64,000 nt of DNA, from positions 620,001 through 684,000 of the forward strand of contig WJXW01000004.1 in the NCBI GenBank assembly GCA_015832175.1. Direction: 5' to 3'. Below the pieces are notes generated by a model that searched no databases, had not been told where the DNA came from, and was given only the letters and a program-made list of their open reading frames with translations. The position numbers were made by a program, and so were the translations under genes. How positions within the stretch are numbered: the first letter of the stretch is position 1; each line of letters opens with the position of its first letter. This document shows, piece by piece, positions 1 through 64,000 of the stretch. Source of the DNA: Paraphaeosphaeria minitans (taxonomy: Eukaryota > Ascomycota > Dothideomycetes > Pleosporales > Didymosphaeriaceae).

Positions 1-1
1 T

Positions 2-1042
2 CCGCCTCCAGACCCAGTTCTGCTGAGAGAACAGACGATCCTTGTTCACAACGCTCCTCCACCTCCACCTCTACCTCCACCTCCGCCTGAAATACGATCA
101 TTAAACTCACGTGAGCCAGAAGACGTGACTGAACCGCCATCTACAACTCAAATCCAGCAGAACTCAAAGTTACCGCTGGAGAATCAATATAAAGCGGCAG
201 TAACTGAGCTGGACAATCTCAGAAAAGAGTTCGACTCATTACGTTCGCAGCAGTCTGAAGTATTGGACCTGGAACTCGGAAACCGAATATCACACGCCAA
301 ATTGTCGGAGCATCGCGTTGACTCTCAGAAATTCTTCAACTATTACACCAACTTGCTGGAAAAACTCGCGGAGAAGGAAGTCCAAGTCCAACAGCTACGT
401 GTCAAGAAATGGGGACCTCCCGATCTAGATGCCGATTTGAGCCGGCGAACGCCTGATGAATGGATGCTGGACTTCGTCAAGACCAACTCCATGGAGCGGA
501 AGATGTACATGAACGCCCTTGAGGATACAGGGATATCTATTTCACATGGTGACCCATTAGACGAATGGTCGGATCGGTACTGGTTCTCATGTACAACGGA
601 CTGCTCATCCTACGATGGTCAACATTCCACTCAAGTTTTGGGCAATCAACACAATTCAACTTCTTCCACTGGTAATGATATGGATGGGTCTGCACAGAGA
701 AGTGCAACGCCTGAAGGCTATCCCGCAACACAACAATCACAGCGAAGTGTCCCATCGCTGACATCGGAAGAAGGTCTCTCACAATTCAAGGGCCACGAGG
801 TACACACAGGAAGATTAGCACATTTCGCTACGAAAAGCGATTCGGCAGCTCATTGTCCGGTTTCAGCAAAGCCATCCACCCAATCGACTGACCTACGAAT
901 ATTAAATCGCCCTCCAGAGTCATTGTATCACCGTCGACGCAAGAGTACTTCAGCCATATTCGAGCAACGCGATGCTACAGAAAGTGGAGAAAATTTTGTG
1001 AATATGCCACACCTTATTCAGGGGCAATTATGTGTTAACTGA
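2..1042 (+). CDS. Unrecognised proline-rich / coiled-coil protein, 3' part only
   Basis: The frame is open from base 2, so the true start lies left of the window; the GTG at 125 is not a credible start in a fungal nuclear gene. The visible part begins with a Pro-rich stretch (runs of five prolines around bases 56-90), followed by a Glu/Lys/Leu-rich helical segment (about bases 180-400, probably coiled coil), a short conserved-looking block ending in an acidic WSDRYWFS-like motif, and a Ser/Thr/Gln-rich low-complexity tail. It stops at 1040-1042. No catalytic motif is visible and I do not recognise the family. Polyproline plus coiled coil would fit a cytoskeletal or scaffold protein, but that is only a suggestion. 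Confidence 0.55.
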   Translation, partial: PPPDPVLLREQTILVHNAPPPPPLPPPPPEIRSLNSREPEDVTEPPSTTQIQQNSKLPLENQYKAAVTELDNLRKEFDSLRSQQSEVLDLELGNRISHAKLSEHRVDSQKFFNYYTNLLEKLAEKEVQVQQLRVKKWGPPDLDADLSRRTPDEWMLDFVKTNSMERKMYMNALEDTGISISHGDPLDEWSDRYWFSCTTDCSSYDGQHSTQVLGNQHNSTSSTGNDMDGSAQRSATPEGYPATQQSQRSVPSLTSEEGLSQFKGHEVHTGRLAHFATKSDSAAHCPVSAKPSTQSTDLRILNRPPESLYHRRRKSTSAIFEQRDATESGENFVNMPHLIQGQLCVN

Positions 1043-3849
1043 AGCATTTCTTATCCGGAAAGTCTTACGGACGTTCCCTGATGTACATCTAATTTGAAAG
1101 CACAATATGGACCACCATTCACCGTTTGGAACTAATCCGATATGGCATGTCGATACTAAACTTCCTCATTCGAAACATAAACTACACTTATTTTAGGTAT
1201 CACTTTTGGAATACTGTGTTCTACTGCTATTTGGACGAACTTCAATGTACTTTGATATACCCTGAGTCGGTGAAAGATTTCCCATGTGCATTTACGAAAT
1301 CTTCTGGCCGCATGTTTGGCAAGCAATGTCATCAGTATGATCTTATTTGTATCACCATGTTTGAAACCCTGGTCTCTTTCACTCTTGTGAATCGATGCAC
1401 TCCAGAGAGAGGGCATCATTTTCATCACTGAGTCCACTATTGCTCCTATCTAGTGGTCAATATTACTGCTTGTTGAACCAGAGCTCCGTAGCTTGGTCGA
1501 CTGTCATTATTTCAGACTAATCCCTGTTGCTATACCTAGTCAGCGTGGCTGGCAGTGCCCGGGAAGCTCAAACTAGGACTCCAACCAAGAGAGCACTCGT
1601 GTTTTCGGATCATCGCATCATGCAACTACTGCTCACACCTTCCATTGGCGGAAGGTAATCAGGCAAGCAGGCAATCTCTAGTGCAGCTTCCCGCGATACG
1701 GGTTTATCTTGCGATACAATGCAAAAACCGGCTCAGCTGCTGTCTCTCCGCCTGTCAGATATTGACGCGTGCAGTCAGATGATTTGTTTTTGATTAAGCG
1801 GCTCTTGTCGAAAGCGAATACAAAAAAATAAAAAATAAAAATGCGATGATCAAGCAATGATAGGTATCGGAGTTCAGCGCTGGGTAGTCATACCACCCCA
1901 AAACCGAGCCGACAAGTTTGGTTCAATGTAAGACGCCCCGTGCCGCGTGTGTGATTATCGTTTTCCCGTTCGACCTCGGTTGGTTGCTGCTCTCGGCTCA
2001 GATGCACAGGCTACCGACAGGATGCACCCATATCACGAAACCTTTTTGTTTCAAACCTCTCGCGGAGTGCTTGATGATATCCTCTCATGGAATCAAAGAG
2101 TTTGGGGACCTGTGTCTTCGTCCTCGTCCCCCAGTTCTAGTAATGTGTTCCTTGCACCGTGCCCCTTCCCGCACCCCGCCATGCATCCTGGTCGATCAGA
2201 AACGGTGACCCACTTCCCTGCACAAACGAGCATCTTGCAGGTCTGGATTCCTAGCTCCCGCGGCATGGTTTCCACATCACGCCTCTGTACCACATTCATG
2301 GTAGCAATGGCTTTCTGTACTGAGGTCGCGCAACCAGAAGCAACACCTTCTTGGTATCCACGGTATGACCCACGGAAAACTATACGACGTGGCTGGAACA
2401 TGCGTGTTAGATGCGGGGCTACATTCCTATGATAGGACGCAATCACAGAGCTGATGGTAGGAGAGGCGTGATTTGTCGCGTTCATCCCTGGTGCAACTGC
2501 CAGGTGCCGAAATGCCTGAGAAAGTCGCACAGGGACATTCCCTTGCTCTTTCGTGCTTCGTAGTTCGGCCCGGGCCAGATATTCTCTCGGGCCGTTCGAA
2601 AGCCAAACCTCGTCGGTGACAGAGTTCACCAGCTTACCGTAGCCCCCCGACCCTGGGTCAGATCCTTGCAACCTACACGCGTGCGTCATGCGGAGTTCAT
2701 GGCCCCGTATCCAATCAGCCTGGCCAATCAATGTGAGCTAATGAATCACGCGCTCAAATGCACTGTAGGTTCCCGGATGAGTGAGCAAGAATCGTCGATT
2801 ATAGCCATCCAACCCGAAGACTTGGGAGATTTGTATGGTGCACGGCGTAGAGTGCGCGTTTATTGTAGGGACATAAGTGTATCGTCTTCCGAACAGTTCC
2901 AGTGTTATGAGCACGCAGTCTTTTGGCTCTTCTTGCTCAGGAACACCATCCGATAAATGATCACTGTTTCAGGTTTTTGGATATTGACAGCTCAACAGGC
3001 AATTTGCACTCGTCATCTGCTCAGCTCTAAGCCTTGCAGTATTGATCTACCCCTACGTCTTGACCGATTATAAACTTTGGCCATGTGAAGGGAGCACGAA
3101 TCGCTTTCATCGATTCTTCAAGTCGGAAATGCAGGCATTCCGATTCCGTGGAAGAGTCCCAAGTTCCTTCCAACCGGACCGCAGCTCGGCTATGTCACAG
3201 CCCTGAAGAGATGCCCTCAAGAAGGCAAACAGCGCTAATGCAGCCTCACAAGGCGATCGGGGGGCCTGTACATGGATGCACATGAGAAACGGAGCAATGG
3301 GACCGTATCGACAACATGAGACATGTATCACCATGCAGTAAAAATCTACGGTACTTGCACATAATCACAAGAAGTAAAGTGTGAATACGCCAAATCATCG
3401 TGAGGTCATTGCTCATGTTACTATGAGAGTGACCTGTCACAGCATAGGTGGCGTGGTTCGAATTCGCTTTCAAGAACCATCAGCTAGGTAAGCGTCATTA
3501 TTACCAGATTTCGTTCATGAACGTCGCTCTTCAAGCCCTTGGGGATATCTTCTTGCGGAAAATTCACCCACTGTACGCCAACCGCGCACAGGATAGATAT
3601 CAATCCTAAAGATACCACCGCAGTGGTGATGGGAATGATGGTGCAAGCATGCCTATAAAGCATGCCCAAGTGAAGATCAAAACCTAAAATGGAGCCGATG
3701 TAATTGTTTGACGTGACTTGACCTGCAATGCGCCGCTGCAGTTCCCATACCATTCCACCTGACGTACTCTAAAAGAAAGTAAGAATTGGATCAGCCTCAA
3801 ACGTTGCGCTTTGTTCGGGAACAGCGCTTAAATGGCGTGAGGGAAATTT
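1043..3849. other. Gene-poor interval, no supported gene
   Basis: About 2.8 kb between the first gene and the hydrolase remnant. The open frames here (for example 1947-2432 on + and 2093-2731 on -) overlap each other on opposite strands, have no recognisable motif and no convincing splice-linked continuation. An A-rich patch lies at 1820-1845. The right end, about 3484-3850, may hold further decayed sequence of the hydrolase remnant described next. Confidence 0.5.
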
Positions 3850-4228
3850 CCAGCTCACCACTGCTGCCTCCACCGACAATCAGCTTCATGGGATTCACAA
3901 CCCCATCCCCAAGCTCAGTGGATATTAACTGGCGACACCACCCTGCACAGTCTTCCACGTCCTGATAGATTTCCTTCATCCTCTCCTGGAGTGCCGACCT
4001 GTAATCGATATTGACTACAACTTACACTCGCTTCGGCCCAGAGTAGAACATGTGTGTACCGACAGCGTGGCGGTTCTCGAAAACAGGCCCGCTATAGTGC
4101 ATCGATAATATCATTGGGCATGGTTTGGAGAAGTTTTCTGTGATGCAGACATTGCAGCCAACCTCGCTTCTACAATGATGATTTAGTGTGAGAGTGTGGA
4201 GTTCGAACTCGTGCGTACTCTTCACCAT
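3850..4228 (-). pseudogene. Remnant of an alpha/beta-hydrolase (lipase/carboxylesterase type 3)
   Basis: Reading leftward from 4228, the translation resembles the middle of an alpha/beta-hydrolase-3 enzyme. A segment with FSKPCPMILSMHYSG sits where these enzymes carry the HGGG oxyanion motif. It is followed by RHAVGTHMF, a strand VVVNIDYR, a VEDCAGWCRQ helix and finally LIVGGGSSG, which matches the GDSAGG nucleophile-elbow region. A TAA at about 4022-4024 interrupts the frame directly before VVVNIDYR with no plausible intron around it, and the HGGG motif is damaged. After the GGGSSG block a GTGAGC could be an old donor, but I could not find a convincing downstream exon. It is probably a decayed gene; an unusual intact gene is much less likely. 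Confidence 0.5.
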
Positions 4229-4302
4229 CTAGGTCTGGTTGCTAGTCGTGTTCGGAAAAGACTTCTTCGCAATATAACCGCTGTTGTGGTGGTCACTGGG
4301 TG

Positions 4303-5481
4303 TTATAATGAAAGGGGGAGTTTCTTCATGTCTAGGTAGCAAGTGCCGGCGAACCACAACCTTAACCCGAAACATCCACTTTCTGACAACAAGATATCTA
4401 TGTGCTGCAGTCCTGAAAGAGAAGAGAACATTGGAGAAGCAGCGCTTTTCATTCTAGATTCTATCGTTCTAGATTTTCCTGCAAATATTCGAACTCGGGA
4501 CTCGTACACAGCATGTAGACCGACGCGATATCGTAAAGTTGATGAACCTGAGTAGCAATCCTGATTTATATCACGGCATAGAGAGCCTATAATGTAAGGT
4601 GAATTACCTATTGGTAAATGCACCTGCGTTATCCTACAGTGCATCCAAGAACTGGACAATATGCTCTGCGACAGCCTCCGGAACATCCAGGGGCGAAGAT
4701 GTCCCGACCCATTCAAAACCCGCAGCCTTGCCCCAGGTACACGCTCACACACCTCTTTAACCCTCTTAATCGGCTCCACAAGATCTTTCGCAGCAGCCAG
4801 CACCAGCACAGGAACCGCGATCTCAGCAACCTCACCAGACACATCCTCCCCCATCGCATATGCAGGCCATGCTCCACGAGCCCACTTACTTCCCCTGATC
4901 ATATCGTCTACCACGAATTCTGGCAGGTCTCTATCATGGAACGATGCCGTTAATACAAGTTTGGCTACAAAAGCCGCAGACTCCCGGTTGTCGTACGCGT
5001 GAAGCTGCTGTTGGCGCATATCAGGCGGCAAGCACAATGGAGTTAAGGGAGCCGGACTGATGAGAACTAAACCGACCAAGGTCTTTGCTTGACTCGAGAT
5101 TTCCGCACCAGAGCACATCCGTGATGCCACAAGCTGCGCGACCTTCGCGCCCATGGACAAGCCCACGAGCGCGGTTTTCCTGAGCCCTATCGCTCTTATC
5201 GTTGCTTCGACATCCTCTGCTTGCGCAGCGATCGAGTAAGCTTCGGGGTCGTCGGGTCCGGTGGAGTTACCCCAGCCCCTGAAGTCAAGAGCGACGGTCT
5301 GATACTTCGCCGAGATGTGTGGTTTGACGAGCGACCAGGTGCGCACGGAGCCGCCCCAGAAGTGGAGGAATACGACAGTAGGTCTGTTCTCATGTTCAGC
5401 AAGGCTATCTGGCTGGCTGATTATGGCGTTGATGATGACGCTGGACTGGAGCTTGATGAGCTCTGTTCTTGAAGATGACAT
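4303..5481 (-). CDS. Alpha/beta-hydrolase fold protein with frameshifted C-terminus
   Basis: Single ORF of 392 codons. The first ~262 residues are a typical alpha/beta-hydrolase of the small epoxide-hydrolase/esterase type: strand VVFLHFWGG, LDFRGWGNS, nucleophile elbow GLSMGAK with Ser109, acid Asp233 in AAAKDLVEP and catalytic His261 in GSGHL. Right after the His, family similarity stops. One base added to the C run (GGGG at 4690-4693 on the + strand) would instead continue into a normal helix ending in EHIVQFLDAL and a stop at 4634-4636. As it stands the ORF reads through ~130 codons of unrelated sequence to 4303. So there is either a base-call/assembly error, or a real 1-bp deletion that may or may not leave an active enzyme. 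The substrate cannot be told from sequence. Confidence 0.75.
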   Translation of the reverse strand: MSSSRTELIKLQSSVIINAIISQPDSLAEHENRPTVVFLHFWGGSVRTWSLVKPHISAKYQTVALDFRGWGNSTGPDDPEAYSIAAQAEDVEATIRAIGLRKTALVGLSMGAKVAQLVASRMCSGAEISSQAKTLVGLVLISPAPLTPLCLPPDMRQQQLHAYDNRESAAFVAKLVLTASFHDRDLPEFVVDDMIRGSKWARGAWPAYAMGEDVSGEVAEIAVPVLVLAAAKDLVEPIKRVKEVCERVPGARLRVLNGSGHLRPWMFRRLSQSILSSSWMHCRITQVHLPIGNSPYIIGSLCRDINQDCYSGSSTLRYRVGLHAVYESRVRIFAGKSRTIESRMKSAASPMFSSLSGLQHIDILLSESGCFGLRLWFAGTCYLDMKKLPLSL

Positions 5482-5960
5482 CGTTTTGCGAGATAATCAG
5501 GGTTGTCGGCAGTCATAAAAAAGCGAGAATGAGGTTGGTTCTGATGTTAGTTGGCTATAAAGCAACTTGCCTTTTCAGATATTCTTATATTGTGCTGGTG
5601 GTTCGTTACTGTGTATCGGTCATAAGCCGGATCGGAACGGAGAGACGGCTGGGTCAGATAATCGACTACCTACAATTTCAGGACCCACATCATCGCGAGT
5701 GCGGATTTGGAATTTCCCTCAGAATAACTGTGCTCAGCGAGGGCTCACAATATTTGCACTAGAGCTCCCAGGCTGCTTCTGTGGAGGTAATGAGGCAGAC
5801 GATCTTCGTAGTGGAGCCCGTTCAAAATGTGGATGAGAGTCGAGGCTTGGTGGGGATTCTTCTCATATAAGATCTGAGTTTGTCTCGCGTGTACGTGTAA
5901 GCCTTTCATATTCGGTGTCCGCGATTTTTCGCCTGCGTGCGAACATTTCACACCCATTTC
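5482..5960. other. Intergenic, upstream of the hydrolase and downstream of the acyl-CoA synthetase
   Basis: Both neighbours are on the minus strand, so this stretch should hold the hydrolase promoter and the synthetase terminator. I see no gene or RNA in it. Confidence 0.5.
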
Positions 5961-7975
5961 TCAGTTCAATCCCTTTCCCTCTTTTACCAACCCAATCCCC
6001 ATCTCCTTCAATTCAACCTTTCTAATTTTCCCGCTCGGCGTCTTCGGGTACCCATCCACCCAAAACACGTATTTCGGCACTGCACAATGTTAGCCGTTCC
6101 ACTCCCTCTACCATCTGTCATACTCACCAAGGTGATGACTCAACCTCTCTCTCACCCACGTCCGAACTTCCGCCGCATCTATCAGCGCGCCTTCGTGCGG
6201 AACCACAAACGCCGCAACGCACTCCCCCAGCTTCTCATCTGGCAGCCCTACAACACTAACCTCCCTGACCTTGTCGTTCGAAAATAGACAATTCTCCACC
6301 TCAAGCGGATGTATGTTCTCGCCGCCACGGATAATCAAATCTTTAATCCGCCCTGTGATCTTGATGTATCCTTCATCATCCATGCTAGCTTCGTCTCCGG
6401 TATGCATCCACATCCGACCCTCGTCGTCGGGGACAAGAACTTCCGCAGTCTTGCCGGCATCACCCCAGTACCCGTGCATGGTGAGGTATCCGCTGACGAC
6501 GAGTTCGCCGCGCTCGTTGAGAGGGAGCACGCGCTTGCGGTCTGCTGCATCAACGACCTTGGCAGTAACGTGTGGCATCAGCCTCCCCACGCTATCGATC
6601 CTCTTATCTATGGGGTCGTCCGTCGTCGTCATCGCGCTCACAGGACTCGTCTCCGTCATCCCGTAGCAGATCGTGAGCTCCGTGAGATTCAGCGTCTTGT
6701 GCAGCTTGCGCATAAGTTCGGCGGGGATGCTCGAGCCCGCTGCTATACCCGTCCGTAGGTGCTGGAAGCCTTCGTACGGCACCGTGCCGTTGGCGAGGAG
6801 CTCGAGCTCGGATATGAACATGGTGGGAACGCCGTAGAGTGCGGTTCCTGCATATTGCTGGACAGCGTCGAGCGTTTGCAGCGGGTGGAAGGCTTCGGCG
6901 GGGAAAACGATGGCGGAGCCGTGTGTTGCAGTTGCCATGTAGCCTAGGATGCAACCGAAGCAGTGGAATAAGGGGGGCGGGCAGATGACTACATCACGTT
7001 CGGTAAGTAGCATGCGGTCGCCGATAGATTTGCCGTTGTTGAGAATGGAGCGGTGGGATAGGCAGGCTGCTTTGGGCATGCTGGTTGTGCCGCTAGTGAA
7101 TTGGATGTTGATTATTTCGTCGGGGTGGAGGTCAGTGTCTCGTGGGATGGGGCCGCTTTGGCCGTCTTCTACGACATTTTGGTAGGATGTTGTGCTCTTG
7201 TATGGGGATGTGTCTATTCGTCCCAAAGAATTGTCTACGAGTGTAATAGACTGTAAAGAAGGCACAGCCTGAGACTGCAGTCTTGAAGCTTTTAGATCCG
7301 GTACTAAGGCCTCGAGAAGGGGAAGATTCGACCTCGGTGCCTTGTACGGGAGGTTCGTCTCTGCACCTATGACCAGGTGCGAAGCTGCCAGATGGTTCAA
7401 CCCTGAGAGAACCTGGGGTGCGTTGAATGCCGGATTCAGTGGAACCTATTCACATCATCAGCCTCAGGGACCGTTCTTTCACGCACCGGATATTCGTCTT
7501 ACTAGTATTGCACCCAACTTGAAGATCGCATACGTCGCCGTCGCATTTTCAAGATTATTCCCCAAGCTCACAGCGACCCTGTCACCCTTCTTGACCCCCT
7601 GCTTCGCCAATCCTCTCGCCAGAGCATCCGAATCCCGGTCGAGCTGATCGTATGTCAAAACAGTCCGCTGGTGGTGCGATATCACACTGTCTTCTATCAG
7701 CACTTTAATCCATCCCGCATCAACCAAATAAATGAACCGACGCACGCATTCCGATCCCCAAAGCTCTTCACAATCTCCCTAAAATGTTGCGGCACCGTCT
7801 GTGTCAAAAGCGGAGGCTGTCTCTCATCAGCAACCCCTCCTTAGATTCCCATTCTTTCAAAGGAAGGTACCTCACTCGGCCCTTCAGCATACGCCCTCGT
7901 GAGTAATCCCCTCCGCCTAGCTCTGTTTACCATACCACCTTCCTGCCGCCATATGCGCGAAGCTCTCAAGATCAT
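5961..7975 (-). CDS. AMP-dependent acyl-CoA synthetase (ACSF2/FadD-like), probably mitochondrial
   Basis: Five exons: 7871-7975, 7746-7816, 7503-7686, 6128-7445 and 5961-6079, giving 598 codons. All four introns (48-59 bp) have GT...AG ends. The enzyme should activate a fatty or other carboxylic acid with ATP, then CoA. Diagnostic motifs in order: an Arg-rich start ([10 protein letters not shown]) suitable for mitochondrial import; [15 protein letters not shown]; the P-loop [47 protein letters not shown]; and the C-terminal [10 protein letters not shown] with the catalytic Lys. The start at 7975 gives the presequence; an in-frame ATG at 7933 is an alternative. The length matches the medium-chain/ACSF2 group. 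The acyl substrate is not determined. Confidence 0.9.
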
Positions 7976-8456
7976 AGCGATCCTGAGCCGCAGACGGAAC
8001 AACCTTCCTCCTCTTTACACAGAACCATCCATCCAACGTTCGGACTCCGATGGCAACGATCTACGGCGATGAGCACGAAGTATTTTCGAGTCGAGATATC
8101 TACTCGCAAGCACGTTGTGGGAGAGAACAAGGCCCGGTCGCGGATGTTGTTGCAGAGTACTCGGTAACCTGCGTAGGCCGAGCTACCCCGCATGTACCCG
8201 CGGCAACTACCTAACCAGGGTGCACAGGTCTGCGGGGTAACGCAGGTACGGCATAAACAAGTAGGTCAGTGTTGCTTTGCATCGCATGGCAACTATGTAC
8301 TCGACGAGATACGAAGAGTGGAATTCGATGCGTAAATGCTAGTCCGTAACCAAGACCTAGTTGCTACAGACATAAATGCTAAACAAACCTCATCCCACAT
8401 GATATCGAGCTTCAAGACCATTCAACGCCCGATGCCGTACAATAGGAAACGCAAGT
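7976..8456. other. Intergenic, no gene seen
   Basis: Lies between two minus-strand genes and should contain the acyl-CoA synthetase promoter and the 3' end of the GAP transcript. No recognisable RNA or repeat. Confidence 0.5.
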
Positions 8457-11400
8457 CTATCGCTCAAACATGGTCTTTCGACTGGCATCGCTGCCTCTGC
8501 GGTCCTTTGTCGGCTTGAGTGAATCTGCTCCAGCGCCACCATCAGGCATCAGTAGATCCGGCGCTTTCCCTTTTGATGTATCCACGTCCGCCGTTTCTGC
8601 GCCTTCCAGTAGATCCGTATCCTTGCCGTGACCGATCTCGGCCTCTTCCTCTTCCTCTTCATCGTCGCGGCCATGCTTGGCCTCTTTGTCCATCTCCTGC
8701 GACGCTTCATCCATCCTCCTCCTGACCTCGGCAGCGACTCGCATGCCATCGCTGACAATGTTGTCAAGCATACCTCGCAGACCCTTCCCGGGAGGTACGA
8801 CACCAGCACCTGCTCCGCCGACCACCCCGCCCATGCCGGATGAAATGGCAGCAACTTGCTGCGCTGCGTTGGAGAAGGTTGTGAGGTTTGAACCTGAAAG
8901 CTGAGAGCCTTGTGGTGCATCAGCAAGGCGGAATGAGGCGGAGAACCCGATTTCGAAGAATTGCTCGAGATTCTCATCGGCAAGAATCACCATGCGGAAG
9001 GTAGGTAAAGTTATGTAAAGAGGTTTGTTAGGATCGAGAGCAGCGTTTGCAGCGGTCGCTTTATCAGTCTTTTCCAAGGAGTCTCCTTCGCTGGCATCTG
9101 CATTTGAGGCTGTAGGCGAGGAAGGCTGCTTTTCCTGCTGGGGCGATGTCGAACAGGCCGGTTTCGCCGTGGTGGGTGTGTTAGGCTCAGTCCCGAAATC
9201 GATGAGATCGTCCTCGTCATCGTCACCGATTGCGAAGCTATCGAGGTCGTCCCTAGCCTCGTCAACTACTTTGTTGCCTTGGTTCGAAGGGTGATCCGGG
9301 TCAGCGTATTCGAAACATCTTCGTATGAAGGCTGACACGCTGCTCAAGAATTGTTCGTCACGAGTACCTCGATCCTGACTGTGAACGGAGCGTACGTCGC
9401 TCGTGGATGTTGATGGGCTGGGGGACCCACTAAAGCCTCGTCTTGAAAGGAATAAGAGGGCTTCAGAGATCCGGAGGATGCCCTCACGATCCACCCTGCC
9501 ATCTCCATCATCGTCGTAGAGCTCGAAAAAGTAGCTTATATTGGACATGATGTCTTTGGAACCTTTGACGGCAGCGAATCCCGCAACAACATTCTGAAGT
9601 GACAATGAATCTGTCATGTCCACATCCCAGCGTCTAAAGAGTCGTCGCATGAAGTCATGATCTGTTGGTTCAGGGCCAGGTCCCCATGGTGATATTGGTG
9701 GCTTGGTCCGTGTGCTGCCACCGAAATATGAATGTGATGATGGGGTCCCAATCGTCTCTGGTGACGAGCTGGGAGAGTCTGTAATTGCCCATTTTGCGAG
9801 CCCTACATGTGCGTTAGCTTGTATACGGATATATAGGCAACAGAGCGAGAGTCTATACGTACCGGCCAGGAATTCTCTGAATGCATCGTAGTCCATTTGT
9901 GTTGGGCTCGGACCAACAGCAACTCTACCCTTTTCAATGCTCGAAGAAGCAAACCCGGTTACTGTTTCAGTTGCTTTATTCTTCGCGCTCTTGGCCTTTC
10001 TCTCGGCCTCTTCCTGCATGATCTCTGCTCGTTGCTGTCGGTCGTAAAGTACAGCGTAAAACTTGTCGTACAAGAAGCCCAGATCGTTGACGCTCAGCTT
10101 CTTGCTCTCAGGGCCAAGGTTTCGTATCGACGTTCGTTTGGTAAAGCTCTCAATGTTCTCTAGCACAGCATCCTTATGCTTTCCCCGCTGCTCGGAAATG
10201 GTGTTTTGTGTGATGCCAGCAAACTCCTTGAAAGCTACAACCATGAGCTCCTGGAACTTTGTAACAGCCCTCAGCTTCGGGTTCTCCGACTTGGGATGAG
10301 CAGACTCATCCAATCGCGCGAAGTATGACTTAAGTACAGATATAAAGGTCCCGTCGTCTGTGGCATCTAAGAGCTCTTCACCATTTATACGTAGAATGGC
10401 GAGACCAATCTGGAACAGGACCTTTGGGCCTTCGAGGAAGAAAACATCCAGGACACGGAAAGCGAAAATAAGCGGCATGGAGTTGATGTAGAGGGAGAGG
10501 AACCAGGGTAAAGACACAACGGAGAGCTGAACGTCGGATTTGACCAAGTGGTCCCACAGGATAGGCATCGTTTTCTCAACGAGCGACTCGAAGACACGTT
10601 GGTCGAGCAAGGTGCCATACATGGTCTGAGAATAGTAACCTGGCAAGAGACGGTCACATAGTATAGAAAGAAGGAAGAAAGCTTGTCGTTCTGACATGTA
10701 TCTGCTAGAATCAGCAGCTGTAATTGTAAAATGGAAGTGTGAACGTACATCAGCAACGCTGCTACGACAATATTCATCGCCTGACAATAGCCGACCTCTT
10801 CATTGGTCCAGCTGTAAGCAGTCAGGACCCGGCGCAGTCGGCCGATGCCTTCTTCACTCTGGAAGCCAGGGTATTCTGGCAGACTTCTGTTCAGATCCTT
10901 CTCGATCTCATCTATGGCCAGAGATTCCCGCCCTGAATATTTTGCTAGCGTCTCGGTATACAGCCGTGGGTTCTGTAGGCGCAGGAACCAGGAGCCTGAC
11001 GCCAGTTCCCATATCTCGCCTCGTAACCTGTTCGGAAGGCCGACTCGTATAAGTTTATGAAAGGTGGGTTGCCGAATCAGCGTAGCGCTCCTTCCGTTTT
11101 CTGCAACGTCGGTTAGCCTACTCTCTGCGTTCTTGAAGACGTAGCGTACCCCGAAGATACTCTTTCCAAAGCCGAATCTTTGTCGCGTCCCTCAATTTCC
11201 TCGCATTGCCAGGATATCTGAAGATCAGCCCCAGCCCTGTGTCAGGATGCTCCCGCTCCACCTTGATATCCTCCCCAGCAGTCCTCTTGTCGTCTCCGTC
11301 CGTCAGGAGAAGGTATTCGGAATAAGCGTCACGGACGACGGTTCGCAAGTTCTCGACTTCCTTGACGCCCTCTCGGAGACCCTTTTTGAGGCCATCACAG

Positions 11401-11963
11401 AAGCGCTCGCAGGCCTGTCGGCTGCCTGCGAGCTGTATGGTGAGCTTCTGTCCGCTGGGGGCCTTCCCTTTCGGGTCAGGGCTTCCGTTCCAAGTCGTGA
11501 TGGCCAGCGCGAACATATAGCTTTGGCTGTGCAGTCGCTCCACCCTACGAATTGCGCATAGCGGCAGCGTAAAGCCATTCCCCGCGGGCCCCGCACCGTG
11601 TGTCTGCCCCGTGTAACTGCTCGAAGAGCTCAAGCTGGCCGTATTCAGGAAGCTAGACCCCTGAGTGGAGAAGCAGAGGTACTGTTCGCTCAGGTGCAGC
11701 TTGCCGACATAGTGGTTGCCCTGGCTGCGTTCCTTCTCCGGGGTCGCGTCGCCAGAGCCTCTCGTCGAGTGGTGGGGCGAGAGGGTGAGCTCCGCGGTGA
11801 TCTCCTGCAGCGGGTTCTGCGAGTCTGGCAGGCGAAATTGGTGGCGGAAGAGGTTCGCTTTGGAGGGGCGCCGGTCGGAGGAGGTCGTAGGCCCCGTGGC
11901 TATGTTCAGCGTGGGCTCGATGAACTGTTGCGCTTTGTGCACCAGATTCGAGATGTTGAACAT
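8457..11963 (-). CDS. Rab GTPase-activating protein: GRAM, TBC and EF-hand domains (Gyp2/TBC1D8-9 like)
   Basis: Four exons: 11150-11963, 10749-11100, 9863-10701 and 8457-9802, giving 1116 codons. Introns are 47-60 bp. The protein stimulates GTP hydrolysis by Rab GTPases and should act in membrane traffic. A GRAM-type lipid-binding region lies in the first ~250 residues ([19 protein letters not shown]). The TBC domain runs from about residue 285 to 500 with both catalytic fingers intact: IEKDLNR (Asp340/Arg343) and YCQ (Gln378). An EF-hand follows at about 765-776 ([12 protein letters not shown]; its position 12 is Gly where Glu is usual). The last third is acidic, low-complexity tail. The 60-bp intron 9803-9862 is in frame and stop-free, so it is easily missed. 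Domain order and length match fungal Gyp2-like proteins. Confidence 0.92.
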
Positions 11964-12498
11964 TATTGCGGGACACAGCCGCGAAGGAAAAGGTCGTGTG
12001 TATCTATATGGTTGATCGGTTAGGCTTCAGCTTCATTGCGAAGCGTCAGCGCTCAGAGGTCGTAGTCAGGGTCGCTGTGGCTTGGTAGGGCTGATCCGGA
12101 GGTTGTGTCGCACCTTCCTTGCAGCGTCAGGCGGCCCGTGCCCGCAAAAGTCTAATCGTCAACTGCTTATTAAAGAAGACTGATCGCATTTGACATTTGT
12201 TTCTATAACAGGGTTCGTGTATTTGATCCCTTCTCACTTGATGATTGTTAGATGGTCACTCGGGCGCGTCAGGCGCATTGGGCGACAAAAGGTTGTGTCA
12301 CGCATGTAAAGCTGTCCGACAACGTCCTGCCGTGCTAAGGAATGTGTAATGCTTTTCTAGATTGTTACGAATGCAATTTTATATCGACGCATGCTCGAGA
12401 AGCGATTCCAAACTGCCACACCAACCCAAGGCTTCTTTATTGGGAACAAGGACCGCTGAACCAATTGCCGACTCATCGTACTTTGTGTCGAACCATGC
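11964..12498. other. Intergenic, upstream of the Rab GAP
   Basis: Holds the presumed GAP promoter (right of 11963) and the 3' flank of the SDR gene. Nothing else recognised. Confidence 0.5.
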
Positions 12499-13755
12499 TT
12501 ACGTGCAAGTATAAGCTCCATCCACCCTCAGATCAGCGCCCTGGAAACCTGTTAGTATGTCGCGCAAGGTGAGGCTAGGAGGGATACCTACAGTTACGTA
12601 GTTGCTGGCATCGCTTGAAAGGAATGTGACAGCGCCCATGAGATCCTCCGGTCGGCCCATCTTGCCCACTGGGATCAGCGAAGTCCACTGCTTCTGGAGC
12701 TCTGGGTTGTCATCGAGAATCTTCTTGGTTCTACGAGCGCATCAGTGCTGTTCTTCGAAAAATACGATTGCATACTCACAGCGCCGTGAGCATGTATCCG
12801 GGCGAGATGCAGTTCACGCGGATGCCTGCATGCGCCCACTCGACTGCCAAACTCGATGCTAAATGCCGGACCGCGGCCTTCGCAGCATTATATGGTGCTT
12901 GAGGCTGGGGAACATTCACGATGGAACCAGACATGCTTCCAATCATGACAATGCTTCCCGGGGCTTTCCTCTCCATCAAGTGTTTTGCGACCGCTACGGC
13001 ATACATGTATGTTCCGTCAACATTCACACCCCAAAGCTTCTGCATCCGGTCGTGGGGATAGTCAATGGCATTATAGTTCTCCGTAAAGCCGGCAGAGGTG
13101 ACCAGGTTGTCTACCTTGCCGTGTGCCTTCAAGATTTCTGCCAGCGATTGGTTCACAGATGTTGGGCTCGAGACATCGCAGAAGTGTGCCGTAACCTTTG
13201 GCAGCCTATTCTTGGTGTTAGCTAGAACACGCAGAGCGGTAAACCAACGTACTTGTCAGCTTCCGGGTTCTCTTCTTTGAATGTATCCACAAGTTGCTGA
13301 GCAGACCTCTGGGCTTCCTCTCGGTTCATGTCCACGAGAGCCACGTCGGCCCCGCTGGCCACAAGGGCCTGGGCCATGACGAGTCCCAAGCCTCTTGCAC
13401 CGCCAGTCACAACACCTACACGTCCATCCAGCGAGAACGTGGCTAATGTTCGCTTGAAGTGAGATCCTCCACGACCTTGCACAGGTAGCGATCGAGGCAG
13501 GTCCTTCTCCTCGGGATACTCGACGCGAATATCGTCTTGTGTACGTGCATACTGTCCTTCGTGATCACCGCTTGCACCGGGCTCACTAGAGGTTGTCGCA
13601 TTTTCAATGTCGTCTTCCGGACTCGTGCCCTTGCTAAGACGGACTGGTGCGGAGGAGAACGGTCGCGCAGCATTGTGTGGGGCTTTTGCTACACCTCGTG
13701 GAGCTTGTAGGTGGGTGAAGCGCGCCAATTGGCGGAGTGGCTGGGATCTGAACAT
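12499..13755 (-). CDS. Classical short-chain dehydrogenase/reductase with organelle presequence
   Basis: Four exons: 13253-13755, 12780-13205, 12592-12730 and 12499-12540, giving 369 codons. Introns are 47-51 bp with GT...AG ends. The NAD(P)-binding motif TGGARGLG begins at residue 117. The active site follows the SDR pattern, with YNAAK (Tyr273, Lys277) and a Ser in IGSMSGSIV, then the C-terminal ISPGY and GADLRVDGAYT. The first ~100 residues precede the Rossmann fold, are Arg/Ser-rich and lack acidic residues at the very start, as in mitochondrial presequences. The overall pattern resembles fungal polyol dehydrogenases/sorbose reductases (D-arabinitol 2-dehydrogenase type), but substrate assignment is inference. 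It is divergent from the 5-phosphatase gene across ~700 bp. Confidence 0.9.
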
Positions 13756-14469
13756 TGCAGCGAGGATGGTAGAGTGTAGGGGATGTGCAAATGAAGTTTT
13801 TGATGAAACGTTGGATCCGAAGACAAGGCAAAGGATCCAATTATCGTGAGCTCACTCCAGGCGGGCTGGGATTAATGCGCAATGGCGTATGCGTTGTACA
13901 AGAGAAAAAGCAGTGCAGACGCTCAATTGAAGCAGAAGAGGCCAGCAGAAGCATAAAGCAAGACGACGATGCCACGATGCCCCGGAATTATTGTTAATCC
14001 CTTAAGAGCTTGGGCACGCCTCGTCACGCGTGGTGCTCCGACTGGCGGTGGCACACGCCATGACGTATGGAGTCGTCTGGGCGCTTTCCCAGAAGAAACT
14101 CAACAATCCTCCTCTGCCTTCACAACTCGCTGCTCAAGTTTCTTTTTCGCTACAGCTCTGCATCAGCTACGACGCACGCGTTTCACCACGCTGGTTTGCA
14201 GTGCTGGACAAGCCGCAATAGCTTCTGCGCCATCCAGACCCGGGAAGACTGCTGGGCGTATGCCCCATCACTCGACCACGCGCACCCTTCGTTGCCAACT
14301 GTGTCAAGCCGCGCCGTCTACAGGTTTTATCAGCATTCACGCACGAGGAACTAGAATGAAGAGGTAAGAAATCATCACTTGTCCGTGTCTTGTCACTGCC
14401 AATCCTCTTGGTGGCGGAAGCGGGACGCGACGATCGCTCTCAACAATTTCCCAACCCGCTGACTCAGGA
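13756..14469. promoter_or_regulatory. Shared divergent promoter region of the SDR and 5-phosphatase genes
   Basis: The two flanking genes start at 13755 (minus) and about 14470 (plus), so this ~710 bp must hold both promoters. Short open frames here show no family features. A CTGACTCAG just before 14470 looks like a branch/acceptor, so a 5' leader intron is possible. Confidence 0.45.
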
Positions 14470-15774
14470 ATGTCAGCAGTTCAACTGTGCTTGACGATGA
14501 TAGACGCCTACCTGTTGACGTTCAACTGTGCAAGGCACCTCGTGAACCCTGAGACCCTTGCGCCCGCGTTGTTCGATGCGCTTCCAAAAGCTGCCGTCGT
14601 CCCCGATCTGCTTGCACTCAGCCTCCAAGAAGTCGCGCCCATCGCCTATAGTTTTTTAGGAGGCTCTTACCTCAAGCCCTACTTCGACCGCATAACCACA
14701 ACTGTACACCTTGCTGCGGACCTCCACAGCCATGGCAGCGAACGACTCGAGCATGTGGCTACCCGAAGCCTGGGCTTGACAGCCCTCATGATATTTGCGA
14801 AGCCGGCATTTATGGGAAGGATACAATACATACAAGCGGCGGGTACCGGCGTTGGAGTCTGGAACATGGGCAACAAAGGTGCTGTCGCAATGCGCATCGG
14901 CGTGTCAATACAGGGGACAGATGAGACGCTCGATGTAATTTTCCTTGCAGCTCATCTGGCTCCTCATGAGAAGGAGGTGGCCGCAAGAAACCAGAACTGG
15001 GAAGATATTGTGCGTAACATGGTGTTCGCAATTGACAATGATTCTGCGTACAGTTACTGCGACGAAGCTCCTCTGTGGGCGTCGGGAGAAGCCCCTGTGG
15101 GCAGGACCGGTCTGTTCCATCCCGGCAGTCACCTTTTCGTTGCCGGCGACCTCAACTACAGAACCAGGGACGAAGGGCCCAGTCCTGACGCTCACGAAAT
15201 GTATCCTCAGCCAGCCGCATCCGATGCATTACCCGAGCATTTCTCGCACCTTCTCAAGACCGATCAGCTGAACCGAGAGAGAAAGGCGAATCGCACTCTT
15301 CATGGCTTGGAAGAACTCCCCATCAACTTCCCACCAACATACAAATACTCGGTGCGAAAGGACAAGAGCGAGAATCCACCGAAACCCGAGGATCGGTGGC
15401 AGTGGGCGAGACATCGATACCCATCCTGGTGTGACAGAATACTATATCTACCCAGTCCAGCAGCTGCATCGAAGCTCGACCCGCAATCCTACACGGTATT
15501 GCCAACCCAAGCGACCTCCGATCATCGTCCTGTCGCGCTGTCTGTACGCATTGATGAGAACGCCTTGCCTGCAGATGCTGGGGACATCCGCTCGAACCCA
15601 CCTTTTCCCATCAATGCTGAGTGGAAAGCCAGAAATGATGCTGCGAGGCGGTGTGAGATTGTCGTAGGTGTCATGTCCTATCTCGTACTGACGAACAAGG
15701 GCAAAGCTATGATAGCGGCTGTTCTGGGCGCTGTGTTGGCGACGCTCTACCTGGCTAGTTGGCTTGGAAGGTAG
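14470..15774 (+). CDS. Inositol-polyphosphate 5-phosphatase, single exon, tail-anchored
   Basis: 434 codons. It removes the 5-phosphate from inositol phosphates or phosphoinositides. The IPPc domain spans nearly the whole protein. Its signatures are AYLLTFNCAR near the start, LALSLQEVAP (Mg-binding Glu), VWNMGNKGAVAMR, FLAAHLAPHE, the catalytic GDLNYR, PSWCDRILYLP and C-terminal SDHRPV. The last ~20 residues form one hydrophobic segment (AMIAAVLGAVLATLYLASWL) followed by Gly-Arg, so the enzyme is probably anchored to the ER or another membrane by its tail. The Met at 14500 is an alternative start and would fit the family equally well; an upstream leader exon cannot be excluded. No SAC domain is present, unlike synaptojanin-type enzymes. 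Confidence 0.88.
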   Translation: MSAVQLCLTMIDAYLLTFNCARHLVNPETLAPALFDALPKAAVVPDLLALSLQEVAPIAYSFLGGSYLKPYFDRITTTVHLAADLHSHGSERLEHVATRSLGLTALMIFAKPAFMGRIQYIQAAGTGVGVWNMGNKGAVAMRIGVSIQGTDETLDVIFLAAHLAPHEKEVAARNQNWEDIVRNMVFAIDNDSAYSYCDEAPLWASGEAPVGRTGLFHPGSHLFVAGDLNYRTRDEGPSPDAHEMYPQPAASDALPEHFSHLLKTDQLNRERKANRTLHGLEELPINFPPTYKYSVRKDKSENPPKPEDRWQWARHRYPSWCDRILYLPSPAAASKLDPQSYTVLPTQATSDHRPVALSVRIDENALPADAGDIRSNPPFPINAEWKARNDAARRCEIVVGVMSYLVLTNKGKAMIAAVLGAVLATLYLASWLGR

Positions 15775-17030
15775 TTTTATGAGGCTGTCAGGTGCTTCAT
15801 CCCCCAGCTTTGCATCTGTGCAATGTGTCGAATGGGAGAAGGTTTTGTGATCACTACGGTCTCGAACGCGATGCTACAATGCGGCAGGTCGTGTGCGAAG
15901 CACGCATTTCCAAAACAGAGCGGGCTCTATAACAGCATGGCCTGGTCGCCAGTAGGCTCTGTCGATCCGGCACAATTACGCTCATGAAACACGGCTGAGG
16001 CAGCATTTGGCGATGGCTTCCGAGTTCATGATGTCCATCCAACACGCTCCGAATTTCTTCACCTCAATATTGCGCCGGTATATAAATGATGCACGGTGAC
16101 GTCGTCAGGTTTACAACAGCACCTAGGTGGGGTCCGCGCCTGTTTGACCCCGAGTGGTTACCAGTCTGGATAGCGTAAATAGCGCACAGCGGGACTACAA
16201 ACCCTCGGTCAAAGAGTGCGAAGCGTTCATGCTATTACTCCCTATCGTTTGGTCGAGGCGAGGTACGCACCTGCACAGATAATCGTAAGCATCACCCCCT
16301 CGCAGTTGATGCATCTTCGCGAATGCAGCACGGCGGCATAGCCTCTGAGATTATTACTGAAATATCGAATACTGCATCTCGGCAAGCTTCATACAGCAAC
16401 AGCATATTCATAAATAAGGCGATGTCAAAAGACTCTTGGCGAAAGAAGCACGCCGGTTTTCCTGTTTCTACACGTCAACTTTCTCAAACGGTGCTCTTGT
16501 AGCACTTTGCGTCGCCCTGCATCCTACACTTTTGCCACTGTAAGCTCAAAGAAGATATATGTACACATTCTTCGCCTGTATTGTGCATAGAGATGGGCTT
16601 GTGGAGGCAAAGTTGCAGGTACAGACGCATACGCCAGCGATCGTACCAGATGCAGCATCGGGCGGATCTATGGTCGCAACCCTTGCCGGTAAAGCTATAC
16701 GGTATACGCGTACTGTGTATACCCACCGTTTTCGACAGGCTTGGACAATCTGCGTTCGAAAACATCCACCAAGAGGGAATTCCACTTCTCGCTTCCACGT
16801 TCCGGCCATTTTCAGGCGCCCGAACTACATTCACAGGCCGTGTCGTACAACCCCTACAGCGCCAGGCCACTGACTTCTCACACCCACTCGTGCACCACTC
16901 GCCCAACCCATGATGAAGCAGCTCGGCCCGGCACACGAGCAAGAGCAAGCGCCCAGGTCAGTTCAGTGACCAGTCCGCTCCGCCGCGCACCCCCGTCGCG
17001 CACCACCTCGCCGCCAATTCCAGACCTCCC
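15775..17030. other. Gene-poor stretch
   Basis: The 3' flank of the phosphatase gene followed by mixed sequence. Overlapping frames on both strands at 16480-16950 look non-coding (Cys/His/Arg-rich, no motif, opposite-strand twins). No RNA gene seen. Confidence 0.5.
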
Positions 17031-17040
17031 ACTGCCCCAC

Positions 17041-17120
17041 CTCTCGCTCCTCTCGCTCCTCTCGCTCCTCTCGCTCCTCTCGCTCCTCTCGCTCCTCTCG
17101 CTCCTTTTGCTCCTCTCGCC
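17041..17120. repeat. 9-bp tandem repeat (CTCTCGCTC)n
   Basis: About eight copies of the unit CTCTCGCTC, with the last copies degenerate (CTTTTGCTC). Frames reading through it encode artificial Leu/Ser or Arg/Gly/Ala/Glu repeats, which explains the open frames around it. Confidence 0.9.
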
Positions 17121-17426
17121 AAGCCCTCCGCGCCACATGCGTCACCGTGCAGCCGCGACCGTTGCACCCTGGACGCACGCACCAGACTCCCGATCTCCGC
17201 TGTGTCGACCGATCGTTCTGGCTGTCGCGAGGGCGAGATTTTCGGGTCTAGAAGAAGGGATCGGCGGGCAGGCCTGACCGCGGTGGGGCGGGCGACTTTG
17301 GCTGTCTGCTTGGGCATGGGAATTGTGAGCATGGAGCAGGCGTGCTTGGTTTGGCGAGATGAGAGGTGGAGACCTGGAATGTGCCGGAAGAGTTGCACGG
17401 GCAGGGCAGGGCAGTTGGAGAGGTGA

Positions 17427-17445
17427 GGGGAGGGGAGGGGAGGGG
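17427..17445 (+). other. Potential G-quadruplex motif
   Basis: Four runs of GGGG separated by single A residues on the + strand, the shortest-loop form of the G4 consensus. It lies ~300 bp from the long homopurine/homopyrimidine tract. Confidence 0.7.
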
Positions 17446-17761
17446 AAAGGTGTTGTGTTGGACGACGTCGGCAGCAGGATGATGGGCGAGGAGATGAGGA
17501 TCTCAAAGGGTGCTGGGGAGCTTGCGTGCTGGAGGGTAATCAGGGTTGCGGCGGTGACCTCGTGTTGCGGGATGCGGCACGAGGCAGCGGCAGGTTGATG
17601 ATCTCACAGGAATGTGGTATGGGTATTGTGGTACGAGCAACACACCAATCTGCAGAGGTGACAAGCAAAGCCAAGAGAGTTTTTGGAACGGATGTTTCAA
17701 TTCGAGGTAATCTGAAGATGAAAACGAAGTAGAGTGCTGCGGCGAGCGGCGCGCAAAAAAA

Positions 17762-17950
17762 CTCTCCTCTCCTCTCCTCTCCTCTCCTCTCCTCTCCTCT
17801 CCTCTCCTCTCCTCTCCTCTCCTCTCCTCTCCTCTCCTCTCCTCTCCTCTCCTCTCCTCTCCTCTCCTCTCCTCTCCTCTCCTCTCCTCTCCTCTCCTCT
17901 CCTCTCCTCTCCTCTCCTCTCCTCTCCTCTCCTCTCCTCTCCCCTCCCCT
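17762..17950. repeat. Long pentanucleotide microsatellite (CTCTC)n
   Basis: About 36 uninterrupted copies of a five-base pyrimidine unit, ending in C-rich variants (CCCCT) and a run of seven C. All three minus-strand frames are open through it only because the repeat contains no stop; they encode Arg/Gly/Glu repeats and are not genes. Confidence 0.95.
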
Positions 17951-18254
17951 CCCCCCCGGAAGCAAAGCAACGCAAAGTAAAAAAATGATGCTGGCCGCGG
18001 CCTCGCAAGTTGCTGACGCGTCCCTGTAATAACTCCCGCAAAGCAAAGGCGTCCTGGTATATGGTACATCCAAAAGGCCAAAAACGAATCAAGTCGCGTC
18101 GCTAATCCCAGTTCCTTTCCCAAATCCGTGTAAATGCTGTGCGTCCCATGCTGGTGTACGTCCACTGAAGGGACGACAAAGTCGCTAAGGTTTCAATCGT
18201 CATGTCGTTGAGCCGTAGCCGAGTGCACTTCTGGTGTTGAAGTTGACTTTTTGG

Positions 18255-18467
18255 CTACCGGCCCCGGTTGGACGCTGCTGCGAGCGACGCGAACGACGAA
18301 GTCATTGCTGAGTAGGCGGCTGATTCCCGGCCGTTGACAGAAGATATAGAGGACGCGCTGTTGGTACGGGTGGAATGCAGGTTGAGCGTGATGCAGGAGT
18401 CGCAGCGGCCACCTTGGTTGTTGCAGCGGCCTCGGCAGCCACGCTCGTAGTTGGAGCAGGAGAACAT
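18255..18467 (-). CDS. Small Cys-rich protein, 70 residues
   Basis: A single short ORF beginning MFSCSNYERGCRGRCNNQGG and continuing RCDSC. This NYxRGCRGRxN plus CxxC pattern resembles a short Cys-rich motif I have seen in small fungal proteins; I cannot name its function. The four to five cysteines could bind zinc, while the rest is a Ser/Ala-rich tail. There is no signal peptide, so it does not look like a secreted effector. It lies ~300 bp from the pentanucleotide repeat, in an otherwise gene-poor region. Because of its size it may also be one exon of a larger gene or a remnant. Confidence 0.4.
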   Translation of the reverse strand: MFSCSNYERGCRGRCNNQGGRCDSCITLNLHSTRTNSASSISSVNGRESAAYSAMTSSFASLAAASNRGR

Positions 18468-21400
18468 TGTGATTGGTAGTGGTGGTGGTAGAGGTAGTTT
18501 GTGTGTGTATTGAACGGTGTTGAGCTGGAGTGCAGCGTAGTCTGAGGCGTTGCGAGAGCTATGGGCTAACCGTCCCGGCTTGGAGGGAGTAGACTGGGAT
18601 GATATATGCGCAGGGACTACGTGATGCCCGATGATGTCGTTTTGGATTTTGCGATACTAGGGATACAGGGTTTCGCTGGGCTGGTGTGGTCTCGCCCGTT
18701 ATGTTAAATCCGCGCAGTCTGTCCAAGGTTGGGCGGCGGCAATACCTAGTGCAGTTGGCCTGTCGACGTATGTGTGTAAAGAGAGCGGCCAATCGGATGT
18801 GAGTAGCAGAATAGGGCGCGTCGACTTGGGAGCACACGGGTTTGGCTGTCGATCTTGGGCGGTGGAAGTACTGAATGCGACTGAGGACCGACTTGACGAG
18901 ACGGGAACTGCTGGAAAACGCCCTCCTTTAAAGAATTATCAGAGCGTGTCATGACCGGGCTGCGGCCGAGCCCAGCCCAGACAGCCCAGACAGCCCAGAC
19001 GGTGGAACGGAAATCCCAGTGCCCAGTGGTGGAGCAGCGGTCCAGCCGGATGGGGTGGATCATTCACAAGGCCCCCGGCTTGGCCCGCGCTCTAATTCTT
19101 GCTCACCAGCACACACCAGGGTCTCGTGTACGCATGCACCACGCCCAGCTTCACTTGGTTCCCTGGCCTTTCGCATCCTCGGTGTGCCGACGAATGCCCT
19201 GCGCAATCGGACCCTGATATCTGGATAATAAAACCTGAATTCACGGCAGCGAACATTGCGTGCCGTGGAGGCTGAGCGCCTACCGCACCGCAGCAGCCAC
19301 GCCCATAATACCTCCAACGCATGCACAGGTACACACATCCAATACTACAAGATGCAAAGTACATCGCCGAATCTGCAGCAGCTTCTATTTCCTCCCTACC
19401 AAGAAGCAGTAAATGACGGAGGTGGTGCCGAGGGGACAGAATGTCGGCGCGAGCCTTGATCGCGGAAACATTCTGTCGAATCGTGCTTACTGCACAGCGA
19501 AGGTACCTACCCTTTCACGCGAACCCAACCCAACTGTTGACCATCGGGTCTAGTCTTGCTGCTCCAGTCGTTCAGACTACGTTGCGCTGCATGGCTCACT
19601 TCACTGATGGTGACCGTTGGAAAGGAATGGCCGCACAACTCCGGCCGAAACGGCACCGGAAATAATCGACCGTCAGCTAGCACACGCAAACCTTCACCAT
19701 CCATGCGCGATGCGCCGTGAATGCGTTTTCTGCCGCCGTGGTCCCTTGGCTGGTTCGCCCTATTCATTGTTGCGGCCTGAATGCGTTGGCATTCTAGGTA
19801 CCTACTCTCGGGCCAGGTACCCTCTAGTCTGCACGCCCGTTGTGCCCGTTGTGCCCGTTGTGCCTGACATATCTTACAAAATAGGGTCTTGATGCCCAGT
19901 CGCTGTTCCTCGCCCGACGCTCCCCTTGTCCGCCGTACCTCAGCTCAACGCGCGTCTGCCCATTCCCCTGCCGCGCCCAACCAATCTCTCAAGTTGAGGC
20001 ACTACCTACCTTTGGTCGCAGTGGAACTAGGTACCGGGTCGGCCGTAGAAGGTAGGGGTCTTCCCGTCATCTTCTGGAACGCGTGTCGGCCGCCGCACCT
20101 TCCGGTTCCGTCTGGAAGTCCTTCCTCCTCCAGCCTCGTCTTGCGCGTCGTCGCCTTTGTAAAAGCACTTGAGGACGCGGGTGGTTTGGGCTGCCGTTGT
20201 GGGCTGAGCGGGATGTTCTAGACGCGGTGGGCTGGTGGGGCTGGGAGATCACAGTCGATCCTTAAGCATCTGCTTGAAGATCGTCTTGCGTGAGCGGTTC
20301 GCAGATTGTGAAACCGAGGAATTGTCTTCGAAATGAGTGCGGAAACCCTTCTTGCAGCCTCGCCCGATTGTTTCGAATTCGCAGCCAGTGGGAGGTTGCT
20401 TAGGGGGCCCATGCTTGTTGTTCATCAGCCCTAAGCTATCACCCTGCCTCCTGGACCGCCCTTTCGACATGGTAAAGCTGGAGCACTGCTTTTTGAGGTA
20501 GTGAAGACTGGGTACTTCGGTGGCGAACCCACAACCACGGACTAGTAGGCTGTAAGAACGCCTCCTTGCTCATCAGCCTTGCCCGAATCGGAAGTCTTGC
20601 TGGTTGCCGTGGATCGCAGCACTAAAAGGCCTGTCGTAGCCAAGAGATATCTAATCTATTCAATTGATCTTTTATAACACCCGCAGATAGATCTAGAGCG
20701 CTGTCACACGATGGAATTGCGTGCTTAGCGCGCACCTAAGCCCAGTGTTTCAGAAAATTCGGAAATAGGAGAGGGAACTACATTCCTGAAGCGTGCGCAC
20801 TGTCATGTTTCGAGTAGGTCAAACGGCACGGTCGGTCGGAGCATTCTGACTCGGGCTTTGACCGAAACTCTTCCGTCTGAACTTCTGAAGAAGCGAAGAG
20901 CTGCAAGCTGCTGGCGTGAGTTCAAGGCTAGCTAGGTGAGTGTACTTTTACCACCAAGAATACTGGAATGTATATTGCAGTCTGTTAAGATGCCGTTGCT
21001 TGGATTGAGAATATTTTGCGATTAACGTGACTGACAGGCGTAGTCTAGTAATCCCGCAGTGTTGCAACGCTTTGACACTTGAAGTGGCTTGGGTCTGGAC
21101 ATTGCAAACCCTGAACGAATCAAGTATTCTTAGATACAGTGGACTGTGCACGAGCGGCAGCGTCCACGAAACATGCGTCTACTGGGTCTACAATACAAAA
21201 CGTGGGGTGGGTGGTTCTAGAGTTCCGTAGCCTGACAGCAGTCAACGTACAGGGCTGAGAGATACCTTCTCAAGTTATCCCATTGGGTATAGGGTCGAAT
21301 GTAAGAAATTCCCTGATACTTCCTACTTGCTACAATCTGAGTCAGCATAGTCCCGCGTGCAGAGTAAAGATCCAATCATCTTCCTATTCAATGATCGTTC

Positions 21401-22055
21401 TCGTCGTACATCTTGAAATTGTTCACTGGATGGAAAACATGGCTTGTTGACAAATCCATGCTTCCACGATATCTTCACAGCACTTGGACCTCGGTGGACG
21501 GACACGAACGAGTATGAGTACATCCCTGGGCTATCAGCATCTCGTACAATATTTGTCTCAACACCTGCCCCTCGCAGCTCACTACCTATGGTAGGTTTAG
21601 CTGTCATACACTGCTCGTTTTCTAGAGTGATGGTAGAACCTCATGTTATATTCAGGATGAGAATACAGGTGAGTAGAAACCTCGTTTCAGTGTTCAACGA
21701 CCAAAATTGTGCGTTGGTGAAAGAAGGGAGTATTGGGTTGAAGACACCTGCGCTAATTCGTTCGGGGATTAGTCAGCAGTCGCTGCTCATCCTCACTCCG
21801 CATATTGACAGAATATACTCAAGGCCCTGCCCTCGAAAACTGCCAAAAACTCAAATGCAGAATATGGTATTGCTCGGGACTTCAAAGGTACCGGTTGTAC
21901 GAAGGTACACCGAAATGCGCCCTCTCGGACTTAGGCCCTCCGCATCCCGCGGTTCATATCCGATTGGACTAGCGGACGGAGCCGACATCGGCAGATGCAC
22001 AAGGATCTGATAAAGTCTTTAGCACTCAACTACAAAAGGGTTCACCTGTTATCTG
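18468..22055. other. Gene-poor 3.6-kb interval with short direct repeats
   Basis: No supported gene. Three tandem 9-bp copies (ACAGCCCAG type) lie near 18970-19000 and three copies of GTTGTGCCC near 19841-19868. TAGGTACC/ACCTACCT elements occur at about 19796-19825 and 20000-20035. The frame 20249-20470 (minus, 73 residues, basic) is the least unlikely small ORF, but nothing supports it. The right end should contain the promoter of the oxidoreductase gene. Confidence 0.45.
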
Positions 22056-23549
22056 ATGGGAACGCGCTTGTTTGCATACATCGGCATACTTGTTATCGTT
22101 GGATTATTTCTAAAATCGCAGGGTCCAACACAGAACACGACACCTTTAGCACTTTCACGGAGCACAATGGCAGCCAGGAATGTTGTTGTGATTGGCGGAA
22201 GCTACGTCGGTATGCTTACCACGAGCAATGCTACCGCAAAGTTGTCGAGAACTGATTCGGAATTCCAGGTACAAATGTTGCAGAACAACTTGCGAAGGCA
22301 GCCCAAGGGCGCTTCCGAGTACTTTTGATCGAAAGGAACAGTCACTTCCAACATCTTTTCGCCTTTCCACGATATGCCGTAACGACCAAAGTCCCCACAA
22401 ACAAGGCATTCATTCCCTACCAATCAAGCCGGCTTGGAGAGAATGGTTCGTTTGTCCAAGCATCCGCGATCGGTTTGACGAAATCCACCGTACAGCTCGA
22501 CCGCAAGGTTCTGCTAGATGGAGAACATGTTGACAGCATCCCGTACTTTGCCTTGGCCATCGCCACAGGCACAAAGCTCGCTCCACCATCGAATGTTCCC
22601 GGTGAGAGCAAACTGTCTCGAACGACATATCTAAGAAAACACGCGGAACAGGTCGAGCGCAGTGAGCAGATTGTCATCATCGGTGCAGGCGCTGTTGGTG
22701 TACAGATGGCCCTTGATGCCAAAGAGCTGTATCCGGAAAAGAACATCACATTAGTGCATTCTCGAGAGAACGTTATGAACAAATTCCATCCCGGTCTACA
22801 TAGCGTCGTCAAAGCAAGAGCAGATGAGCTGGGCGTAAACTTGGTGCTGGGCAAAAGAGTCAGGTTGCCAAAAGGTGGCTATCCCGTGGGCAATGGCAGG
22901 TTTGACGTAGAGCTAGTGGATGGGACATGCATTCCGGCGGATCTTGCTGTGAGTACAGCACCATCAAATCAGGTGGACGCCTTGCTAAACACTAGCTCAG
23001 ATCACTTGCAACGGCATGACCCCACAGTCGGAGATCATTCGCTCACTTTCGCCGAATGTCATCGATGAGCAAGGCTATATTGCCGTTAAGAATACGTTGC
23101 AGATACAAGACGATGATTCACCCAACGTTTTCTCGCTTGGAGATATTGCCGCAACGGCAGCACACAAAGCTGCAAGGCCGTAAGCATCTCAACTTGAATT
23201 TTATTGGACGAAGACGGGTCACTTACGCGTTCCAGTGCTATGAAGCAAGCAGAGATCGTCACCAAGAACGTTGTTCATCTCCTCAACGAAGAACCTCTCG
23301 AGAATTACGAGGTTACAGATCCCGCAGCCATCCATCTCACACTAGGTATTCAGAAGAGTGTCATCTTCCGTAACCCCTTGCTGGGTTCTGACGATAGGCC
23401 TGTAGTAATGCACAAGGATGACGGGTGAGATTCAATTATCTGATCTTATTATGTTGTTGATCCCACTAACTTCAGATAGATTGCTAGATATGGGTATCGA
23501 TGGAGTCTGGGCGCGGAGAGGAGCCGATGTCTCGAACCCTAATTTGTAA
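22056..23549 (+). CDS. AIF/FSP1-like FAD-dependent NAD(P)H oxidoreductase
   Basis: Five exons: 22056-22209, 22269-22948, 23001-23179, 23236-23424 and 23480-23549, giving 423 codons. Introns are 52-59 bp. The N-terminus is a hydrophobic segment (FAYIGILVIVGLFL), likely a membrane anchor. It is followed by the FAD dinucleotide-binding fold (VVVIGGSYVGTN), then LFAFPRYAV, the second NAD(P)H-binding motif IVIIGAGAVGVQMALD and the FAD-contacting FSLGDIAATAAHKAARP. This order is that of pyridine nucleotide-disulphide oxidoreductases of the apoptosis-inducing-factor-like/AMID group, which reduce quinones with NAD(P)H. The third intron reads through without a stop for 50 bp, and the last uses the acceptor ATAG four bases after a CAG. 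Electron acceptor and location are inference. Confidence 0.9.
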
Positions 23550-23972
23550 AGGTCGACCTGATCCCATCATGCGCTTGAGCGAAAAAACCATATCCTATAC
23601 AGGTTGGCATCGTGGAGTCTATTTTGCTCTGACTATAGTGGATGTCTGTATCCTTGTCGGATAGATTGAGTCAGAGCTCTCACAAGCTATCTTTGATTGG
23701 AGAAACGCATAGCGGTAAGGCGTACATTGAGCATGAACAAGCCTTTTCGTTGTTTGATGAGTATCGCTTGATCTCAAAGCGTTCTTTTCATCTCAGGAGT
23801 ATTGCGTGGCCATGGCTGTCTGACGGAACGGATGCATAGATGTGGCCGACTCCGGTCCGGAGCTCTCATCGCTAGGCTGCAACAAGAGTCAAATCAAACG
23901 CTGAAGTCCGCATCTGTCAAGAGTAATGAGATATTCACCCAACTGACCAGGTACGCTCGTAACGTTCCCGCC
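23550..23972. other. Intergenic between oxidoreductase and TMEM205-like gene
   Basis: The open frame extending left from the TMEM205-like start (from 23802) has no family similarity and is taken as 5' leader. Nothing else seen. Confidence 0.45.
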
Positions 23973-24591
23973 ATGACCCGCCTACCCGCTCTCCAAGCCA
24001 TCCTCGCGCCTGCTCATTTCTTCGCGTACGCCACACTGCTCGGCGCACAACTTTACCAGAGCTTCGTGGTGGTGAAAATCGCATACGAAGCACTGCCAGC
24101 CCAAGCGTTCACTTCCTTGCAAAAACGCGTTTTCCCGATCTACTTCCGTCGTCAAACAGCTCTCCTCATTCTTACTGCGATCACATTTCCGCATGGCCCG
24201 CTCGCTTTAATCAAGAGGAAGGGAGACTGGGTACCCTTCTTTGTCGCCGGAGCTACGGCACTCCTGAACTTAGCGGTATATGGGCCGCGCACAAGCAGGT
24301 TGATGATGAGGAGACGAGCCTTGGGTATGCTGACCGATGGAGTTTTGTAAAGAGAGCGTGTGCTGACAGCAGCGTCTAGCAGACCAAATTGATGATAACA
24401 AAGAGCTGCCGGGAGTTAATCGAGCCTTCTCGTGGAATCACGCGATGAGTGTTCATCTGAATATCGGTACGATTGGAGCGACGTTGTGGTACGGGTGGAG
24501 GCTGGCCTCGAAGCTAAACTTTGAACATCGGCGAATTTACAAAGTTTACAAAAACAACGCGCGGAGAGATCTAGTGTATGCACAAGACTGA
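23973..24591 (+). CDS. TMEM205-like (DUF4149) membrane protein
   Basis: Two exons, 23973-24324 and 24380-24591, giving 187 codons; the intron is 55 bp (GTATGC...TCTAG). I chose the Met at 23973 because the conserved region starts there (MTRLPALQAILAPAHFFAYA). Hydrophobic segments lie at about residues 10-35, 65-85, 95-110 and 145-160, as expected for four transmembrane helices. Family marks include the first-helix H-F-x-A-Y-A-T-L-x-G-x-x-L-Y-x-S-F, RQTALLILTA, and W-N-H-x-M-S-x-H-L-N near the end. The family function is poorly known (human TMEM205 is linked to drug resistance and secretion). It follows the oxidoreductase in the same direction. Confidence 0.85.
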
Positions 24592-24818
24592 GCACCAGAT
24601 CTATGCGACAAATATCTCTCACCATGATTGTGCTATTATTGTGTGCTTGGGTGTGACGGAGAGTCGTAGCCGGAGATGGAGAACGGAAACCAGTCCTCAT
24701 TAGTTGCTAGCGTCAGTCGATCATCGGATCGGTGTGATTGTTACATCCGTTCCGCTGCCTCCATGGCGGCTGCTCCGTCTTGCACCTCGTTCAACTTCTC
24801 TTCTACTGAACAACCGGC

Positions 24819-27254
24819 ATGGAAAACAATGAGGATTCCGTATCCGTGAGGTCTGCGAACTCACGCGTGACCCAGGCTTGCCAACGTTGCCGAATGCTCA
24901 AGACACGTTGTCTGCCAAGCGAACAGTCCAGCACTTGTCAGAGGTATTATCCGCCTATTTCGTTTCTGATTAGCTACGCTATCCGATAACTGACTGGTAA
25001 CAAGATGCTTTACTGCTAAACGCGACTGTGTCTGGGCCGACGTCCCACGCCGGCCTCGTCGCGTGCGTGGTCCATCGTAAGCGCGGTCCTCCTTGAAGAC
25101 TGCAGGTTTCTAAGCGCTTGAAGTCGTATATCGCAGGTAGAGCAGAAAATAGATGGGCTTGTGGCGAGTCTCGTCAAGACAAGTGCCACTGACACGGCTG
25201 AGACGTCGAATTCTCCGCCTGAGAGACCTCGCCGTACAGCCATTGGAACCCACAAACTTGCTGGAAGAGACCGTCCGATCGCCCCCGGGACTTGGTTACT
25301 ATTTCCAGAATCCTTTGAGCAGCAGACACCGATGCCCGAGATCCATGAACCATCCGAGATACCCGATGCAGAGCCCGAGACGGAAGCAGATGCAACAGAG
25401 AACACTCAAGACTTAGAATATGTCGAGCAACTGCGCAGCATCCATAGCTTCGCTGAAAAGGAAGACACTTGTGACCCAAACTATGTTCCAGCCCAGCCTA
25501 AACGAAAGGTGGAAGCGCCTATCAATGATGAGAGAGTCAGCGAACTGCTGAACAACAGAAAGGCCGATAATCTACTCGACATCTATCGATCTATGTGCAT
25601 AACTTTCCCTTTTGTCCCGATAGACGACGTGACCTCGGCCGAACACTTGAATGCTACTAAGCCTATGCTTTTTCTCGCCATTCTTACAGTCGCTGCTTGG
25701 GAGGATCATAAATTGCAACGCCATCTAGACAGGGTCTATCGGAAGGAGTTAGCGGATCATACGTTCATTAGCCCACAGAGAACAATTTCATTATTGCAAA
25801 GCATTCTTGTTTATCTGTCCAGGTACACACATATCTCAATCCCTCATATTTACAAGTGCTGACCGGCCAGATACCACTTTGTCTTTAGTCATAAGACTCA
25901 ACAAATCTACTTCATGCAGACGACTGCGAACGGGCTGGCACTTGACCTTGGACTTTATCAGAGGTCGACTCGGCCGGTCATAGACTTTCCAGGAAGACCA
26001 TCGCCCTCGCCATTGTCAGTAAGAGAGCAACTAGAGCGACAGCGGACGTTTCTCGGCTGCTACTACATGTCCTCTCAGTGAGCCACTAAACCCATGACTC
26101 ATTCATACACTCACTAAAACTGGCAGAGTTTCTGCTGGAATGCAAAAGCCTAACCTGCTCAAATATACCGAATACATGGGCCAATGTAGTAGAGACTTGA
26201 GAGATCATCGCCAATACCCTTCAGATGTAACGATAGGGCATCTCCTGGCAATAAGACGTCTTGATGACCAGATACAAGAGAGTTTCTTCACCGAAGAGAC
26301 TGCCGGGATCGATATCGCAGATCCTCGCATCTCAATGAACTTGCGGTTCTTGGAAAGTCAGCTGGAAGAATGGAAGCGCGAACGCTATAGCGAGGAATAC
26401 CAGCTCAGTAAGTCATGCGTTGCTCGTGTGACTGCGCTGCTAACGTCTTATAAGTGTTCGATCTTTCATCTGCATTCACTGATATGCAGCTACATAGTAT
26501 AGCTCTCCGAGCACCCAAACCTTCCCACCGAGACTACATCGCGAATGCGACGCGACTGAAAGCTTTGCTTGCAACCCTCGAAGCTTGTAAACGCTACCTC
26601 GACACTCTGCTTAGCTGTCCCATGTCGAATTATCACATCTTGGCATTCTCAGAATGGTTCCGTATTCCTGTCGTCGTGATAACACTAGCACGCCTCTGCA
26701 TCCCTAGCGACGCGCATGCCGCAGCGCAATGGGATGTGAAAGCGGCCCATGAACGTGGGCGTTTAGATCTTTACCTGGAATCACTATGTTATCGGATGAA
26801 AGGCCTAAGTACCTTCAAGCGGACGCAATCCTTTCATCACGATTTCTATTGGTCGCTGGAGATGATTATGGATCTGACCAAGAGCTGGTTCATGAAGAAG
26901 ATCAGTGCGAAGACAACGCCTTCGAACGGGATACCGCCGCCGGACACATTCCAAGGATTTACCCATGGACTGATGACCGATGGTTCAGGTGGATCTTCCA
27001 CACCTCCGAAGTCGGACACTACGGGCTGCCCTTATGTATCAGTAGACCAGGGACCGAATCCGAGTGGCATCAATGATAATGATCCATTCGCCTTTATGCG
27101 CGATACGGACTTCGACATGGACAGGTATGATCCCATCATTTCTGTGTAAAGGTGAAATATACTGATCCATGTTTTTGTTAGATTTTTCGACGCAGGCCTC
27201 TGGGGAGACGAAACTTACAACAATATGGGTTTTGGCGGTGGCATGCGTCACTGA
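24819..27254 (+). CDS. Zn(II)2Cys6 transcription factor
   Basis: Seven exons: 24819-24943, 25005-25076, 25124-25822, 25871-26077, 26127-26407, 26455-27124 and 27182-27254, giving 708 codons. All introns are 47-61 bp. The DNA-binding cluster is within the first 60 residues (CQRC, KTRC, CQRC, KRDC), with spacing C-x2-C-x6-C-x8-C-x2-C-x6-C, split by the first intron. A basic PRRPRRVRG linker and a short coiled region (VEQKIDGLVASL) follow. The middle shows the fungal transcription-factor domain (LALDLGLYQR-like segment, LGCYYMSSQVSAGMQ). The second intron has an alternative acceptor (TGCAG) that would give a stop; TTGAAG at 25123 keeps the frame. Targets are unknown; the neighbouring genes are candidates. 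Confidence 0.88.
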
Positions 27255-27654
27255 GATAGCGATTGTCCATCCTGTCTGCTCGTGGTCTGAGGCCTCGCCG
27301 TAAGACCCTTTCTTTGCCCATAGTATTGACTACACAACGATTAGTATTGAACGCTCAATTCTAAACGTGCCAATGCAGACCCGTCTTTTAATTTTAATCA
27401 GATTTTTTCTCCAAAAAGATATTCTCCGCCTCTTTGGATTTCGCCGCGATATGTTGCTTGAGTCAGTCTGTAGGACCGATAGGTACCTAAACTGGGATCA
27501 ACTGATGAGTCATCGCACCTCGACCCTTCAACTTAGGCAACATGGAATTCTCTCTTTGTCCTCGAAGTTTGGAAACTCTTTCCACATTATTCATTCACCT
27601 TAACTCGTACTGAATTTTTCAACCCCTGAACCCTCATTCCATCGCCTGGAAAGG
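27255..27654. other. Intergenic, promoter of the GNAT gene
   Basis: The 3' flank of the regulator and 5' flank of the acetyltransferase. A T-rich stretch lies around 27385-27430. No gene. Confidence 0.45.
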
Positions 27655-28290
27655 ATGGTCGCTACCGAATTTCACATCGACACTCCGCGTCTCGTCATCT
27701 CCCATTTCGATTCGTTGCAAGACTCCCATTGTGACTTCTTAGTGACACTATACGACACGGAGCAGAGTCGTGATCATAAACCCGTCCATTCGCTCATGCC
27801 GGATCGTGAAGCCGCACGCAAGAACATCGAATCGAACGACCTCATTTACAGTACAGGCTATGGCCGTTACCTCGTCAGCCTGAAAACGCCCACTACCTCC
27901 GCGACTTCGGAAGCAGAAGTTATCCCATTTTCCGAGAGAGTCAAGGCTTATACCAAGATTGGTGTCGTCGGGCTGAAGTTCAGAAAATATGAGGGCGCGC
28001 CACTCGCACCAGACGTAGGCTATGGCTTGCTTCCTGCATTCCAAGGGAGAGGGTATGCGACTGAGGCGGCGGCGGCGCTGGTGCGTTGGTTTGAGGAGGA
28101 GAAGGGCCAAACCGAATTCTTCGGCTTTTGCGACCCGGATAACGAAGGCTCGAAAGCAGTGCTTAGGCGGATAGGATTTAAGGAGTGGGGTGTACGGAAC
28201 ATCAAAGGCATCTATGCGGACGGTGGACTTATCGTTGGAATGGTTTTTAGTAAAGGGTTGACAAAAGATCTGGAGGCTTACAGGATCTGA
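27655..28290 (+). CDS. GNAT-family N-acetyltransferase (RimJ/Acetyltransf_3 type)
   Basis: Single exon, 211 codons. It begins with the typical strand TPRLVISHFD. The acetyl-CoA-binding motif A is visible as VGYGLLPAFQGRGYATEA (Q-G-R-G-Y-A), followed by the helix ALVRWFEEE and motif B FGFCDPDNEGSKAVLRRIGF. Length and order match small-molecule or ribosomal-protein GNAT enzymes that transfer acetyl from acetyl-CoA to an amine. The substrate cannot be predicted. It sits between two Zn2Cys6 regulators on the same strand, which may be coincidence. Confidence 0.88.
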   Translation: MVATEFHIDTPRLVISHFDSLQDSHCDFLVTLYDTEQSRDHKPVHSLMPDREAARKNIESNDLIYSTGYGRYLVSLKTPTTSATSEAEVIPFSERVKAYTKIGVVGLKFRKYEGAPLAPDVGYGLLPAFQGRGYATEAAAALVRWFEEEKGQTEFFGFCDPDNEGSKAVLRRIGFKEWGVRNIKGIYADGGLIVGMVFSKGLTKDLEAYRI

Positions 28291-28636
28291 TGGTGAATTC
28301 AAATTCTCTCTTCGATTCACTAGCCTTTAAAAATCAGAGATGGATGCCACAGTTGACGATCCGAGCCCACAGTCTGGCGTTTGGATGCATTGCAATGATT
28401 TGATAATGACCAATTGAACTATTGTGCTCCCTATCGCTGTTTTCCAGTGACATCTATGACTGCATCTGGAATCGGCCTTTCAGAGAATGCACCGCGGCCT
28501 CGGGGCGGAGATATCGGCAAATTCGGGGTTAAAACTGGAACCTTCCCCGGTTCCTCTGCAAGTCATTCTGTTCAAGCTTTCTGATATTGCGAACTACTGC
28601 ACCAACAATTGGCATTAAATAAGGGACATGCTTAAG
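28291..28636. other. Intergenic, promoter of second Zn2Cys6 gene
   Basis: No gene seen. An in-frame ATG at 28628 lies three codons upstream of the chosen start of the next gene. Confidence 0.45.
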
Positions 28637-30968
28637 ATGTCGGATACTCAGCCCTATCGTAAAAGAAGACGTCCTGCAGTGTATGTTAACATGACTCTTG
28701 AACGACTGGATACTAGCGCTGATCTGGATCGGACACAGCTCTTGTACTTTGTGTAGGCAGCGCAAGATCCGTTGCAACCGCGAGACCCCATGCAGTAATT
28801 GTATTAGGTCTAGAAACATTACATGCGAGTATGAGACTTTGCCGGTGCTACCTCATCGCTCACGGGAAAGTGATCGCGATGAAGTATCCAGCACCACCAC
28901 ATCTACTACGGCTCCAGTTCAGGATATGGAATCCATGAGAAATCGCGTCACACTTCTTGAAAACCAACTTGAAAATGTACTGCGAAGAGCCATACGGCCT
29001 GATCCTCCAGCTCCTTCTACGGCTGAAACACCAATCTCCAGCATCGAAACGTCAAACAGTCGTATTGGTGGCACTTTCTATATCCATCATGGAGATCCTG
29101 CCCTTGGTCAATCTCCTAACATGCATCGCAGTCTCACGCATAAGAAAATAATGTACGGTCAGAGCCACTGGATGAGCATGAGCGTAATCATGGTCAAAGA
29201 CATTGCCCAGATGATTGACAGACAAGCGCGAGATCCCGACACGCAAGAGTTCAGCGAGAAGGTTTTCTCAGGGATGCACAAATGCAAACGGATAGCCAGA
29301 CTCGTCAAATCGCAGAGAGAACCACCATGGCCGTGTCCGCCAACACCGGAGCTGCCTCCGAAGAGCATTACGGATGATCTGGTCGACTGTTACCTTCGTA
29401 CATTTGAGAGCGTATACAGGATACTCCATATTCCTTCTTTCAGAAGAACTTATGAAGCTATATGGGTAACGGAGAATGAACCCGATTCGACCTTCTTGGT
29501 GCAACTGAAGCTGGTGTTGGCAATAGGTGCAACGACCTACAACAACAACTTTACACTGCGTCAGTCAGCCATGCGATGGGTACATGAAGCTGAGACATTT
29601 CTTACCAACCCCCACCTCAAACACCGACTCAACATACAATACATCCAAATTTATTGTCTTCAGCTTCTTGCTCGACAGACGGCTGCTGTAGGCGAAGACA
29701 TGGTGTTCATTTCGACAGGGAATTTGATACGCTCGGCAATGTTTTTAGGTCTTCACAGGGACCCCGCGCATCTACCAGCAAGGACACTTTACGCCAACGA
29801 AATGCATCGAAGAATCTGGACCACAATTATTGAGCTTTGCTTGCAAGCGAGTATCTATGCAGGTTGCCCACCTCTCTTAAGTCAAGACGATTACGATACT
29901 CAGCCGGCCGGAAACTTTGATGACGACCAGCTTGAGAACGACGACGCGGTTGCGAGGCCAGAAGTCTGCTTGACGCAGTCGTCCGTCTCCGTAATCCTGC
30001 GGAGAACTTTCCCAGCTCGGCTCGCCATCACTGGATTTCTTAATAATTTTACATCCAAAGGCACCTTTGAGGAAACCCTTCAACTTGAATCGGATTTGCG
30101 AACAGGCTACAAGGCGTTAAGAGACGCTCTTCGAGCGTTCGATTCTAGCCATGGAAATTTGCCAACTGACTTCCAGATCCGTGTAGTAGATACGGTAATG
30201 AACCGTTATCTGTGCGCTATCCACTTGCCTTTCTTCGCCCCTGCATTGAAAGACGCCACGTACGCATACTCACGGAAAGCAGTCTTTGACACGGCTCTGA
30301 AGATGTGGTACGCAATATTCCCAGCCTCAAACGACTTCGGCTCATCATCTTCGAATGGTACAACGCCACCTGTAAGAGATGATCTCCAACGAATAGTCAC
30401 CTGTGGTCACGGATTTCTCAGATCGGCGGTGCTGCAATCAATCCTGATGATTGCAGTCGAAATGAGAACGCAACTGCAGGAAGACGACGGTCTGAGTCCG
30501 ACACCACTGCGGCGAGATTTATTCACCATCATCGAAGAGGCCAAGTCGTGGTCGATATGGTGCATGGAGGCTGGCGAGACCAACGTCAAGGGACTTACAT
30601 TTGTATGTCTTATGAGAGCTTACACCCAGGGTCTTGCAAAGGGATTAGGCAAAGAAGCAATCGGGAGGTCACTTGTGGAAGCTTCACACGACGCTTTGCA
30701 GCGTGGAACGGAGTTGCTAGAAGGAATGCTGGAAAATAAGATACCTGAGCAGGATCAGGCGGGTCTAGGGGGCCTTTCCCTAGACGACTTGACGCCCGAG
30801 ATGCTTGCAGACTGGCAGTCAATCGTGAGTACCTTATTTCGTTTCTGCTAGTCTCTCCGTGTTAATATACTACAGCAGATACCAACTGATGTGCACGATC
30901 CTTATGGCTATGACATGATGAATTGGACTTTTGATCAAACAGAAATCCAAAACTCCTGGCTCTTTTGA
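28637..30968 (+). CDS. Zn(II)2Cys6 transcription factor with fungal-specific TF domain
   Basis: Three exons: 28637-28680, 28739-30824 and 30879-30968, giving 739 codons. Introns are 58 and 54 bp. The binuclear zinc cluster CTLCRQRKIRC...CSNC...ITC shows the canonical C-x2-C-x6-C-x5-C-x2-C-x6-C spacing, immediately preceded by basic RKRRRP; the first intron falls just before the first Cys. A short coiled segment (MRNRVTLLENQLENVL) follows. The fungal-specific transcription-factor domain covers about residues 200-450 (YLRTFESVYRILHIPSFRRTYEAIW, RSAMFLGLHRDPA, RRIWTTIIELCLQASI). Together these predict a nuclear DNA-binding regulator. The last exon adds 30 residues with an aromatic/acidic end. 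The target pathway is unknown. Confidence 0.9.
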
Positions 30969-31918
30969 GCCTGGGGCTATCTCATGTGGAAAACACTATG
31001 GTCTCATCTTGTATGAGCTGTGCCAAATATTTTATAGATGAACCAGCTAAGGTAGCTAGGAAGTCTGTATCGACTACGAGCGAACGATCTACTTTACCGG
31101 CCGCTCGCCTAACCCGTCCTTCACCTCGTCAACTCTCCCAATAAGTGCAGAGGAGTTATTGTTACGCGTTGAGAGGGAAATACTGCAGCCGTTACTCTCC
31201 GATCGAGCATATCGGTGCATAGGTATTGGTCCTACGTTGATTTTGTATCGATATATCGGCTATGCAATGTCCTTAGAGAAAGGTTTCGAATATACGATTT
31301 GCGCGAACAGTCATTTCACGTAGATATTGGAGGGAAATCGGTCATGAAAGCTGAATTGCTGGAATTCAAGGTCACGCTCTGGCCGCTGACGAAGCATGAG
31401 TTGGTATTTTGAGGCTGAGATTCTGCATGTTCCAAAACAGGGCAAAGGCAATCAGACACCGCCAATTCGGATGCATTGTTATCAGGTTTATTAACAGGAC
31501 CATCGTATACGACTCAAAGACGGTCAGGCTTCATGTAAACATATGGCTCCACAAGCACGGTGGATTCGGTGCGTATGCCTGGATATCGATCCCACAACAC
31601 AGTCTTTTTTTTTTCTGTTGAACCTTCTTACAGGCTCGAAGCACGATGCTAATCTGAAGACAGTACCGACAGCCATCCATCAAAATTCAGGTTGCTAGGA
31701 GACGCTCATACTGTCACTGCCAATGGACGGAATTGTTCTCTTCAAACTTTTAATACAATGTCCAGGCTGCATGAGACTTGTTCCATGTTGAGAGGCGTCA
31801 AGCAAAAGGTGAACACCGAAAGACTTCGTAATTGTGGGGATATATATCGCGACAAGAGGAATGTACAGAGTGGAGTTTCGTACTACACATAACACCAACT
31901 TACATATTAGATCTTCAT
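30969..31918. other. Convergent intergenic region, no gene seen
   Basis: Lies between the 3' ends of the regulator (+) and the rvt-like gene (-). It is relatively AT-rich; the short frames at 31215-31621 have no motif. No long terminal repeat, target-site duplication or poly-A tail that would mark the neighbouring reverse-transcriptase gene as a mobile element. A 9-base T run lies at 31607-31615. Confidence 0.5.
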
Positions 31919-34876
31919 CTAACCTTCCCAGCGCACCCTCTCGCTTCTCAAGACGTCCACCAAGCCCACAGGTAGCAGATCTCGTTCTCCGAGCTGCAGT
32001 CCACCAAACCGCTTGTTCATATCTCCGACATACAAATTGTATATCCACAACCAGTACGCCGACCGCTCCAGTGACCGCTCGCGCAGCGTATTCTCGATCG
32101 TTGGCAAAGTCTCCAAGCGCTCCTCCGGCGGACACTGCTGCAAATTCTCGTACGCGTTCCGCAAGTGCACAGACGTCTCTTCCCTAAACCGCGTGTACTC
32201 TTCAAAGCTCATGAACGGTTCGTCGGCCTCCGTGTCCGTTCCACTTTCATCTTTCGGTAGAGGCGAGTACTTTGTATGCTTGAGCCGGTTCTGCCCGGAG
32301 TCCCAGCGTTCCTTGAACCCATCGTAGTCCGCCTTCTCCAGCTCGAAAGCGCGATCGATGCGCTCTGTCGAGTCGCGGAACGATCTCCTGTATGTCGCAA
32401 AGGCGTTGACAAGCGGGTTGCGGAGACCCAGACCACCTAGCTCGTGTGGGAAGTAAAAGAAACCGTCGGGGACCAGGTCGTCGGTGCCGAAGCGCTCTTT
32501 GAGAATGCCGCGCAGGTAGTCTGTGACATTCACTGTCCCGGCATCCTTGAAGAGACTGCGCTGGATATGCTCATAAGTTTCGATGATCATGTCGTTGTGT
32601 TGGCGCCCGAAGCAGTTGGCAGGCTGCCCGAAATGAGTCGAGAAGAAGCGGCTGACGTAGCTGTTCCAGGCCTGTACCCATGCCATGACGCTCTGGCAAG
32701 CTCCCAGCTGGCGTCGCAGTTCTTCAATGTGCTCGTCAACCTGGGCGCGGTCAATGACCCATCTGCCAGCCGAGGCGTTCAGGTTCAGGAAACCCCACTT
32801 GATGGGACCTTTCGGCAAAGCATCTGGCAGAGGTCGAGATGAAGCTTTGTCCGCGACAACGAGAGCCGCACCAGTCTTGTCTTCGTTGAGTTGTATACCC
32901 ATGACTCGTGAAAATTCTTGCATCGCGTTCCAAGCTTGAATGCAGGTAGACTCCTGACCCCAGAACCACAAGTCATCGTGGAAACGATAAATATTGGCTC
33001 CTTTCGTGCGCTTGTTGACTGCAAAGTCAAGACAAAAGAGAACCGCTTCGCTGAGTGCATCACTCAGAACGTGCGACATCGGGATGCCGCAATTCCGTAC
33101 CTGCGCTTCGGCATCGGGTCCATCCTGCGCAAAGGCGACCGGCGATTCGAGGAACTTCTTGAAGAACCGAAGCCACTTGCCAGGAACCCCGAAAAATTTG
33201 AGCACAGCGAAGATCGTGTCGTGAGGCAGCGATGGACCGAACCACTTGAAGTCGGACTGCAGAACCAAGAATTCGCCGTACACCTTCGTGTTGAGGAGAA
33301 GCTCAGCGGTCACAAGACGCAGCATAGACTGCTTTGTCGCGAGTGGCGACCCGCTTGACCCAGGTTGGTTCTCGTCCTGGTCCTCGGCATTGTAATCCCG
33401 TTGGCTTTCAAATGCTTTACTCGGCAGCTGTGTCATAAAGTAATCCTCTTGATAGCTCTCACGTCTGCAGTTACGGACATTTTGACTTTCGATGCGTTCA
33501 GGGACAAAGTACTCCCAGCGTTGACGGGCTTTCTTGCTCATCGAGCGGTATGGCGACTGCAGCCAGGCTCCAGAATGATAGAAGGTAGTGAATGCCTGCT
33601 TGAGAGCGACTGCCCAAGTTTGACCGATGAAATGAAGCAGGATAGCCTGATGGGTTTCCTCGTCCATGTAGACGCGGTACTTGCCGTTGAGTTGGCGTCG
33701 CATGTTCAGAGGGACAGGTGAGGGATCCCATTCCCAATTATCGAGCCCCTCCAGGTCCATGTTCAGCACATCGACTAGCTCCTTCAAGACGGCTGGCTGG
33801 TTGTTGAGGTCCGCAAGTGCTTCGCGCTTGGTTCCTGCGAGCAGATCCGATCGAAGAACGCCTTTGATGCACGACTTGAGGGTGTCGACGTCGAACCGCT
33901 TGGAAATCGCGGATGTTTCCCATGCATCGTTATCATAGAGTGTGTTCTTCTTTTTCACAGGCTGCAAGTCCGACTTGAAATCCATCACGTGCTTCATGGA
34001 ATCGCGAAGATTTTGAAGAGGCGTTTTGGTGACTTTCTTTGCTTGTAGTGTGCTCCCGAAGATTTTGCTGAGATACTCCTCGATATTTTCCTGATCCACC
34101 TTGCGCTCTGTGAATGCATAGCTTTCCCACTCTTTGCGCTGCTCGTGCATCTCTTTACGGCCGATAGTGTCAAAGCCTTCACTTGCATCTGTGTCCGAGT
34201 CGCTGCTTGCCGTATTGCCACCGGATGCCGAACCTGCGGGATTGGGGTGCTTGATCCATTCGATGACAAGTTTTCCAAATAACGTTGCGTATTCGTACTT
34301 CACAGCCGTCACGTCCAACTCGTGTTCGAGCTTCGATTGCCAATCCGATAGGAGCGTTGTCGACACAGACGGGTCGTATTTGGCCTGGTGAATGAAGTGA
34401 TTCAGGTTTGTGATAGAGAGCTCGGGATGTTTCGCTGTTATTCCGTGCTGCTCGAAGCCGTCCAGCAAAGCTTCCACTTTGCTGCGATGGTCGGGCGCGG
34501 ATGCAACCTTTGCAAGAATCGATCTCTTATCAGTTTCGAACTTTTCGCGGTGGTCTGAAAGTTTCCCCAACTTGCGCTCAGTGACATGATGGAGAGTCGA
34601 AAGCGTGGGAGTTGCCATGTTTGTGCTTGGTGATTGGTGAAGACCGCGCGAAGTTATATTTCTTCCTGTTGGGTGACCTGGGGCTCGACCTCGACCTCTT
34701 CCACGCGAATGCATAGATATAAAATATGGTGAGGTCGAAAGAGATGCTTTGAAAGCTCGATGCTTGATGAGACTCGCCATTTTCCGCGATAAAGTCGCGT
34801 TTAAATAGGTACACGAGAATCTTGAGGCTGCAACTTTTCCATGAGCGCCCTTAGGCAGCATATCAGCACGTGACAA
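31919..34876 (-). CDS. rvt: Cellular reverse-transcriptase-related protein (rvt family)
   Basis: One uninterrupted frame of 985 codons. The likely true start is the Met at 34780 (MASLIKHRAF) or 34618 (MATPTLSTLHHV), because the first residues look like leader. The N-terminal ~400 residues are helical and charged, with a coiled-coil-like stretch HREKFETDKRSILAKVAS. The polymerase core follows: motif A in SDFKWFGPSLPHD (Asp542), a motif-B-like GIPMSHVLSDALSEAV, and motif C in RFHDDLWFWG (His633-Asp634-Asp635 instead of Y-x-D-D), then motif D-like GIQLNEDKTGAALVV and a ~250-residue C-terminal extension. No RNase H, integrase, endonuclease or gag domain, no LTR and no decay. This matches the domesticated single-copy rvt genes described in fungi and some other eukaryotes and bacteria, whose products polymerise (d)NTPs in vitro with protein priming. 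Cellular role unknown. Confidence 0.82.
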   Translation of the reverse strand: MSRADMLPKGAHGKVAASRFSCTYLNATLSRKMASLIKHRAFKASLSTSPYFISMHSRGRGRGRAPGHPTGRNITSRGLHQSPSTNMATPTLSTLHHVTERKLGKLSDHREKFETDKRSILAKVASAPDHRSKVEALLDGFEQHGITAKHPELSITNLNHFIHQAKYDPSVSTTLLSDWQSKLEHELDVTAVKYEYATLFGKLVIEWIKHPNPAGSASGGNTASSDSDTDASEGFDTIGRKEMHEQRKEWESYAFTERKVDQENIEEYLSKIFGSTLQAKKVTKTPLQNLRDSMKHVMDFKSDLQPVKKKNTLYDNDAWETSAISKRFDVDTLKSCIKGVLRSDLLAGTKREALADLNNQPAVLKELVDVLNMDLEGLDNWEWDPSPVPLNMRRQLNGKYRVYMDEETHQAILLHFIGQTWAVALKQAFTTFYHSGAWLQSPYRSMSKKARQRWEYFVPERIESQNVRNCRRESYQEDYFMTQLPSKAFESQRDYNAEDQDENQPGSSGSPLATKQSMLRLVTAELLLNTKVYGEFLVLQSDFKWFGPSLPHDTIFAVLKFFGVPGKWLRFFKKFLESPVAFAQDGPDAEAQVRNCGIPMSHVLSDALSEAVLFCLDFAVNKRTKGANIYRFHDDLWFWGQESTCIQAWNAMQEFSRVMGIQLNEDKTGAALVVADKASSRPLPDALPKGPIKWGFLNLNASAGRWVIDRAQVDEHIEELRRQLGACQSVMAWVQAWNSYVSRFFSTHFGQPANCFGRQHNDMIIETYEHIQRSLFKDAGTVNVTDYLRGILKERFGTDDLVPDGFFYFPHELGGLGLRNPLVNAFATYRRSFRDSTERIDRAFELEKADYDGFKERWDSGQNRLKHTKYSPLPKDESGTDTEADEPFMSFEEYTRFREETSVHLRNAYENLQQCPPEERLETLPTIENTLRERSLERSAYWLWIYNLYVGDMNKRFGGLQLGERDLLPVGLVDVLRSERVRWEG

Positions 34877-35137
34877 CGCGCCGTATACGGTATTGTAATG
34901 GCTGCATTACAGTCAAGAGCAATTGATGCAGGGCGGAAGGGCAGAAGGGCGTAAGATAAAGCTCTATGACTGTGCCACAGTTGCTGCCTGTTATGCTGGG
35001 CTAGCCCTTTCAGGAAAGACACTTAGCCGTTTAGAGTGAAAAGTGGGTATTGTATCAGAAACACAGACGAAAATCAGCTGTTAACCAAATACTGTCCCTT
35101 TCCAATATAAGCCTACCTCTAATGTAACAAGCAATCA

Positions 35138-36841
35138 TCAAGCAGCCTGCTCCCTTTTCCTTCGCACGAATCGCACAACCCTTGCCTCAAATCGAGTAAC
35201 AAGACTATTCCATCTAGGTGGCGGAGGTGGCGGAGGATCGTACGTTTCTTCATCCTCAAAATGATCTTCGTCTTCCGATGAATTGTATAAGTCCTCGGAG
35301 TCTTGTTCGTCCTCAGTAAGCCTGTCATCCTCCTCCTCCTCCTCCTCCTCCTCCTCCTCCTCCTCCTCCTCCTCCTCCTCCTCTTCTTCTTCTTCTCCGT
35401 CTTCGACATTCAAAACCTTGTTATAATTCTGGTCAAGATCCCCAGGTTTTATTTCCCAGCTTGCGTCTCCAACCTCCCCGTCCCAGATCAGCTCAAACGA
35501 TGATTTCTCGATAGGGAAGCGCCAGGTCTTCGCACAATCCACGATAGTCTCAAGCCTATCTTTCTTCACATCGAATGTCTCAAGCACAAGCTTGAGCTGC
35601 TTTAGATCCGGAAGTCTCTCTACGATTGTGCCCCAGCCACCATGCCCCCGGTTCCCTATGTCTTCGCCCGCGCGCTGCTTTGCCGCACGGAATTCCATCA
35701 CCGTTTCACCTGGATAGCTTGGTTGAATTAGAGAAGGAGACTTCTCTCCAACTAATGGTTCAAGATAGAGCTGATTATGCGGACTTGGTGAATAAGAAGG
35801 TAGAGTTGTATCGACACTCCAATTCCACCAATCCTGATGGGTCAAGCGGAGGGTCAAATGCGTCAGAGGACGAGCCACCATCGCACGCGCCTTGAACTTA
35901 GTCGCGAAAGTTCCACGTTCGTAGAAGATACTGTGTTCAGTGTCAGGGAGATCCGTTGCGATGTCCAGCGTAAGCTCATCACCATCCCGTAGGTTTTTCT
36001 TTCCAATCTTAGCAGCTGACAAGATGCCGAAAGGAAATGGCTCCCTGTGACGAATTCGTCCAGATATTCTGTCCCGTGTACGTAAGAACCGCGGTTCTAT
36101 GTATGCGCCTTGGTGTCGTTCCTCGGGAGCCCATTCTTTCAGCCAGTTTCGTAACTCGCCCCGCTCCAGGGCTATTTGTTGGAGGCTGATATCAAGACGC
36201 TGTATGAGGGCCGCTTGCCAGGGAGCCAAAATTCTTAAGTCTGGCCGGAAAGGCCCTTGGAAATCATATAAAGTGTAGTAATTCAGCTGCAATGGAAGCC
36301 GGTACGTCTCGAGATAGACGGCCTTGCAGCTCTCGACCAGCCCAAATGCTATGTCTGAAACTGGGAGTTTGGGTTTCCCGTTCATCTTGTCCGAGCGCCA
36401 CATAAAGGTGCCGCAGGTGGGCACAGAAGTGGTATCTGTGAGCGCATACTCCCAGATCATCTCGCGGATCTCGATTGGCAGTCCCGTGAGCAGAGTGGAT
36501 TGAGCTTGTGAGTAGATACGGTCCTTGGCTATCGAGAATGCGAGTGGTTCCAGGTTGCGACCGTAGAACATGCAAGGCTTTGGAATTACCAGGTCGCGTT
36601 GGCATGAGCAGAAATTTGCGCCATCGCTGTTGTCGCAGGACGTATCAGGCAGATATCCGCGCTGGAGATTTTTCGTCTGGCGTCTCACGGTAAGAGTAAG
36701 ACCTGGTTCTGCCATTTGTAGAGCGAGACGTAGGAGATGGCAGGTTGACAAATTTATGATAGGGGGACGTTTATGTAGGTTTGCCTCGTGGTAGCCTGAT
36801 GCTCCCGTGCGCCTAAGCCGAAATGGGCGGCTTCCAGGCAT
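35138..36841 (-). CDS. Fungal protein of the LPxEIRExIWEYAL (2EXR/DUF7730-like) type with poly-Glu tract
   Basis: Single frame of 567 codons; the Met at 36715 (MAEPGLTLTVRRQ) is the more probable start, as the preceding 42 residues look like 5' leader. The recognisable block is LTGLPIEIREMIWEYALT with a following SCKAVYLETYRLPL segment, a pattern of the very common F-box-like fungal proteins of unknown function. A run of over 20 Glu (bases about 35328-35396) is encoded by a CCT microsatellite and sits in an acidic region continuing DDRLTEDEQDSEDLYNSSED. The C-terminus is basic (FEARVVRFVRRKREQ). There is no catalytic motif. The poly-Glu length should vary between strains. Confidence 0.75.
   Translation of the reverse strand: MPGSRPFRLRRTGASGYHEANLHKRPPIINLSTCHLLRLALQMAEPGLTLTVRRQTKNLQRGYLPDTSCDNSDGANFCSCQRDLVIPKPCMFYGRNLEPLAFSIAKDRIYSQAQSTLLTGLPIEIREMIWEYALTDTTSVPTCGTFMWRSDKMNGKPKLPVSDIAFGLVESCKAVYLETYRLPLQLNYYTLYDFQGPFRPDLRILAPWQAALIQRLDISLQQIALERGELRNWLKEWAPEERHQGAYIEPRFLRTRDRISGRIRHREPFPFGILSAAKIGKKNLRDGDELTLDIATDLPDTEHSIFYERGTFATKFKARAMVARPLTHLTLRLTHQDWWNWSVDTTLPSYSPSPHNQLYLEPLVGEKSPSLIQPSYPGETVMEFRAAKQRAGEDIGNRGHGGWGTIVERLPDLKQLKLVLETFDVKKDRLETIVDCAKTWRFPIEKSSFELIWDGEVGDASWEIKPGDLDQNYNKVLNVEDGEEEEEEEEEEEEEEEEEEEEEEDDRLTEDEQDSEDLYNSSEDEDHFEDEETYDPPPPPPPRWNSLVTRFEARVVRFVRRKREQAA
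35328..35397. repeat. CCT trinucleotide microsatellite inside a coding region
   Basis: More than 20 CCT units, then CTT units. On the minus strand they read GAG/GAA and encode the poly-Glu run of the surrounding gene. Confidence 0.95.
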
Positions 36842-36999
36842 CAGCCAATCAACGTAAAGCTCCGCTCGTATCGGGCAAGAAGACTAGTCTCCGACATTGG
36901 GCGACATTGGGTGTTGATGAGACACTTTACAAGTGGTATTGAATTGTTTCAGAAATTTACTACCATAGTGTCGATTTGTAAAGAGGCTCTCGTCACTCA

Positions 37000-38193
37000 G
37001 GCCCAAAGGATCAATGACTGCCTTCCTCCCGCTCACGCCCTGATGCACTTCCTCGATGCAACCAGTCCCGTTATCAAGGCCGCCTAGCAAATGTGGCAGC
37101 ACGCCCATGATTACCCCACTTTTGATTTACTACTCCATGAAATCTCCATGAGACAAGAAATACTTCGCCTAGTCTGCGTTTTCGGGCGCTTGAGTGCTGA
37201 AGAATTGCATCCTAGTAGTGACGCCTTCTGGTAGGGTCGGGTATCCACCCATGACTAGTGATAGCAGCATGTGGATATAGGCCTTGTTAACCGGCTTGCC
37301 TTTCGGGGCCAGAATCTTCAGAATCGTGGTTACACCTGGTTTGAAAGAAATAGTATCGAACCAGTCATTGACGGGGAAGAAATCACGGATCTTCTCCACG
37401 GTCGCGGGATCGCTGTGATCAAGTATATAGTCGGCCCCAAGAGACATCAACAGCTCGAAATTGTGTGGTGGGCTCGTGCTAGTAACTCTGTAACCAGCTT
37501 GGTTCGTGTATGAGATGGAAAGCGATATCATTGCGGATGATACTCCCCAGATGAGAATCTTCTTTCCTCATTCTTCAGCCGGGATGGGCTTGGCTGGTAC
37601 CGACGGCCAGTGCACATTGAGGGAGTCGAAGGAGAACAGGCACGTGTAGGAACCAAGTGTGACGACTTTTGTGAAGTCGGTATCCCCGATTTGAGATGCC
37701 ATTCGTCGGCAATAGCAACGCAACAAAGCGACAATTTGGATCCGTCGCAAAGCAACCACTAAGCAAAGTTGAAGAATCCCTACCTCAACGACGTCTTTTT
37801 CTGAAACCAGAGTGTATCTCTGCGTTCCACCATATCTTGGCGTGTGCTTCTTGAAGATCAAAGTACCGCAGCTGACGCGGTCGCGAACTGCTGCCCTCGT
37901 GACGCCTTCTTCGAGGGCGTGTACAACCCCATCAACGGGGTCGCCTAGCACTGCGGGGTTTTCCACTAGAATGAATGAAAGCTTCGCCACCTTTCCATCT
38001 GCGAGCTATTGAGCTAGGACATGATCCTACGCTGTGAGCCAGTCTGTGCGAAACAAAGCGAGCACACTGTCTCGAGCGGAATAGAGCGTACCTTGTTAAG
38101 GGCCTCCATTGGACCAGGTTGCTCCATGGGCGCATCTCGCACCTCAAAGCATCCTTTTAGCTCAGCTAGGAAAGCGGCTCTGTTTCGAGACAC
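37000..38193 (-). pseudogene. Decayed MDR dehydrogenase / enoyl-reductase-like gene
   Basis: Reading leftward from about 38193, most of a zinc-type alcohol-dehydrogenase-like (MDR) protein can be followed: RNRAAFLAELKGCFEVRDAP, then ENPAVLGDPVDGVVHALEEG, GDTDFTKVVTLGSYTC, SVPAKPIPAEE, ILIWGVSSAM, NQAGYRVTSTS, LGADYILDHSDPATVEKIRD, TRMQFFSTQAPENAD and GVSGRKAVIDP. The frame is broken by TGA at 37568-37570, TAG at 37169-37171 and TAG-TAA at 37127-37132, all inside conserved sequence, with the same frame resuming after each stop. The start codon position carries GTG and the N-terminal substrate-loop segment is missing. The nucleotide-binding motif is degraded (GVSSAM where GGSSAVG is usual). Not a functional gene. 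Such enzymes often belong to secondary metabolism. Confidence 0.8.
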
Positions 38194-38911
38194 GTCGCGA
38201 TAGATCGCGGCAAGATACGGGAAGCACGTTGGACAATGTGACCGATCATCCAACAAGCCTGATTTGGAGGTACCGGCTGCACAACACGGCTTGATGTGTT
38301 GCGTCCGGCCTTCTGATGCAACGATGCAGCGACCATCCTACTGATCAGGCCGCATTGAAACCCCACCCCCAAACAGAGGCATAGCTGGGGTGCTGCCCAC
38401 CTGGGCATTGTGGACACGACCTTGAGCCCCTACTTCGTAGGTAGAGCATCCGTCAGCCTCGCCCCGCTTAGGTAGATACCTACCTACCGTACGATACCAT
38501 CACATCACACAAAGTCCGTGGAACAACCCTTCCAGGCTACTCAGTCAATGCCAGCAAACCGTACCATTTCGAAGTGTGCCTTCGGAGAACCCAGCCACAG
38601 TCAGGATCCTCGCACGACTCGCTGAAATGAATATGGGGCCCGCACTATGCCCCTTCCAGCGACCGCCCCAGCGCTGATAGGCCGCATTCTTCGAAATGTT
38701 TGTCGCACCGCATCCCAAGCATTCAGATCTGTCATTTACGACGTGCCGTCTGCAGCCTGCAGCCCGTCCCGCATACAAACATTGAGACGCGCCTCCTGAA
38801 CGCGCCACCCTAGGTACCTACCTACCTTCCTACGCATCGCATCCTGAGCGCAATACCTAGGTATACCGTACCTAACGATTGAACAGTTGGGCGAACCGAG
38901 TCACTTGAGCA
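38194..38911. other. Intergenic with TAGGTACC/ACCTACCT elements
   Basis: No gene. Short palindromic-type elements cluster here: GGTAGATACCTACCTACC at 38471-38488, GGTACCTACCTACC at 38813-38826, ACCTAGGTATACCG at about 38856-38869. This is probably the promoter of the four-TM gene. Confidence 0.45.
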
Positions 38912-39570
38912 ATGGGTCCCCAGCCGCAGCCCTCGACGTTCCCGCAGGACCTTCCTCCCCGCGAAACAACATGGAAGGACCGCAATTGCCCCGGAATGCG
39001 CGGCTGCTGGTCCTTCAGCCTGTCGTCTTTCAGTCTCGCGACCTCCGACAATGCGGTGCTGGCGCGTCGCATCTGCATGATCGCAATCTTGGGATTGCGC
39101 ACGGCCATCAGCATCTGGGACGTCGTGTGGTCGGCCATGAACCTGCAGATTGGCTGGCTGATCGTCGGTATCATTCTGGGCGTGCTCGGATTCTTGTTCA
39201 TTGCTTGGTGTTTAGCGAGAATCGGGGAGGCGACGGGGTACCGGAGGGTTTTGGGGGCGCGAGTGGTGAGTCCCTTCCATCTTTTGCTGTACCTACCTAC
39301 TCCTGGGTGCTCCTTTCTTGAAGTTTCATTATTGCATCCCCATGGGCGGTGTGGTTGGAGAAAACCTCTTTAATTAACACTCGGCAGGGTCGATGGCACT
39401 TCGACGTCTTCCTCCTCGGCATGGCAATCATCCACATCGGTATCTTCGCCGGCGCCTTCTTCTGGAGAAGCAGCGGTGGTGTAGGCGGCATGTGGCTGGC
39501 CATGTGGCTACTCATCTTTGGCGCTGCCTGGGTCACGACGTGGGAGCCTGAGCCGACTAGCAGTGTCTGA
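38912..39570 (+). CDS. Four-transmembrane protein of unknown function
   Basis: Two exons, 38912-39265 and 39388-39570, giving 178 codons; the 122-bp intron (GTGAGT...GGCAG) is longer than usual here. After a Pro-rich N-terminal tail there are four hydrophobic segments (LARRICMIAILGLRTAISIW, IGWLIVGIILGVLGFLFIAW, FDVFLLGMAIIHIGIFAGAF, MWLAMWLLIFGAAWVTTW), a topology seen in MARVEL-like and other small fungal membrane proteins. I do not recognise a named family. The start at 38912 is the first in-frame Met; another frame overlaps it but has no membrane character. Confidence 0.6.
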
Positions 39571-40085
39571 GGCTGAGTATTGCATCAACCGTGACATTCT
39601 TTCCCGAGAGATTGGGTCTAGGCGTTTTATGGGGGTTTATTATTTCTTCGTGAACGCTTACAGAACGCTAAAAGCACTTGCGTTGAAGCTTCTGAGCAAA
39701 GGTGGCATGGGAAGAAGGGATCGTTGTCGAGATTATTTTAACGACAATAGACACTACCTAGGATCACGCGTGGAAAGTTTTCCAGATAAACGTATGACAA
39801 AACACATATTAGCAAGGCCATCCAGAAACCTGCCAAGGTGCACTAACACCAATTCATGAGCCCCGATCCTACCTACGAGAGCCTGTCTACGAGCTGTGAA
39901 TATAGCCGAGCCAACCCCGCTTGCCAACTTCCCGGTTGCGCATTCTTCGACAACTTCTCTATAGCAGGTCTGACCAGCACCACGTATTCCTGAAATCGCC
40001 CTGAGATAAACGCTATTAAGCTTGCTGACACTCCTGCCTGCGGCAAAAAGATCTGTGATACCATAGGTATCTTTTCCACCCAGCC
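39571..40085. other. Intergenic, promoter of P450
   Basis: The 3' flank of the membrane-protein gene and 5' flank of the P450. Short minus-strand frames are unsupported. Confidence 0.45.
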
Positions 40086-41804
40086 ATGCCAGGAACGAGT
40101 ATACTGTCACCCTTGCATCTTGCTGAGATAGCAGCTGTCACCTTCGTTGTATATCTTATCGGTTTGACAGTCTACCGTCTACATTTCAGTCCGATTGCCA
40201 AGTTCCCCGGGCCCAGACTGGCCGCACTAACTCTATGGTATGAATTCTACCACGATGTTGTACGGGGTGGTCAATATGTTTTCAAGATACAAGAGCTGCA
40301 TGAGCAGTATGGTAACGGCGACCACTCTCGCTTCGATGGGGGGAAGAGACGCTGACCGAACAGGTCCTATCGTTCGAATCAATCCACATGAGCTCCACGT
40401 AAAAGACCTAGACTTCTACGATGTGCTCTACAGTGGTCCGGGCCAGAAACGCGACAAATGGGGTTGGGCTACGGAGATGTTTGGAAATAGTACGATGCTC
40501 CCCGGTGCGCGGTCGCCATGTCTTGGACATGGACGAGTTGTACTTGAACCCACCTTTTGTGACTCGGCTGACTCTGTACCCGCGAGGTTAGGTAGCTCTG
40601 GCTTCGGCACCGTATCGCACGACCTACACCGCCTTCGAAGAAACGCACTGAACCCGTTCTTCTCAAAGCAAGCTATCGGACGCATGGAACCACTGATTCG
40701 TACCTTGATCGAGAAACTATGCGTGCGTTTTGAAGGGTGCCAACAAACTGGTGAATCTGTCAATACGCTGCATGCGTATGCCGCCCTGACCAGCGATGTC
40801 ATCACAGCGTATTGTTTCGGTACGTCATACGGATGTCTCGATGACCCGAGCTGGAAATGGGAATGGCCTCAAGCCATGGTAGAAAGCACTCGCGCCTGTC
40901 ATCTGAACAAGCAGTTCAAATGGGTGTTTCCCGCCATGCAAGCAACACCCGAGTGGATCGTACGCAAGCTCAACCCTGCCGTCATGCACCTCATAAACGT
41001 GCAAAAGGTACGTACGCCATGCCGTAGCGTACTTTAGAATATCAGTTCTGACGACACCAGGATCTCGCACACCAGATAAGCACCATGATGAGCGGAACGC
41101 CACCCAAGAACGAGGAGCCAAACATCTTCCGCGAGCTGATCAACGGAAACCTCCCCGCCTCGGAAAAGTCTCTCGCCCGCCTCGTCGACGAAGGCCAGAC
41201 CATGATTTCAGCGGGGCAGGAAACGTCGTCCTTTTTCCTGCAGCAAGCCTCCTACTTCATCCTGGCCGATGCAGACGTCCACGCCCGGCTCAAGGCCGAG
41301 CTCTTCCAGGCCATCCCCGACCCCACATCCATCCCGTCGCTGGCCCGCCTCGAAAATCTGTCCTACCTCAACGCCGTGGTGCAGGAGGTGCATCGCTTTT
41401 CGCACGGCGTCGTCGGACGACTCGAACGCGTTTCTCCCGACGAGCCAGTGCAGTACGAGGACTGGGTGATTCCGGCGGGCACACCCGTCTCCATGACCTC
41501 TCTGCTGCAGCACCGCGACCCGGAGAAGTTCCCGAGTCCGATGCAGTTCGATCCTGAGAGATGGCTGGGGCAGTCTGACAACGCGAGGTTAGACCGGTAT
41601 CTTGTTCCGTTCAGCAAGGGCACGAGACAGTGTCTGGGTATCAACTTGGCCACGGCGGAGATCTACTTGACGCTGGCGACGGTATTTCGGAGATTCGACA
41701 TGGAGCTGTACGGAACCACGGAGAGGGACGCGGAGATAGTACATGATTTCTTCATCCCGCACGGGCACCAGGACTCAAAGGGCGTTAGGGTCGTTTTCAA
41801 GTAG
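40086..41804 (+). CDS. Cytochrome P450 monooxygenase
   Basis: Four exons: 40086-40311, 40364-40489, 40592-41007 and 41061-41804, giving 503 codons. A membrane anchor near the start ([16 protein letters not shown]) is followed by KFPGPRLA, the fungal P450 block [29 protein letters not shown], the I-helix AGQETSS, the ExxR helix EVHR, DPERWL and the haem motif [11 protein letters not shown] with Cys447. The 102-bp intron 40490-40591 is in frame and stop-free. I infer it because removing it restores the conserved run from FGN to [12 protein letters not shown]; its acceptor GTTAG keeps the frame. The class resembles trichodiene-oxygenase/benzoate-type fungal P450s of secondary metabolism. No backbone biosynthetic gene is nearby, so the substrate is unknown. 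Confidence 0.9.
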
Positions 41805-42198
41805 ATGCTGTGGTGATGAGTCGCCTTGACACCATCACCAGTAAGTACTCCCTAAATGAATGTCTACCGCATCGTGAATTTGCGCGCCAAAACTCAGTCT
41901 CGTTATGGCAGAATTTCACCCTACATTGACCGACGTATTCGTCGAAAGGCGCTACGATACATACCTGCCAGAGTACGCCATCAATGAACGACATGATTCA
42001 TAGCTGCTCATCAATCTCTCTACATCAGATTCATATCATCTCCCACTGAAGACCGTTTGATTTTATGCGTCAAATCTCTACCCTCAAGCTGCAAGAATAC
42101 ATCATCCCCCTTTTAAAAAAACAACAACAAAGGAGCGTCAAGAAAAGTAACTTCTTCCACTCCTTCCTCTCGCAACCACCCTTTCAGCAACCCCCAAT
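41805..42198. other. Convergent intergenic region
   Basis: The 3' ends of the P450 (+) and the secreted protein (-) face each other. An A-rich patch at 42112-42140. No gene. Confidence 0.5.
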
Positions 42199-43401
42199 CT
42201 ATCCCTGATAACTCGTCTGCGCCTTCTTAATCTTCTCCTTCAACTCGGCACTCTTCTTCTTGGAGCATTCGCTCTTCCCCGGCACCAAATCCACAATCCC
42301 AACCGCCAGCGTATCCACCACAGCCTCGATTCCCCTCAACGCGACCGCAATCGGGCGTCCGATGAACCCCTGCTCCCCGCGCTCAACGAGCGTCCCATCT
42401 GCGGGATTCACGGCCGAGGAGCGCTTGAACGGCCCCGTCTCGAGCAGCGCCGAGCGCCCGATCAGGATGGCGAGCAGCTCCTGGTGCACGCGGACGAACT
42501 CGAGCCAGGCGAGGATAATGGTGTCGGAGGAGCATGAGGGCGGGAAGGGGGGGAAGGTGATGAAAGTCGGCAGCGCCGTCTGCACGGTCGTCGTGATCCT
42601 GACGAGGCCCAGGGCCACGTCCGTGATGGGGCTCCTGAAGAGATCCGTGGCGCCGTTGACGCTGACGTCTTCGCGGGGGAAGATGCCTGCGCCGATTTTC
42701 CGCGCGGCCGACTGCAGAGCGAAGGAGATCTGCGTGACCTCGTTGATGGCGTTGATGACTGTATCCGCGGCCCGAATGACGGCGCCGCTGCAGCCTTTTG
42801 TAGGGCATGAGGCCACGGTGTTGGAGGGCTCGGCTGAGGTTTCAGTGCCGGTGGGGGTGAAAGTGGGTGTGGGCTTGATGAAGGGACCGCAGTTTCCGGG
42901 GAGGGGCTCGATGATGACGACTTCTGTGGCGTTGCTTGGGGGGTAGTCGTAGAAGGTCACCGTTGTGGGATCAGCCTGCGGCGGTACCACGATCGTCTTG
43001 GTGATGCCTGGTGAAAAGGTGCCGGTGGGAACGCCGATAACGACTATGGAGTCGATGACCTCACCGTCAGCTTGGGTGCACGCGGAAACCGTAGCTGTAA
43101 GAAAGTCGGCCTGGCTGGGAATGGGAACGAAGATGGTGCCGGAGAAGTCTTGCGAGGATGCAGATAGAAAGCCTGTGTTTGTAGAGTTTGGGAGCACATT
43201 GAACGTTGAAGGGTTGAAGATTGTGGTCGGAGTCGGGAAGGATCCGGGGATGGTGGAGGCTTCAGGGTCCCCGACTGGCAGCGATGTCACTGTGAAAAAG
43301 CTCGCCACATCCCTCGTGGATGACGTGCGTGCTTCTTCACGAGGCAGCACTTTGGCATTGACAGCCGAGGCAAGCAGGAGAGATACAAAGATGGCGGACA
43401 T
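42199..43401 (-). CDS. Secreted Ser/Thr/Pro-rich protein of unknown function
   Basis: Single exon of 400 codons. The first ~16 residues (MSAIFVSLLLASAVNA) form a clean signal peptide. Residues ~20-200 are rich in Thr, Ser and Pro with short hydrophobic strands (TIPGSFPTPTTIFNPSTF), typical of O-glycosylated fungal surface proteins. The second half is more helical (INEVTQISFALQSAARKIG, TIILAWLEFVRVHQELLAILIGR) and ends in a Lys-rich KKKSAELKEKIKKAQ tail. There is no terminal hydrophobic GPI signal. An isolated CPTKGC motif suggests one disulphide. No enzyme family recognised; wall-associated or secreted protein is the reasonable reading. Confidence 0.75.
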   Translation of the reverse strand: MSAIFVSLLLASAVNAKVLPREEARTSSTRDVASFFTVTSLPVGDPEASTIPGSFPTPTTIFNPSTFNVLPNSTNTGFLSASSQDFSGTIFVPIPSQADFLTATVSACTQADGEVIDSIVVIGVPTGTFSPGITKTIVVPPQADPTTVTFYDYPPSNATEVVIIEPLPGNCGPFIKPTPTFTPTGTETSAEPSNTVASCPTKGCSGAVIRAADTVINAINEVTQISFALQSAARKIGAGIFPREDVSVNGATDLFRSPITDVALGLVRITTTVQTALPTFITFPPFPPSCSSDTIILAWLEFVRVHQELLAILIGRSALLETGPFKRSSAVNPADGTLVERGEQGFIGRPIAVALRGIEAVVDTLAVGIVDLVPGKSECSKKKSAELKEKIKKAQTSYQG

Positions 43402-44620
43402 GGTGATCTGATGGATAGGAAGCGAACGGCTTGAATTGTGGCTGGTCTACTGCTGGAAAGAGCACTGAACTTATAGTTCTTTGAAGCCCACTATCTTTTT
43501 GTCTGACCTGTACGCAAAGTACGTATATCAGTAACATGAAAACTTGATTTCGTCGAGATACCGTGTCGCAATGAACGCTCAGATGATACCGGCTCCTTGT
43601 GGCTCGGAAGTGTGGGCTACGGGCCGGGTCCGGTGTATTCATCGTTTATAGCACTTGGCTTCCGGCCCGGGCTCGTAAGCTGCCCATTGTATTCCGATTT
43701 GTTACATGGACGTAGCGGCGTGACAACTACCAAGTCATCTATACGAATCCATCAGCAAACTCGTGGCTATCCGTGACCATATCGACGTCAATGAAATCGG
43801 TATCAACGGCAAAGGAGTCATCATCCAACATATTTTCAGTTCCACACAAGTTGCGCAATGGGCGTCACTGCGGCGCAGGATTGTGACCAAGCATTCGGGT
43901 GCGAGGGTGCACACAATGTGGAAGCTGATGTTCCAGTGACAGGGTGACAGACGGCGCAGCCTCTCACCAGTAACACCGGCATTGTAAGATGTGACCTCTT
44001 TTCGGGCCGTAAATAGTTCCAACAGCAAAGTTGAGAGGAGGTGGTACTAGGCAGGATTGTGCGTAGGAATTTGGTCAAAGCGAGACCCGAGCAGACAGGA
44101 AACAATGGTCGGCCGGGGTTAGAGACCAAGCCACTCTCACCACTGCGTTGTGTCAGTGCGATTGAAGACTCCTCATCCACAAATTGCGCAATGGGGTTGA
44201 GAATGCTGTCCTCTGGTACGTGGAAGTCGGCCCATCTTTTCCCCAAACCGACAAACAAGTCGTCACCACCCCACACTCTTCGCTGAAGTTGTAATCTTCT
44301 TTGTCATATATTGCTCCCGAGTTTGTCAACCTTTGGTCATCCATTGCACAGCGTGGCGGTGGTTGTAATTCAGTGTTTCGGTCTGGCATGTGTGTCAATT
44401 TGCAAGTAATATACGACTTCACTCTTTTGAAGTGAGAGGCTCATGTCTGACGAAGAAAACCGTTGAATCGAAAACCCTGCATCTCTTGGTTGGTGCTATC
44501 TCGCACCTTATGGACCCAGTCTCTGAGGCATACCTTTACCTAACGTAAAGTCGTCTAAAGCATTATTGGGATAATCACAAGAAAGGACAAGAAGGAAAGC
44601 TCAGAAAAGAGTGAGGCGCT
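43402..44620. other. 1.2-kb intergenic region, nothing recognised
   Basis: Promoter of the secreted-protein gene at the left and 3' flank of the annexin gene at the right. Frames at 43735-44422 on both strands have no motif. Confidence 0.5.
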
Positions 44621-46143
44621 TTACTGAACGCAGGCGACCATCAGTCTCTCCTGAATGTGTGTTAGCACTTGCTTCCGCCGAGGTGGTGCCTTCACTTACA
44701 TAGTCGCCCCTTGTCTCGCCCTCAATTCTTCTGACCAAAGACTTACCGTACTTCCGTTGGTAGGCATCGCTCACAGCCCTCATCAAACCATGATCCCAGT
44801 GACACCGGACAACACGTTGTACTAGCAGCTCGTCCTTCGTACCAAGACCGGCCATCGAGTCCTCAAGGCGCGTCGCCTCGGCCTCAGCGCGGTCGATTGC
44901 TCGCTCGACAAGTAGCACCAGTGCGTCTTCCATGTGGCCTGAGAACTTTGATTTGAGGGTCTTGACCAAAGGCTCGTGAAATCGTTGTTGATAAGATTGG
45001 GCAATAGCGCGGACTTGAGCATCATTTCGGGTGAACAAGAGGTCACAGACGGAACTAGCGTTCTTACTGATCATGTTACCCATTCCGCGCTGCAGCTCGG
45101 TGACGTCCTGCTCGACTGCTTGTGGCATAGTTGGAGACGAGTCTTCTGCGCGGCGGGCGGCGATGACCATCATGTCTTACGTGCTATTAGTAAACCATCA
45201 ATCTTAAGATTCGACAACTTCACTTACACATCTTCTCGGTTGCGGCTGAAAGGTCGCCCTTCAGGTCGGCTTCCAGGGTCTTCTTGAAGATGTTATGGTA
45301 CTCGGCCTTGATAGCATTCACATCAGCGTTCGATCGGCCGATGAGCACATCATCGAGAGCTGCTTCCTTGGTCCCCAACCCCTTCATTGCCTGGTAGAGC
45401 GTGTAGCAGTCGCCAATGAGCGGGCCACGGGCAATCTGAACCAAGCCTTTCTCGAAATAGCCTGAAGTCTCTTTCTCAAGATCTTTGATCAAATCTCGCA
45501 TCATCCGCTGGTTGTAAGTTTGGCGAATGGTATTGATCTGGATGGGGTCCTTTTTGGCTAATATCTGAATCAGGACCTTCTCGTTGGTACCGAAGCCCTT
45601 CATGGCCTTCCGTATCCCTTCAACATCTTGAGTTACATCGATGTTCGCAGTCTGCTGATGGCCATATCCCAGAGAGGGCTGAGTGGGCGGGCCGAAACTC
45701 TGGGGAGAGCCGTATTGCTGGCCGGGAGGAGCACCGTACTGCTGAGGTGTAGGGGCGCCATACCCGGGTTGCTGGGGCGGTGGGGCGCCATATTGCTGTG
45801 GTGGAGGCTGCCCATAACCACCTTGCGGCGGAGGAGCGCCGTATTGACCAGGCGGCGGCTGTTGATACCCCCCTTGCGGCGGTGCAGGTGAGCCATACTG
45901 ATTTGGCGGAGGTGCTCCATAACCCGGTTGTCCGCCGGGAGGTGGTGCTCCCCACTGGCCTTGGACCTGCTGGGGTGGAGGCGCACCATACTGTTGTTGA
46001 TAGCCCTGCTGGGAAGGAGGATAGTTTCCAGGCGGCGGGGCACCCCAACCTTGTTGCGGAGGTGGCGCGTTATATCCGTACTGACCCTGAGGCGGGGGTG
46101 CCTGGTTCCATCCTCCCTGGTTGGGCGGCTGCTGTCCGTACAT
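44621..46143 (-). CDS. Annexin with proline/glutamine/tyrosine-rich N-terminal domain
   Basis: Three exons: 45228-46143, 44700-45175 and 44621-44650, giving 473 codons. Introns are 52 and 49 bp. The first ~155 residues are low-complexity repeats built of [12 protein letters not shown] units. Four annexin repeats follow: [20 protein letters not shown] (type-2 Ca site GFGT), [20 protein letters not shown], a divergent third repeat without GxGT, and [20 protein letters not shown], ending [12 protein letters not shown]. Annexins bind acidic phospholipids in a Ca-dependent way. The third exon, only 30 nt, restores the normal end; without splicing the frame would run into a non-family tail. The start is the Met directly before the repeats ([11 protein letters not shown]). 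It matches the fungal ANXC-type architecture. Confidence 0.93.
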
Positions 46144-47509
46144 CAGAATGTGCGATTGCGTGGTCGGTTTCGGACGGGTGAGGTGGAGTTGGTAGATGTG
46201 TAACTCAGGCCGAGGGTTGTCCTGCAAGCTGTGGGGGCTGGTGTGTGTTCTTCGTAGCAGAGAAGGCCACCATGACAGTATGACGCGACTGCGACTGCCT
46301 CTAGTCCATCACAGCCACTGGGGCTTGGACGACTTAGCGCCTTGGCTTTCCCCCGCCGGATCGGTTTATTCCTGTTGCCTCCTTGCTGACTATGAAGAGT
46401 GAATGTTTGTGTAGACTTGAAGGATCAAGGTTGAGTTATGTGGAACCCCAACGCCCTGACGATGCATTGCAATTGGATCATGCAACCACCTACAACCTTC
46501 TCCTCCGGTACGATCGCGTACCTATTCAGCCTCCCAATTCTTCTTGAAACTCGGCCATGTCGAGCGCAACAATCACACTGTCCCACACAACCTGCTCTAG
46601 ATTGTTCAAAGACTCCTCCACGCCGTCCTCGTCTCCCAAACTCCCGAGTGCTTCCGCCGCCTTGTCCCGTACCTACCATGCTTTCTTCTTGTTAAGTCAG
46701 CGGCCCCTCGCGTTTCTGCGCGCTGCTCTACGTCAGCCTTTCACCTATGACACCATGTGGATGGCAGCTGCGGATTATCGCATTCAAGTAGCCGTACTGC
46801 AAATCCTAACGTGGTCCGCCACTTTGGGTAGTGGCATGTATTGGAAATGGTCATTGAAAGGCGATTACGAAGTTGCACAGCCTCGCCCTCGCCCTCGGAC
46901 TCTGCGTATGCGCATTTGTTTGGCTCGCGTCGTGGGGCAGCGAAGTGCGATGGGTTGTTGGGCTAGCTTGGAGCCTGCGCCAGGATTTTGCGTTCTTTGA
47001 GATCTAACCTAGTGATAGAGGTAGTTCAGCATGTCACGCTATCAAGATTGGAAAGGAACGATGGCTGAGTATACAATCGGTTGTTCATTAGCATATCGAG
47101 CAGCACTTTGTGCGAAGAGGAAAAAGAAACATCAACCACAGAAAGAAGGGTATCTTGTCTCCACCACCAAACACTCACACGGAGACACAATCTTGAAACT
47201 TGACTTGGACAGAGGAACAGATGGATGTATCGTAGAGCACAATGCTTGAATAGCTTCCAAAATGCAGCGCAGGGTATATCGATGCTGAAGAAACATAACA
47301 ATAGGAAATTCGTATGGCGAACGGACGTGATGGCGAGAAATCTAGAAGGAAACGTTCAATGCGATGTTGATCGTGGTCCTCTAGTATCGCAAGTTAGCAC
47401 AGGTCTGCCGACTCATCGTCATCTGCGACTAAGCGTGGGACATCGAGGGACGGTTAAAGGCGGCGCCAGTAAAGGTCGTACGTCCTATAGTGTCGGAGTC
47501 AGCGATGAA
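46144..47509. other. Intergenic region with one exon-like remnant
   Basis: Apart from the remnant at 46526-46690 described separately, I see no gene. The plus-strand frame 46557-47000 is unsupported. This stretch should contain the annexin promoter. Confidence 0.4.
46526..46690 (-). pseudogene. Exon-like coding remnant of unknown gene
   Basis: A minus-strand frame too short for usual ORF cut-offs has strongly coding-like composition: VRDKAAEALGSLGDEDG, VEESLNNLEQVVWDSVIVAL and DMAEFQEELGG, ending in TGA at 46526-46528. Upstream in the same frame are LNKKKAW and then a TAG just before VRDK. This TAG could be the acceptor of an intron (a TTAAC branch-like site lies ~20 bp before) or a nonsense change inside a continuous helix. 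No start codon or convincing 5' exon was found. I do not recognise the family. It is either the last exon of a short undetected gene or a relic. Confidence 0.35.
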
Positions 47510-48025
47510 TCACGCAACTACAGTGGGAGCTTTCTTACCCTTCCAGTACTTCCAGAAGACGACAGCTCCATAAACAAAAGTGATGAACCAAAGGATCATG
47601 TTCGTAAGCAAGATCCATACGGCGTTTTTCATGCGCTTGATGCCGCCGTTGCCCTCGGGATCCTCCTTGATATACATCTTGCCGAAGATGCCAAATGCCG
47701 CGACATACAAGACAAACACGACGAAGTCGATACCGAAAAGGAACCAGGCCTTTACAAGTGGAAGCATGCAGACGATGGCCCAGATGGACGCAAGTGTTCC
47801 GGTGATGGTGGCGTACATCCACTTGGAGTCGTACTTGACGCCCGCCTTATGGGCGCGGTCGAGGTCCTGCGCGTAGAGTCCGATGACAACGATGGCCATT
47901 ATGATTTGGAAGAAGCGCAGGAGGATGCGGAAAATGGATCCTGGCGACATGTTGGCCCTAAAAGAGTTTGCCATGCCAATCTTTTCGCCCTTCATCGAGC
48001 CGCGTGAGAGAAATTTGAGAGGCAT
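47510..48025 (-). CDS. MARVEL-like four-transmembrane protein
   Basis: Single exon, 171 codons. Four hydrophobic helices are visible: FRILLRFFQIIMAIVVIGLYA, ITGTLASIWAIVCMLPLV, LFGIDFVVFVLYVAAFGIFG and AVWILLTNMILWFITFVYGAV. The first helix with the LRxxQ-x-x-x-A-x-x-V-x-G-L-Y-A pattern and the following Tyr/Asp-rich loop are typical of fungal MARVEL proteins, which sit in membranes and organise domains. A short basic N-terminal tail precedes and a KGKKAPTVVA tail follows. The function within the family cannot be specified. Confidence 0.8.
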   Translation of the reverse strand: MPLKFLSRGSMKGEKIGMANSFRANMSPGSIFRILLRFFQIIMAIVVIGLYAQDLDRAHKAGVKYDSKWMYATITGTLASIWAIVCMLPLVKAWFLFGIDFVVFVLYVAAFGIFGKMYIKEDPEGNGGIKRMKNAVWILLTNMILWFITFVYGAVVFWKYWKGKKAPTVVA

Positions 48026-49125
48026 GAGGCCTTGACTCGTTGTCAGAATTATGCGCAGCTTTGGGATTTGTCCGGGGCGCTTACGTGGGAGGTGTCTAAT
48101 TTAGGTGGTGCAAGGCGAAGGGAGAGTGAGGTGGTTGTCGTGCGCGATGGGTATGCGAGTGCGATGGAGTGGTGACGACAGAGGAACGCAGTCGCTATTA
48201 TAACTGCCTCTGGGACAAAAGAATGGGATCGCGCACAATGCTGACAATGTTATTGTCGTTGTGGGGTCGATGGTTGGTGACAAGGCGACAAGGCGGGTGC
48301 GCTCAAAGAAATGGATGGTGGTGAGCAAGGGTAATGGCGTGTGACGTCGTCGAAGCGGGATATTGTGTTGTAAATGGCAGTTGCGTCTTGTGGACAAGGG
48401 ACGGCTGTTTTCGTGCAATGATCGACAAGGAATGTGGAAACTAGACAATGGAGAGCACGGAAATCCAGAAGCAGACGCCGATAATTATAGTGGTAAAACA
48501 AAGCAGCATAGCTGCTGGAGTGAAGGTATACTGTGACGAAGAGTCGCAAGGACGTGATGGTGTGGGCACGATGACTGTCGGAAGGTCTTATAAGTTACAT
48601 GCGATCCAGTGTGTAACTGAGTGAAGCCACTAATGACGCGCCATGATCACGTTGGCGCCCTCCTGGCGTGTAGAGAAGGCGCAGCCAGCTTGTTGCCCTG
48701 CATCTCCAATCGCTAAAGTCTGGCGCCTATGGCCGACGCCAAGCATCCTCGCTGCCAGGGGTAAGCGACGTGTTGATTAGCTGTGAGGCAAGCCGCCAGA
48801 GACCTTCATCGGCCGTGTTTCAACGCGAAAATGGACCCAGAGGCCGTCGAAGCCCATGTATTGAAGGAAATGCCGCCTACCGCGAAACCACCGTGAGTCA
48901 GTGTGCGTCACCTACTCAAGGCTGGAAATGCAACGCACGAACAGCACGAGGGATAGGTAGCTGTGCATTCACCATGCGCTGCTCTTGAATCCGCTCTTCC
49001 TCTCCGCCTCACAGAATCCACTTCACACGATATTGCGACTAAGCTCAACAGTCCAGGTCGGATCAGTCTTTCATTGTTTCCCACGAGGTATGGGCCCGCT
49101 GGGTCGCCGATTCGACGAGCTTCTC
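48026..49125. other. Intergenic, promoter of MARVEL-like gene and 3' flank of GST
   Basis: No gene recognised; frames here are short and contradictory between strands. Confidence 0.45.
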
Positions 49126-50255
49126 TCAAGGCGAGGCATATTTGTATCCGTACTTCTCCTTCGCCGCCTTGATTTGTTCCTTCAACTTCTCCTCCTTCTC
49201 CGCGAACTCCTTGTCGTCCTTCCGCTTCTGAGAATATGTGTCGTTGCCTAAAGGCGACTTCGATGGGACAGCCATTCCTTTTTGGACTGCTGGTCGCGCG
49301 CCGATACGGTCCGCCCACGCCTTGACATTCGGGAAGTCATCCATCTCAATCCCTGAAAACCGGAGCACTGAGACCCATCCATAAGACGCAATGTCTGCGA
49401 TCGAGTATTTGTTGCCGACAAGGTAGTCGGTGCCCTCAAGTGCCGTGTTGAGGACGCCGACAAGGCGCTCCGTCTCGCCAGTGTCTGTAAACTACGCTTA
49501 GCAAAGTTTTGCATGTCTTGCCACGCTCATACTCACATCGCTGCATGCCGTAAGCAATCCGCTCAGGAGCAAATCTGTTGAAATGGTTCGCTTGGCCCTG
49601 CATGGGGCCGAGGCCACCGTGCTGCCATGCCATCCATTGCTCTGCGCGGCTGATGTCTAGCGGGTCTGTGAAGGAGAACTTGTGCTCGGCGTCGTAGGTC
49701 CTTGTCAGGTAGGTGAGGATTGCGAGCCCCTCCATAACCGCGAAGCCGCCCTTGTCGTGGTCAATGATGACGGGGATACGCCCATTGGGACACAGCTTTG
49801 TGAACCCTGTGATTGATCAGCCTCCGTTGTTCACTGCGCCACATTGCGAACAGCTTACAAGGCTCTTTCTGTATGTTCTGCATGATGTTGATCGATTGCC
49901 TAGACGTGTGCGTGGTGAGCGCACATTTTCGAGCGGTTGTCGCCAAAGGTATTCACCATGTGTAATCCATGCCGTATGCCTCCTTGAGCTCCTCCAACAT
50001 GATGGAAGCTTTGACGCCATTGGGTGTGCTAAAGGTGAGAAGCTCGATGCCTTTGCTTGCCTTGAGGCCGGTGGGACGCTCTGACATGTTGGCTTCTTGT
50101 CGCTGCCGAGCAGACGTGTGGAAAGAAGCTTGGGTATGCGGTCGAGGGAAGGCGGAAGCGGGAGTTGGGTATCGTAGGCGTGCGAGGCGGGAGAGAGTTG
50201 TAGAGGCATTACGAAGCTGCACGAAGGTGAGGGTGAGGGGTCTTATAAGCGCCAT
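49126..50255 (-). CDS. Ure2-like glutathione S-transferase, possibly mitochondrial
   Basis: Four exons: 49957-50255, 49859-49899, 49537-49806 and 49126-49484, giving 322 codons; the 41-nt second exon encodes SINIMQNIQKEP. Introns are 52-57 bp. The thioredoxin-like N-terminal domain begins at GIELLTFSTPNGVKASIMLEEL (the Asn/Ser position used by Ure2-type GSTs for glutathione) and includes GRIPVIID and the cis-Pro region; the helical C-terminal domain shows GTDYLVGNKYSIADIASYGWV. About 56 residues precede the core, Arg/Ser-rich without acidic residues, consistent with a mitochondrial presequence; Met at ~50087 (MSERPTG) would give a cytosolic form. The C-terminal tail is Lys/Glu-rich and likely helical. 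Role: glutathione conjugation or disulphide-bond chemistry. Confidence 0.92.
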
Positions 50256-51036
50256 GAGGGGTCAACGGGGACGTTTGCGGAGGCTACAGTAGGTACAAGA
50301 AGAAGCTTAGAAATCCATGTCATTCCGTGTCGTCGCCGTCGATAACGATTATTAATTAGTACATCCTGAAGAACACGGCCAGAGTCGTACGCCTTCTACG
50401 CTCTTGGTAATGGCAGCGTTCGCTTTGGGGCATTAGACCATCATGCTGCTGAATGCAAACATCCGTTGTGCTTCACCTTCCGCGCGCGTCGCGCGTCGCG
50501 TCGTGACGCGGAGGTAGGTAGCACAACGCCACATTCCAAACCTCACACCCTGAGAAAAAACCACCACCTATTTACACCGAGTAACGGTCGCGGAATCTAT
50601 ACCAGGGTTAGATATAAAAGCTCTGTGACACGCTAGGAGTTTCTACCAATCTTGAGCGTCCCCAAGCGAGCCTTTGCTGAAGCACGTTGCATCAACTGCA
50701 GCTACGAGTAATTATAGTCACAAGTGTACGGTACAGCACACCCCGGAAGAAGATGCGTCTAGCAGACAGTAATCTCGGAAGCCTGGGCATTTCCGACATG
50801 CTCCGAAGATAAGGTGGTTGCGTTCTATGTACTGAGACTGGCACTTCCGTGATTCAAGGCTCCGTTGCAAATCCCCTTCGAAACTCGCCTGGCAACTCAT
50901 TACCCAAGATTGCAAGTTTTCGACTTGGGACCGAAGATCTAACCCTCCAGGGACTTGTTGCAGCTTGCTCGAATCTCTCGTACTACCAAAGGTAACCTGA
51001 GTCGACCTGACATGGGCCGCGCAAGAGAAAGGCAAA
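50256..51036. other. Intergenic, nothing recognised
   Basis: GST promoter side and mixed sequence. No gene or RNA seen. Confidence 0.45.
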
Positions 51037-51180
51037 GAAGAAAGGAAAGAAAGGAACGAAAGGAAAGAAAGGAACGAAAGGAAAGAAAGGAACGAAAGGA
51101 AAGAAAGGAACGAAAGGAAAGAAAGGAACGAAAGGAAAGAAGGAAAGAAGGAAAGAAAGAAAGAAAGAAAGAAAGAAAGA
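51037..51180. repeat. 18-bp purine tandem repeat grading into GAAA repeats
   Basis: At least five copies of an 18-bp unit (AGGAAAGAAAGGAACGAA) followed by AAGG and GAAA units. The strand is almost pure purine. Frames through it are repeat artefacts. Confidence 0.92.
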
Positions 51181-51738
51181 GGCGAGTGTGCAATCTAATA
51201 GCAAAGCATCGCGCGGTCCAGGGGCGCCACCAAATACCTACCACGAGAGGACGAAACCAGGAAAGTAGAGAGCGAGCGAGACACGAACAATCCTTGACCA
51301 CGCTTCAGAACGGACGTACGGTCGTCATCAAGACATGTTGGATGTAGCCTAGAAACACAAGCCCACCGCGTAGACACCAAAAGCTAGCCGGAGTAGAGAC
51401 AAGACGTGGTAAGACATGCTCTCATGCACAGGTGCCTCGTGTCGTCCGTCCACAGCCCATTTTAGTCCGATCCAATCGTTTCGCTGCATTCCATTTCCAT
51501 TCATTCACTCGTGCGTCGTTTCCAACGGCCATGTCCGAGCCAGGAAAAAAAAAAGAAAAAAAAAGAAAAAAAAAAAAAGCGGGAATGAAACCATCGCCAG
51601 CGAGCCACTTCGAATGGCTGGTCGTTAGGAGCTTCTCCTTCGCGGCGAGTCCCCAAGCCCTTGTACAGAGTCCCCCTAGCCCGAAAACTCCAAATCCCAC
51701 GCCCACTATTCGCCATAACCCCTGCAGGATCCGCATCT
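51181..51738. other. 3' flank of the kinase gene with A-rich tract
   Basis: No gene. Near-pure A tract (A runs broken by single G) at 51544-51579. Confidence 0.6.
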
Positions 51739-53369
51739 TTAAAAGTCCTTGAACGAGTCCTCGTACTTCTCTTGCATGTCCTTGGTGTACGCCTCGCGAT
51801 GTATACTCTCCGGTTCATACTCGTCGAAATTCCGCGTGTCGGCCGGGCCCCGCAGATGGGGTACTATCGGCCCCTGGACCTTGCGGTGGTACAGCGCGTC
51901 CCAGTCGATGTCCTTGAACCAGGCGTGACTCTTGACGGTGCTGGCGCCACCCGAGATGTTGCCGAGGCGCTTGGAAGTGTCTACAGTGCAGAGGCCGGAG
52001 ATCAGGTCACGGGCTTCGGCGGACATGGCTGAAGGGAAGCGGACGCGGCCTTCAACGATTCTGATTGGGGAGGGTGTTAGAGGGGGTATGGAATGGGATG
52101 GGGAGGGTGAGGGGGACCCACTGTTCGTAGATCTTCATGGGGTTCTGGTCCCAGAAGGGCGGCTGGCCAACGAGGAACTCGTACACCAAGATGCCGAAGG
52201 CCCACCAATCAACCGCGGTGCCATGACCTGCAAGGTTAGCTGATCCAGGAGTGTGGGCGCGCGCGAGTGACGTACCGGTATTCCTAATGACCTCGGGTGC
52301 CAGATACTCGGGCGTGCCGCACAATGTGTATGTTTCCCCTGCGATTGTCAGTGCAATGCCTTCTCTCTCTGCGAATGTTGCACCCACTGTTCTCAACCTT
52401 CTTCGCAAAACCGAAATCCACCAGCTTGAGATGGCCTTCGGCGTCGATCAGGATGTTCTCAGGCTTTAGATCGCGGTATGCGACGCCTTCCCGCTGGTGC
52501 AAGAACTCTAATATGAGGACGATTTCGGCGGCATAAAACTGGGATGTGGGTTCGTTGAAGCGTCGGGCTCTTCGGAGGTAGCTGAAGACCTCGCCGCCGG
52601 GGCAGTAATCGAGCTGCGTCGGTCAGCAAAGCTTTGCGGTGCTGGTATACATGTCCCTCACCAGCATGTACAGCGAGTCGTGGTCCTGGAAGCTGGCGAC
52701 CATTGTCGTTATGAAGGGGTGGCCTGCGATGGCGGCGAGGACGTTCCCTAGAGGGGCAGGTTCAGCGCAACTCCAACAGTGGGAACAGCTACCATGGGCA
52801 TGTCTTGACGGGGCGCGGAAGAAGGCTCTCTTCTGCTAGAATGACATATCCACAATGTACCCGCGGGATTGCTCACTCTCGTTGCGAACGTGCTCGACCT
52901 GCTTGAGGCGGATGACTGGGGGCTGTCAGCCGTGCCATGACTCGGAGAACGATGGCGCATGCATACCGTCCGTCTTGCGCAGGATCTTGAGGGCAAACAC
53001 CTGGTTCTCGTCGCCGTCCGTCGCGTTCTTCACCCTCACCAGCCAGACGCGCGCAAAAGTGCCTGTCGGCCGTCAGCCTCCCTCCCTCCCCTTGGTCGTC
53101 GCAGCGCACTCACCAGTGCCCAGCGTCTTAATTAGCTCAAAGTCGTCCTTCCGCAGCACGCTGGATGAGTGCCCTACCATCTTCTGGTCGGGGTGTTTGT
53201 CAATCTGGCCAGGCTCGAGCGGCGCCTTCTTCTCCCCCCACTGCGCAAGCGTGTGCTTCTCCTCGTCACGGGCGTGTTCCGTCGCCGACTTCTGTCGCTC
53301 ATTCTCCTCCTCTTTTTCCTGGTCTCTGCTGCGGTGCGGGTGCAGCAGCTTGTGGACTGCGGCTGCCAT
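51739..53369 (-). CDS. cAMP-dependent protein kinase (PKA) catalytic subunit
   Basis: Eight exons: 53114-53369, 52967-53062, 52876-52914, 52662-52747, 52388-52613, 52276-52338, 52122-52227 and 51739-52060, giving 397 codons. Introns are 48-61 bp except one of 128 bp. All kinase landmarks are present: Gly loop LGTGTFARV, ATP Lys111 in FALKIL, the AGC-type [14 protein letters not shown] helix, YRDLKPEN (Asp207), DFG (Asp225), activation loop [25 protein letters not shown], and the C-terminal hydrophobic motif ending FKDF. This identifies a PKA-type catalytic subunit acting downstream of cAMP. The N-terminal ~70 residues are charged and divergent, which favours a second (pkaC2-like) paralogue rather than the main one; that is inference. 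The 6-C run at an acceptor makes exon 3 easy to mispredict. Confidence 0.93.
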
Positions 53370-54340
53370 GTTGGCGGGCTTGCGGGGGGAGGCAGGGATC
53401 GGGGGCAGGTGCGCGCGAGGTCGTTCACGGGGCGGGCCGTCTGTCTACTGCATGGTTCTGGGTCGGTGTTTCTGGGGCAAGCGGTTTGTGTGGGGAAGCA
53501 AGCAGGTAGGAGGGCGCCTGAGGAGACAATTGCATGCGCCTTCACCCATGGACAAGGAGCTGTCAGCGAGCGAGACGTCGGCGGGGGCCTGGTGCAGGGG
53601 ACGGCCAGGCCGAGGGAATGACGCACTACGTGGGGAGTAGGCGGCAGACAAAGCAGCGCGCCAGCTTCCCCTTACGGCCTGCGACCTCAGGCACCAAGCA
53701 TACAAGCATAATCAAGATGCCATGACCCCCAGTTGCGGCACATGGACCGTTCAATTGTTAGCTATCTACCGTACTCTTGACACCTCTGAGCAAGACACAA
53801 AGTCAGGTTGGCCTGAATCCTCGACACAACCCAGTCGGCGCCCAAACACAAACACTGCTGCCATCCGTTTCTCGCCTAACATCGAGTACACAGCGCAGCG
53901 AATCACGCGTCTTGCCGTGCTGGTGCATGTACTGGTGCATATGCTGGTGCTGGTGCTGGTGGCACGCAAGAAATCAATAGAGCCCGGCATGTCAACGTCT
54001 GGTGAACTATTGCCTTTGACCAATATGCTCCCCAGTGCTAACATCTACCCGACTAAACACAAGCATGACCATCGAAACGTCCTGCACACCGCATGTCAGC
54101 CGCACATGTGTCCAGAGTGGTGGTTGTGCGTCCATATGTTTCTCATCCCAGTTACACTACCAACAGCATGATGCGCCTGTTCCAATATGCTTCTCTTCGA
54201 CATTGCTCTCGCGCCGCCCTCTTCTGCTCCATGACCTTCCCCCCGTACCAGCAGCACTTGTACCATCCATAACTCCGTGATGCAAGTTTGCGTGACAAAG
54301 CTTCTCCAAAAGTAGTCGTACAGTCACCGTGTCGGTGCGT
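53370..54340. other. Kinase 5' region and V-ATPase 3' flank
   Basis: No gene. An imperfect repeat of CTGGTGCATGTA/CTGGTG units at about 53918-53962. Frames over 53165-53725 are antisense to the kinase start or its leader. Confidence 0.5.
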
Positions 54341-55126
54341 CTAGCCCACTGCGCGCGTATTGAGGATGAGAGCAACGATAAGTCTGGGAGCTGAGTCAGT
54401 GCGACACTAGTGGCGTTGGAAATGTATCACGCCTACCCGTAAAGACCCAAAACTTCAGCGAAAATGAGAATCAAGACCATGCCGACGAAGATCCTCGACT
54501 GGCGCATGTACGCGCGCACACCCTGCAAGGTTAGCCTGGGTGGATGGCATTCGAGTCAACGCCACATACCACATCGCCCACAATGCCAATGGCGTAACCC
54601 GCAGCCAGACCGGGCAGACCGACCGACAGGCCAGCGGCCATGTGCATGATGCCGTTGTATAGGGAATAGTTCTTCTCCGGGGGCGGGCGAATGTCGCTTG
54701 CGATGAGAACTGATATGACGAGGGCGTATACGGCCAAGATACCGGACATGACGACAGGAATCAGGCACTGTGCTGGTCAGTCGAAGCCAACATGGAGACG
54801 CAGAGGATGCCACCTTCATGATCAGGTCAGGTCTGTATGTGCCCACACCCGAGATGCCAATGCCCGACTTTGCCGTGCCATAGGCAGCACCGAGACCTGC
54901 AGTTGGTTAGAGGCGCCACGGTCCAGCCTTCATCTTCAATACACACATCCGAATATCATCTGGGAGCCGTCAGTATATTCGTGTTCAGACCCAAGTCAAG
55001 GTTCCCAAACTCACTGCGAAGGCGATGCCGCTCTGTTGCACTGTTAGCGGTGCAGTCTTCTCGTCGTGGGCCAGGACGTACCATGCCGACGAAGGGCGCG
55101 AAGCTCGGGGTGAGTTGGTTGTCCAT
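54341..55126 (-). CDS. vma3: V-type H+-ATPase subunit c (16-kDa proteolipid)
   Basis: Seven exons: 55082-55126, 55015-55032, 54947-54959, 54814-54896, 54570-54767, 54437-54522 and 54341-54383, giving 161 codons, the normal family length. Introns are 46-55 bp. Two exons are only 18 and 13 nt (SGIAFA and MIFG). The protein forms the proton-carrying ring of the vacuolar ATPase. Four transmembrane helices are visible, with hallmarks [68 protein letters not shown] and the essential proton-binding Glu142 in [19 protein letters not shown]. Vma3 is chosen over the Vma11 paralogue by general similarity only. It is divergent from the RhoGEF gene. Confidence 0.93.
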
Positions 55127-55771
55127 GTCGTCGCGCGCTCTGCACAGTGCAGCTGTCGTGGAAGCGGGCGGTCGGAGGGAGGGAGCTGTGATGATGCAGG
55201 AGCTCAAGGCGAGGCGGAAGCGTGCCCAAGCGTGATAGGCGCCTCTTGGCGATGCAGCGAACTCGACCACATGTGCTGCAATGAGCCCGCAGAGACCCCC
55301 AAGGGCAGCAAAAAGACCATTCGTCGACCCCGCCCCGCGCCCCCTATCCTTTCACACCCCCCTCATCGTCCTGTGCTTGTTGCCCGACAAGTCCATCCAG
55401 GCTGCTTGTTCGCATGGTCAAACTGCCGCGCCTGTAGGTAGGTAGTCAAGAGTCAGGGAGACAGACCGTCCCACTCCCGCCAGCACAAGCAACCCAAGCA
55501 ACCCTCGTTTGCTGCACCGTCCGTCCGCGCGTCCGCCCACCACGAGCCCCGTCGACTCTCGGCGAACCTCGTCCTAGCGGGCCTGCTCTGCTGCACGCTC
55601 GCTGCACGCATACAGACGCTCCAGCAGACGGCCGCCGCTCTGCTCGCCTGGCCGGCCTTCGCCCCGCCTCCACCGCGCCGGAGGTCCCTCCCAAACCGAT
55701 CCAAAGAGCCGCCCCTCGTGCGTGCGTATGTGTAGTAGGCGCTGACGGGCCCTGCAAAGAAAGAAGGCCAC
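55127..55771. promoter_or_regulatory. Divergent promoter region of V-ATPase c and RhoGEF
   Basis: The two genes start at 55126 (minus) and 55772 (plus). The interval has C-rich pyrimidine stretches (about 55318-55380 and 55520-55700). Frames through it are opposite-strand shadows. Confidence 0.45.
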
Positions 55772-58700
55772 ATGGCGGACTACAACCACCAGCAGGGGAG
55801 AGAGTACGCGCGCCCCGGCCAACCCACGGGCGCCCGAGATGCCGCCTTTGCGAACATCTTCGGGGCCAGTCCAGCCATGGCCGGCCGCTCGCAGACCATG
55901 ACTTCGCAGCGGCCCATGATGCAGCAGGACCGAGCCGCGACCATGACCACGCAGACGGCCGACCTGATGCAACGCGCGCCCCCAATGCGACAGCCAATGA
56001 ACGGCTATGATCGGCGCCCTCCACCGCAGTTTGACCAGCGGCCTCCTCCTGCCAACTACGACCAGCAGCGTCCACAGGGCTATGGCCAGCAGCCCGACGC
56101 CTACAGCCGCGGGCCTTCGAACGGCTACCCTCCACAGCAGAGAATGGCTGACGGCACCTCCTCGTCGCAAGCTCAGCGCCAGCCCCAACCCCAGTATCTC
56201 CCTCGGCCACTTCGGCCCGAGCGTCAGCCATATGGGCAGCCCCAGCGCTTCGATTCTCGCGACTCGTCACAGGGACAGCCGCCCTTCAACAAGCCTGTGC
56301 CGCAGCGTTTCGGCCCTGGTCCTGGCCCGGCCATGCACAACGACCCGTACCGATCGCAGTCAATGGCCGCCGTACCTCGCCCCCAGTTCAATGCGCCAGG
56401 CCCAGGCTACACGTCTCCTGCGAATACGTTCCGGCAGCAGCCCTACATGAACCACATGGCGCGAACAACTGCTCACGGTCGGGTGGTGCCAGAGCGCCCC
56501 GACGAACGTACCATGTCCATGACTTCCTACTCCCGAGACCCCGAGTACGCCCAGACCATGAGTGGAAGAGTCATCCCTTCAAGGAGAAGAGAGTCGGGAG
56601 ATGCCGAGACTTCGCATATGGCTGATCCGAACCAAGTATCGCCGCCTATGGGTGCTGGACCAGGAAGCAAGACGAGGAATCCGAGCCACGGCAGCCAAGG
56701 CAGCATACCTCAGATCCGGACCATGTCTATGGCGTCCACAGTTGTCCCGCCCTCTGAACGCACCGACACAATGAGCTCGTCAATGACGCGGCCCAGCTCT
56801 ACCCAGACCATAACCAGCAACAACCGAGCTTCTTCACAGTCTAACCAAGGTGGCCAAGTAGGAATTGTAGCTCAGCGTCGTTCTCCCCTTGTGTATCCCG
56901 CTCTGCTCTCGCGCGTAGCCGAAGTGTTCAAGGATCGCATCCCGATTGCTGAGAAGCAGAAGGACGGACTCGTGTACAACAACTCCTTCACTGGCGCAGA
57001 AGCAGTCGATCTCATAGCTTACATCATCAAAACCACGGATCGGAACCTTGCATTGCTCCTGGGTCGCTCGCTCGACGCACAGAGATATTTCCACGATGTT
57101 ACGTACGCTCATAGGCTCCGCGACTCATCCAATGAGGTGTATCAATTCCAGGAGACGATGTTGGAAGAGGGGGTAGAGCAGGTCAACGGTGTCTTTACCC
57201 TTCTTACGGAATGCTATTCGCCCACGTGTACGCGCGATCGACTATGTTACTCAATCGCATGCCCCCGCCGCTTGGAACAACAAGCCCGATTGAACCTGAG
57301 GCCCACGGGTCTCAAGCGCGAAACATCTCACGCTAGTTTGCACGAGGACCTCGACTCGGAGGAACAGAAACTCTGGATCAATACTGTGTCCAAGGAGGTT
57401 GCTGAAAGCGTCTCTGACATGGAGAAGAAGCGGCAAGAAGTTATTTCGGAACTAATGTACACCGAGCGTGACTTTGTGAAGGACTTGGAATATTTGAGGG
57501 ACTTCTGGATGAAACCACTTCGGAACCCCGCGACATCACCTATTCCGGAACATAGAAGGGAAAAATTCGTGAGGACGGTGTTCTCGAACTGTCAAGACGT
57601 GTACATGGTCAACTCTAGACTTGCAGAATCTCTCACTCGGCGACAACAGAAAGACCCAGTGGTGTACTCCATAGGTGACATTTTCCTAGAGTATGTGCCC
57701 CACTTCGCACCTTTCATCAAATATGGCGCCAATCAGCTGTTCGGTAAGTACGAGTTTGAGCACGAGAAGCGGACCAATCTCCAGTTCACGAAGTTCGTCG
57801 ACGAAGTGGAGCGAATGAAAGAGTCGAGGAAGCTTGAACTTAACGGCTACCTTACAAAGCCTACAACGCGTCTTGCAAGATACCCCCTGCTCTTAGAGAA
57901 TATTCAAAAGTACACCGCAGACGACAACCCCGACAAGCAGGACATACCCAAGGCTATCAAGATGATCAAGGACACGCTTTCCAAGGTGAACATCGAGTCC
58001 GGTAAGGCTGAAAACCATTTCAATCTTATGCAATTGAATCGGGATCTCAAGTTTAGACCTGGCGAGTTCGTGGATCTGAAGTTGACCGACGAGAACCGAC
58101 AACTGGTGTTCAAGGGTAACCTCAAGAAGACCCCCACTGAACAGACGGGCGACATCACTTGCTATCTCTTCGACCATGCTGTACTCCTCGTCCGCTCCAA
58201 GGTCGTCAACAAGCGCGAAGAGCAGAAGGTCTATAAAAAGCCAATTCCGTTGGAACTCCTAGTCATTGGCCAAATGGATGAGATCATTCCTAAGATAGGC
58301 ATCGCGAAGCGCCCATCTGCCAATTTGATGGGTGCCAAGGCAATTTCTGCAGCAACACCGAAGAGCGATGCAGCGAAGCAGCAGATTTATCCAATAACTT
58401 TCAGACATCTCGGAAAGGGCGGTTACGAGCTTACTCTGTACGCCAGTACCCAGATATCCCAGCAAAAGTGGATGGAGCACATCGATTCGCAACAGAAGAA
58501 CTTGAGGGATCGCAGCAACATTTTCACTCGGTCCACCATCAATGAAGGATTCTTCACCGCCGCCATTCGGGTTACTTGCGCTGTTCCGCTGGGTGAGTAT
58601 ACAGGCCCACATGATAAGATTTTACTAACATCAATCAGACGGTGGTCGAAAAATCGCTTTTGGTACCGACGCTGGTATTTTTGTTACTGACCGCAAGCCG

Positions 58701-59669
58701 AAAGATGCGTCACACAAACCACAGCGAGTACTGGATTGCAAGGCAGTTACGCAAATTGATGTTCTCGAGCAACATCAGATCGTCCTGGTACTGTCCGATA
58801 AGACCTTATTCTCGTACTCGCTGGAAGCGTTGGACCCCAACGAGAACAACGCGGTTGCCAAGCGACCGAGAAAAATCTGCCATGCCAACTTCTTCAAGTC
58901 CGGTATCTGTCTGGGTCAGCAATTGGTTGCCTCGGTCAAAACATCGACTTTGTCGACGACGATCAAAGTCTTCGAGCCCAAGGAGAACATGGCGAACAAA
59001 TCGAGGAAGTCAGGCTTCGCCAAGATGCTCTCGACTGGACAAGACCAGCTCAAGCCGTACAAGGAGTTTTACATTCCCACAGAATCCACTTCCATACACT
59101 TCTTGCGGTCCAAGCTCTGCGTTGGGTGCGCGAAGGGCTTTGAGGTTGTTAGTCTTGAGACATTGGAGACACAGTCACTACTGGATCAGGCCGACACATC
59201 ACTCGACTTTGTCGTACGAAAGGAGAACATCAAACCAATTCACATCGAACGATTGGCGAGCGAGTTCCTTCTCTGCTACACAGACTACTCCTTTTTCGTC
59301 AACAGAAACGGGTGGCGAGCCAGGCCCGATTGGCGAATTGCATGGGAAGGTACACCGCAAGCATTTGCCATTTTCCATCCTTATATCCTCGCTTTTGAGC
59401 CTAGTTTCATCGAAATACGACATATGGAAAGCGGAGCTCTTGTACACATTGTCACAGCGAAAAACATCAGGTGGCTGCACACATCAACCAGAGAGGTATG
59501 TGAATCGAGCCCTTCGATCTTTAAGAGGCAAGGTACTGATATGAGACAGATTATATATGCATACGAAGATGAGTTGGGCAACGATGTTATCACGAGCCTG
59601 GATTTTTGGCAGGCGGCATCTGGGCATAAGCAATCTATCGAGAACAACCGCTACAACGAGAAGAACTGA
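55772..59669 (+). CDS. Rho guanine-nucleotide exchange factor (DEP-DH-PH-CNH), Rom2-like
   Basis: Three exons: 55772-58592, 58639-59495 and 59550-59669, giving 1265 codons. The protein should activate Rho1-type GTPases for cell-wall integrity and polarity. The first ~360 residues are disordered and rich in Pro, Gln, Arg and Ser. A DEP domain follows (about 367-466; YPALLSRVAEVFKDRI to AHRLRDSSNEVYQF). Next come the DH domain (about 555-740; ELMYTERDFVKDLEYLRDFW, then LNGYLTKPTTRLARYPLLLE), the PH domain (about 757-910; TCYLFDHAVLLVRSK) and the CNH domain from ~940 (DGGRKIAFGTDAGIFV) to the end (LDFWQAASGHKQSIENN). The last intron (54 bp) is in frame and stop-free. Domain order and length fit Rom1/Rom2. 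Confidence 0.93.
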
Positions 59670-60948
59670 GGGCATCGAACGACTTCTTGACAGATACCCC
59701 ATCAGGCCAAAGATTCAGGACCACGTGCAGCTCCGAGGGTAGCATCTGCCGCCCAGACCACGATAGGCTTGCTCCCTTTCGACGCGATGGTCCGATGGAC
59801 TTCCCACGCCATCGCATTTTCTCTTGTCAGTCTGACCGCGTAACTCTTGGCAAAGGCCATATCTCAGGCTGCAGCCCGCAGTATGGACCGCTTCGCTGCG
59901 CGGGCGTGCAGGTGCAGCTTGGAATTGGGCTTCTTCCCCTTTCGCCCATGGATTTAGCGGGCCTTTGTATTATACTTCTTGGCTAGGCTAGGATTGAGCT
60001 GGTGCTCGTTCGTTGGGCGGATGTGAAGCTGGCAATTGGAACGCATTAGACGAAATGTGGGGCGATACTCTGCGATAGTGTGCTGGTGATGAGGAAAAGG
60101 CGATCTCGTTGTTGAGCGTTACACACCCATGCGCCGCGTGCAAATTGCAGCTAACGTCCGTGAGTCGTAGGTAACCACCCCGCACGCTTTGGGTTGGATG
60201 GAGACGCGGATATCGATATCCATGGCGCTGCTATACTGCCACGCTCAGCTTTGTCTTAATCTTTCTGACTTCAACCTCGACCTCGACCTCAACCCTGGCC
60301 TTGCTCAAAATCTCACCCGGACATCTTGCCCCGAAATCAAACCGGTCGCCCTACTCACGGACACCATCTCCCTTGCAATGTACTCTTCCATCTATCACTC
60401 CATCGCCTCCCGTCACACTGTCCCACACTCTCATCCTCTAGTGTCTCCCAGTTATACAATACTTTAAACCCTTTGCGGCGGCTTTTCCCAGGACCAAAAC
60501 ACTGCCAAAACCAGTATATCGGATGGAGGGTGAGGCTCATCAGGCGATCCTTGATGTCACGGAGGGTATCATTCGCGAAAGCCGCGAGACGCCCTATACG
60601 GTTTCCGGGACCGGTGGCAGTGAGCGCAACGGGTGTGGACATCGCACTGGTGACGATATGGCTAGGCGAGCTGGGTTTCGAGGACATTGAGCGATGGGCA
60701 GCGGTGCTTGACTACATGTTTCTTTTTAATCACTTAAACCGTACGGACTGCTTATACGAAAGTGGAAACAATCGGCAATGTTCCATGTATTAGGTTTGGC
60801 GTACTCGCGAAATGGAACAATCGCACGGTCACGAACAAGAACTGATTGCAGAGACTGGTGAGATTCTCTCTGTAACGCCAAAGCTGGTACGGTGTGTTCA
60901 TCTGCCTTTGTTCGCAAAGACACCCATTGGAGGACTTCGCATATGGTA
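59670..60948. other. 3' flanks of RhoGEF and NLR-like gene
   Basis: No independent gene. A possible last exon of the NLR-like gene lies at 60726-60901 (see that entry). The minus frame 60355-60687 (110 residues) has no motif and is not called. Confidence 0.4.
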
Positions 60949-63900
60949 TCATCTACCAATCGGAGACTTGTCCTCGTCGAAGGTTTCAACCCTCGGGATG
61001 ATCCTTGAGCTACCGAAATCAACATCGTCTATCCTGGCCTTTTTCCTTAGACGTACAATCTCGTCCTCAGGTGCATGATGGTTGCGCTCTGCAGTCTCCT
61101 CGATTTGCGTGATGGACGTAAGCTTCTTCTCCACGATCGACGGATGCTGGCACTGTCTGCCATCGCTGAGGCTATAACTCTCTGCTGCCCGCTTGTTGAA
61201 TACGATGCGCAGGTTTTTTGTCGAGGACGTGGGGACCTGAAGGTTGACGGCTGTGTTTTCTGTGTTGAAGGACTCTGGCAGCGACAGGATTTGGAGGTAT
61301 GACCTTCGATCGGATACACCTGATTGTTTTGATTCCACCTTGAGCTCGTTGTCGATGGCTGTGACGAGCAAGGCCTGTGGGCCGTTCGACTCGCTGTCCA
61401 TCTTGACAAAGTGCGATTCTGAAATTAGGTTTCCAGGGCGGAATGCCATGAACTGTAAGTCAAGGCCTTGACCCTCTTCCACGATTGAAGCAGTGTTTGT
61501 TATAGCCAGCTCGGTACCCAAATCCGTGGGTTGCGCGATTGTCTTTAAAGATAGCATGTCCTTCGGTACGGGAAATACCTCGATATTGGATTTGTTGCGT
61601 GCAAGGAGGTACCTGCCGCAGGCAGAAAAGTCCAGAGATTCAAATATATGACCGGACACAGTATGGTTCGCCTGGAGACATACCGGCTCTGCAGCTTCTA
61701 CGACGAATGTTAGTTTTGAGCGAGACGCTGTTGTGCGAAGTGGTTACTTGCCCTTGGGGAATTCCCACACCCATACCCTGTTCTCGGAGAGGAAAGCGAC
61801 GACTGGAGATTCCCTGTGAAATATAACTTCCTTTACCCATGGTTTGCCTCTCCGAATCATGGTCGATCGAAGAACACGAGCACCAAACCTTGGTTCTTGA
61901 ATAATCTGGAAAATTGCCAAGTGCGTCATGCAGGGCGTTTGGTAATCTGCGAAGGCGATGTATTCCCCCCTGCCGCTGAAACTAACAGAATAAGCATACC
62001 AATCGCGCCAGTCAACTCGATCGTTGGGAGCCAGAAATGCAAAGTCGTCCGGATCAAAAGTCGCTAGATGAGAGCCCCACCTGCTTTCGAAATGGGGTAG
62101 AATGTCCAGCGGAAGCACGAAGAAGTCACTGGTACAACTGGCCACCGAGTCTGCTGGTGTGACCTTGTAGACCGTCCTTAAAATAGAGAAGGTGAGGCAG
62201 TCGGGACCCATGGACAAGGGGAACGAAGTGTCAAAGCTCTTGTCGTCTAACTCACTATACAATATAGCACCATTTCTGCTGTGTGGGTCCTGACCTTTGT
62301 ATGGATTCTGGCGAAAGGACTGTCGGATGAGGAGACGTATCTCGGTTTCCGGAAGAGCGATTGTGGCACTTCCTATGCGGCTTTTGGATTCAGTGGACCA
62401 GATCTCGTATATGGCCTTCCAATGGGAGCAGTGTTGTTCTGCCTCTTCATAGGCGGTACTTGGATCAATCCGTTTCCAGAATCGTTCGAATGATGATGAA
62501 GGATAAATGTTGAGTGTAGCCATCATGGACCCATCGCTAGTGAGCGACGAGATGTTACCCAAACATTGGATGGCATCTCCATTGTCGTGTGTGGGGCCAA
62601 GTGGTTTCACGGTCGTAGCCTGTGCCGCTCCCACCACCTCCGCAAGCTCGCTCGCAATTGTAGAACTAGAGAAGATGAGAACGTCGGACCATATCAATTC
62701 CGGATTTAGGCGAAGTTTAGATTGCCATTCACCATCTATCGTCTTGAGATCTTCCGAAAATTTAATGAGACGATTAGCCGTCTCTTGCAAATGAAGTAAG
62801 GGTTGAAGGCGGGTCCAGTCTATGATTTGTTGGTAACATGTCGCCATATGTGCTCCTTGACCATAGATTCCTTCGATCCAGGCAGCTCTAGCTAATGGGT
62901 TGCTCAAAAAGCTGCAAATCGCATCCGACATACTGGAGGTAGACTCGCGGCTCGAATTTTCCACATCGGCATGCCTGAAACGCGCTACGTTGTACAGATG
63001 TAGGGACCAGTACTTGTTCGCGTATGCACTGAATGACTCGTTTTCAAGCTGTCTTAGACGTGCAAAAGCTCCCGAGGCCCTTGTTGGAGGCTTTGTAGGA
63101 GCCTGGGCACATATGTGTCGAAGACACCTTGCTGTGAGCTCTTCGGAAGCTGCGAGGCTGTTGGGGATGAGGTGGGTTTCCATAACGGAATGCGGCAAGA
63201 TCCTTCCTTCCAAGTACTCCTTGACTGTAACGTGAGTAAATTGGAATATCTTTTGGGGGCTGAATTCGACTAGGCCACCACAGACTGAGACAACGGTGGA
63301 AGTGAAGTCTTCTGATACCTCCTCATCGCCATCGTCACTGATAGCTTCGTGCAAGAACATACAAGTCAGCAAAGACTCCACTGCTACGTTAGTGAGCCAG
63401 AGTAAAATGCGCCGCGCCAAATCTTTATGAAGTGTGTCAGCTGTGGCGATCAGTGACAGTATCCTGTCATACATGGCGTCCAATCCCTCAGGAAAATGCA
63501 CGCTTTTGATCGTGATCAAGCGTTGTTGCGGAGAAAGTGTGAAGGAGCTGAGGTAGTTGATCATCAGCTTGGCCCACAAGAACATCCCATCAGCTCCGTG
63601 AAGCAGTGACTCCGCTAGTTCCTCGATATTTGCAGAATATGGAAGCTTTTCGTTCTCCACGAGTTCCTGTAGTTGATGTTTGAGGAATAATCTTATATCC
63701 GGACTCATGGCTTCCCTGTTCACGGCAATGCGATTCGTTTGGCTAACTAGCTTATGCAGGCTGTTGATGTTGGGTCGGCTGAAAAGTATGACTTTGATAG
63801 GGGATGCCGTTACTAGGTCCTTCAACTGGGGACACAGCATTTCCGGCTGTGCTGCCTCATCGATACCGTCGAGAACAAGCGTCAATTGGCCGATCTCGCT

Positions 63901-64000
63901 AGAAAGCAGCCTTATGAGTTCGCAAAGCTCTTTCGATGTTGCTATTTGCTGGCCAGATAGCATGGAGGTTGAAACCCTTGCGAAGACGAATATGTCCAGT
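60949..64000 (-). CDS. NACHT/NLR-like STAND protein with C-terminal WD-like region, 5' end outside window
   Basis: Exons 61752-64000 (open to the right edge) and 60949-61697. They are joined by an intron 61698-61751 with a GC donor (GCAAGT) and TAG acceptor; using the nearby GT would break the frame. The visible part starts inside the NACHT module: Walker-B-like LTLVLDGIDEA, VILFSRPN, then HGADGMFLWAKLMINYL and FQFTHVTVKEYLEG, the standard order after a P-loop that must lie outside. The second half has beta-propeller-like strands (ESLDFSACGRYLLARN, IEVFPVP). Such proteins act in fungal self/non-self recognition and cell-death signalling. The end is uncertain: a 55-bp intron 60902-60956 could add an exon 60726-60901. 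Confidence 0.8.

Follow-up and report, generated by a model that had tools for sequence, protein, structure and literature searches.

An intact, apparently non-mobile gene, probably of the rvt kind, in Paraphaeosphaeria minitans and a diverged sister family with a histone H3 tail-like loop

The window, the whole stretch of 64,000 nucleotides analyzed here, covers C4:620001-684000 of the 47.45 Mb, 30-contig P. minitans assembly. We confirm that it carries the intact reverse transcriptase (RT) gene observed earlier, at 31919-34906 on the minus strand (Table 1). The long uninterrupted frame is real: from base composition alone, 995 stop-free codons would arise by chance with a probability of 9e-20, which rules out a chance open frame. 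The coding start proposed in the preliminary description, 34876, is not upheld; ATGs in good context lie instead at 34780 and 34618, and one of these is the more likely start. ATG 34618 is the start in most annotated relatives, 83 of the 104 length-filtered ones having no annotated extension of at least 15 residues upstream, and ATG 34780, the second candidate, would give a protein of 953 residues and is where the annotated P. sporulosa protein P0002 begins. The residue numbers given previously for the catalytic positions (motif A Asp542 and HDD 633-635) are exact when counted from 34876 and become 552 and 643-645 when counted from 34906.

Table 1. Features of the window gene and of its two relatives in the P. 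minitans genome.
Feature	Position	Strand	Remarks
Whole open frame	31919..34906	(-)	995 codons, TAG stop at 31919-31921
Core coding sequence	31919..34618	(-)	ATG at 34618, 899 aa + stop, context CACAAACATGG
Possible N-terminal extension	34619..34780	(-)	54 aa from ATG 34780, no Asp/Glu, ends SRGLHQSPSTN; candidate mitochondrial presequence
RT motifs 1-2 region	33665..33715	(-)	predicted finger beta-hairpin; strands at model residues 302-308 and 314-318
Insertion, motif 2 to motif 3/A (place of 'loop 2a')	33347..33577	(-)	model residues 408-421 disordered; no histone tail
Motif A (LQSDFKWFGPSL)	33227..33262	(-)	catalytic Asp; Gly five residues on, replacing the RT aromatic steric gate
Motif B (QVRNCGIPMSHVLSDAL)	33053..33103	(-)	
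Motif C (YRFHDDLWFWG)	32957..32989	(-)	
Motif D (MGIQLNEDKTGA)	32867..32902	(-)	
Motif E (IKWGFLNLN)	32777..32803	(-)	
Family B gene	~C1:1354622-1357699		three introns, 966 aa
Decayed family C copy	C8:1468357-1468898		frame changed, two stops

RVT_1 is the sole Pfam family above its cut-off in the window protein (30.6 bits against 29.6), YbjQ_1 remaining under its own cut-off at E 0.18. Across 37 family members RVT_1 is likewise the sole Pfam family at E 0.001 and is matched in 21 of the 37. Both the Pfam search and the predicted structure agree with the earlier statement that the polymerase core has N- and C-terminal extensions and is accompanied by no RNase H, integrase, endonuclease or gag. 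RNA elements around the gene were also considered and rejected, Rfam giving no match up to E 1 in 31000-36000. The two neighbors had been described as a regulator and an F-box-like gene; the first is borne out by a Zn2Cys6 domain (PF00172) over its cut-off, and the second label is weak because the right-hand gene shows only sub-threshold DUF7730/2EXR matches.

In the predicted structure, about 130 residues separate the finger hairpin (residues 302-318) from the motif A strand (449-457), a stretch filled by extra helices and a disordered segment. Motifs 2 and 3 are thus separated by a large insertion at the place of loop 2a. Five positions past the motif A Asp, reverse transcriptases carry an aromatic residue that excludes ribonucleotides. 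By ungapped alignment with LINE-type motif A, we read the corresponding residue of the window protein as Gly. Protein conservation is strong among the relatives of the window protein (family A), and 104 of 104 length-filtered members share without exception the motif A Asp, the motif C HDD and the Gly at the gate position; this position is Ala in 31 of 31 members of a second family, C. Neurospora RVT reportedly prefers NTPs, and the gate Gly of the window protein would fit such a preference.

Extensions of at least 15 residues ahead of the common start occur in 21 of the 104 family A proteins, counting the window's own frame (P0001). Nine of these contain no acidic residue, four contain one, three contain two and five contain 4-7, and several terminate in sequences like RRLHST, RGLHQS or RRGIST. 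In several lineages they look like mitochondrial targeting sequences, and a second isoform of the window protein may be sent to mitochondria. Third-position GC content counts against a targeting extension (0.315 in the extension versus 0.643 in the core). Compared with each other, the extensions of P. minitans and P. sporulosa show scattered changes and a gap of three residues that keeps the frame. On the side against a mitochondrial isoform stand the acidic character of some extensions and the 83 of 104 relatives annotated without one.

The description of the gene as single-copy holds for its DNA, which occurs once in the 47.45 Mb genome apart from two short partial matches to 58 nt lying downstream of the stop. 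It does not hold more broadly, as the genome contains two relatives, a diverged family B paralogue and a decayed family C copy. Elsewhere in the same genome, scoring of 150 of 781 candidates revealed at least 150 further RVT_1 stretches, many of them interrupted by several stops; no decayed copies of the window gene itself, which would count against an rvt gene, were found. As expected in the preliminary description, its best sequence relatives belong to its own fungal family and not to LINE, LTR or intron RTs. There are 176 protein relatives in family A, with 37-90% identity among the best 120 of 176, and those named among the matches listed include Dothideomycetes, lichen-forming Lecanoromycetes, Sclerotinia nivalis of the Leotiomycetes and Aspergillus avenaceus of the Eurotiomycetes. 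The relatives are thus spread widely in Pezizomycotina. The RIP indices of the gene (0.52 / 1.23) are like those of the whole window (0.66 / 1.23), and a coarse check for target-site duplications, with a minimum repeat length of 14 nt, gave nothing of note in 30900-35500. The endonuclease domain and the multiple or decayed copies of a LINE/R2 retrotransposon are both missing. A recent transposon insertion was rejected on the basis of the one DNA copy, the lack of mobile parts and the lack of a noteworthy flanking repeat of at least 14 nt.

These properties resemble those published for rvt genes, the class described by Gladyshev and Arkhipova in 2011 that includes Neurospora crassa RVT. According to excerpts of the literature, rvt is the only RT class with members in both bacteria and eukaryotes and is marked by a big loop 2a separating motif 2 from motif 3 (PMC5718144); meeting reports attribute to it terminal transferase activity and strong induction upon protein synthesis inhibition (PMC3520738), as well as non-templated polymerization, with catalytic residues needed against stress (PMC10680173). 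The PADLOC model RT_UG37 matches the window protein at 1.4e-74 (best stretch 238-752, 515 residues), and the next-best PADLOC model reaches 5e-7. RT_UG37 also matches P0122 of family B (5.3e-58; stretch 10-791, 782 residues) and P0242 of family C (3.5e-59; stretch 10-708, 699 residues), and 26 of 26 proteins in a wider set of families A and B. Since the fungal families match this prokaryotic profile, we count the trans-domain character of rvt as present here, and we infer that UG37 may be, or include, the bacterial rvt group. The rvt label itself rests on shared features because the matches included no named rvt sequence for direct alignment: no Neurospora entry appears by name among those listed (best 120 of 176 for family A, best 120 of 687 for family B and 40 for family C, many rows being nameless).

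Searches for bacterial-type relatives outside the protein models returned little. Pattern searches of prokaryote contigs gave 109 and 26 DNA matches and those of viral contigs 19, none of them confirmed. On plasmids, one query retrieved 121 records, the best 20 of 121 all being group II intron RTs, and another retrieved 115 (10 listed), with none covering 80% of the query in either case; the family C query P0242 had no plasmid match at all. A Rhodococcus plasmid RT considered as a candidate has 454 residues and falls short of a full-length relative. NCBIfam had nothing near a cut-off and gave a weak group II RT match for P0242; a literature search on UG37 found no relevant paper among those listed.

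Taken together, the RT motifs, the extensions, the insertion, the non-mobility and the RT_UG37 match support the cellular rvt-type reading put forward earlier: judged by these shared features, the window gene appears to be an intact, conserved and apparently non-mobile gene of the rvt kind. We think it probable that it is a host-owned, immobile rvt-type gene whose product is a multimeric polymerase, template-independent or loosely templated, acting in a stress response. By analogy with what is stated for rvt, the protein would polymerize with a preference for NTPs, may have a terminal-transferase-like activity and would multimerize and be induced by translational stress.

An unlikely alternative is a defence polymerase resembling bacterial DRTs, whose product would block mycoviruses or transposons. 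The strong match to RT_UG37, a model filed as DRT in a defence database, would suit this function, as would the best solved relative found by profile, the DRT9 enzyme 9ioa (E 1.9e-4); a single-sequence search of the PDB with the window protein gave one match at E 0.055, which is not an RT. PADLOC, however, mixes known with candidate systems, and the published rvt statements, as excerpted, favor translation stress and starvation (PMC10680173, PMC3520738). We regard it as quite improbable that the gene represents a separate fungal family of RT-related proteins, running parallel to rvt but outside its clade. The absence of any rvt by name among the protein matches listed (120 in each of two lists, many rows nameless) would be in keeping with such a family, but its features agree with the published ones of rvt, trans-domain relatives included.

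The window gene belongs to one of three paralogous families. Family A is the match list of the window protein and not one clade, as P0115 and P0120 group with family B (support 94) and P0111 is unplaced; length filtering dropped 17 of 121 rows in family A, 4 of 120 in family B and 9 of 40 in family C before counting. For family C, 40 relatives were found, and the Asp and HDD are intact in 31 of 31 length-filtered members, P. sporulosa among them. The family B protein of P. minitans is 100% identical to PMIN06_004728. Family B has 687 matches, and those named among the best 120 of 687 include Fusarium, Alternaria, Bipolaris, Aspergillus hancockii and the lichen fungus Hypocenomyce. None of the 116 members has the motif A Asp, whose position is taken by V (48), T (19), A (12), E (12), I (7), N (5), Q (5), S (3), M (2), G (1), C (1) or R (1), and the motif C DD is retained in 106 of 116. 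In a tree of 62 rows, rooted for drawing only, a branch with support 100 sets family B apart, and it lies beside Asp-bearing Sclerotinia-type proteins (support 94), so the loss of the Asp is most simply a derived state. The paralogue keeps the overall predicted RT fold, and the missing Asp suggests that family B is a pseudo-polymerase without activity.

The loop of the P. minitans family B protein that precedes motif A reproduces histone H3 residues 4-31 without mismatch, residues 1-8 of the H3 reference being assumed. When loops were aligned with the H3 tail, a score of at least 40 was reached by 74 of 116 family B members (maximum 161) but by 0 of 104 in family A (maximum 31) and 0 of 31 in family C (maximum 28); 42 of the 116 family B members fall under this threshold. 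Loops scored above all 100 shuffles in 78 of 116, 2 of 104 and 0 of 31 members, respectively. Alignment with H3 well beyond chance is therefore a feature of family B and not of the window gene. Pieces resembling the H4 tail (GGAMRHRKV, GAKRHRKIL; z >5) occur in 11 of 116 family B members and in none of families A and C, H2A-like pieces in 2 of 116 and H2B-like pieces in none. The stretch is disordered in the model (pLDDT under 50 at residues 400-474). A recent capture of H3 exon DNA was rejected: over 23 identical residues, the DNA matches the genome's own H3 gene at only 52 of 69 bases. Because the agreement extends to only 7 of 23 third codon positions, the histone tail of family B appears to be old. 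The presence of the mimic (score at least 40) requires at least 20 changes by parsimony on one FastTree tree built with the loop columns left out, which indicates that it has often been lost or fallen under the threshold. No histone mimic in RT-related genes was found among the literature matches listed, and excerpts of PMC5718144, PMC10680173 and PMC3520738 mention neither an Asp-less paralogue nor a histone-tail loop for rvt.

The lysines are the least conserved residues of the family B tail and have often turned to Met. Across the 74 loops, Lys is retained in 204 of 392 cells (52%) at the six Lys positions, whereas identity with H3 is preserved in 1171 of 1487 (79%) at the other tail positions from 2 to 30 and in 230 of 262 (88%) at the Arg positions. 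Met accounts for 48 of 188 Lys substitutions in the tail but for 14 of 1405 at 42 Lys-majority columns outside it in these proteins (Fisher 6e-35, the counts being cells and not independent of kinship). At the other tail positions Met makes up 34 of 316 substitutions, including 15 at L20; its preference thus extends more widely over the tail, which argues against a Lys-only story; the rest of the loop contains 3.5% Met (213 of 6148). By parsimony on the one FastTree tree, again leaving out the loop columns, the minimum numbers of changes to Met are 20 at K18, 9 at K4, 6 at K23, 3 at K9, 2 at K14 and 2 at K27, compared with means of 19.1, 9.4, 6.8, 3.0, 3.9 and 2.0 for shuffled labels. As the K18 and K4 counts (20 and 9) are close to those for shuffled labels, the change to Met appears recurrent. 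At least one Met is present in 39 of 74 loops, and all six Lys are kept in 3 of 74, P. minitans and P. sporulosa included; the P. minitans tail is thus a lysine-bearing copy of H3 and not a K-to-M form.

These observations lead us to a tentative proposal that the fungal rvt genes form an enzyme/pseudo-enzyme set, in which the window gene would encode the active polymerase and Asp-less family B would provide an H3 (sometimes H3 and H4) decoy coupling polymer synthesis to chromatin. The genome would pair the window polymerase with a sister pseudo-polymerase whose loop 2a is a histone-tail mimic, and the two proteins, having the same predicted fold, may co-assemble. The disordered loop of family B, with its non-lysine residues kept and its lysines apparently changed repeatedly to Met or Arg, may dock histone readers or trap histone methyltransferases, in analogy to K-to-M oncohistones and EZHIP, and stress-induced polymer synthesis by the window protein might thereby be coupled to chromatin control. 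K18 is not a classical methylation site; for this reason, and because Met at the K27 position is rare (2 of 74 loops) and 42 of 116 family B members fall under the threshold, the decoy reading is less secure. Our confidence in both this reading and that of a stress-responsive rvt-type polymerase is slightly lowered by the unspecific fold match and by the lysines kept in the P. minitans tail.

The family B paralogue, which lacks the motif A Asp yet keeps the overall predicted fold, could also mean that the window protein is a scaffold with an unused polymerase site, in one complex with its histone-mimic paralogue. We consider this very unlikely, as a mere scaffold would not need catalytic residues that are invariant in family A (104 of 104) and family C (31 of 31). 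An R2/LINE-like retrotransposon RT, recently domesticated or the lone survivor of a mobile element, is scarcely credible: the genome has many RT elements and the best fold matches of the window protein are R2 and LINE-1 RTs (10-12% identity), but this fold is unspecific, being common also to group II introns, DRTs, Prp8 and viral RNA polymerases, and against such an origin stand the absence of endonuclease, gag, integrase and RNase H families in Pfam, the single copy with relatives across Pezizomycotina, the window-like RIP indices and the lack of flanking repeats of note at a minimum length of 14 nt in 30900-35500.

On the rvt-type polymerase reading, the window gene alone belongs to a known kind, and the new part is the set it forms with its sister family B. 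The gate Gly, the UG37 match and the histone-tail sister make the role of rvt directly testable. An invariant Gly at the ribonucleotide gate would explain the use of NTPs by an RT-like protein; the RT_UG37 match connects the fungal genes with a group of bacterial RTs catalogued as defence candidates; and the Asp-less histone-tail sister suggests histone-modifying or histone-reading proteins as partners to seek and may link a little-understood family of RT-like enzymes to chromatin. If true, natural and recurrent K-to-M histone mimics in fungi would offer a new setting for work on the restraint of methyltransferases.

Compared with known systems, the window gene has in common with rvt that it is cellular, RT-related and fungal, with a large motif 2-3 insertion, both terminal extensions, no mobile parts and bacterial relatives. 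Unlike rvt as described, there are three paralogous families here, one of them lacking the motif A Asp and carrying a histone-tail loop. The R2 and LINE-1 RTs are mobile, whereas the window protein, at its low identity to them, has no endonuclease domain and is apparently immobile. RT_UG37 is a prokaryotic protein model, which the fungal families match by profile only. For the sister family, precedents exist in which K-to-M forms of the H3 tail act on methyltransferases: excerpted reports describe H3K9M trapping Clr4 in fission yeast (PMC5030085) and EZHIP inhibiting PRC2 through a K27M-like mechanism in mammals (PMC6513997). Family B shares with EZHIP, as far as the excerpt describes it, an H3-tail-like stretch with Lys-to-Met changes inside a non-histone protein; it differs in being fungal, in lying inside an RT fold, in spanning H3 residues 2-31 and in having Met mostly at the K18 and K4 positions.

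Loop 2a, the insertion between reverse-transcriptase (RT) motifs 2 and 3, includes an exact copy of the H3 tail, residues 4–31, in the P. minitans family B paralogue of the window gene, and Asn takes the place of the motif A Asp in the same gene. Family B occurs broadly across filamentous ascomycetes; Lys-to-Met changes are recurrent among its histone-tail loops, and some members contain H4-like pieces. The third family, C, is represented by a decayed copy in P. minitans and by an intact one (P0242) in P. sporulosa.

Coordinates of the window features and related loci (C1 and C8, like C11 and C17, are contigs of the same assembly)
Feature	Location	Strand	Remarks
Sister rvt-like gene (family B)	gene about C1:1354622-1357699; locus L004, C1:1354921-1358778	minus	
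Decayed family C member	L005/L006, C8:1468357-1468898	+	
Possible N-terminal extension of window gene	34619-34780		Arg-rich, without acidic residues
Neighbour protein gene	35138-36883	minus	weak DUF7730/2EXR match
RT-domain protein, 454 aa	Rhodococcus rhodochrous plasmid pGD02.2.2 (L025), 2611-3975		
Recurring 58-nt stretch	31797-31854		downstream side of window gene, ending 64 bases short of its stop codon

The possible extension of the window gene is a candidate mitochondrial presequence, and several relatives show a similar one. The neighbouring protein has a long Glu run encoded by a near-perfect triplet repeat (about 35325-35405). The 58-nt stretch contains a 10-nt palindrome, GATATATATC, and has partial copies of 88–89% identity at C17:655391-655447 and C11:1238649-1238694.

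The Rhodococcus plasmid gene has an Abi-family gene and an integrase nearby, and its product weakly resembles P0111, a fungal relative of the window protein, with 26.6% similarity along a stretch of 123 residues.
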